Origin: Fibrobacter sp.
Lineage (GTDB): Bacteria > Fibrobacterota > Fibrobacteria > Fibrobacterales > Fibrobacteraceae
Direction: 5' to 3'
Assembly: GCA_012523035.1 (NCBI GenBank)
Contig: JAAYJH010000068.1
Coordinates: 1 to 34,863 of the forward strand
Length of the DNA stretch: 34,863 nt
How positions within the stretch are numbered: position 1 is the stretch's first letter; each line of letters begins with the position of its first letter. Shown here piece after piece: positions 1 through 34,863 of the stretch. A program made the translations under genes and the position numbers. The notes below the pieces were generated by a model. The model saw only the letters and a program-made list of their open reading frames with translations, searched no databases and had not been told where the DNA came from.

Positions 1-444
1 AACATCTCGGGGCTATGGATATTTGCAAGTCTATTTATCATCATAGCCATTTTATTCAAATTTTTTCACTCACAAACCGAAAGCACAGACGCCTTTATCA
101 TGGGCACGGGTTATGGCGTATCGGCCGCATTTTACAAAAGCATCGCCATCAGTTTCACTGACTCTTTATCTGCAGAAAACATCATTTTACTCCTCACAGA
201 CACTAGAGTTTTAGGCTTTATAAGCACCTACACCATTGCCTTTCTCTACTCTCAAATCGCATTCACTCGCGGTCGAGCCTTGTTTATAATCCCTTTTAGT
301 GCAGCACTCGGCTCTGCAATTCCCATATTAGCAGGCACCTTTGTATTTTCGGAAACACTCTCCATCGAAAAATCCATCTCCATCCTTTTTGTCTTATTTG
401 GCTCGGCCTTATTTATAGTGCGTCGCCCTCGAAAAACCCTTTGA
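1..444 (+). CDS. DMT/EamA-type transporter, C-terminal part (cut by window edge)
   Basis: The frame is open from base 1, so only the last ~147 residues are visible. The sequence is a run of hydrophobic helices with short polar loops, including a stretch like AALGSAIPILAGTFVFSETL followed by a last helix and a basic tail (VRRPRKTL). This helix, short loop with E/T, then final helix pattern is that of the second EamA repeat in drug/metabolite transporters of the inner membrane. The substrate cannot be told. Base use is very C-rich and G-poor on this strand, like lpxK at 12.1 kb. The true start lies left of the window; the first internal ATG (position 100) is not a credible start because the upstream frame is also hydrophobic. 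Confidence 0.6.
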   Translation, partial: NISGLWIFASLFIIIAILFKFFHSQTESTDAFIMGTGYGVSAAFYKSIAISFTDSLSAENIILLLTDTRVLGFISTYTIAFLYSQIAFTRGRALFIIPFSAALGSAIPILAGTFVFSETLSIEKSISILFVLFGSALFIVRRPRKTL

Positions 445-771
445 TTCCATACCATTCCAAAAAATAGAACTTTGTGAACACAAACTTTTTAATCGAACAC
501 TATACTTTAAAAACCTAAACCACATATAAACAAAACAAACCCACGCTTTTCACCTCATTAAAGCTCACTCACTTAAAAAGCAAGTCAAAGAAACCACTAA
601 AAAACACTTCATTTTACAACTCAATCCTATAAAAAACGGTCCAATCCATCAAGAACATAAACTCTAAACAAAATCAATTGAACCCAACAAAAACGAATCA
701 AAATCCAGCGTTTAAAATTTTAGCCTTGAATGGAAAAAATCAATATTGAAGATTATAAATTTTATTGATAT

Positions 772-797
772 TGAAGTTTCAGAAGCGCCTGGCTTTT
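772..797 (-). repeat. dispersed 27-bp intergenic repeat, GAAG form, copy 1
   Basis: On this strand it reads TGAAGTTTCAGAAGCGCC followed by TGGCTTTT. It shares the blocks TGAAGTTTCA and CGCCTGGC with copies at 13085, 21793 and 28032. Flanks beyond the TTTTAA side are not conserved. Strand is given as the one reading CCAGGCG. Confidence 0.85.
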
Positions 798-815
798 AAT
801 ATTTCTCACAAAACT

Positions 816-844
816 TTGCAAGTCAAGCATAAAAAATATATCTT
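816..844 (+). promoter_or_regulatory. probable rdgB promoter, leaderless arrangement
   Basis: TTGCAA at 816-821, a 17-base spacer, then TATCTT at 839-844. The rdgB ATG starts 6 bases after the -10 box, where transcription itself would be expected to start. There is no Shine-Dalgarno sequence, so the message may be leaderless. Confidence 0.5.
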
Positions 845-850
845 TAAATC

Positions 851-1462
851 ATGAAACATTTATGGATAATCGCCACAAAAAACAGTGGTAAACTAAAAGA
901 ATTCAAAGACTTATTAGACACAAACAAACACGAATTCAAAAGCTTAAAAGACATAGGATTCGATCAAGAAATAGAAGAAACAGCCAATACATTCAAAGAA
1001 AATGCAAGCCTCAAAGCCAAAGCAGTGGCTCAATACATAAAACACAAAGGCATCCAAGCCACAGTCATCGCCGACGATTCTGGCTTAGAAGTCGAATCCT
1101 TAGGAGGAGCCCCGGGAGTGTTTTCGGCAAGATATGCAGGTGACATGGCTACAGACAAAGAAAACTACGAGCTCCTCTTGAGTCGCATCAAAGGTGCCCC
1201 CAATAAAAGAGCGAGATTCGTATGTGTATTGGCAGTGCAACAAAGCAGCGGCGAAATTCACTACTTTGAAGGGAGTGTTCAAGGTCATATTCACGATGCT
1301 CCTTTAGGTGAACAAGGCTTTGGCTACGACCCCGTTTTTATCCCAGAAACTCAAACTAAAACATTTGCACAAATGGACCTAAAAGAAAAGCAAAAATGGA
1401 GCCATAGGGCTCAAGCGATGCAAGAGTTTTTGCGGTGGACAAAACACTCTAACTTGGAATAG
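851..1462 (+). CDS. rdgB: XTP/dITP diphosphatase (RdgB/HAM1 family)
   Basis: A cytosolic house-cleaning pyrophosphatase that hydrolyses ITP, dITP and XTP to monophosphates, keeping deaminated purines out of nucleic acids. At 203 residues it is the normal family length. The N-terminus has the substrate-binding pattern IATKNSGKLKEF (residues 7-18). The metal/catalytic signature VIADDSGLEVESLGGAPGV lies around residues 72-90, and GFGYDPVF is near 155. The frame opens on ATG with no upstream Shine-Dalgarno; a -10 box ends 6 bases before it. It stands alone: the upstream transporter is 400 bases away and ileS converges from the right. The family assignment is secure. Confidence 0.95.
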   Translation: MKHLWIIATKNSGKLKEFKDLLDTNKHEFKSLKDIGFDQEIEETANTFKENASLKAKAVAQYIKHKGIQATVIADDSGLEVESLGGAPGVFSARYAGDMATDKENYELLLSRIKGAPNKRARFVCVLAVQQSSGEIHYFEGSVQGHIHDAPLGEQGFGYDPVFIPETQTKTFAQMDLKEKQKWSHRAQAMQEFLRWTKHSNLE

Positions 1463-1485
1463 TAGAACTTGTAATAAGCCTTGTC

Positions 1486-1514
1486 TTGACTTTTATAGAT
1501 AAATCGTGTATCTT
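1486..1514 (+). promoter_or_regulatory. promoter of the candidate small RNA
   Basis: TTGACT at 1486-1491, exactly 17 bases, then TATCTT at 1509-1514. The -10 hexamer is the same as in the rdgB and aldolase promoters. It faces no full-size gene; the predicted start is near 1521. Confidence 0.55.
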
Positions 1515-1520
1515 AAATAT

Positions 1521-1618
1521 AGAACAAGATTCGGTTGGTTAGTAACAAATGGTTTATGGTTATTAATCCCATTAGTCTTCCTTAAATTGGCGGTGCTGTG
1601 CACCGTCATTTTATTTTA
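1521..1618 (+). ncRNA. candidate small RNA or short structured leader (~95 nt)
   Basis: The span between a good promoter (1486-1514) and a terminator-like hairpin contains no ORF longer than five codons but folds. GGTTAGTAAC at 1537-1546 pairs with GTTATTAATCC at 1559-1569: ten pairs, one of them G-U, with one bulged T, closing a 12-base loop. A second perfect hairpin follows at 1591-1605. Promoter, internal stem-loop and terminator in under 140 bases is the layout of a small RNA gene. It could instead be a leader for the 28-codon ORF at 1624. I do not recognise the family; it lacks the SRP GGAAG/GCAG internal loop and is too short for 6S RNA. Confidence 0.45.
1591..1618 (+). terminator. intrinsic terminator
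   Basis: CGGTGC, loop TGT, GCACCG (1591-1605): a perfect 6-bp GC-rich stem followed by the T-rich tract TCATTTTATTTT. The tract is interrupted, so efficiency is uncertain. Confidence 0.6.
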
Positions 1619-1623
1619 AACCC

Positions 1624-1710
1624 ATGACCAAGACGCTGGGATGCGTGCCAGAAATGCTGGGATGCGAGCCAGAGATACTGTGCGAAAACCGTGCCAGAAT
1701 TTGGTGTTAA
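1624..1710 (+). CDS. tiny Cys-rich ORF of 28 codons with heptad repeats (doubtful)
   Basis: An ATG frame ending in TAA encodes MTKTLGCVPEMLGCEPEILC followed by ENRARIWC. The peptide is built from a 7-residue unit, LGCVPEM then LGCEPEI, and a decayed third unit, giving four cysteines. This reflects a 21-bp tandem DNA repeat that keeps frame. It has no Shine-Dalgarno sequence and lies 6 bases past the terminator at 1591-1618. It may be a real micropeptide or only a tandem repeat that happens to be open; I cannot decide from sequence alone. Confidence 0.2.
   Translation: MTKTLGCVPEMLGCEPEILCENRARIWC
1635..1700 (+). repeat. 21-bp tandem repeat, two good units plus a decayed third
   Basis: Units start at 1635 and 1656 (GCTGGGATGCG[T/A]GCCAGA then [A/G]AT) and differ at two positions. 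A third, degenerate unit at 1677-1700 keeps GTGCCAGAAT at its end. Confidence 0.75.
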
Positions 1711-1756
1711 TCTCCGTGAGTGCTTTCCACTTCCAACTTCTGTCTTCTAACTTTAA

Positions 1757-1782
1757 AAAACCAGGCGTGTGTGAGGCTTCAT
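1757..1782 (+). repeat. dispersed 27-bp intergenic repeat, CACA form, copy 2
   Basis: AAAACCAGGCGTGTGTGAGG followed by CTTCAT. In reverse complement the variable tetranucleotide is CACA. It differs from the other two CACA copies by one base (GAGG for GAGA) plus the A in AAAACC. It lies in the convergent region between rdgB and ileS. Confidence 0.85.
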
Positions 1783-1849
1783 GATTATAAATGGATGTTT
1801 TTAACTCATTTTAATTCAAGTGAGGAATAGAATTAAAAAAAGAATCAAT

Positions 1850-2014
1850 TTACTCTATGCAAGGAGGATTAAATTTTGACTCTAAATCATTAAAGCATTG
1901 TTCAAGTTTTTGTATAGGAGTTTTCTTTTTATCCACATAAATAGTAAGGTTTTCATTTTTAACTTGATTTAAAACATCAAAACGAGTGCTATGATTTGTT
2001 TCAAATAGTATAAG
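1850..2014 (-). pseudogene. coding-like remnant downstream of ileS
   Basis: A 54-codon open frame on the - strand, bounded by stops at 2015-2017 and 1850-1852, just past the ileS stop codon. The translation looks protein-like, with composition and periodicity of a charged helical segment: HSTRFDVLNQVKNENLTIY, then VDKKKTPIQKLEQCFNDLE, ending NPPCIE. There is no ATG, GTG or TTG start with a ribosome site, so it is either the tail of a gene whose front was lost or a chance frame. A perfect DnaA-box 9-mer at 1929-1937 falls inside it. I do not recognise the family. Confidence 0.3.
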
Positions 2015-2018
2015 CTAA

Positions 2019-5000
2019 TTATTTTTTAATCTGAGTGGCTTCTACAAAGACTTTTTCGCCATCGGCTTCTGTTTCTTGCAAAGTGTTGCTAGAGTCCATC
2101 CAAACCAATGTGTCGGCTTGTGTCTCGCCCATGATATATTCTTGGTTTTCTTGGACAGCCTTTTTGAGCAAATCAGATTCTGTGTAAAGCTCTATTCGAA
2201 TGCGGTCTGTGATAGCAAAATCTTGATCTTTACGACGATTTTGGAGGCGATTCACTAGTTCTCTTGCTATACACGCCTGTTTCAATTCATCGGTGATGGT
2301 CAGGTCTAATGCGATGGTGTAGTGGGCGTTTGCCTCTACCGCTAAGCCTTCTGGAACCACTCTGTGGATCAGTAAAGATTCTATCCCAAGGCTTCCAAAA
2401 GGAAATTCTAAACTTTGACCTTCTTGCAAGTTTTTGATTTCTGTAGGGCTCAGTTTCGATAATCTGGCTTGAATTTCTCGCATGTTTTTAGCAAATTCTG
2501 GACCTTTGGCTTTGATTTCTAAGAAATTCGGTTTTGCAGAAATACTCACCAAGTTTGTTTCGTCTTCTAAAAACTTCATCTCTCGAACATTGAGTTCTTC
2601 TAAAATCAAGTCGCGCATGTCAGTGGCTATTTCTTTTTCTAAGTCACCGTGAGACACCACAGTCATAGAGGCCAAAGGCATTCTATTTTTTACATTCTGA
2701 GTCGCTCGAATCACACGGCCCATTTCTACTAAGTCGCGTAAAATGGCAATCCTTTTAACCAAAAGAGAGTCTTTTAGAGATTCATTTGCACTTGGAAATT
2801 CACATAAGTGCACGCTAATAGGGGCACTTGCATCTTGTTCTCTCACCAAAAGCTGGTAGATTTCTTCTGAAAGCATGGGTAAAAATGGAGCTAAAATTTT
2901 ACTCAAATCCACTAACACCTTGTACATAGTGGCATAAGCTGCATTTTTATCGCCATCGTTGTCACTTTTCCAAAAACGACGACGACTTCGACGCACATAC
3001 CAGTTTGTCAAATCATCTATGGCAGCAATGATAGTGGGCACCACATTGTATAAACGATAGGCCTCCATTTCTTGCTCTACTTTTTCAGATAAGTCTTGAA
3101 TAACGGCAAGCATCCAGCGGTCTAATTCATTTTCACTGCTTAAAACTTGTCCGGGTTTCCAGTCTAGTTGCCCTTTACCGGCATCTGCATTGTGGTTGCT
3201 AATAAAGAAACTCACTGCATTCCAGAGGGGGAGCATCACTTGCTTTACAATGGTTTTTACGCCTTCTTCAGAGAAACGCAAGTCTTCTGCCTTGAGTGCA
3301 GCAGAATTGATCATAAAAAGACGAATAGCATCGGCACCAGTGCGTTCGATAAGTTCATTGGGGTCTGGATAGTTCCGCAAGCTTTTTGACATTTTTTGTC
3401 CATTTTCTGCGAGAATAATCCCATTCACAATCACATTTTTAAAGGCAGGTTTTTGAAATAATGCGTTTGACAAAACCGATAAAGTATAAAACCAGCCCCG
3501 AGTTTGGTCTAAGCCTTCGGCAATGAAATCTGCAGGAAACGCAGCTTCTACCTCTTCTTTGTTTTTAAAAGGGTAGTGATTTTGTGCATAGGGCATAGCA
3601 CCGGATTCAAACCAACAGTCAAAGACTTCACTGGTTCTGTAAAAAGTTTTTCCATTTTTTTGGATGACTACTTTGTCGGCAAAATGCTTGTGGAGGTCTT
3701 CTAGTTCCACACCCGATAATTGCTTTAGCTCTTCGATAGAACCCACTGCAATCATTTCTCCGTCATCGGCAATCCATACAGGCAAAGGTGTACCCCAAAA
3801 ACGGTTTCTAGAGATATTCCAATCCCTCGCATTTTCTAACCACTTGCCAAATCGTCCGTTTTTTATGTGTTCTGGCACCCAATTGACTTGTTGGTTAGAG
3901 TCTATCATCCACTGTTTAAGAGTCTTGGTCACGCCTTGGTCATTGGTGAGTTCGGCATCGATTTTTAAGAACCATGTTTTGAGGGCTCTATACAACAATG
4001 GCACCCCTGTTCTCCAGCAATGTGGGTAGCTATGGACAATGGTGTCGTGTTTAAAGACTCTTCCTTGATCTTTTAAATAAGAAATAATGGCTTTGTCGGC
4101 ATCTTTGGCACCTTGTCCTTTCCATAGGGGGACTTTTTCTGTGAATCGACCCTCTTCGTCTAAGGGGTCAAAAAGCCCAAGGCCAAGCTTAGCTCCCAAT
4201 TGAAAGTCTTCTTCACCAAAACTAGGAGCAATATGCACCGCTCCAGTACCGTCTTCGGTGCTTACAAAATCGGCATCGTATATTTGGTAGCGTTTTTCAA
4301 GCTCTTCGGGACTTGCAAATTCATCTGAAAAATGAAACAAAGCTTTGTAGCGGAGGCCCACTAAATCTGCTCCCGAGCAAGAATCTAAAATTTCTGCATC
4401 TTTAAAATAATTATTCAAACGACTACTTGCCACCCATAATTTTTGAGAATCATGGAGCACTAAACTATAATCTATCCCTTTGCCAACTGCCACTGCCATA
4501 TTAGAAGGCAATGTCCATGGTGTGGTGGTCCAAACGAGCAGAGAAGTGTCTTTAAAACGAGCATGAGTAGAGTCTAAAGGAAATACAATAGTGATCGAAG
4601 GATCTTGTCTATCTTGATATCCCTGGTTGGTTTCAAAATTAGAAAGCGGAGTGGCCAGTGCTGGGCTGTAAGGCTGTATTCTATAGCCTTGGTAAATCAA
4701 TCCCTTGTCGTAGCATTGCTTAAACACCCACCAAACAGACTCCATAAAGTCTTTGTCCATGGTTTTATAATCATTGTCAAAATCCACCCAACGCCCCATT
4801 CGTCTCACCGTTTTTCTCCACTCTCCGGTGTATTTTAATACGGCACTACGGCAAGCCTCGTTAAAACGATCTTCACCATAATTTCGAATTTCTGCCACAC
4901 CAGCGAGTTTTAATTCGGTTTGAATCATGCTTTCGATAGGCAATCCATGGCAGTCCCATCCAAATCTTCTGGGCACTTTCTTCCCTTTCATGGTCCAGTA

Positions 5001-5210
5001 TCTAGGCACAATATCTTTAATAGTACCTGCTAGCAAATGGCCATAATGAGGCAGACCTGTAGCAAAAGGAGGTCCATCATAAAAAGTAAAAGTGTTTTTA
5101 CTCTTACGGCTTTCAATAGATTGTTCAAAACTTTTGTCTGTATCCCATAACTCTAAAATTCGTTCTTCTATGGCGGGGAACAATTCATCTCTTTTCACTT
5201 CTCGAAACAT
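2019..5210 (-). CDS. ileS: isoleucyl-tRNA synthetase, long IleRS2-like form
   Basis: Charges tRNA-Ile with isoleucine in the cytosol and edits misactivated valine. About 1063 residues. The class I signatures are HYGH (about residues 55-58, in ATGLPHYGHLLAGT) and KMSKS (about 606-610, GQKMSKSLRNY). Between them is the CP1 editing domain, including GTGAVHIAPSFGEEDFQLG. The HYGH context and overall length match the eukaryote-like IleRS2 clade rather than IleRS1; family knowledge associates IleRS2 with low mupirocin sensitivity. I chose the ATG at 5210: GAGG stands 6 bases upstream, whereas the TTG at 5216 would sit on it. The preceding gene on this strand ends 100 bases upstream. No T-box-like leader is visible. 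Confidence 0.95.
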   Translation of the reverse strand: MFREVKRDELFPAIEERILELWDTDKSFEQSIESRKSKNTFTFYDGPPFATGLPHYGHLLAGTIKDIVPRYWTMKGKKVPRRFGWDCHGLPIESMIQTELKLAGVAEIRNYGEDRFNEACRSAVLKYTGEWRKTVRRMGRWVDFDNDYKTMDKDFMESVWWVFKQCYDKGLIYQGYRIQPYSPALATPLSNFETNQGYQDRQDPSITIVFPLDSTHARFKDTSLLVWTTTPWTLPSNMAVAVGKGIDYSLVLHDSQKLWVASSRLNNYFKDAEILDSCSGADLVGLRYKALFHFSDEFASPEELEKRYQIYDADFVSTEDGTGAVHIAPSFGEEDFQLGAKLGLGLFDPLDEEGRFTEKVPLWKGQGAKDADKAIISYLKDQGRVFKHDTIVHSYPHCWRTGVPLLYRALKTWFLKIDAELTNDQGVTKTLKQWMIDSNQQVNWVPEHIKNGRFGKWLENARDWNISRNRFWGTPLPVWIADDGEMIAVGSIEELKQLSGVELEDLHKHFADKVVIQKNGKTFYRTSEVFDCWFESGAMPYAQNHYPFKNKEEVEAAFPADFIAEGLDQTRGWFYTLSVLSNALFQKPAFKNVIVNGIILAENGQKMSKSLRNYPDPNELIERTGADAIRLFMINSAALKAEDLRFSEEGVKTIVKQVMLPLWNAVSFFISNHNADAGKGQLDWKPGQVLSSENELDRWMLAVIQDLSEKVEQEMEAYRLYNVVPTIIAAIDDLTNWYVRRSRRRFWKSDNDGDKNAAYATMYKVLVDLSKILAPFLPMLSEEIYQLLVREQDASAPISVHLCEFPSANESLKDSLLVKRIAILRDLVEMGRVIRATQNVKNRMPLASMTVVSHGDLEKEIATDMRDLILEELNVREMKFLEDETNLVSISAKPNFLEIKAKGPEFAKNMREIQARLSKLSPTEIKNLQEGQSLEFPFGSLGIESLLIHRVVPEGLAVEANAHYTIALDLTITDELKQACIARELVNRLQNRRKDQDFAITDRIRIELYTESDLLKKAVQENQEYIMGETQADTLVWMDSSNTLQETEADGEKVFVEATQIKK

Positions 5211-5310
5211 GATCAACCTCAGTAGATCCTCAAATGGATATTTTTAGTAAAAAATAGTAAAAGCAAAAAAATCTAAAAGTCATTTTATAAAAAGACTTAT
5301 CAAAACAAAG

Positions 5311-6360
5311 TCATTTAGATAGACTAGAGAAAATATCATCGCTCAATTGAGCTCGAAGTTTAAAAATTCTATCGGGATTTGCTTCTCTTTTTCTCCAAGT
5401 GAAATTAGAAAGCAAGACCATGGCCACCTCGTGTTTGGCATTTCCCATCACACTGGCACCAGTAAAACCCGTTTTACCAAAAGTACCCTCAGGAGCCAAA
5501 TTTCCCATAAATTTAGGCTTGTTCAATTCAAAACCTAGAGCTGTTTGGGCGCTCATTTCAGAGGGAAGAGCGTTATTAGAAATTAAATCCAAAATCCCAG
5601 TAGGCAAAATGGACTTGCCTTCAAAAACGCCATCTTGCAATAACATTTGCATGCAGCGAAGCAAATCGGGAGCAGTAGAAAAAAGTCCTGCTGATCCTAC
5701 TGGAAAAAGTTTCTCTAAAACAAAAGCACTCTCGTCGTGCACCAGACCTTGAATTTCTTTGTTTCTAAACTCACAAAATTCAGTGGGGATGATTCGCTCT
5801 TTAGGGTGTTTTTTTAAGGGAAACCACCCTGTATCTTTCATTTGAAGGGGATCAAATAAAAGCGACTGGGCTAAATCATTTAGATTTTTTTTATAAAAAT
5901 TTTGCAATAAAATGCCAAGCAAAACACTAGGGGGATTTCCATAATTAAAAACACTGCCGGGAGCTTTTTCAAAAGAGTAAGTGTATAAATACTCTAAAAT
6001 GGCGGTAGGCTTTAAGTGTTTTAACCGACTCATGGGCACTCGATAATCTAAACTATGCGTTAGCAAGTGGTACACTGTCACCAAATGAGCGTCACTCGTA
6101 TTAAACTCGGGGATAAAATCAACAACTTTATCGTTTAAATTCAAGTCTTTTTTTAAAATAGCATTCAGAGCGAGCAAAGCCGTGGGGCACGATTTAGTGA
6201 CAGAAGCCACATCGAAAATACTATCGACTGGAGTGTCAATATTTATAAAAAAAGGAGTCTTTTGAACAAAAACTCCCAATACAGCTTTATCAAAAACACC
6301 CTCAGATTGAGCATCATTCAAAGTGTCTTGTAGGCGTGATTTTAAAGCTTGCCACTTCAT
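5311..6360 (-). CDS. serine beta-lactamase-like hydrolase (class C/PBP fold)
   Basis: 349 residues of the Beta-lactamase (PF00144) family. The three active-site elements are in order: SVTK (S53-K56), Y140-G-N142, and KTG at 296-298 in GKTGFTG. These are the nucleophile/base pair, the YxN loop and the third motif, so the enzyme should be active. Substrates in this family range from peptidoglycan peptides to esters and cannot be told here. There is no signal peptide or lipobox, unusual for a wall-acting PBP-like protein, so it is probably cytoplasmic. Its ATG overlaps the stop of the upstream COG3014-like gene (ATGA), which makes it translationally coupled to an lpoB-like envelope operon. Confidence 0.85.
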   Translation of the reverse strand: MKWQALKSRLQDTLNDAQSEGVFDKAVLGVFVQKTPFFINIDTPVDSIFDVASVTKSCPTALLALNAILKKDLNLNDKVVDFIPEFNTSDAHLVTVYHLLTHSLDYRVPMSRLKHLKPTAILEYLYTYSFEKAPGSVFNYGNPPSVLLGILLQNFYKKNLNDLAQSLLFDPLQMKDTGWFPLKKHPKERIIPTEFCEFRNKEIQGLVHDESAFVLEKLFPVGSAGLFSTAPDLLRCMQMLLQDGVFEGKSILPTGILDLISNNALPSEMSAQTALGFELNKPKFMGNLAPEGTFGKTGFTGASVMGNAKHEVAMVLLSNFTWRKREANPDRIFKLRAQLSDDIFSSLSK

Positions 6361-7757
6361 CTTAAAACGGGTACAAAGAAAAACGCTTTTTGGCCTTTTT
6401 TGATTTGTATGTCATTCAATTGCAGAGAAGAAATAACGGAATTGTTGTTATTTAAAATATTCACACTCAATTGATGAGTGCCTTCTTCTACAGGGATACG
6501 CGTCAAAGTGATTGTGTTTGGCAAAAATAAAGCCATCCTTAAATCTGCTTGTTCTATTTGTGACTGTAAAACATCTGTCCCTACACTTGTCAACAAATTA
6601 AGCCAGATATTGTCTGTAGAGGCAGCTTTTTTTGCTTTTTGTGCGGCAATAGTCCTAATCACCACTCGAGCGGCAGTTTTTGTGATGACGCTAGAGCGAT
6701 CGTCAGCTAAATTGCGTGTCAATTCATGGTTAAAGTCCATCAAGACTTCTGATTGAATAGGCTCCGTTTTTTTATCTAGCGTAAAAATAGCTTTAGAAGC
6801 TTGAAAGGGTAGCATTCTTTTTTCTGGAAGACTAAAGCCCACATGAAACGAAGTACCCCCTGCACCAGCCACCACAGGAGCTATAAAAGTAGCACTTGCT
6901 CTTTTCCCGGTTTGAGGGTCTTTGTAGTTCACGTTCAAGCCAGCACCACTCACAAAAGTCCCAGACATATACAGCTCTCCTAAAATAGGACTATGCCCCA
7001 AATAGGTGATTAAAATAATCTCAGTATTTGTTTTTTCTAGGTGATCTGCTTTGGGTGTGGATTCCAGGGCCTGGTAATCTAATTTATGAAGCAATTCTGC
7101 TCTATCCGATTTTTTTAAAGAGTGACTTATAAATTCAAAAACTTCAGAAGGAATCTTCGTTTTGTTTTCGTGAAATGCTCTGGCTGCGTGGTAATAAGCA
7201 AGAGCTGCATCGTCGTGTTCTCCGTCGATTTCATAAGCCAAAGCCGATAAATAATGCAATAAAGCATTTTCATTCATTTTTTTCTGATCTTTTTGGTAAA
7301 GAGCTTGCATAGAGATTTGTGCACGGCGGACTTCTACTAGGGCACCATCTACATCGCCCATCGCTAAATAATTCAATATTTGAAACTGATATAGAGACAA
7401 AAGTTCAAAGGGACGAGCACGGTATGGCTTTGTGTTGTCATTTGTCAACAAAGCTGCCGCCTCGTTGGTCACTGATTTTGTAAAAAGATCTTCGTAAATT
7501 TTCTCAGCTTGGCTAAAGTGTTGAATACTTTGCTTCCAGTTGTTTTTGTAATGGTGCAAAAGCCCTAAATCAAAGTGGTATAGAAAACTAGAGTTTTTAC
7601 CGTAAAGTTTGGGCTCTTCTTTTTCAATTTTAGCAATAGCTCCATCGAAACCATTTTTTTTATAGGATTTAGAAAGAGTATCATAACGAAGGTTGGACTT
7701 GTTCGCACAAGAAATCAAAAAGAAACTCAGTGCAATTAAAATCAGTCTTTTTTTCAT
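6357..7757 (-). CDS. COG3014-like TPR lipoprotein, partner of LpoB
   Basis: 466 residues. The N-terminus is a lipoprotein signal ending in LISC (Cys17), so it is expected to be membrane-anchored on the periplasmic side. Residues ~25-230 are helical with TPR-like repeats (FDLGLLHHYKNNWKQSIQHF; LAMGDVDGALVEVRRAQ). The C-terminal half contains beta-rich segments and a GAGGTSFHVGF stretch, as in COG3014-type uncharacterised proteins that often lie beside lpoB. It starts 8 bases after lpoB and overlaps the hydrolase by 4, so all three form one operon. A role in regulating peptidoglycan synthesis is inferred from this context only. Confidence 0.75.
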   Translation of the reverse strand: MKKRLILIALSFFLISCANKSNLRYDTLSKSYKKNGFDGAIAKIEKEEPKLYGKNSSFLYHFDLGLLHHYKNNWKQSIQHFSQAEKIYEDLFTKSVTNEAAALLTNDNTKPYRARPFELLSLYQFQILNYLAMGDVDGALVEVRRAQISMQALYQKDQKKMNENALLHYLSALAYEIDGEHDDAALAYYHAARAFHENKTKIPSEVFEFISHSLKKSDRAELLHKLDYQALESTPKADHLEKTNTEIILITYLGHSPILGELYMSGTFVSGAGLNVNYKDPQTGKRASATFIAPVVAGAGGTSFHVGFSLPEKRMLPFQASKAIFTLDKKTEPIQSEVLMDFNHELTRNLADDRSSVITKTAARVVIRTIAAQKAKKAASTDNIWLNLLTSVGTDVLQSQIEQADLRMALFLPNTITLTRIPVEEGTHQLSVNILNNNNSVISSLQLNDIQIKKGQKAFFFVPVLR

Positions 7758-7765
7758 AGGTTTGA

Positions 7766-8368
7766 TTATAGTTTGGTAGAACTCTTAGAGATGTATTTTT
7801 TGATCTTTTTGTCTCCGATCCATACTTTTTTATGAGATTGAAGATCGATGAGTTCCAAGTCTATTTGATAAAAAATAACTTGCTCTTTTCCTTCTTGATC
7901 CACAATAGAATTTAAAGAACCCATTAGCATTAAGTCGGCCCCAATTTCTTGACCAAAATCTTTGCGAGTATCTTCGGTGGCGTTCCCTGCTTGGCTGGCA
8001 AGCTCTGCTCTAAGCTCGTCTCGCATGGCAGAATTAGCGACAAATTCTACAGAACCCGAATTGATAAGGGCGCGTTCCATATCTTTGATAAAGGTTTCTA
8101 CATTGATATGTTCATGGCTTTTATTGCGAACTTTGCCAATGACCACGGTTGGGGCAGAGCCTTTTTCTTGAATCAAATTAGAATACCAAGGGCGATTGAG
8201 ACAATCTTGGATCATTTCCTCTGCCACTAACCTTGAATCTGTATCGTTCCATCGACCCGATAAATCTACCACCGAATTAGAATCAATACGAGAAACTTTG
8301 GTGCCACTACTACAGGCAAATAAAAATAGCAGTGAAGAAATAAACAAAATTTGAATCATTTTTTTCAT
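7766..8368 (-). CDS. lpoB: LpoB-like penicillin-binding-protein activator lipoprotein
   Basis: 200 residues. The signal peptide ends in the lipobox LFAC (Cys19), followed by a Ser/Gly-rich linker. LSGRWNDTDSRLVAEEMI and PTVVIGKVRNKSHEHINVET, then FIKDMERALINSG, GADLMLMGSLNS and a closing LELIDLQSHKKVWIGDKKIK, match the LpoB domain. In enterobacteria LpoB is an outer-membrane lipoprotein that reaches through the periplasm to activate PBP1b; the same role is inferred here. AAGGAG stands 5 bases before the ATG. It is first in an operon with the COG3014-like and hydrolase genes. The gene symbol is by family, not proven orthology. Confidence 0.85.
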   Translation of the reverse strand: MKKMIQILFISSLLFLFACSSGTKVSRIDSNSVVDLSGRWNDTDSRLVAEEMIQDCLNRPWYSNLIQEKGSAPTVVIGKVRNKSHEHINVETFIKDMERALINSGSVEFVANSAMRDELRAELASQAGNATEDTRKDFGQEIGADLMLMGSLNSIVDQEGKEQVIFYQIDLELIDLQSHKKVWIGDKKIKKYISKSSTKL

Positions 8369-8491
8369 AAAGACTCCTTAAAGTTGAGTGTTACTGATTT
8401 GACAACAATAAACACCTTAAAAATAGCAATTTAATTTTATTTTAAGCTAGAAAAATGAAAAACCCTAATAAATTAGAAGAGATTCAATGAT

Positions 8492-10177
8492 TTAGTCATA
8501 GTAGCGTAGTCTAAGCAAAGCAGAAGCAATATCTATGGGTCTTGGAAGGGCTAAATCTTTAGAAAAACCTTGTGGAATAGCTCTAAAACCAACATTTTGG
8601 ATTTTTAGACACAAGGCTTCAATTTGCTTCAGGGACTCCTCGTTAGAAGGATTTTGCAAAAGGTTCAGCAAAAGATATCCACTGGCAAGTTTTGTAGATT
8701 CATGGAACAGAGAAGTTTTGGCTATTTGTGCCCTTAAAAATCCAATTTGTAAAACACTATTGTCTTGGAGTCGCACTTTCACACGGCGTTCTACGGCAGA
8801 AGTTGGTTTCACATGAGGGAGCATATCTTTCACAAAATCATGAAACAAACGACTCTGTGGAAATTCAAAGTCCACCGAAGGATCTTCTTTTACACTAGGT
8901 TCTAATTGGCTGTTAATCTCTAAAACTTTTTGGGTAGCCCTGCTTATTTTATAGTTAGACACCAATAACACTTGGTCGGCCACCTCCAGATACGCACCAC
9001 AAGCCCCAGCGACTATAATAAAGTTCAGCCCTTTTTCTTTTAAATGCTGGATTCTATCGATCAATGGAGTCAATGGCTCATTTTGGTCGCCAAGCAAAGC
9101 TCGAACTCTAGAATCTCGAATCAAAAAATTCACTGCAGAATAATCTTCATCGATTAAAAAGCATTTAGAACCAAACTCCAGAGCTTCTAAAAAATTACCG
9201 ACTTGACTCGTAGAGCCAGAGGCCGAAACGGTATTAAATTGAGAGGTAGAAGTGTCACCGGGAAGGTTTTTTAGAAAAAACGAAATGTCTGTATTTTGGA
9301 TAGAACGACCTTCTTCCACATGAATAGCACAAGCCGACTCATCAATTACCACCCACTCGCGTCCATCTCCAGGAATATGAGGGATCACTGCTCGCTCAAG
9401 TGCGTGGAGTAAAGTAGATTTACCGTGATAGGCACCCCCTGCAATCACAGTGATGCCTTTTTGGATGCCCATCCCCACTATGCTTTCGCCTAAAACCTCA
9501 AACTGCACCTCTAAATCAGAAGGACTTACAAAAGGAATGGCCTCTAAAAGAGGAGTGTCAGACAAGCCAGAAGCTCTAGGTAAAATAGCACCATTAGGCA
9601 CAAAGGCCACTAAATCTTGCTCTTTTATAATTTTCAATAGCTCTTCTCGAACTTCTAAACAACGGACATGCGCTTCTAAATCTTTTAAAACCTGGGGGTC
9701 AAAAAAATACAAACTAGAAGTGACCAGGTCTGGGAGCACCGCCGTCAAAAGGTGCGCCGCTTTTTTTTCATCAATGATTCGTTCTTTGGCAGGTAAATTC
9801 ACTTGCAAAAGGATTTGAATAAAACCGTTTTCAATCCAAAGGGCGTTTCGGAGCAGCACCTCTTGAGTAGGGGCCATTATTTTAAATTCAGCCTTTTTAT
9901 CTCCATTGTAGTTTTGAATTTCTATAAAAAGTCTTCTCAAAAAAAAGTCGGCAACAGCCAGTCTTTGAGTAAAAGAAGCTATGAGTTTTGTAGAATAACC
10001 TAAACTAGAAAAAGGGGCTTTGAGCAAAATTTTAGAAGCTGGAGCATAAGGATCTCCTTGCACATGAACAAATTCCAAAGAAAAATCCCCAAAAGACCAA
10101 GTTTTTTGACTCAAACTCTTGTAAAAGCCATATTTTTTGGATTTCATAGACAGTATTTTTCTATAAAGTTCTTTCAT
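8492..10177 (-). CDS. predicted ATPase of the ABC class (COG3044 type)
   Basis: About 561 residues. An N-terminal domain (~1-220) precedes an ATPase core with Walker A GGAYHGKSTLL (about residues 249-259), a Walker B-like KCFLIDEDYSA near 335 and GLNFIIVAGACGAYLEVADQ after it. This arrangement is that of the stand-alone ABC_ATPase family (PF09818), which has no transmembrane part and no known biochemical role. I chose the ATG at 10177 because AAGGA lies about 10 bases upstream; the GTG at 10183 is only 3 bases from it. Downstream on the same strand the next gene is lpoB, 123 bases on, so it may or may not be co-transcribed. Confidence 0.85.
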   Translation of the reverse strand: MKELYRKILSMKSKKYGFYKSLSQKTWSFGDFSLEFVHVQGDPYAPASKILLKAPFSSLGYSTKLIASFTQRLAVADFFLRRLFIEIQNYNGDKKAEFKIMAPTQEVLLRNALWIENGFIQILLQVNLPAKERIIDEKKAAHLLTAVLPDLVTSSLYFFDPQVLKDLEAHVRCLEVREELLKIIKEQDLVAFVPNGAILPRASGLSDTPLLEAIPFVSPSDLEVQFEVLGESIVGMGIQKGITVIAGGAYHGKSTLLHALERAVIPHIPGDGREWVVIDESACAIHVEEGRSIQNTDISFFLKNLPGDTSTSQFNTVSASGSTSQVGNFLEALEFGSKCFLIDEDYSAVNFLIRDSRVRALLGDQNEPLTPLIDRIQHLKEKGLNFIIVAGACGAYLEVADQVLLVSNYKISRATQKVLEINSQLEPSVKEDPSVDFEFPQSRLFHDFVKDMLPHVKPTSAVERRVKVRLQDNSVLQIGFLRAQIAKTSLFHESTKLASGYLLLNLLQNPSNEESLKQIEALCLKIQNVGFRAIPQGFSKDLALPRPIDIASALLRLRYYD

Positions 10178-10361
10178 TCTCACATTTCCTTCAAATCATA
10201 AAGCTTATTAAATGTAAAATAAAAATTACAATAAAAAGCGTGCTCTCTTAAAACATTTAAGTTAATTTAAAAAAATAGTACTATTTTGAAATTACATTTT
10301 ACCGACTCAAGATTTAGAATACTAAGTTAAAAAACAAAATTAGTTTTTACTTATAAAAATG

Positions 10362-10377
10362 AAGTCTTTTTAGACTT
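10362..10377 (+). promoter_or_regulatory. small hairpin in the leader region of the PEGA gene
   Basis: AAGTCT, TTTT, AGACTT is a perfect 6-bp stem-loop about 80 bases before the PEGA-protein ATG, in the divergent intergenic region with the ATPase gene. It could be an operator half-pair or RNA hairpin; no matching partner site is visible. Confidence 0.3.
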
Positions 10378-10454
10378 TTATAGTATTTTTCAAAATATCT
10401 TTGTATTTTATGGAAAAGATGTTTTGTAAGGACAAAAAGACTTAGGAGTTATAT

Positions 10455-10976
10455 ATGAGACACTTACCATTAATCGCCCTGCTAGTTGCTTTTTTAAGCT
10501 TTTCTGTTTTTGCTGCCGATGATCCACCTCCTCGTGGCGGGACTGGCAAGGTGACAATTATCACAGACCCTCCAAACAGTCAGGTATTTCTTGGGGGTGA
10601 AGAACTTGGCAAAAGCCCAATTATCGAAAGGGAATTTAAATCAGGGCGACACACACTCATAGTGATAGACCAAGATTACGAGCTAGTGAACACTCGCTTC
10701 AATGTCTGGCCCAATAAATTAAACACCTACGATGCCAAAACTGTCATTCCAAAGGGCAATATTCGAGTCACTACCACACCTTCAAAATGTATCATCTATG
10801 TCGATGGCGACCAATCCGACCAAACCGATGGTTCTGCTTTAACTATTCGAAACCTAGACGCAGGGGACCACTTGGTTAGAGCAGAGTGTAGCAATCGCAA
10901 AAGTGCCGAAATGCTAGTCAAAGTCGAAGGTGAAACTACAAAAGAAATTCACTTAGACGCTTCTGGCAAAAAATAA
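10455..10976 (+). CDS. secreted protein with two PEGA domains
   Basis: 173 residues. A signal peptide (RHLPLIALLVAFLSFSVFA, cleaved before ADDPP) precedes two PEGA units: one at about 30-95 (GKVTIITDPPNSQVFLGGEE then LGKSPII), the other at ~98-165 (GNIRVTTTPSKCIIYVDG). PEGA domains are beta-rich surface or periplasmic modules of unknown binding partner. AGGAG 8 bases before the ATG is a strong ribosome site. The gene stands alone, divergent from the ATPase gene and convergent with rsmA, and is followed by two copies of one terminator. Expected location is periplasm or cell surface. Confidence 0.8.
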   Translation: MRHLPLIALLVAFLSFSVFAADDPPPRGGTGKVTIITDPPNSQVFLGGEELGKSPIIEREFKSGRHTLIVIDQDYELVNTRFNVWPNKLNTYDAKTVIPKGNIRVTTTPSKCIIYVDGDQSDQTDGSALTIRNLDAGDHLVRAECSNRKSAEMLVKVEGETTKEIHLDASGKK

Positions 10977-11023
10977 GATTACAGAAAACTACAAATAAAA
11001 AACACATAAAAACACATAGATAA

Positions 11024-11051
11024 AAAACCGCTCTTCTAGGGCGGTTTTTTT
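11024..11051 (+). terminator. intrinsic terminator, first of a duplicated pair
   Basis: ACCGCTC (11027-11033), loop TTCTA, GGGCGGT (11039-11045): a 7-bp stem with one T-G pair, followed by T7. It ends the PEGA gene transcript. Confidence 0.85.
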
Positions 11052-11191
11052 ATGAAGCACGCCTACTCAAATTCACATTTTAAAGAAAAACTATAGCCCA
11101 ACGAAAATCTTTTGAACAAAATTCGCATAGTCGCTCTTCTAGGGCGGTTTTTTTATAAAGCACGCCTATTCAAATTCACATTTTAAAGAAA
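11029..11191 (+). repeat. 60-bp direct duplication carrying a terminator (period 103)
   Basis: Bases 11029-11088 and 11132-11191 agree at 58 of 60 positions. Each unit starts at the 5' arm of the terminator stem and ends with CAAATTCACATTTTAAAGAA. The 43 bases between the units are unique. Confidence 0.9.
11131..11154 (+). terminator. intrinsic terminator, second copy with a shortened stem
   Basis: CGCTC, loop TTCTA, GGGCG and a T7 run, copied from the terminator 103 bases upstream. The outer A-T pair of the first copy is lost because the duplication began inside the stem; upstream bases GT can still partly pair. It acts as a back-up terminator. Confidence 0.65.
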
Positions 11192-11209
11192 GCATGTAAA
11201 AGCTACTTC

Positions 11210-11992
11210 TTAAATTTTGGATTGAAGGGCCTGATACAAGTCCAAAAGTTTCTGAGGGCTTAACTCTTCGGCACGGGTGTTTTCTGAAAGCCCCAGAGAA
11301 GCCAAAGCCTCAAAAACCAAAGCTTTTTCAAAGTGTTTACTCAAAGAATTAGCGATTCTTTTTCGCTTCATAGAAAAGGCGATTTGCACCCATTCAAAAA
11401 AAGCAATAGGGGCTTGGAGTGGACACTCCAGTGGCTTTAACATAATTGTCGCACTATCAACATTGGGTTTAGGGCTAAAGTTTTCTGGTCCAACACGCCT
11501 TACAATTTGAGCCTGAGCGTGGGCCTGCACCCAAACCGAAAGGCTACCATAAGCTTTAGAAGCAGGCTTAGCACACAAGCGTTCTGCAACCTCTAGCTGC
11601 ACCATCCCCATAAACCCAGAACTATACTTTAAAAAAGGCATTAAATCTGCCACAATAGCGGTCGAAACATTATAGGGCAAATTACCAGTAATCCATGCTT
11701 TAGGGTTTACATCTAAGAACTTTCTCAAATCAAAATCCAAAAAGTTTTGATTCACTACCGAAAAATTTTGAAACTCCGCAAATTTTTCTCGAAGCACAGA
11801 CACACACAGCTCATCGATTTCTACCGCCAAAAGCGGCGTATTTTTTTTCAACAAATGCTGCGTCAAAGCCCCGTGTCCAGGGCCTATTTCCAAAATAGAT
11901 TCTGTAGAAACAAGCAAATCACTTGCAATCAAAGCAGCAGTCGCATCATTTAAAAAGTTTTGACCAAATTTTCGTCGTCGTGCTCTATCCAT
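11210..11992 (-). CDS. rsmA: 16S rRNA (adenine1518-N6/adenine1519-N6) dimethyltransferase
   Basis: Dimethylates two adjacent adenines in the 3' terminal hairpin of 16S rRNA late in small-subunit assembly, using S-adenosylmethionine. 260 residues, normal length. Motifs in order: GQNFL (10-14), the SAM loop EIGPGHGALT (35-44), acidic VEID (57-60), and the catalytic GNLPYNVST (103-111). The C-terminus has the small helical domain (RKRIANSLSKHF). The ATG follows GAGGCT closely, a short but usable ribosome site. It lies divergent from lpxK and convergent with the PEGA gene. Confidence 0.95.
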   Translation of the reverse strand: MDRARRRKFGQNFLNDATAALIASDLLVSTESILEIGPGHGALTQHLLKKNTPLLAVEIDELCVSVLREKFAEFQNFSVVNQNFLDFDLRKFLDVNPKAWITGNLPYNVSTAIVADLMPFLKYSSGFMGMVQLEVAERLCAKPASKAYGSLSVWVQAHAQAQIVRRVGPENFSPKPNVDSATIMLKPLECPLQAPIAFFEWVQIAFSMKRKRIANSLSKHFEKALVFEALASLGLSENTRAEELSPQKLLDLYQALQSKI

Positions 11993-12112
11993 AGCCTCAA
12001 TTTAATTATTATTTAGAAATCACAATTAAAATCTTCAAAAACAACTCGAAATTTAAAGAAAAATAAAGTTAAATTAAAAGAATTACAAATCTTAAAAATA
12101 AAACCACAAAAA

Positions 12113-13012
12113 ATGCCTCTAATAGCACCAAAAATCTCTGCTCCCTCCAAAATTTTAAAAGCATTTCAAGCCTTAATCAGCGTCATCTATCGCCTCGCCT
12201 ATTTAAGTCACCGACGCCTATTTTTAAAACCAAAAGAGGCACTCAAGCACAGCAAACTCATAGTTGTGGGCTCCTTTTTAGCAGGGGGAGCGGGCAAAAC
12301 CCCTTTTTCCTTATACTTAGCCAAGCAAATCCTCCAACAACAAAAAACTCTTGCCATATTATGTCACAGCAAAGCTCGAGACGAACAGCGGTGGCTTCAA
12401 AAAAAACTCCCAGGATGCCCAGTTTATCACACCAAAAACAGGCACCAACAAGCCAAAAAAATAGACGGACAATTCGACATCATTTTATGTGACGATGGCT
12501 TTGAAGACTCTCGTTTAGCACCAGACTTAAAAATAGCCTTACGATGGGGAGAACAAGCCCAATCCATCTTTGAATTGATTCCCAGGGGTCATTGTCGAAG
12601 CTTAGAAAAAGACCACTCCAACATCCACCTCTCTCTACTTTGTGGACTCGCATTTCAAAATCCAGACATAGAATTTCAAATCTCCACAATCACAAACTCT
12701 CAACACCAAAAACTCCAAAAACCAGCCATTGCCATGTGCGGCATAGGAAACCCAGACCGATTTTTCAAAGACTTACAAAAACACGGAATCAGCCTCATAG
12801 ACAAAATAAAAAGAAAAGACCACGACACTCGATTTGAAACACACCTCCAAAAAACACTTTTAAAACAACAACCCATCATCATCACCGAAAAAGACTACCA
12901 TCGCCTTGGCCTCCAAACTCAAAAGAACCCCCTCCTCTATGTAGCCCCACAAAAAATAAAAGTCCACCCCCACATTGCATTAGAAAGAGTCCTCCAGCAA
13001 ATCCTCCAATAA
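12113..13012 (+). CDS. lpxK: tetraacyldisaccharide 4'-kinase (lipid A synthesis)
   Basis: Phosphorylates the 4' position of the lipid A disaccharide at the inner-membrane face. 299 residues, slightly short for the family (E. coli is ~328). The P-loop AGGAGKTP (57-64) follows an N-terminal hydrophobic/basic segment that would sit on the membrane. DDGFED (127-132) is the family signature next to the second P-loop motif, usually DDGFQH, so the terminal H is D here. Composition is extreme: the last 120 coding bases before 12960 hold 8 G against 42 C on the coding strand. The start lacks a clear Shine-Dalgarno. The presence of LpxK implies lipid A. Confidence 0.9.
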   Translation: MPLIAPKISAPSKILKAFQALISVIYRLAYLSHRRLFLKPKEALKHSKLIVVGSFLAGGAGKTPFSLYLAKQILQQQKTLAILCHSKARDEQRWLQKKLPGCPVYHTKNRHQQAKKIDGQFDIILCDDGFEDSRLAPDLKIALRWGEQAQSIFELIPRGHCRSLEKDHSNIHLSLLCGLAFQNPDIEFQISTITNSQHQKLQKPAIAMCGIGNPDRFFKDLQKHGISLIDKIKRKDHDTRFETHLQKTLLKQQPIIITEKDYHRLGLQTQKNPLLYVAPQKIKVHPHIALERVLQQILQ

Positions 13013-13084
13013 ACCAGCAAAAACAAAGCCCTCAAACTCAAAAACACCCCAAACAAAAGCCCTTTTTATAAAAATCAAAAGAAT

Positions 13085-13110
13085 ATAGAAGTCTCAGAAG
13101 CGCCTGGCTC
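13085..13110 (-). repeat. dispersed 27-bp intergenic repeat, GAAG form, copy 3
   Basis: On the + strand it reads ATAGAAGTCTCAGAAGCGCC followed by TGGCTC. The Y in GAAGTYTCA is C here. It sits between lpxK and mnmE. Confidence 0.85.
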
Positions 13111-13228
13111 CTAGAAAAACCCAAAAACACCCTCCATTTTAGGAAAATAAAGCCTTCTCTAGCATTAAAAAACTACGAGTTAAAATTCCCATTTTTATCT
13201 GAATTGAGCCTCTATATTATAAAGGCCT

Positions 13229-13257
13229 TTTAAAAATAAACTTTAGTATGTTATATT
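13229..13257 (+). promoter_or_regulatory. possible mnmE promoter, leaderless arrangement
   Basis: TATATT at 13252-13257 stands 6 bases before the mnmE ATG, with TTTAAA 17 bases upstream of it. There is no Shine-Dalgarno. The geometry matches rdgB. Confidence 0.4.
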
Positions 13258-13263
13258 TATCCA

Positions 13264-14613
13264 ATGAATTCTACCATTGTAGCTCCCATGACTCCCAGTG
13301 GAGTTTCTGCTATTGCAGCTATTCGAGTGAGTGGCAAAGCAGTGCGTTCTATTCTAAGTGAAGCACTTTTGAATACAGATCCAAAGCCCAGACACGCCTA
13401 TTATGGAGATTTTAGGCATCTGCAGACCAAAAAAATACTGGATTCTTTGCTTTATATTTTTTTTGAAGCCAAGCACTCCTATACCGGAGAAGATGTTTTA
13501 GAGCTTTACCCTCATGGAAATCCATTGATAGTCAAAGGGATTATTCAATCTCTAACGCATTTGGACTCACTTCGCTTGGCCAATCCAGGAGAATTTACTC
13601 AACGGGCTTTTTTAAATGGTAAATTAGATTTAGTCCAGGCCGAATCTGTAGCCGATGTGATTCATTCAAACACTCTCGAGGCTATTCACAATGCACAACG
13701 ATTGCTCAAAGGGACTTTGTCTTCTACCATACAAGAATTGGCGGAATCCATTAAAAATATGTCGATGCGTTTAGAGCTAGATGTGGATTTTGTAGAAGAA
13801 GAGGTGGACCCAGACCCTCATTCTTGGAAGCCAACACTGTTGCAAATACAGAGGCACTTGGATCGATTGATTCAAGAGTTTCAAAGTGCTGAGTCCACTA
13901 ATCGTTTGCCTTTAGTGGTGGTTTATGGAAAGCCCAATGCGGGCAAATCTAGTTTGATCAATGCACTGATTCAAGAGGATCGTCTTTTAGTGAGTGATAG
14001 GCCAGGCACTACTCGAGATTTTGTAGAGGTGCGGCTTTTATTAGAAGGGGGAGAAATTCGTTTAATAGACACTGCGGGCATAGCCACAGAAGTGGCAGAC
14101 GATTTAGACGCCCTTTCTATGCAAAAAAGTTTGGAGATTTTAAAAGAAGCAGATTTAAAAGTGTGCCTCATCGATGGGGCCAAAACTCAAGATATTACGG
14201 ATGATATCCAAGCAGCCAAAAAAGAAAAGGCTTTTCCTATAGTTTCAAAGGCAGACCTTTTAGAAAAAAATAACGATTCTATACTCCATTCACAGTCACT
14301 TTCTTTTGTTTCTACCAAACAAGACACCGAAAGCTATATCCATCAATTAAAGTCCAAATGGAATAAGATTTTATTCCCAGCAAAAGAAAATCAAGAAGAT
14401 TTTTGGGTCACCAGCGAAAGGCAAAAAACGAGTTTAATTGCAGCTCAAAAAGGCATTGAAAAAACTTTAGACCTGATCGAAACAAATCCAGCGGTAGAGC
14501 TTTTGGCTTTTGAAATGCAGTTAGTGCGTCAAGAGTTATTGGCCATTACAGGGCAGATTTCTTCAGAAGATATTTTACAATCTATATTCTCTAGGTTTTG
14601 TGTTGGCAAGTAG
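13264..14613 (+). CDS. mnmE: tRNA uridine-5-carboxymethylaminomethyl modification GTPase MnmE
   Basis: With MnmG, adds the cmnm5 group to the wobble uridine of several tRNAs. 449 residues. The N-terminal folate-binding domain starts with TIVAPMTPSGVSAIAAIRVSG-type sequence (residues 4-24). The G domain is inserted at ~215-375: G1 GKPNAGKSS (222-230), G2/switch DRPGTTRD, G3 DTAGI. The C-terminus is FCVGK, with the conserved cysteine that the family needs. The partner mnmG is not in this window. The downstream permease overlaps its last 14 bases. Confidence 0.96.
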   Translation: MNSTIVAPMTPSGVSAIAAIRVSGKAVRSILSEALLNTDPKPRHAYYGDFRHLQTKKILDSLLYIFFEAKHSYTGEDVLELYPHGNPLIVKGIIQSLTHLDSLRLANPGEFTQRAFLNGKLDLVQAESVADVIHSNTLEAIHNAQRLLKGTLSSTIQELAESIKNMSMRLELDVDFVEEEVDPDPHSWKPTLLQIQRHLDRLIQEFQSAESTNRLPLVVVYGKPNAGKSSLINALIQEDRLLVSDRPGTTRDFVEVRLLLEGGEIRLIDTAGIATEVADDLDALSMQKSLEILKEADLKVCLIDGAKTQDITDDIQAAKKEKAFPIVSKADLLEKNNDSILHSQSLSFVSTKQDTESYIHQLKSKWNKILFPAKENQEDFWVTSERQKTSLIAAQKGIEKTLDLIETNPAVELLAFEMQLVRQELLAITGQISSEDILQSIFSRFCVGK

Positions 14614-15451
14614 TTATTTAGGGGCATTATTAGGAGTCATTGCATTTGGAAGCTATATGATTCCTTTGAAAATTTGGCCAAAGCTCTCGTCTTGGAGTTT
14701 TTTAAGGTCGGTTTCGATTGGAGTGTTTGTCTCTGGTTTGGCGTTGAGTTTTATTTTTCATAAATGGAGCATTCATTTCTCTGGCCTTTGGTGCGGATTT
14801 ATTTGGGTTTTGGGAGCAGGCCTTTGTTTTTGGGCGGTGCAAAAAGAAAATGACCTCTCGGGGGTAGGGGTGCGTGCCATGGGGATTAGCATCTTGACCT
14901 CTTTTTTATTTGGGCTTTTGTATTTTAAAGAAAAAGTGTCCTTGTATCCTTCTTTGATAGCCATGTCTTTTATTTTATTGGGTTTGGTTTTATTGGCCCC
15001 TCAGCTGAAAATTTTAAAGCACTGGCGGTCTTTGGGAGCAGGGGTGATTTTTGGCTCTTACTTGCTCCCTTATCAAATCAGTTCCTTGCATTACTTGGAT
15101 TTTTTCCTTTCTTTTTCGATTGGAATTTTTGTCAGTGCCCATGCCCTTGTTTTTCTATTGAATCGTCAAAGAAAAGCTCCAAATCGTCCAGAGCGAGTCA
15201 GTACTATCGCTAGTATTGGGGCAGGGATATTGTGGTCGCTAGGGTCTATTGGCAGCTTTTGGGCCTTAGAGGGTTTGGGTTTCACAGTGGGTTATCCTTT
15301 GACACAACTCAACTTATTGGTGGCTATTTTTTGGGGAGTCTTGATCTTTAAAGAACACCCCAGCACACAAGAACGATTGAAAATAGGCCTTGCAGCTTTT
15401 GTGGTGTTATTGGGGGCCATTTTATTGAATTTTTCTAAAACCAGTCTTTAA
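14600..15451 (+). CDS. 10-TM permease of the DMT/GRP sugar-transporter type
   Basis: 283 residues arranged as ten hydrophobic helices in two five-helix halves (1-135 and 140-283), each with a GxxxGSYxLPxxI-like start (GVIAFGSYMIPLKIW; GVIFGSYLLPYQI). That repeated G-S-Y-x-(I/L)-P motif recalls the glucose/ribose uptake (GlcU/RbsU, PF06800) and TMEM144-like members of the DMT superfamily. Inner membrane; substrate unknown but a sugar is plausible. The start is GTG at 14600 (alternative TTG at 14603), overlapping the end of mnmE by 14 bases, so translation is probably coupled. Confidence 0.7.
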   Translation: MLASSYLGALLGVIAFGSYMIPLKIWPKLSSWSFLRSVSIGVFVSGLALSFIFHKWSIHFSGLWCGFIWVLGAGLCFWAVQKENDLSGVGVRAMGISILTSFLFGLLYFKEKVSLYPSLIAMSFILLGLVLLAPQLKILKHWRSLGAGVIFGSYLLPYQISSLHYLDFFLSFSIGIFVSAHALVFLLNRQRKAPNRPERVSTIASIGAGILWSLGSIGSFWALEGLGFTVGYPLTQLNLLVAIFWGVLIFKEHPSTQERLKIGLAAFVVLLGAILLNFSKTSL

Positions 15452-15540
15452 AGTACAAATAGCTTTCACTGTTTTGTAAATTATCAGAATAAAATCAGTT
15501 TAGAGCTTAAGGTTCTAAAACTATACAAGAGACAATTTCA

Positions 15541-15900
15541 ATGAAAATATTTGCATACGATTCTATTCATAAAAATTGGTTGTTATTTAAGGACCCTTTA
15601 GAGATTTTTTCGACTCACTCCAGTCAAGAAGTTTCTGTTTTATTAGAAAAAATAGAGCTCCAAAGCAAAGAAAAAAAATTACATGCTCTTGGCTTTTTGT
15701 CTTACGAAGCTTCTCTTGCTTTTGACCCTCAATTTAACATTCAAAAAAATCAATACCATAATATGCCTCTAGCCATGTTTGGCCTTTTTGAATCCTATGA
15801 AGTTTTGCCAGAAATACTACCAGAACAAAATTTAGAAATAGCAGAGAAAATAGTTGCAATCAACTCTGTCCGAAGATTCATAGAGTGTAAACTAATCTAA
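15541..15900 (+). pseudogene. pabB: truncated aminodeoxychorismate synthase component I (PabB N-terminal fragment)
   Basis: 119 residues that match only the N-terminal domain of PabB/TrpE-like chorismate enzymes: LHALGFLSYEASLAFDPQ (~48-65) and MPLAMFGLFESYE (~75-87) correspond to the GF.SYEAAPAFD...PL..FG.FE pattern. A functional enzyme needs ~300 further residues with the chorismate-binding core, and these are absent: the frame ends at TAA and 15901-15975 holds nothing similar in any frame I could read. It is therefore a broken gene or a 3'-deleted relic. The promoter region and start (a weak AAGAGAC before ATG) look intact. Folate synthesis would need another copy elsewhere. Confidence 0.7.
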
Positions 15901-15975
15901 CAAAAATGTTTTAAAAAGAGCAAAACTCAAGTTTTATAATAACTATAGCCGTACTTATAAAATGAGGCGTAGAAT

Positions 15976-16908
15976 TTAATTTTCTAGGTCTTCTTCTTCG
16001 GCTTCGTCCAGTTGTTTGAGTTTGTTTACAGCAGCGAGTGCTTTTTTAGAATCTTCTTGGTATACAGCACTCATTTTTTGACTGATTAGCTCTAATCGTT
16101 CGCGAATTTTGGCGTTTTTATGATTTTCTCTAAGTGATCGAAGGGCGTGGTCCATTTGCACCACATCTTCTATCTCTGGATAAGAGCTCATGAATGAATA
16201 AAACTTGGCGACATTTTTTTCGTAGTCTTCGTCGAGTTCAATAGCAAGCAAAAAAGGGATCACTCTCAAGCTCAGGAGCTCAAACAAATCTCCCATAAAA
16301 GTACCCAAAGATTGAAACTCGTCAAACACATTGGTGTCGGATTGAGAAATGATGGTGTTTGCTCCATTGGTTTCTATCTGTTTTAATAAATCGTCAATGT
16401 ATTTTATTTCGAGGGTATATACTTGCTCTCTATACATGGCTTGATAAAAAATAGGCAAACTGGTAATGCACAAATGGGCTTGGCTGATTTGCGAAAATTC
16501 TCCGATATAGAATATATCTGCATCTTCTTTTAGTATTTCTTCTTCGGAGTCATAAAAAATCACCTTGGCAGGGACTGGAATGATCTCCATATTTGTAATT
16601 TCTTGGACTCGGTCACGGATGCTTTCTGGATCCATGCCTTCTGGTAAGTCCACCCCCTCTTCTTTGAGATGTTCAATAAATTCTGCAAAACCTTCGGAGT
16701 TAGAGTTGGAACTCATTTCTCGATGAATAAAGTCTTTAAAAGAAGTGTCCTTAAATTCTCCAGAAACCGCTAGCAAATTGTTTTTGATCATGTCTTTAAG
16801 AGGGCCCATACCATTATTGGTATCGGCATTAGGAGCAATTTTAGCATAAACCACTAGACGGCCTAAAAGTTTATTGGGGTCACCTTTCTTTTGTTCTATA
16901 CCTAACAT
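15976..16908 (-). CDS. acidic protein of unknown function
   Basis: 310 residues, no recognised family, no signal peptide or membrane segment. Rich in Glu/Asp, with a very acidic tail (DEAEEEDLEN). It is predicted mainly helical after a short beta-like start (LLGRLVVYAKIAP). The middle contains the hydrophobic segment QISQAHLCITSLPIFYQAMY (~148-167) and ELLSLRVIPFLLAIELDEDY (~213-232), patterns of a buried core. A coiled coil is likely near the end (MSAVYQEDSKKALAAVNKLK). AAGGA 5 bases before the ATG sets the start. It is divergent from the NAT-like gene, so the two may share control. Confidence 0.6.
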   Translation of the reverse strand: MLGIEQKKGDPNKLLGRLVVYAKIAPNADTNNGMGPLKDMIKNNLLAVSGEFKDTSFKDFIHREMSSNSNSEGFAEFIEHLKEEGVDLPEGMDPESIRDRVQEITNMEIIPVPAKVIFYDSEEEILKEDADIFYIGEFSQISQAHLCITSLPIFYQAMYREQVYTLEIKYIDDLLKQIETNGANTIISQSDTNVFDEFQSLGTFMGDLFELLSLRVIPFLLAIELDEDYEKNVAKFYSFMSSYPEIEDVVQMDHALRSLRENHKNAKIRERLELISQKMSAVYQEDSKKALAAVNKLKQLDEAEEEDLEN

Positions 16909-17041
16909 AAAATCCTTTTTAGAGTAAACAAGACATCTTTATTATCTATAATATAAAAAATCCTAGTGCAATAGTTTAGTAAATCTTTGAAGTCTTTTAT
17001 TTAGTGCAAAAACAAATGCTTTTTTATACTATTTTTAGAAA

Positions 17042-17785
17042 ATGGATTTAATATGGAATCAAATTATTGAGCTTTGTGAAAAACTGTCAAACACGACTTA
17101 CGAAAACTTGAGCAAAATTATTCGTTTGGAGGCTGCAGGTTCTGGTCAAAAAGCAAAGCAACTAGACGACTCTATGCAAAATGATTTGGAGTTTTGGATG
17201 GGTGGAGGCACTTGTTTTAGCATGACTTGGTTTTTGTATCAGTCTTTGCTGGATTTGGGTTTAAAAGCCACATTAATCATGGGACACAAAAAAAATCATA
17301 GGAACACTCACTGTGCATTGATTTTGACTTATCAAAGGAAAGAATATTTTTTGGATCCAGGTTATTTGATCTTTGACCCCTTAGAAATACCTCGTTTAGA
17401 AAATCCAAATTCTATGTTTCCTTTGCGACCCAATTCGGTGCAATTGACCAGGACAAAAGACTCTTTATTTTTGTACACAGGAAGCTTTCAAGCTCCCATG
17501 AAGCTTCGATTCGAGTTTGATTTAGCAGGAGTGAGTCTTTTGGATTATAATAGATATTGGGAAGAGAGCTTTTACAAAGAAATGATGGAATACCCAGTTT
17601 TGAATCGCTTAGATAAAAAAAATGGCATTCAATATTATTATCAAAAAGGAAATCTAGTGACCAGGACCGGTGAAGGCTCTAAAATTCAAAAAATTGAGGA
17701 AGACCAACAAGTGAGAGTCTTGAGTGAGTTATTCCATTTAAAGCCAGAAATCGTCGAAAAAGCCCTTTTAATTTTAAAGAATTAA
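17042..17785 (+). CDS. transglutaminase/arylamine N-acetyltransferase-like cysteine enzyme
   Basis: 247 residues. A Cys-His-Asp triad is seen in the right order and spacing: GGGTCFSM (Cys58), NTHCALIL (His90) and FLDPGYLI (Asp105). GG.C...N/T..F...L...G in front of H and D.GY/F is the arrangement of arylamine N-acetyltransferases and of the wider transglutaminase-like fold. The protein is a little shorter than usual NATs (~270) and lacks an obvious acetyl-CoA P-loop, so an amidase or acyltransferase of the fold is equally likely. No signal peptide, so cytosolic. There is no Shine-Dalgarno before the ATG; a TATTTT box ends 6 bases upstream. Confidence 0.6.
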   Translation: MDLIWNQIIELCEKLSNTTYENLSKIIRLEAAGSGQKAKQLDDSMQNDLEFWMGGGTCFSMTWFLYQSLLDLGLKATLIMGHKKNHRNTHCALILTYQRKEYFLDPGYLIFDPLEIPRLENPNSMFPLRPNSVQLTRTKDSLFLYTGSFQAPMKLRFEFDLAGVSLLDYNRYWEESFYKEMMEYPVLNRLDKKNGIQYYYQKGNLVTRTGEGSKIQKIEEDQQVRVLSELFHLKPEIVEKALLILKN

Positions 17786-17820
17786 TGTTTTGTTTCATCT
17801 CAATATTTTAAAGAGGATCA

Positions 17821-18777
17821 ATGTCTAATTTTCGTTTATTATCTAAACCATTAGGTGCCGTGGACCGACTGCTGATTCAAAGTCCAAATAAGTCCGAATT
17901 AGAAATCTTGCTTGGGCATGGGGCTTGTCTCAATGCTTGGCGTGTGGCTCAAAAAGAGGGGCATAGAGAACTTTTGCAAGGCTATTCTACAGAAGAAGAG
18001 TTTTTGCAAATTCAAGCAGATACCAGTGCGGGGGCAAGACTTTCTCCATTTGCAGGGCGTGTGGATCATGCAAAATGGTCTTGGAAGGGAGTGGGTTACC
18101 AATTAAAAAACAATGTTTCTTGGGCTCCTCACGCTCTTCACGGTTTGGTGCATCAAAAGCCATGGCGTTTTGAATCCTTTGAGTCCAATGGCTCTTGGGC
18201 CGAGCTGGTCCTTGCTTATGAATTTAAGGGAGAAGCTGCTTTTCCATTCCCTTTTTTGCTCCAAACAAAAATTATATTCAAAGAAAATGCCTATCAGGTG
18301 GATTCTATTGTCAAAAACATAGGAGATAGTGAAATGCCGTATAGCGAAGGCTATCACCCGTACTATACACTAGGAGCACCCATCAATGAACTTTGCCTAC
18401 AATTGCCACCGGTCCAACAAGCTCTTTTAGATGACTTAGATATTCCCAATGGAAATTTCAAAGATTTTGATCTTTTTGATCAATCCAAGCAGATAGCGGA
18501 GCATTTTATTAACGATTGTTTTGTGTTAAAAGACCCTCAATGCTCCAAAGTGAAACTTTTAAACGAAAACACCAAAGAGTCTTTAGAAATTTGGCAAGAA
18601 AGCTTATACAAATGTATCCAAATTTATACCCCTCCTCACCGAAAAAGCATTGCCATAGAACCCATGACTCATGTGCCCAATGTGTTGAATCATCATCAAG
18701 ATTTATGGGTCTTAGCACCAAATCAAGAAATTTCTAGTTCTTTTGGAGCCTTGTATTTAAGCAAGCCACTTCGATAG
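17821..18777 (+). CDS. aldose 1-epimerase family protein
   Basis: 318 residues of the galactose-mutarotase-like fold, which interconverts alpha and beta anomers of free hexoses. Key features: ARLSPFAGRVDHAKWSWKG (~61-79), the first His in HALHGLVHQKPW (~101-112), the second His in YSEGYHPYYTLG (~175-186), and the glutamate of SIAIEPMTHVPN (~281-292), which serves as catalytic base in the family. Substrate specificity unknown; the YeaD/GalM-like split cannot be settled by eye. AGAGGA 3 bases before the ATG is a good ribosome site. It starts 35 bases after the NAT-like gene, so they probably share a transcript. Confidence 0.85.
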   Translation: MSNFRLLSKPLGAVDRLLIQSPNKSELEILLGHGACLNAWRVAQKEGHRELLQGYSTEEEFLQIQADTSAGARLSPFAGRVDHAKWSWKGVGYQLKNNVSWAPHALHGLVHQKPWRFESFESNGSWAELVLAYEFKGEAAFPFPFLLQTKIIFKENAYQVDSIVKNIGDSEMPYSEGYHPYYTLGAPINELCLQLPPVQQALLDDLDIPNGNFKDFDLFDQSKQIAEHFINDCFVLKDPQCSKVKLLNENTKESLEIWQESLYKCIQIYTPPHRKSIAIEPMTHVPNVLNHHQDLWVLAPNQEISSSFGALYLSKPLR

Positions 18778-18879
18778 CACCAGGTCCGAGTGTCCACACA
18801 CAAAAGCTTTTTAACTCCATGCGTGTGTTTTAAAGAATCCAAACCACAAATGCAAATAAAAATTAAAGAGAAAAACAAA

Positions 18880-18945
18880 CTTGCAAAGCATTGGAGTGTG
18901 ATTATACTATGGTGTACATTTTTTAGCTGTTTAATAGTGTATAAT
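18880..18945 (+). promoter_or_regulatory. promoter region of the CotH gene
   Basis: Two candidates: TTGCAA (18880-18885), 17 bases, TATACT (18903-18908); and a perfect TATAAT at 18940-18945 with no good -35. Start codons lie at 18986 or 18992, giving a 5' leader of 35-80 bases. Confidence 0.4.
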
Positions 18946-18985
18946 AAAATATAAATGCTCTTATGAGTGGATTAGAATTTAGATT

Positions 18986-21766
18986 ATGGGTATGAAATAT
19001 TTAACTAAAGCATCCTTATTTATTTTGCTGTTGTTGTGGGCATGTACTTCGGATCCAGATGTCAAAAAATCTAAACCTACAGAGGTGGATCCTCCTGATG
19101 AGCCATCTATAGAAAACAAAGACACTACAGATTTGACTTATGTAGGAAATTCTCCCGTTTGGATTACCGAAATAGACAGTAGAAATAGTTTTTATAAAGA
19201 TGCCGATGGCGAAGACCCGGGATGGGTAGAACTATATAACCCAGCAGATACCGCTGTGAATTTAAAAGGACTTTCATTTTTAAATGCAAAAGCTCAGGCT
19301 AAAAAATGGACCTTTGGCGATGTTTGGGTGCCAGCAAAGTCTTATATTGTGGTTTTCTTTTCAGAAAAAAATCTAATCGATGCTTTGCCTGAGTCGGATT
19401 CTACCGATATGATGGGGACCGGTTGTTGGGGGTGGGCAGATAGTGATCCTAATACTAAACCAGCGCCTGGAGCGAGTACAATATCTCCAGTAGGTACAAA
19501 CTACTGCTACACCAAAGATTCAAAAAGATATTTTGGAGCAAAAATGCAGTTAAAAGAGACTCTAGCCTTGCCTTGGCAGAGTGCGGCTGCCTTTTTGGGG
19601 GTGAAATCTAGCGATGCAGATGATAATATCGATATCAGCAAGGCCAACGAATTGTTGTTTACTGGGTATCTCTCTGCAGGCGTAGAAGTAGAAGTTCGAT
19701 TGGCTCAAAGTGATTTGGAAGATTTTGAAGCGTGGTCAAGTGTGGTTAAAGGTACTGGAGACTCTAACACTACTTACAAGGTGTTGATTCCACAAAACAC
19801 TAAGTTTCCAGATTTAACACAAATATATGGAGTGCGAATTTCTCCCTTGCCTAGTGAGCGAAGACTTGTAGAGTTTGATTTTCACTCTATACTGACTCGA
19901 TTTGGTGGTTCACCAGCCCACACTTCTTTTAAATTGAGCAAATCTGGAGGCAATCTCTATTTGGTCAATGCGGATTTAGAGATTTTAGATTCTGCTTCTT
20001 ACCCGGCTCTACCTCCTCAAAAATCTTGGGCCAAAAACACTAAAGGAGTGTGGGGTTTTGCAGACCCTAGCCCTGGAGCCGATGTGCTTGGTGCTGTATA
20101 TACTGAGCAACTAGGGGTCATTGATTTGCCTGCTTCTGGGTTTTTTACAGAAAGTTTTGAAGTTCAATTGTTTGGAAAAGACGGAGAAGATTTACGCTGT
20201 GAAATGGGAGGAGCAGTCCCTACCGAATCCAGTAAAGCATACAATGAGGCTGTGACTATTTCTTTGAGCACGGTGCTTCGTTGTGCTCTATTTAGAGAGG
20301 GGGCCCTAGCAGGTCCAGTGATGACCAGGACTTATTTAATGCATCGAAGGCCCGATTTGCCTGTGGTGATGATCAGTGGAAATCCATTGAGTCTCTTTGA
20401 TCCAGATTCCGGTATTTATATGCCGGGGCCAAATGCCAGTTCGGAAATGCCTTACTATGGAGCTAATTTTTGGTTAGACAAAGAGCTACCTATCCACATA
20501 GAATTTTTTGAAGCAACTTCGATAAAGCCTGATTTTTCTTTGGATGCGGGCTTTAAAATTTTTGGAAATTATAGCCGTTCTCACGATAAAAAGTCGGTAT
20601 CGATTCACTTTAGAGAAGATTATGGAGAAACGAGACTGAATTATACATTGTTTCCAGAATACCCAGAGCTCACGCGTTTCAAATCGTTTATTTTAAGGAA
20701 TGGTGGAAACAGTTATGGTTTAGATTATATTCGAGATATGCTGGCAAGCTCTATCACAAAAGGTTTGGGGGTGGACTATCAAAAAGGGCGAGCTGCTGTG
20801 GTATTTTATAATGGAGACTATTATGGAATCCACAATATTCGAGAAAGGTCTAATAAATATTATTTTGAGACTAACTACGATATAGACCCTTTGAACATTG
20901 ATCTGTTAAAAGCAGGGAACGAGGTCAGTGCTGGCAGTGCTTTGGGCTATATAGAGATGATGGATTGGATCGACAAAAATGGAGTGGTTTCACAAGAAAA
21001 TTATGATTATATAGCTTCTCTAATAGATATAGACAATTATTTGAACTATATGCATATCGAGATTTTCAATGACAATAGAGATTGGCCAGGAAACAATCTT
21101 AAAAAATGGCGAACCAGAACTCCAGTCTCTCGCTGGAAATGGATTTTGTACGATCAAGATTTTGGCTGGGGTTATCCATATTCTTCGGATAAAAGTAATA
21201 TTTTTGCCTTTGTCACTGCCACCAGTGGCCCTAGTTGGCCCAATGGTCCCGAACATACGCTTTTGCTTAGAAAACTTTTAGAAAATGAGTCTTTTAAGCT
21301 AGCCTTTATCAACCGATTCTCTACATTAGTGGCAACTTATTTTACAGAAGAGCGGTTGATGGCTCGTATAGATGAATTGATGAATGATATTCAGAGTGAA
21401 GTATATTATGATAAAGAGAAATGGTACGACAACTGGCAAAAAAGACAGGTAAATGCACAGTTAGATACTATTAAAAGTTTTGCTAAAAATCGTCAAGCAT
21501 TGGTTTTGAATCAGTTACAGAGTCACTTTAAGTTGGGAGAATTTAAAACTCTTGAACTGAGTGTATCAGGACCAGGTCAGATGAGTGTGCATGGTTTGCC
21601 TTTGCTCAAAAATGCTAGTGTTTCGTTTTTTGAAGGGCTTCCTGTTTTGCTTGCTGCAGTGCCAAAGGCAGGGGGAGTTTTTGTGCGTTGGAGCGATGGA
21701 GAAACTCAAAACCCGCGTTTGATTATGCCAGAAAGCTTTGATGCTTTAAAAGCAGAGTTCAAATAA
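18986..21766 (+). CDS. large CotH-family lipoprotein with lamin-tail domain
   Basis: 926 residues. The lipoprotein signal ends in LLWAC (Cys20). Domains in order: lamin-tail domain (~50-125: VWITEIDSR, GWVELYNPADTAVNLKGLSF), a beta region, a chitobiase C-terminal-like domain (~372-455: FFTESFEVQLFGKDGEDLRC), the CotH domain (~460-830), and a final beta repeat (~850-926: FVRWSDGETQNPR). The CotH core has SHDKKSVSIHFREDYG, FILRNGGNSYG, DYYGIHNIRERSNKY and the acidic LYDQDFGWGY (~720-730) that holds the metal-binding aspartates. CotH proteins are atypical kinases, in spores acting on coat proteins; in cell-surface bacterial versions the target is unknown. A second ATG at 18992 is possible. Stands alone, followed by a TPR gene after 106 bases. 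Confidence 0.85.
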   Translation: MGMKYLTKASLFILLLLWACTSDPDVKKSKPTEVDPPDEPSIENKDTTDLTYVGNSPVWITEIDSRNSFYKDADGEDPGWVELYNPADTAVNLKGLSFLNAKAQAKKWTFGDVWVPAKSYIVVFFSEKNLIDALPESDSTDMMGTGCWGWADSDPNTKPAPGASTISPVGTNYCYTKDSKRYFGAKMQLKETLALPWQSAAAFLGVKSSDADDNIDISKANELLFTGYLSAGVEVEVRLAQSDLEDFEAWSSVVKGTGDSNTTYKVLIPQNTKFPDLTQIYGVRISPLPSERRLVEFDFHSILTRFGGSPAHTSFKLSKSGGNLYLVNADLEILDSASYPALPPQKSWAKNTKGVWGFADPSPGADVLGAVYTEQLGVIDLPASGFFTESFEVQLFGKDGEDLRCEMGGAVPTESSKAYNEAVTISLSTVLRCALFREGALAGPVMTRTYLMHRRPDLPVVMISGNPLSLFDPDSGIYMPGPNASSEMPYYGANFWLDKELPIHIEFFEATSIKPDFSLDAGFKIFGNYSRSHDKKSVSIHFREDYGETRLNYTLFPEYPELTRFKSFILRNGGNSYGLDYIRDMLASSITKGLGVDYQKGRAAVVFYNGDYYGIHNIRERSNKYYFETNYDIDPLNIDLLKAGNEVSAGSALGYIEMMDWIDKNGVVSQENYDYIASLIDIDNYLNYMHIEIFNDNRDWPGNNLKKWRTRTPVSRWKWILYDQDFGWGYPYSSDKSNIFAFVTATSGPSWPNGPEHTLLLRKLLENESFKLAFINRFSTLVATYFTEERLMARIDELMNDIQSEVYYDKEKWYDNWQKRQVNAQLDTIKSFAKNRQALVLNQLQSHFKLGEFKTLELSVSGPGQMSVHGLPLLKNASVSFFEGLPVLLAAVPKAGGVFVRWSDGETQNPRLIMPESFDALKAEFK

Positions 21767-21792
21767 AGCGAATCTTTGTTTCTTTGGCTTTA

Positions 21793-21818
21793 AAAACCAG
21801 GCGCTTCTGAAACTTCAT
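21793..21818 (+). repeat. dispersed 27-bp intergenic repeat, GAAG form, copy 4
   Basis: AAAACCAGGCGCTTCTGAAA followed by CTTCAT; the only GAAG-type copy in this orientation. It begins 27 bases after the CotH stop codon. Confidence 0.85.
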
Positions 21819-21872
21819 ACAATAAATACTAATTTTTATGTAGTATTTTAGTTTGGATTGTCTAGGTTTTTA

Positions 21873-22808
21873 ATGTCAAAATATATGCTAAAGCCATTGC
21901 AGGTGTTTGTTTTCTTGAGTTTTTTTCTTTTGTTGGGAGTAAAAACGGAGGCAAAAGAAACGAGCTTTGCTCTGGATGAGTTTTCTGCGAGTGTGGTGCA
22001 GGCAGTGGTCGAAAAAACGATGCTTCAAGATTATGATGGAGCTATAAAAGAATTGAGGGCTTTGGAGCCTTCTGTGGCGTGTGTTTTGCACGGGATGATT
22101 TTGACCAGCCGTTTCGATGATTTAGGGGATACTTTGGATATTCAAAAGGCCATTCTCCAGTTGAATCAGTGTAAAGCAAAAAAAGAGTGGAAAGCTTTGG
22201 GACAGCTACAATTGGGCTTTGCTTTGGTGCAAAATGGAAATTCTATCAAAGGAGCTTTGAGTACCAGAGAGGCGGCACAGTTTTTTAAAGACAAAGAATC
22301 TACAGATGCAAAAGCTTTTTATGCGATTTATGGGTATTATTTAGACCAAAGTTTAAGGCATATCCCTTTTGTTTCTGATAAAAGAAAGAAATATATAGAT
22401 GATTTAAAGTGGGGTGCAGAAAATTCTAAATATTTTTCTTATGTGTTTACAAGTCCTTTGGTGTGGATTTATTATGACCGCGAAGAATATGAACAAGCAC
22501 TGCATTTGATAGAAAAAGTATTGAAAAAATTCCCTAGAAATCGAGTTTTTTTACAAAACAAAGCCGATATGCTTTATAAATTAAAACGATTCGATGAAGC
22601 TATTCAAGTTTATTTGTTTAGTGTGCAAGAGTATTATTACGATGCTCCTTTTTCGATCCGCTATTGGTGTGCCGTGGCAAACTTGGTGAAAATTTATAGG
22701 GACAAGGGAGACTTAGAAAAAAGTGCTCACTGGCGTGAAAAACTCGACGATAAAGCATTTATAGCACTAAAAAAGTGGCTGGACCCTTCTATTTTATCTG
22801 ATTTGTAA
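21873..22808 (+). CDS. secreted TPR-repeat protein
   Basis: About 311 residues from the ATG at 21873 (a TTG five codons earlier, at 21858, is less likely). A signal peptide (LQVFVFLSFFLLLGVKTEA) is followed by helical TPR-type repeats, clearest near the end: YYDREEYEQALHLIEKVLKK, NKADMLYKLKRFDEAIQVYL, NLVKIYRDKGDLEKSAHWRE. These give a scaffold for binding other proteins in the periplasm. The first part (DEFSASVVQAVVEKTMLQDY then DGAIKEL) also fits a repeat. I cannot assign a partner; the CotH gene upstream is the only neighbour on the same strand. Confidence 0.7.
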   Translation: MSKYMLKPLQVFVFLSFFLLLGVKTEAKETSFALDEFSASVVQAVVEKTMLQDYDGAIKELRALEPSVACVLHGMILTSRFDDLGDTLDIQKAILQLNQCKAKKEWKALGQLQLGFALVQNGNSIKGALSTREAAQFFKDKESTDAKAFYAIYGYYLDQSLRHIPFVSDKRKKYIDDLKWGAENSKYFSYVFTSPLVWIYYDREEYEQALHLIEKVLKKFPRNRVFLQNKADMLYKLKRFDEAIQVYLFSVQEYYYDAPFSIRYWCAVANLVKIYRDKGDLEKSAHWREKLDDKAFIALKKWLDPSILSDL

Positions 22809-22926
22809 AATAATAATTTACAGTTAATTTTTTCGCATTGCATTCGTCTATGTAAATGAGTTTTAAATCATTAAAAACATAGATGCATTCAAAAGTGCAT
22901 TTAGTATAGATACACAAGGATATGCA

Positions 22927-23592
22927 ATGCAAGAAAAAGAGATAGTAGGATTGTTCATAGATGGATTCACCTTTAAGAAAGTAAATGAATATTACCGCTT
23001 CCATCATTGTCGAAAATCGTCCATCGATTTTAGAGGCTTTAAAAATTGGGTGTCTCATATGGTACAGTCCAAATTGAAACTAAAAAATATTTTTTTAGAA
23101 TGTCATTACTATCACCCCTATGAATGTCCAAGTAAAAACACTCGCTTTCAACATTTGGGCACGCAAAGGCTAGAGTCTAAATTAGTAGAAGCAGGTATCC
23201 AAGTCCATTACAATCAAGTCTCTCCACATATCCATTTTGAACGCAAAAACACCACTATTATCCGCCCCAATTTAAGCTTAATAGACGACGCTCTCATGTT
23301 TTCTATCTATAAGAAAATCAACGCTGTGGTTTTAGTGAGCACTCAAGGGCAATTTTCTAACTTGCTCACACAATTAAAAAACTTAAATATCCCCACCATC
23401 AGTTTAGGGTGGGACTTTGAATACCCAAGCTCGGGCTACACCGCAAAATGGCACACTGACCTTCAAATTAAAGAAAAAAGTGTGCACTATGTCCCTATGG
23501 AAAAGGTCATGGAAAACACAATGGATAATATAGATGGAGTTATTATCAATAGGATGTTTTTAAAAAATAAAAAACTCAGTATTAATTTATAA
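22927..23592 (+). CDS. NYN-domain (LabA/DUF88-like) protein with altered active site
   Basis: 221 residues. GLFIDGFTF (8-16) opens the domain like the FIDGxN strand of NYN/LabA RNase-fold proteins. NLSLIDDALMFSIYKKI (115-131) matches the second acidic segment, and AVVLVSTQGQFSNLLTQLKN (133-152) matches the usual ILISGDGDFxPLV. Asp12 and Asp120/121 are present, but the SGDGDF aspartates are replaced (STQGQF, 138-143) and the Asn of DGxN is Thr15. The protein may bind RNA without cutting, or have lost function. AAGGA 7 bases upstream supports the ATG. Its second half is much richer in C than its neighbours on the same strand. Confidence 0.7.
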   Translation: MQEKEIVGLFIDGFTFKKVNEYYRFHHCRKSSIDFRGFKNWVSHMVQSKLKLKNIFLECHYYHPYECPSKNTRFQHLGTQRLESKLVEAGIQVHYNQVSPHIHFERKNTTIIRPNLSLIDDALMFSIYKKINAVVLVSTQGQFSNLLTQLKNLNIPTISLGWDFEYPSSGYTAKWHTDLQIKEKSVHYVPMEKVMENTMDNIDGVIINRMFLKNKKLSINL

Positions 23593-23924
23593 AATGAATC
23601 CTCTGTGGTACAAATTGGTAAAAGTAAAGGAAGTAATTTCTAATCGCCGTGCGTTTTTAATCTTTCAGTTTTAATAAGCTGCTTTAATGGTATCATTTTT
23701 TAAGTATACCCACAATGAAGGCGTTTTTTATAGATGAATGAACAAAGTTTTGTTTTAAATTCAAATCAAGCAGGTCTGTTTTGTGAATAGAAAACAATCA
23801 CTTTCTAATTTGTTTTTGACTCTGCTGATTTGGCTGTTTTAATAAAAAGACTGCACTTCGAAAATCTTAGTGCAGCAGATTTTGACAAGTTCAATGCAGT
23901 GCATTTCGAAGCAACTGTGTGTTT
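23593..23924. other. gene-free stretch between NYN and outer-membrane protein genes
   Basis: 332 bases with no credible ORF. The first 200 are AT-rich and featureless; the last 80 carry structured sequence around 23851-23903, including a terminator for the - strand gene. Confidence 0.5.
23841..23875 (-). terminator. terminator-like hairpin of the outer-membrane protein gene
   Basis: Reading on the - strand: CTGCACT, an 11-base loop, AGTGCAG (23875 down to 23851), then TCTTTTTATT. Perfect 7-bp stem; moderate T tract. Confidence 0.6.
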
Positions 23925-24794
23925 TTAAAGTTTTAACTTCAGTTCTTTTTGTCTTTTGGATAAGAAAGTCCAAGTGAGTCTGGCTCCAACAAACATTGCA
24001 TCGCCTTTAACTTCTGGATCGCCCAAGATCCAAGACTCATTTCCGCCTTCTGTGATTTTAAATTCACTGTATCTCACATAGCGGTAACCTCCATAAACTC
24101 CAAAAGAAATGGGGTCTATGTTGAGTCGAAGCTCTAGCTCTGCATGGGCCGTGGCAGCAAAGTTGCTATAATACCGGTCTTTGGTACTGACGACACCACT
24201 TTTTTCATAACCTATACCTTTTAAGGCATCTAGATTGGTTTTTGTACCCACTTTAATAAAATCATAATTAGAAGGAAAGTGGATATTGAGTAAATTAAAA
24301 CCTAATCCAGCAGCGGGAATAAGGTTGATCACACTCTGTTCGTTGAGGAGTTTCCAAGCAAAAAGCCAGTCTAGTCCATAAGAATACCAGCGAGCATCGT
24401 AGAGTTTATTATTGAAATCTCCAAATTTTGCTGGTTTTTTAGAAGTTTGGGTAGGAGTGAAGTGCAAATTAAACCAGGTCATGAGTTGTTTGTATTCGGC
24501 TCCTAAATTAATATTTAGACCAATAGTATGTTTGGTGAACTTTCTATAGTTCCTGGCTTCGGAGTCTAAATCCAGATACACAAAATTACTGTCGACATCG
24601 ACTATCACGCTAGAGTGTCTAAATAAAAGGCTATTCACATAGTTCACATGCTCTGAACTCATATTACGATATTCACCACCAAAAGAGATAAAACCTCGGA
24701 CCAGAGTTTTGTCGTAAAAAGTCTCAGAAGCGTATAAGCTGGCTGATAAAAATAAAACACATATTGCAAAAAAAGAAGTTAGTTTTGTTTTCAT
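23925..24794 (-). CDS. outer-membrane beta-barrel-like protein of unknown function
   Basis: 289 residues. The signal peptide FFAICVLFLSASLYA is cleaved before SETFYD. The mature part alternates short aromatic-bounded strands and glycine turns (VRGFISFGGEYRN, LTSLD-like turns, TIGLNINLGAEYKQ, PAAGLGFNLLNI, SFGVYGGYRYVRY) and ends with a strand, MFVGARLTWTFLS. This is the pattern of a small porin-like barrel; no specific family recognised. Unusually for a barrel, a short KRQKELKLKL tail follows the last strand. GGAG lies 10 bases before the ATG. It is divergent from the metal-chelate binding lipoprotein gene, leaving 100 bases for two promoters, which might place both under shared control. Confidence 0.6.
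   Translation of the reverse strand: MKTKLTSFFAICVLFLSASLYASETFYDKTLVRGFISFGGEYRNMSSEHVNYVNSLLFRHSSVIVDVDSNFVYLDLDSEARNYRKFTKHTIGLNINLGAEYKQLMTWFNLHFTPTQTSKKPAKFGDFNNKLYDARWYSYGLDWLFAWKLLNEQSVINLIPAAGLGFNLLNIHFPSNYDFIKVGTKTNLDALKGIGYEKSGVVSTKDRYYSNFAATAHAELELRLNIDPISFGVYGGYRYVRYSEFKITEGGNESWILGDPEVKGDAMFVGARLTWTFLSKRQKELKLKL
24719..24742 (-). repeat. possible interrupted copy of the dispersed repeat inside a signal-peptide region
   Basis: AAGTCTCAGAAGCG, identical over 14 bases to repeat copy 3, then six bases, then CTGGCT. On the coding strand it encodes SASLYASET of the outer-membrane protein signal peptide. It could be coincidence. Confidence 0.35.
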
Positions 24795-24895
24795 ATGACG
24801 CGAACTCCATAAAAGGCATTATCTCATTTAAAATACATTATCTATGAAAATAGTAAATAGAAAAAAACATAAATCATTCAATATCAAGGCTTTAT

Positions 24896-26071
24896 ATGAT
24901 TTTTAGCGGTTGTTTTTTCAGAAAAACTTTGCTTTTAGCCATTATTTTTGTGCTTATGTCGTTTTTTATAGCATGCAAAGACTCTAAGTCAAGTGCTAAT
25001 AGTTTTTTTAAGGGAGAAACAATTCCATTTAAATACGCAAAAAACATCAAATTGACCAAGTTTTTAGATGCTTATTATTTAGAAATTGAGGGTAAATCTT
25101 GGCTTTTGATTCAAAACTCAACAGACACCACACTTTTAAAAAAATCATTAGAAAGTCCAGAACATTGGAAGCACTTGTCTAAAATTCACATTCCAGCCAA
25201 AAGACCAGTGATTTTATCGAATAGTTATTTGGCTTATATGCGTTATTTAGGGCTAAGTAAAAGCATTGTAGGGGTCGGAGAAAAAAAGTATTTTGCAGAC
25301 ACTAGTTTTTACAACTATTTAGTAGAAAATCAAATCCCAGACCTGGGGAATGGACCGACCATTTTATTAGAAAAACTATTGACTTTATCTTCGGACTTGA
25401 TCCTCACATTTTCTACAGGTAATGCCAAATACGACGACTATACACGCATGAAAAGCCTTGGACTCCCTGTGTTATGGATGGCAGAGTGGAACGAGGTTTC
25501 TCCGTTGGCAAAAGCAGAATGGGTGCGACTTTTTGGAGTGCTTTTTGGAAAAGAAAAAACAGCAGATTCTTTGTTTTTAGAAATAGAAAAAAACTATCAA
25601 GAGAAAATGGCGTTAGTCCCCCTTTCGAACACAAAACCAAAAGTGCTCATAGGAGCCCCCATAGCTGGAGTATGGATGGCTCCATCTGGAGAAAGTTACA
25701 CAGCATCGCTAGTTCGAGACGCTGGCGGAGATTATATATGGAAAAACACAAAAAAACAAAACTGGCTGCAAATTCCTTTAGAAGAGGCTTTTGTAGAAGC
25801 AATAGACGCCACCGTTTGGTTGCATCCTTCTAACTTTAGCAGTCCAGAAGAAGTTTTAGCCAGTGAGAGCCGAGTGGAAATCCTCCAATCTTGGCAAAGC
25901 AAGCAGGTGTATCAATTTGATAAAGAAAAAAGCCCATTAGGGGCCTTGGATTTTTACGAGGAAGCGGTGATTAGGCCAGATTTAGTGCTAGAAGACCTAT
26001 TGAAAGTGCTTTATCCGGAACTTTTTCAAAAAAATGACACTAAATGGTATAGAAATATTTATATCTTTTAG
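24896..26071 (+). CDS. substrate-binding lipoprotein of a cobalamin/siderophore ABC importer
   Basis: 391 residues. The lipobox FIAC (Cys27) ends a signal peptide. The rest is the PF01497 (BtuF/FepB-like) fold: RPVILSNSYLAYMRYLGLSKS (~102-122), IVGVG, IPDLGNGPTILLEKLLTL (the segment for choosing a site) and DLILTF (~163-168), then the C-terminal lobe VLIGAPIAGVWMAPSGESYT and DAGGDYIWK. The ligand could be cobalamin or an iron chelate. No permease or ATPase gene lies next to it, so it would rely on a transporter elsewhere or is an orphan. A weak AAGG stands 7 bases before the ATG. It precedes the CNB protein gene by 3 bases. Confidence 0.8.
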   Translation: MIFSGCFFRKTLLLAIIFVLMSFFIACKDSKSSANSFFKGETIPFKYAKNIKLTKFLDAYYLEIEGKSWLLIQNSTDTTLLKKSLESPEHWKHLSKIHIPAKRPVILSNSYLAYMRYLGLSKSIVGVGEKKYFADTSFYNYLVENQIPDLGNGPTILLEKLLTLSSDLILTFSTGNAKYDDYTRMKSLGLPVLWMAEWNEVSPLAKAEWVRLFGVLFGKEKTADSLFLEIEKNYQEKMALVPLSNTKPKVLIGAPIAGVWMAPSGESYTASLVRDAGGDYIWKNTKKQNWLQIPLEEAFVEAIDATVWLHPSNFSSPEEVLASESRVEILQSWQSKQVYQFDKEKSPLGALDFYEEAVIRPDLVLEDLLKVLYPELFQKNDTKWYRNIYIF

Positions 26072-26074
26072 TAT

Positions 26075-26896
26075 ATGAAAGTCAATTCTGGCATTGGAGA
26101 TTGGATTTCTGCTTCTTACGAGCAGGGTGTTCCATTTTTACAGCAAATCCCTAGAGAAAGTGCTGATTTTATTTTATTGAATTCCAGCATCAAAGAATAT
26201 GATGTTGGCGATATTATCATTACAGGCGGCGACACCAACAACGAAAGTTTTTGTGTATTACAAAGTGGTCGAGCACAAATCTGTGGAGAAATGCACCCCG
26301 ATGGCCACTACAATGTTTTGGCTTATTTAGAAGCTGGGGCTTGTTTTGGAGAGATGTCTATTATTTGCAATGAACCCACCAGTAACACGGTCATTGCAGC
26401 CGAAGATAGCTCCACCGTCCTCCATTTGCCACGCAAAGTTTTTGTAGATTTTTTAGAAGAAAATCCAAACATCATGGTTTACTTGTACAAGGTTTTGGCC
26501 GATCGATTGAGGATTAAAAACCAAGCCTTTGATGAGTTTGAAAGTTTAGGGCTTTTGGCATCGGCAAAGGTGCTGCCTTTTATAGATTTTGCTCAAACTC
26601 TCGAAAAAAGTAGAATCACGGGGACGGTGATTTTTGAAAATAGTGGAAAATCGGGCTTTATAGCCTTTCAAGAAGGGCGTATTTGTTGTGCTCAGATAGG
26701 CAAACTAGGAGGGCAAGACGCTTTAGAAACGCTGCTTTCTTGGGACGATTCTACGCTTTTTAAGCTAGACACGCACTTGATGCCCAATGTGGTCAATATC
26801 AATCAACAAGCCGATACCACCAGTTTAATTTTAGATGCTCTTCGAAGCATAGACGAAAAGCAAGCTTTACAAAACCATTCACAGAGGAATTCATGA
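26075..26896 (+). CDS. cyclic-nucleotide-binding-fold protein with DUF4388 domain
   Basis: 273 residues. The N-terminal CNB domain (~20-145) has the expected order: EYDVGDIIITGGD (41-53), FCVLQSGRAQICGE (59-72), then the phosphate-binding cassette FGEMSIICNEPTSNTVIAAE (91-110). In ligand-binding members this cassette carries an Arg (P-R-A-A-T-V); here it is P-T-S-N-T-V, so cAMP or cGMP binding is doubtful. A C-terminal DUF4388/PATAN-like domain (~160-250: ITGTVIFENSGKSGFIAFQE, GRICCAQIG) follows; no DNA-binding domain. Such proteins are often signalling adaptors. It sits 3 bases after the lipoprotein gene and overlaps purM by ATGA, so expression is coupled to both. Confidence 0.8.
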   Translation: MKVNSGIGDWISASYEQGVPFLQQIPRESADFILLNSSIKEYDVGDIIITGGDTNNESFCVLQSGRAQICGEMHPDGHYNVLAYLEAGACFGEMSIICNEPTSNTVIAAEDSSTVLHLPRKVFVDFLEENPNIMVYLYKVLADRLRIKNQAFDEFESLGLLASAKVLPFIDFAQTLEKSRITGTVIFENSGKSGFIAFQEGRICCAQIGKLGGQDALETLLSWDDSTLFKLDTHLMPNVVNINQQADTTSLILDALRSIDEKQALQNHSQRNS

Positions 26897-27918
26897 ATTA
26901 CGCAGATGCAGGTGTATCTTTAGCGCGCGCAGACGAGGCCATGGTTGGCGTCAAAAAATCTGTTCGTTCCACATTCAACGAAGGCGTCTTAGGAGATGTC
27001 GGAAATTTTGGAGGTTTATTCACACTAAACCACTTAAATCTAAAAGATCCTGTACTTGTAAGCTCTGTGGACGGCGTTGGAACCAAACTAAAAGTACACA
27101 TTGAACTAGACTCTCATGATTTACCTGGCCAAGATATCGTGAATCACTGTTGCGACGATATTTTAGTTCAAGGGGCTCGTCCATTATTCTTTTTGGACTA
27201 TGTAGCCACTGGTCGCTTAGAACCTGGGGTCATGGACAGCTTGGTGTCTGGCATGAGCAAAGCTTGTATTGAAAACGACTGCGTATTGATTGGTGGTGAA
27301 ACAGCCGAAATGCCAGGCTTTTATGGCCCCGGAGATTATGACATTTCTGGAACCATCGTCGGTGTGGTGGAACGAGACAAAATCATAGATGGCAAAAACA
27401 TTAAACCTGGAACCATTGTGCTAGGCATGCCCTCTTCTGGTTTACACACCAACGGCTACTCTTTGGCCAGAAAAGCCCTATTCGAAGTGGGCGGTTACAC
27501 CATTGACTCTAAGGTAGATGGTTTAGAAAAATCTGTAGGCGAGACACTGGCCGTGCCGCACCGTAGCTATTACAAAAGTTTAATCGAACTCACCGAAGCC
27601 AAAAAAATCCAAGGCTTAGTCCATATCACAGGCTCTGGATTCCAAGGGAATATCCCACGAATTTTACCTCCGGGAGTCGATGTGGTCATAGACAGGACCG
27701 CTTGGGAAGTCCCAATGATCTTCAAGCTCATCCAGCAGGCTGGCACAGTAGAAAAAGACGAAATGTTCAATACTTTTAATATGGGTATTGGCATGCTCTT
27801 GTTTATAGACCCACAAAATCGTGCCGAAGTCGAAGCCCATCTCAAAGCCAAAAACGAAGTTTTTTACGAATTAGGCTCGGTCATTCCAGGTGACAACAAA
27901 GTGATTTTTAAAGATTAA
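26893..27918 (+). CDS. purM: phosphoribosylformylglycinamidine cyclo-ligase (AIR synthetase)
   Basis: Fifth step of de novo purine synthesis: ATP-dependent ring closure of FGAM to AIR in the cytosol. 341 residues, standard length. Motifs: VSSVDGVGTKLKVH (ATP loop), VNHCCDDILVQGARPLFFLD followed by YVATG, LIGGETAEMPGFYGPGDYD and GMPSSGLHTNGYSLARK. All expected residues are seen, so it should be active. It begins inside the stop of the CNB protein gene (ATGA overlap) and is followed by a strong terminator, so it is last in a three-gene transcript. Coupling a purine enzyme to a CNB-fold protein is unusual. Confidence 0.96.
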   Translation: MNYADAGVSLARADEAMVGVKKSVRSTFNEGVLGDVGNFGGLFTLNHLNLKDPVLVSSVDGVGTKLKVHIELDSHDLPGQDIVNHCCDDILVQGARPLFFLDYVATGRLEPGVMDSLVSGMSKACIENDCVLIGGETAEMPGFYGPGDYDISGTIVGVVERDKIIDGKNIKPGTIVLGMPSSGLHTNGYSLARKALFEVGGYTIDSKVDGLEKSVGETLAVPHRSYYKSLIELTEAKKIQGLVHITGSGFQGNIPRILPPGVDVVIDRTAWEVPMIFKLIQQAGTVEKDEMFNTFNMGIGMLLFIDPQNRAEVEAHLKAKNEVFYELGSVIPGDNKVIFKD

Positions 27919-27937
27919 ACACATCTAATTTTTGACA

Positions 27938-27968
27938 GGGTTTGTAGAGACTGCAAGCCCTTTTTTTA
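27938..27968 (+). terminator. intrinsic terminator after purM
   Basis: GGGTTTGTAG, loop AGA, CTGCAAGCCC: a 10-bp stem with two G-U pairs, followed by T7. It is the strongest terminator in the window. Confidence 0.9.
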
Positions 27969-28031
27969 TTTATATCGGTAAACAGCGGCACAGAACAACT
28001 AGCCATCAAAATAATCAAGACCATATTTTGT

Positions 28032-28054
28032 GTGAAGTTTCAGAAGCGCCTGGC
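28032..28054 (-). repeat. dispersed 27-bp intergenic repeat, GAAG form, copy 5
   Basis: On the + strand GTGAAGTTTCAGAAGCGCCT then GGC; the following bases are AAAGGG instead of TTTT. It directly abuts the 56-bp duplicated element. Confidence 0.85.
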
Positions 28055-28058
28055 AAAG

Positions 28059-28114
28059 GGAAAAAACGGAGGCGCTGTTTAATCGCCTCATATTTTGATT
28101 GGATTGAGTTTTTT
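28059..28114 (+). repeat. 56-bp duplicated hairpin element, copy A
   Basis: Starts GGAAAAAACGGAGGCGCTGT and ends in GATTGGATTGAGTTTTTT. The arms GAGGCG (28069-28074) and CGCCTC (28084-28089) pair perfectly around a 9-base loop. It differs from copy B, 271 bases downstream, at two positions. Confidence 0.85.
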
Positions 28115-28329
28115 CTTTTAAGAAGGGTATAGAAACTTTGGCTTAAAAAACAGGATTGAAGATTTATTTTCTGATGGAGAGGGGTTTTTGATTGAATTGG
28201 ATGGACAAGTCCTCCAGAAAAAGAAATCCACAGTTATTTTGCAGGTTCATCCGTGTTTCACAGTTATTAAAGTTAAAAAGGCTGGATTTTATTGTTTTTA
28301 GCGGTTTCTTTTGAGTTTTTAAGGGGAAA

Positions 28330-28385
28330 GGAAAAAACGGAGGTGCTGCTTAATCGCCTCATATTTTGATTGGATTGAGTTTTTT
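28330..28385 (+). repeat. 56-bp duplicated hairpin element, copy B
   Basis: 54 of 56 bases match copy A. The 5' arm is GAGGTG, so the stem keeps all six pairs with one G-U if transcribed as + strand RNA; the other change is in the loop. Confidence 0.85.
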
Positions 28386-28460
28386 GCTTTTTGAGAAATG
28401 GTTAATCCCTTCATTATTTGATGTGATTAGGTTTTTTTTGAAGGCTTTTAAAAAAAAGAC

Positions 28461-28489
28461 TTGAGATTTCTAAAAATAACTTTTATCTT
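28461..28489 (+). promoter_or_regulatory. promoter of the aldolase gene
   Basis: TTGAGA at 28461-28466, 17 bases, TATCTT at 28484-28489. The start point is expected near 28496, giving a ~40-base leader. Confidence 0.6.
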
Positions 28490-28501
28490 AGTGTTTGTAT
28501 C

Positions 28502-28527
28502 TGGCTAAGGAGCCAACTCATAAGGAG
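28502..28527 (+). promoter_or_regulatory. leader hairpin with decoy AAGGAG, then the true ribosome site
   Basis: TGGCT, AAGG, AGCCA (28502-28515) forms a 5-bp stem-loop that exposes AAGG and overlaps one AAGGAG (28507-28512). A second AAGGAG (28522-28527) is 7 bases from the ATG at 28535. Confidence 0.45.
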
Positions 28528-28534
28528 AAATAAT

Positions 28535-29476
28535 ATGTACTACGATACAATAAAAGTTTTAGACTGTACTATCCGAGATGGTGGTTTAATCAATAAACAT
28601 GATTTTAGCTTAGAATTTGTGCGTCGCTTGTATGAGTTGTTGAGCCAGGCAGGTATAGATTACATGGAAGTGGGCTATAAAAACTCTACTGAAATTTTTG
28701 ACCCCAAAGAATACGGTGCATGGAAGTTTTGCTCCGACGACCTTTTGTGGAAACTCAAAGATGGCATCGAAAGTGATATGAAACTCTCGGTGATGGTCGA
28801 TGTAGGCCGCGTGGATTTAGACTCGATCAAGCCTGCTTCTGAAAGCCCGTATGAAATGGTGCGAGTGGCTAGCTATGTAAAAAACATTGATAAGGGCATT
28901 GAGCTAGTGAATACTTTTTCTGAATTAGGTTATGAGACTTGTATTAATATCATGGCGGTAAGCCGTGACCGTGGGCACGAATTAGACGAAGCCTTGGATC
29001 AAGTTGAAAAAGAATGTAAAGCAGAAGTGGTGTACTTGGTCGATACCTTTGGTTACTTCTATCAAGAAGATATTGACAAGTGCGTGACTCGTTATAGAGA
29101 ACATATCAAAACAAAGACTCTAGGTTTTCATGGTCACAACAATCAACAATTAGCCTTTAGTAATACTATTCAAGCGATTATCAATCGTGTGGATTTCTTA
29201 GACTCGACTGTTTCTGGTATTGGTCGTGGTGCTGGTAACTGTACTACAGAGCTTTTGTTAGGCTTTTTGAAAAATCCAAAATACGATATTCGTCCTGTTT
29301 TAGATGCTATCGAAGAACTTTTTGTACCTCTAAAAAATAAATACGAGTGGGGCTATATTATCCCTCAAATGCTTAGTGGTTCTTTGAATATGCACCCAGA
29401 AAAAGCTATTCAAGTCCGTAAAACAGAAGATAAAGACGCTTATCGTAAATTTTACGAGACCTTAATGAATTCTTAA
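28535..29476 (+). CDS. DRE-TIM (HMGL-like) aldolase family protein
   Basis: 313 residues of the HMGL-like TIM barrel (4-hydroxy-2-oxovalerate aldolase / HMG-CoA lyase relatives). The metal and substrate motif DCTIRDGGL (10-18) starts strand 1. MEVGYK (~47-52), VYLVDTFGYFYQED (~167-180) and GFHGHNNQQLAF (~201-212, the two metal-binding histidines) follow, then GIGRGAGNCTTELLLGFL (~229-246). It is therefore probably a metal-dependent aldolase or lyase of the cytosol; the substrate is not known. Close relatives occur alone or in surface-polysaccharide loci. It has its own promoter and terminator, so is monocistronic. Confidence 0.85.
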   Translation: MYYDTIKVLDCTIRDGGLINKHDFSLEFVRRLYELLSQAGIDYMEVGYKNSTEIFDPKEYGAWKFCSDDLLWKLKDGIESDMKLSVMVDVGRVDLDSIKPASESPYEMVRVASYVKNIDKGIELVNTFSELGYETCINIMAVSRDRGHELDEALDQVEKECKAEVVYLVDTFGYFYQEDIDKCVTRYREHIKTKTLGFHGHNNQQLAFSNTIQAIINRVDFLDSTVSGIGRGAGNCTTELLLGFLKNPKYDIRPVLDAIEELFVPLKNKYEWGYIIPQMLSGSLNMHPEKAIQVRKTEDKDAYRKFYETLMNS

Positions 29477-29483
29477 ATCTTTC

Positions 29484-29512
29484 AAAAACACCCAAAAACA
29501 GGGTGTTTTTTT
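29484..29512 (+). terminator. intrinsic terminator after the aldolase gene
   Basis: AAAAACACCC, loop AAAAACA, GGGTGTTTTT: up to ten pairs, with the 3' arm running into a T7 tract. Confidence 0.9.
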
Positions 29513-29788
29513 ATTTTTAGCTCGATGGCGGAGTGGGTTGAAAGATGCAAGTTATCTTTAGGTTAAAAGCCAGGCGTGTGTGAGACTTCATCATAAAAAG
29601 AGTTTTTGTTATCGTTTTTTATTCTATTGTGAAGCTTTTGTTGTTCATTGATTCGCAGTTTTGTAATGTTGTTTCTATGTTTTGGGAAAGTGGTTTTATA
29701 GGTGTTGGAGTTATTTTAAATTCGATGCTTCTAAGTTTATTTTTGTGAATATGGTGCTTCTGTTGAGTTTTTTTTGTAGTTTGTGTTT
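29513..29788. other. gap before fumC with repeat copy 6
   Basis: About 275 T-rich bases. A tRNA D-arm-like fragment lies at 29518-29550 and the repeat at 29565-29591. No ORF and no clear fumC promoter are visible. Confidence 0.5.
29565..29591 (+). repeat. dispersed 27-bp intergenic repeat, CACA form, copy 6
   Basis: AAAAGCCAGGCGTGTGTGAG followed by ACTTCAT. Identical over 27 bases to copy 7 at 33783. Confidence 0.9.
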
Positions 29789-31186
29789 ATGAAATACCGT
29801 GAAGAAAGAGATACAATGGGCGTGGTGAAAGTGCCAGCCGATAAATATTATGGGGCACAGACACAAAGATCTTTGGAGCATTTTCCGATTGGCCCCAGTG
29901 CGTCGATGCCAAAAGAAGTGATTCATGCTTTTGGTTATTTAAAAAAAGCAGCCGCTATCACTAATCAAAAATTAGGGGTTTTGCCAGCCAAAAAGGCTAG
30001 CCTTATCGCTCAAGTCTGTGACGAGATTATCGCGGGCGATTTAGATGAAGAGTTTCCTCTGGTGGTGTGGCAAACAGGTTCTGGTACACAGTCTAATATG
30101 AATTGTAACGAGGTGATTTCGAACCGTGCCCATGTGCTTCAAGGACATTCTCTAGGAGTGGGGACTCCTTTGATTCACCCCAATGATGATGCTAACTGCT
30201 CTCAATCTTCTAATGATACCTTCCCGACGGCAATGAGTATTGCTGCTTATAAAAAACTGGTGGAGCATACGATTCCTGCGGTGAATTTTTTGAAAGAGGC
30301 TTTTGAGCAAAAGTCAAAAAAATTTGAAAATATAGTGAAAATAGGCCGTACTCATTGGATGGATGCCACTCCTATTACACTGGGGCAAGAGTTTTCTGGC
30401 TATGTGGCTCAATTGGAACATGCGCAAAAAGCCCTTCAATTTAGTTTGCAACATTTGTCTGAGCTTGCTTTAGGGGGTACTGCTGTGGGGACAGGCCTGA
30501 ATGCTCCTGCGGGATATGCTACTGCCGTTGCTGCAGAGATTTCAAGTTTAACGGGTTATCCATTTGTGAGTGCTCCCAATAAGTTTGAATCTTTGGCCGC
30601 CCACGATGCTTTTGTGACTGCACACGGCTCTTTAAAGCAATTGGCTGTGTCTCTAAATAAAATTGCGAACGATATTCGATTTTTGGCTTCGGGCCCTCGC
30701 TCTGGAATAGGAGAGATTTCTATCCCAGAAAATGAACCCGGCTCTTCGATTATGCCTGGTAAAGTGAATCCTACTCAAGTTGAAGCTTTGACTATGGTTT
30801 GTATGCGAGTGATGGGCAACGATACTACTATTAGTTTTGCCTGTGCCAATGGGCATTTTGAATTGAATGTGTATAAGCCTGTGATCATTCAAGCTTTTTT
30901 GGAGTCGGCTACATTGCTTGGCGATGTTTGCCGTGCTTTTACGAAATTCTGTGTGGTCGGCATTCAACCAAATTATTTACGCATTCAAAAACATTTAAAC
31001 GAATCTCTAATGCTAGTGACAGCTTTGAATAAGCACATAGGTTATGAAAAATCCGCTATGATAGCCAAAAAAGCCCACACCGAATGCACCACTTTAAAAG
31101 AAGCAGCTCTGGCACTGGGTTTTGTGAGCGAGAGTGATTTTGACTTATGGGTGGACCCCAAATCGATGATCCACTCAAATGCATAA
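29789..31186 (+). CDS. fumC: class II fumarate hydratase
   Basis: Interconverts fumarate and L-malate in the TCA cycle or, in fermenters, the reductive branch towards succinate. 465 residues, as in other FumC. The N-terminus ([20 protein letters not shown]) aligns with known FumC starts from the ATG at 29789; a GTG two codons earlier is less likely. [18 protein letters not shown] (active site A), [16 protein letters not shown] with the catalytic His near 188, and the superfamily signature [11 protein letters not shown] (~318-328) are intact. No Shine-Dalgarno seen. Its stop is 4 bases from the stop of the convergent GH8 relic. Confidence 0.96.
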
Positions 31187-31190
31187 GGGA

Positions 31191-32384
31191 TTATTGAAGC
31201 TTTAGTTTTTGAACAAAAGTACCATCGGGTGATTGGGTTTTCAAGATAAATAAAGCGGAGTGGCTCTTGCTATTCCAAGAAAATTCAGTTCCAAAGTGAC
31301 TAGAAACTTCTTTACCGTGTAGATTGTAAATTTGCCAATGGGTGGCTGTAGGGGCCAAAAAGTGAAATCCATTTTTAATAGGGCTGATGGTGATTTTGGG
31401 GTTTGCTCTAAAAATTTTGATAGATTCACCTTCATTTTCTTTTTCGTCTTCACCAGTAAAAGGGTTAAAAAGAATCCCTTCGAGATTTTCTTTAGGGTGG
31501 TCTAAATCATCTAGGATATTTGAAAAGGTTCCACTCATTAAAGAAACTCCAAACCAGGCTAAAAACTGATCAAAATACATTTCGTTGTGGAGCGTGTCTT
31601 CTAGGTTTTCTGGGTCATGGATTAAGCCAAAAAAGTCTGCATCGGCTTTGTATTCGTAAAATTTTGCCATTTCTTGACTAAAGTCTTTTTTGTCTTCATC
31701 GGTGCCTACAGCTATAGCTGCTGTGAGCCACATCCCTATAGTTAAATGACTGTGTTCTTGTCTGTAACGCCAAGTTTCCGTGTTTTTTTCATCGTTAAAC
31801 TCTTTCCATTTGTCTTCGGCAGGGACCAGTGTGCCCAGTTTGTCGCCTTCAATTTGATAAAAGTTAGAGGCTTTGGCTCCTCCCTTTTCGTTGATAAAAT
31901 TTAAAGCATTATTCAAATACGCTTTGGCTCTTGGATCATTGAACCATACAGCATCAATGGCAATTCGCCATAGAGTTCTGATAGCGTCCTTAAAGAAAGC
32001 ACTACCATTCAGGTAAGGATTATAACCTAAACTCCCATTGTAAAAGTTTCCATCTGGCCTCATCCAATCAGGAATCAAACCTTGCGAATAGCCAGGATTC
32101 TTCTTGATGATATTGTAAGACTGATCTACTACGCTTTGCCAATTGTTAAGGGTGTCTATTTTTGCAAAGATTTTATAAAATGCAGGAGAAAAATAACTTG
32201 GATTCACAAAGTCATATCCACCCCTACCAGCACCAGGAGCTAAAATGCCGTTGCTCATGACTTGATTAGTGAACCACATTTGTCTTAAGATTTCTTGGGC
32301 TTGTTGTAAGTAATTTTTGTTTAAAACATTGGATCTGTAGTCATCCCACATACCCTCTTGGACTAATCGATTTGCAAAAATTGT
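31191..32384 (-). pseudogene. 5'-truncated glycoside hydrolase family 8 gene
   Basis: From the first ATG (32351) 386 residues remain. The C-terminal two thirds of a GH8 (alpha/alpha)6 barrel is clear: NYLQQAQEIL, VNPSYFSPAFYKIFAKID, GLIPDWM and FKDAIRTLWRIAIDAVWF (the DA.R....IA.D segment). The N-terminal ~100 residues with the general acid Glu (SEGxxYGM) and ATDGD motif, and the signal peptide, are missing. Similarity seems to run upstream of the ATG (TIFANRLVQEG, to 32384), then stops, so the front was deleted. The C-terminus keeps a Por/T9SS-like beta domain (GFHFLAPTATHWQIYNLHGK; FILKTQ). It cannot be a working, exported endoglucanase as it stands. Confidence 0.7.
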
Positions 32385-32400
32385 GCCAGGAATTTGATGT

Positions 32401-32422
32401 GTTGAACTTGTCGAAGTGAAGG
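32401..32422 (-). repeat. CTTCGACAAGTTCA-type intergenic motif
   Basis: On the - strand CCTTCACTTCGACAAGTTCA then AC. CTTCGACAAG[C/T]TCA words are common intergenic repeats in many bacterial genomes. A partial match (GACAAGTTCAA) also occurs at 23884. Confidence 0.3.
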
Positions 32423-32498
32423 TGGGACGAAAATACGGCTAATCATTATTGTAGGTGCTTATCTTTTAAGTTTTGCTACTAAGTGCTTGGTAATTTTG

Positions 32499-32504
32499 TA
32501 TCTT
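32499..32504 (+). promoter_or_regulatory. possible -10 box of mscS, leaderless arrangement
   Basis: TATCTT ends 7 bases before the mscS ATG; TTGCTA lies 20 bases upstream, a long spacing. No Shine-Dalgarno. Confidence 0.35.
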
Positions 32505-32511
32505 AAAAGTT

Positions 32512-33762
32512 ATGAAATTTATAGAAATACATTTAGAATCTTTTTTATTGTCTCTTGGCTTTTCTAGCTTCATCGCCCACTACTTGCGTTTGAGTATTTT
32601 ATTTATACTTTTAATTTTTTTGGCGTGGATTTTATTTTTGTTGACGAAGCGATTAGTAATCCCAATGTTTTATAAGCTTTTTAAAAAAACAAGCTTCAAG
32701 TGGGATGATATCTTGGCCGAAAGAGATGCTCTACGAAATTTATCTCATTTGACTCCCGCTATTGTGATAAAAATGGGGCTGCCACTCCTTTTTAATGACT
32801 TTCCTGCATACTTGTCTGCGATTAATAAATTGACCGATGCCTATTTGATCGTGGCTGGAACTTTGGTGCTCACCGCTGTTTTGACGTCTATCGAAATTTT
32901 AGCTGCCAATAGTCGAGCTTTTAGAGAAAAGCCTGTGGCAAGTTATTTTCAGTTGCTTCGCATTGTCATTTATATTGTAAGTTTTATTTTGGTGCTTTCT
33001 GTGCTTCTAGGCAAAACGCCTGTTTATTTTTTAAGTGTATTTGGAGCTATGTCGGCAGTTTTGCTTTTGATTTTTAAAGACACTATTTTGGGATTAGTTT
33101 CTAGCTTGCAAATGTCTAGCAATGATACCGTTCGTGTTGGAGATTGGATAGAAATGCCCAAATTTAATGCTGATGGAGATGTGATAGCTATTAATTTGAA
33201 TACGGTTAAAGTGCGAAATTGGGATAAAACTGTGACCACTATCCCTACTTATTATTTTACTTCGGATAGTTTCAAAAATTGGCGTGGGATGCAAGAAAGC
33301 GGTGGAAGGCGAATCAAACGCTCTATAAATATAGATGTGAAAAGTATTAAGTTTGTGGATCAAGAAGCCAAAGAACGGTATAAAAATTCTTATTACCTAA
33401 AAGAATATATGGAGGCAAGGCAAAAAATCATCGAAGATTTTAATAAAGAAAATAAATTAGATGATTCTATTGTAGTGGATGCTCGTCGAATGACTAATTT
33501 GGGAACTTTTAGACACTATGTTGAAAGCTATTTAAAAAAACACCGTGGTATCAATCAAAATATGACAGTTATGGTGCGACAACTCCCAATGGATGGGAAA
33601 GGAATTCCAATTGAAATTTATTGTTTTACGAGTACTATTGCTTGGATAGAGTACGAGGATATTCAATCTGATATATTTGATCATTTGCTTGCGGTGGCTT
33701 CTTTTTTTGAATTGGAAGTTTTCCAAGAAGTTTCTGGAAGTGATATTCGAAACTTAAAATAA
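32512..33762 (+). CDS. MscS-family mechanosensitive channel, YbdG/MscM-like
   Basis: 416 residues, almost the length of E. coli YbdG (415). Transmembrane segments lie at ~20-45, ~75-95, ~103-130 and ~142-165, with the pore-lining helix at ~168-190 (SVFGAMSAVLLLIFKDTILG then LVSSLQM). The cytosolic MscS beta domain follows: VRVGDWIEMP (~205-214), the switch DGDVIAINLNTVKVRNWDKT and TIPTYYFTSDSFKNWR, typical of the YbdG subgroup with its extra C-terminal portion. It opens under membrane tension to release solutes on osmotic downshock. Inner membrane. Divergent from the GH8 relic; ends 20 bases before repeat copy 7. Confidence 0.9.
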   Translation: MKFIEIHLESFLLSLGFSSFIAHYLRLSILFILLIFLAWILFLLTKRLVIPMFYKLFKKTSFKWDDILAERDALRNLSHLTPAIVIKMGLPLLFNDFPAYLSAINKLTDAYLIVAGTLVLTAVLTSIEILAANSRAFREKPVASYFQLLRIVIYIVSFILVLSVLLGKTPVYFLSVFGAMSAVLLLIFKDTILGLVSSLQMSSNDTVRVGDWIEMPKFNADGDVIAINLNTVKVRNWDKTVTTIPTYYFTSDSFKNWRGMQESGGRRIKRSINIDVKSIKFVDQEAKERYKNSYYLKEYMEARQKIIEDFNKENKLDDSIVVDARRMTNLGTFRHYVESYLKKHRGINQNMTVMVRQLPMDGKGIPIEIYCFTSTIAWIEYEDIQSDIFDHLLAVASFFELEVFQEVSGSDIRNLK

Positions 33763-33782
33763 GCGTTTGATTCTGATATTTT

Positions 33783-33809
33783 AAAAGCCAGGCGTGTGTG
33801 AGACTTCAT
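33783..33809 (+). repeat. dispersed 27-bp intergenic repeat, CACA form, copy 7
   Basis: AAAAGCCAGGCGTGTGTGAG followed by ACTTCAT, starting 21 bases after the mscS stop. Identical to copy 6. Confidence 0.9.
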
Positions 33810-33980
33810 AAAAAATATTGTGGAGCTTTTGCTTGGGAGCATTGCCAAAAGTAGAATGTTTGCGATTTGTGAATAGTAAAAAACTCGTAAGAGTTGTGAA
33901 AAGATTGAATTGTCGCTTAAGAAAATTCTTACTTTTGAAGTTCCCGATGATGTTTGGATTACAAAAATTTTGGGTATGAT

Positions 33981-34009
33981 AAAAAAAACCGCCCATTTAA
34001 GAGCGGTTT
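33981..34009 (-). terminator. bidirectional terminator between mscS and GH26
   Basis: AAACCGC / GCGGTTT arms (33986-33992, 34003-34009). On the - strand it is followed by T8, so it best serves the GH26 gene. The - strand sequence AAACCGCTCTT...GGGCGGTTT closely resembles the terminator at 11024. Confidence 0.85.
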
Positions 34010-34027
34010 AATTTAGTTTTTTAATGG

Positions 34028-34863
34028 CTACTGTATTGCAATGGGTTTTGAAATAGAAACAGAGGGGCTTTGGATTCGAAGCACATAGACTCCTTTGGGA
34101 AGAGCCTCTAAAGAATAAGAGTTTGCAGGGCTGCTCGAGAAGCTTTTGACTTTGTTTCCATTGATGTGGAAGATTTCTACACTGAGATTTTCATTTTTAG
34201 GGTTTTGTATTTTTAAGTGCTTCCCTTGAAGAGCCCAATGAAATGGTGTGCTTTGTTTAGAAAGAATGGTGTTGAGGGTATATGCGTCCCACCCTGGCAT
34301 ATCTTCTAAGGTGATGATGCGAGGGTCACTCATATTAGAAACCCATACAGAGTTTTCGGTTCGAGAAGGATATTCTCCTCCCCAAGAGGCATACCAAGGC
34401 ATCCACCAAGACCAGACTGCTCCATCTTCGTGCATGTTGTTTACATCTGGAATAGGGCCGTTTTCGCTCAAGGCTAAGATCTTTTTGGAGTTAGAGGCAT
34501 TTTTGTATGAGTTATAAGCGGCGATGTGGCTAGAATAGTCCTTGGCATTGTAGTATTTATCATAAGAAAGGATGTCGTAATATTCGGCACCTGGATCCCA
34601 TGTTTCTAAAACAGAAGGTTCTGGATTCCATACCCAAATTAAATTGCTTACTTTTTTGTGATGGACTATGCGGTCAAAGACTAAACGATACAATGCGATA
34701 AACTCAGAGGCAGAGTGGAAATCGCCTTTTTTTCTAGCTGTCCACCAAAACCATTCCCCACCTACTTCGTGAAGAGGTCTAAAAATAGCGGCCACTCCTT
34801 TTGCTTCTAAGCCTAAGAATAAATCTGCTATTTGGTCAATGTCTGCAATCATATTTTTATAGG
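34028..34863 (-). CDS. glycoside hydrolase family 26 (mannanase-like), C-terminal part, cut by window edge
   Basis: The frame stays open to the end of the window; ~278 residues are visible and the N-terminus lies beyond 34863. The GH26 core shows the general acid in FRPLHEVGGEWFWW, VWNPEPS, YDILSYDKYYN and the nucleophile Glu in LALSENGPIPD, then WSWWMPWYASWGGE. So both catalytic glutamates are present and the enzyme, probably a beta-mannanase, should be active. A beta domain of ~70 residues ends the protein (LSVEIFHINGNKVKSFS; LPKGVYVLRIQ), resembling Por/T9SS-type sorting domains used for surface export. The internal ATG at 34852 is not the start. Confidence 0.85.
   Translation of the reverse strand, partial: YKNMIADIDQIADLFLGLEAKGVAAIFRPLHEVGGEWFWWTARKKGDFHSASEFIALYRLVFDRIVHHKKVSNLIWVWNPEPSVLETWDPGAEYYDILSYDKYYNAKDYSSHIAAYNSYKNASNSKKILALSENGPIPDVNNMHEDGAVWSWWMPWYASWGGEYPSRTENSVWVSNMSDPRIITLEDMPGWDAYTLNTILSKQSTPFHWALQGKHLKIQNPKNENLSVEIFHINGNKVKSFSSSPANSYSLEALPKGVYVLRIQSPSVSISKPIAIQ

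Follow-up and report, generated by a model that had tools for sequence, protein, structure and literature searches.

The stretch of DNA analyzed here (hereafter, the window; 34,863 nucleotides) comes from a Fibrobacter sp. and is contig C26 of a 2.2-Mb genome in 125 contigs. Among the 111 family genomes sampled, which represent 11 genera (denoted by the anonymous labels g1 to g11) and include 80 genomes of g2, it is the sole member of its genus. The gap between the converging genes rdgB and ileS (positions 1463-2018) holds a plus-strand unit that consists of a promoter (TTGACT-17-TATCTT), a hairpin and an intrinsic terminator. The next long non-overlapping gene on this strand begins 8.9 kb further.

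The initial annotation described a promoter, a 10-pair stem-loop and a terminator in this intergenic gap and proposed a small RNA (sRNA) gene with a transcript of about 95 nt. All the listed parts are present at the places claimed (Table 1), with the terminator stem followed by TTTTATTTTA, and the length agrees with a start near 1521 as read from the -10 box. Two elements had been overlooked, namely, a palindrome upstream of the promoter, which overlaps the final codons and the stop of rdgB, and a lower stem.

Table 1. Features of the unit and its immediate neighbors (window positions)
Feature	Position	Strand	Remarks
19-bp inverted repeat ACACTCTAACTTGGAATAG, candidate PadR operator	1444-1462		23 bp 5' of the -35 box
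-35 box TTGACT	1486-1491	+	TTG at -35 in 35/35 loci read
-10 box TATCTT	1509-1514	+	17-nt spacer and TA..TT in 35/35 loci read
Predicted transcript, about 95 nt	1521-1616	+	5' end placed by the -10 box, 3' end by the terminator
Long imperfect hairpin	1526-1579	+	fold and covariation
Lower stem, 6 pairs	1526-1531/1574-1579	+	
Upper stem, 10 pairs	1537-1546/1559-1568	+	2 further pairs below, 1533-1534/1569-1570
Apical loop AAATGGTTTATG	1547-1558	+	
Intrinsic terminator	1588-1618	+	9-pair stem 1588-1608, T-rich tail 1609-1618
rdgB-like gene, upstream neighbor, outside the unit	851-1462	+	not retained beside the unit in relatives
ileS, convergent downstream neighbor, outside the unit	2019-5216	-	

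A dispersed repeat lies 3' of the unit (window 1632-1790) and comprises two 21-nt units (1635-1676) and a tail. Copies of this repeat are present in the same genome on contigs C16, C115, C45 and C82, with clusters at C115:67895-68332 and C16:16831-17335.

Taken from one sequence, the promoter and the hairpin are barely above chance, and the case for a gene is weak. Promoter-like sites number 11 vs 8.6 (sd 2.9) expected from shuffles, and terminator-like sites 5 vs 3.6 (sd 2.0). In 166 kb of the window's own genome, TTGAC boxes show no enrichment ahead of genes, and on its own the promoter match therefore carries no weight. The hairpin alone folds with a z-score of -1.40 (19 of 200 shuffles are equally good), and the hairpin with the terminator reaches -3.34 (0 of 200). 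Folds as good as the latter are found in 34 of 1586 noncoding 99-nt windows sampled from the same genome, which overlap, cover both strands and in a few cases fall on the unit itself. It is conservation, as judged from sequence comparison, rather than folding energy that appears to establish the unit as real.

Homologs and conservation of the unit

Used directly as a DNA query, the window sequence yielded no homolog distinguishable from chance in the family genomes, and two of the weak matches later turned out to be the copies in g4. The 21-mers common to the window and three g4 genomes are coding coincidences. The nearest RdgB proteins, also from g4, are 58% identical to that of the window. 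A scan of other contigs for RdgB, which may omit records very near the window's genome, gave 18 loci with a best identity of 49%, none close to the window's genus, and the Fibrobacter RdgB L054 is about equally distant (49-56%) from the genera compared.

Covariance models reached further. The model R1, built from the window RNA alone, matched G003 and G019 from g4, the nearest genus (E 1.3e-5 and about 5e-5 (5.3e-5) in the 111 family genomes). Both copies possess the promoter TTGATT-17-TATTTT and a strong terminator, and the loop AACAAATGGTTTAT is almost identical in the two, with one substitution in one copy; the core pattern matches without mismatches only in these two genomes and that of the window. 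R2, a model of three sequences restricted to the hairpin, was run on 167 genomes of the phylum and added G008 from a third genus, g9 (E 0.016); this copy, too, has a 17-nt spacer and a terminator. R3, which models the promoter together with the hairpin, was applied to 40 genomes and contributed G006 (g7, E 0.0013) and two g2 genomes, G011 (E 0.035) and G001 (E 0.59). Although weak by score, the R3 matches L143, L144 and L146 each have a terminator as well as a palindrome (2 mismatches), two features that the model leaves out. When the G001 copy, palindrome included, served as a DNA query, 56 of the 80 g2 genomes matched at E <= 3e-11, among them G001 and G011 themselves; in the other 24, this single query detected no copy.

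In the combined covariance-model and DNA searches, the unit is found in 61 of the 111 family genomes and 5 of the 11 genera; the RNA was undetected by these searches in g3, g5, g6, g8, g10 and g11, and in the incomplete genomes G013 (g4) and G015 (g9). The 35 loci that were read comprise the window, two from g4, one each from g9 and g7, and 30 from g2, and the remaining 26 of the 61 rest on DNA similarity alone, in some cases over part of the hairpin. Several groups of matches were excluded from the homologs: L083-L089 (R1; terminators and tRNA-like stretches), L090 (R1, E 0.88; the opposite strand of the window), L115-L118 (R2; best palindrome-like site with at least 6 mismatches) and L145, L147 and L148 (R3; within ORFs, best site with at least 7 mismatches). 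The hairpin pattern gave no match in viral contigs.

All 35 loci have TTG at -35 (TTGATT, TTGACT, TTGCTT or TTGTTT), the 17-nt spacer and TA..TT at -10. A clear terminator stem followed by a T-run is present in 31 of them, the pick of the script being ambiguous in L162, L168, L174 and L178. The alignment of the RNAs (A9; the 29 distinct sequences left after removal of six duplicates from the 35, spanning 5 genera, with 24 from a single genus) supports a loop of 11-12 nt enclosed by a 9-pair upper stem, with an 8-pair lower stem beneath. In this alignment, 91.5% of the cells pair, compared to 24-48% when the partner is slid by 1-3 columns. Covariation among homologs, the check proposed along with the original stem-loop, turned out in favor of the structure: compensatory change holds the stem, with 11 of the 17 pairs altered on both sides, which 0 of 500 shuffles equal, and with 25 double-change cells vs 5.7 in shuffles. 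Further pair types, assessed by one shuffle measure, are less striking (equalled by 12 of 500 shuffles). With four sequences, both partners are altered in 6 of 12 pairs, a result that none of 500 shuffles reaches. RNAalifold, unaided, recovers 11 of the A9 pairs, of which 7 have double changes, but its consensus energy is weak (-3.26 kcal/mol). Six homologs folded with the terminator, or most of it, have z-scores from -3.9 to -5.7. The lower stem changes register between genera, and its columns are approximate outside g2; the sequence of the apical loop is variable within g2, the largest genus. A conserved reading frame is ruled against by one-base gaps in the alignment and by the confinement of a 5-codon ORF (MVYGY/MVYSC/MVYSF) to g1 and g4, this ORF being missing from the other genera. 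With the stem, the spacer and, in most loci, a clear terminator retained, the sequence comparison supports the proposal of an sRNA gene.

The neighborhoods of these homologs bear on another reading, under which the unit is only the 3' end and terminator of the rdgB mRNA, with a promoter match due to chance and a hairpin that has no function of its own. The near-chance scores of the promoter and the hairpin alone would fit such a tail, as would the lack of any nearer terminator-like site behind rdgB on the plus strand. The gene order is not shared, however: at 29 rdgB loci in relatives, the flanks scanned (at most about 1.5 kb on each side) never include ileS, and the unit lies beside other genes in g4, g9, g7 and g2, with the promoter and structure retained, which makes this reading hardly credible. 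The g4 units are flanked by a lipoprotein-looking ORF and an RluA-family gene, those of g9 and g7 by yet other genes, and those of g2 frequently by a divergent gene that we take to be proA.

The layout of a hairpin followed by a terminator is also that of an attenuator, so that the unit might be a cis-acting leader that senses some signal and attenuates the downstream gene. Consistent with such a leader, naive ORF calls make the next ORF co-directional in 14 of the 30 g2 loci (15 are convergent and one has none). Nevertheless, at each of the five loci outside g2, that of the window among them, the next gene runs toward the unit. No Rfam riboswitch or leader is matched at threshold, and no antiterminator is apparent because the hairpin and the terminator do not overlap in the predicted folds. 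Together, these observations render a leader very improbable, and a stand-alone gene remains the preferred interpretation.

The palindrome and its association with padR

Alignment of the upstream DNA of four loci reveals an inverted repeat near TTATTCYAANTTGGAATAA. Compared to WTATTCYAANTTRGAATAW, 34 of the 35 loci carry the palindrome at 0-2 mismatches, although 30 of the 35 are non-independent g2 loci that were found with a palindrome-containing query. The window, at 3 mismatches, has the most degenerate copy, and the five loci outside g2 show 3, 1, 0, 1 and 2 mismatches. Of 841 control windows of equal size taken from other parts of these loci, one has 3 mismatches and none has fewer. Within 166 kb of the window's own genome, sites with up to 3 mismatches occur at 4 of 166,083 positions, and the chance of encountering one within the ~60 bp before the promoter is about 0.0014. 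In g2, the palindrome mostly lies 28 bp from the -35 box, the remaining loci having 39 or 84 bp; the distance is 8 bp in g7, 18 in g9, 23 in g1 and 32 in g4, and these distances are not all in helical phase. It may be that the g2 palindrome acts for the neighboring divergent gene or forms part of its coding sequence.

Several genomes are enriched in the palindrome over a reversed control, with strand matches of 13 and 12 vs 0 in G017, 18 vs 2 in G001, 20 vs 0 in G011 and 19 vs 0 in G012. In the window's genome, at 2 mismatches, the palindrome is hardly enriched (5 strand matches vs 2 in the control), and there is no enrichment in G014 (1 vs 1) or G007 (0 vs 6 in the control). The consensus derives in part from the sRNA loci themselves; the padR sites and the two control sets are more independent.

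One gene family recurs behind the palindrome, namely, the PadR regulators (PF03551; 4 of 4 tested by Pfam). Among the 40 genomes searched, 25 have a single PadR match each at E <= 1e-10, one of which (G005, L195) contains an internal stop. The palindrome is located 5' of padR in 20 of these 25 genomes, including that of the window, where the site ATACTCCAAATTGGAATAT lies 73 nt before the start codon; at 19 of the 24 loci with a script-located start, a site with 0-3 mismatches is found 12-82 nt before it. The five padR loci without a site (L199-L203) belong to g5 and g8, and in g3, g6, g10 and g11, PadR has the site and the RNA was undetected. A GH94 phosphorylase-like gene follows padR in all five cases examined (L123, L127, L131, L137 and the window's genome), and the one such gene tested by Pfam is indeed GH94 (PF06165).

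At the level of sequence, these comparisons establish what appears to be a noncoding gene with its own promoter, structure and terminator and with a palindrome common to padR. Because the same site stands before padR itself, the logic of autoregulation suggests that it is a PadR operator, from which a sigma-70-type sRNA promoter would be governed. Under an alternative that we consider distinctly unlikely, the sRNA gene is genuine and the palindrome is read by another factor, with PadR a fellow target rather than the binder. The PadR-palindrome interaction is a prediction from sequence, and the padR loci of g5 and g8 that lack the site would be accommodated more readily by such a factor; against this, the site precedes padR in most genomes, suggesting autoregulation, and the site-less loci belong to genera in which the RNA is undetected as well. 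We therefore favor PadR as the most likely binder, and infer the direction of its effect from the positions of the sites: those 12-82 nt before the padR start suit a repressor, which would act on the enzyme genes, whereas those 8-84 bp 5' of the -35 box suit an activator, so that PadR would activate, or less likely repress, the RNA.

Beyond padR, naive ORF calls place the palindrome next to genes for a GH10 xylanase with CBM6, a sugar porter, a PutP-like symporter, a GH16 protein and an EAL protein, and a glucuronyl esterase gene is 269 nt away from another site. Several sites are inside genes, far from starts, or before unrelated genes, such as that of glutamine-tRNA ligase. The list of sites is mixed and does not amount to a clean regulon. 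Response regulators with HD-GYP domains adjoin sites in two genera, g1 and g2, hinting that the PadR-type regulator might also touch c-di-GMP turnover. These sites, shortly before the respective genes, are L223 (G000:C9) and L211 and L125 (both g2), with the assignment made by Pfam at L223 and L211, and by reading at L125.

Some further sites lie beside proteins without a Pfam match. L126 (G017) and L221 (G003) precede large proteins that resemble each other on inspection, each near an ORF with the look of a phosphoglycerate-mutase-type phosphatase, and another pair, L213 (G017) and L220 (G003), also shares a similar-looking neighbor ORF. In the window itself, two adjacent genes (21858-23592), the second of which we take to be NYN-like, have a look-alike pair (by eye) in G013 (g4); the first gene of the G013 pair encodes TPR repeats, according to Pfam, and is preceded, at 20 nt, by a palindrome-like site (L138).

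Possible role of the RNA and known systems

Considering all these observations, we assign a probability of roughly two thirds to the reading in which the unit is a stand-alone gene of a noncoding sRNA of about 95 nt, likely trans-acting, that is wired into a PadR-controlled regulon of plant-polysaccharide utilization. The RNA would fold into a long imperfect hairpin with an apical loop of 11-12 nt, followed by the intrinsic terminator, and it most likely acts post-transcriptionally, in trans, within a regulon that serves plant cell-wall breakdown and sugar uptake and has this RNA among its outputs. In the weakest step of this scheme, the RNA might pair with messages of the same program.

The apical loop is the usual pairing site of such RNAs. 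When the pairing of the RNA with the leaders of padR, GH94 and one HD-GYP gene was assessed, none of the 13 cases clearly beat shuffles (best, 25 of 200). This negative result, together with the variability of the loop in g2, brings up protein binding as an alternative: the RNA might titrate a protein, or sponge another RNA, instead of acting as a base-pairing regulator. The better preservation of the structure relative to the loop sequence points in the same direction. We regard this possibility as unlikely, albeit a substantial contender.

If the RNA does act by pairing, PadR could be envisaged as a two-way switch of fiber digestion throughout the family: when bound to the palindrome, it would block the wall-degrading and cello-oligosaccharide genes and simultaneously, from its activator-like position, turn on a dedicated sRNA silencing the leftover messages of this program, in a coherent feed-forward loop. 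This scenario is speculative and, on balance, doubtful; if true, it would be the first RNA regulatory circuit for Fibrobacter-like bacteria, as far as the literature searched goes. Fibrobacter ranks with the leading degraders of cellulose in herbivore guts, and the sRNA may help control the handling of plant fiber in these bacteria. A single regulator and its palindrome, together with the listed sites and a conserved sRNA that stands under the same site, offer a testable handle on the control of fiber genes.

Well-known trans-encoded sRNAs of carbon regulons, such as Spot 42 and SgrS, are about 100-230 nt long, have their own promoter and intrinsic terminator, and are controlled by the sugar regulator of the regulon. 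The unit described here similarly appears to be stand-alone, with its own promoter and terminator, but belongs to a different phylum, has no Rfam match at threshold, and shares its site with a PadR-type regulator rather than with CRP or SgrR. No Rfam 15 family reaches the gathering cut-off for the window or six homologous loci. The best hit of the window by E-value is PinT (RF01404; 20.7 bits, E 0.1), followed by 23S-methyl (E 0.86) and rpsL_pseudo (E 1.2); PinT has the same hairpin-linker-terminator layout, but its gathering score is 60 bits, and the six homologous loci do not match it at threshold. The PadR of the window's genome matches solved PadR structures (PF03551; 5x11, 9qbc), although over about residues 4-89 of 195 only. 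The palindrome and setting of the phenolic-acid PadR are unlike those of the plant-polysaccharide case considered here.

The sRNA family appears to be real and, as far as the literature searched shows, undescribed, while representing a known kind of RNA; what is unexpected is the apparent link between an sRNA and a PadR-type regulator next to a cello-oligosaccharide gene. Among the matches listed for PadR and sRNA, there is no sRNA gene of such kind, and among those listed for Fibrobacter sRNA in the open-access literature, no report. In PMC2864571, Fibrobacteres occurs only in the reference list, and Fibrobacter is unmentioned in PMC11109978 and PMC8632094. In the main text of the S85 genome paper (PMC3079729), PadR is absent, and the transcriptional control of cellulase genes is described as an unanswered question. 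In PMC6204037, where the main text includes no sRNA, ncRNA or regulator, the GH94 gene Fisuc_2900 is listed among the highly and stably expressed genes.
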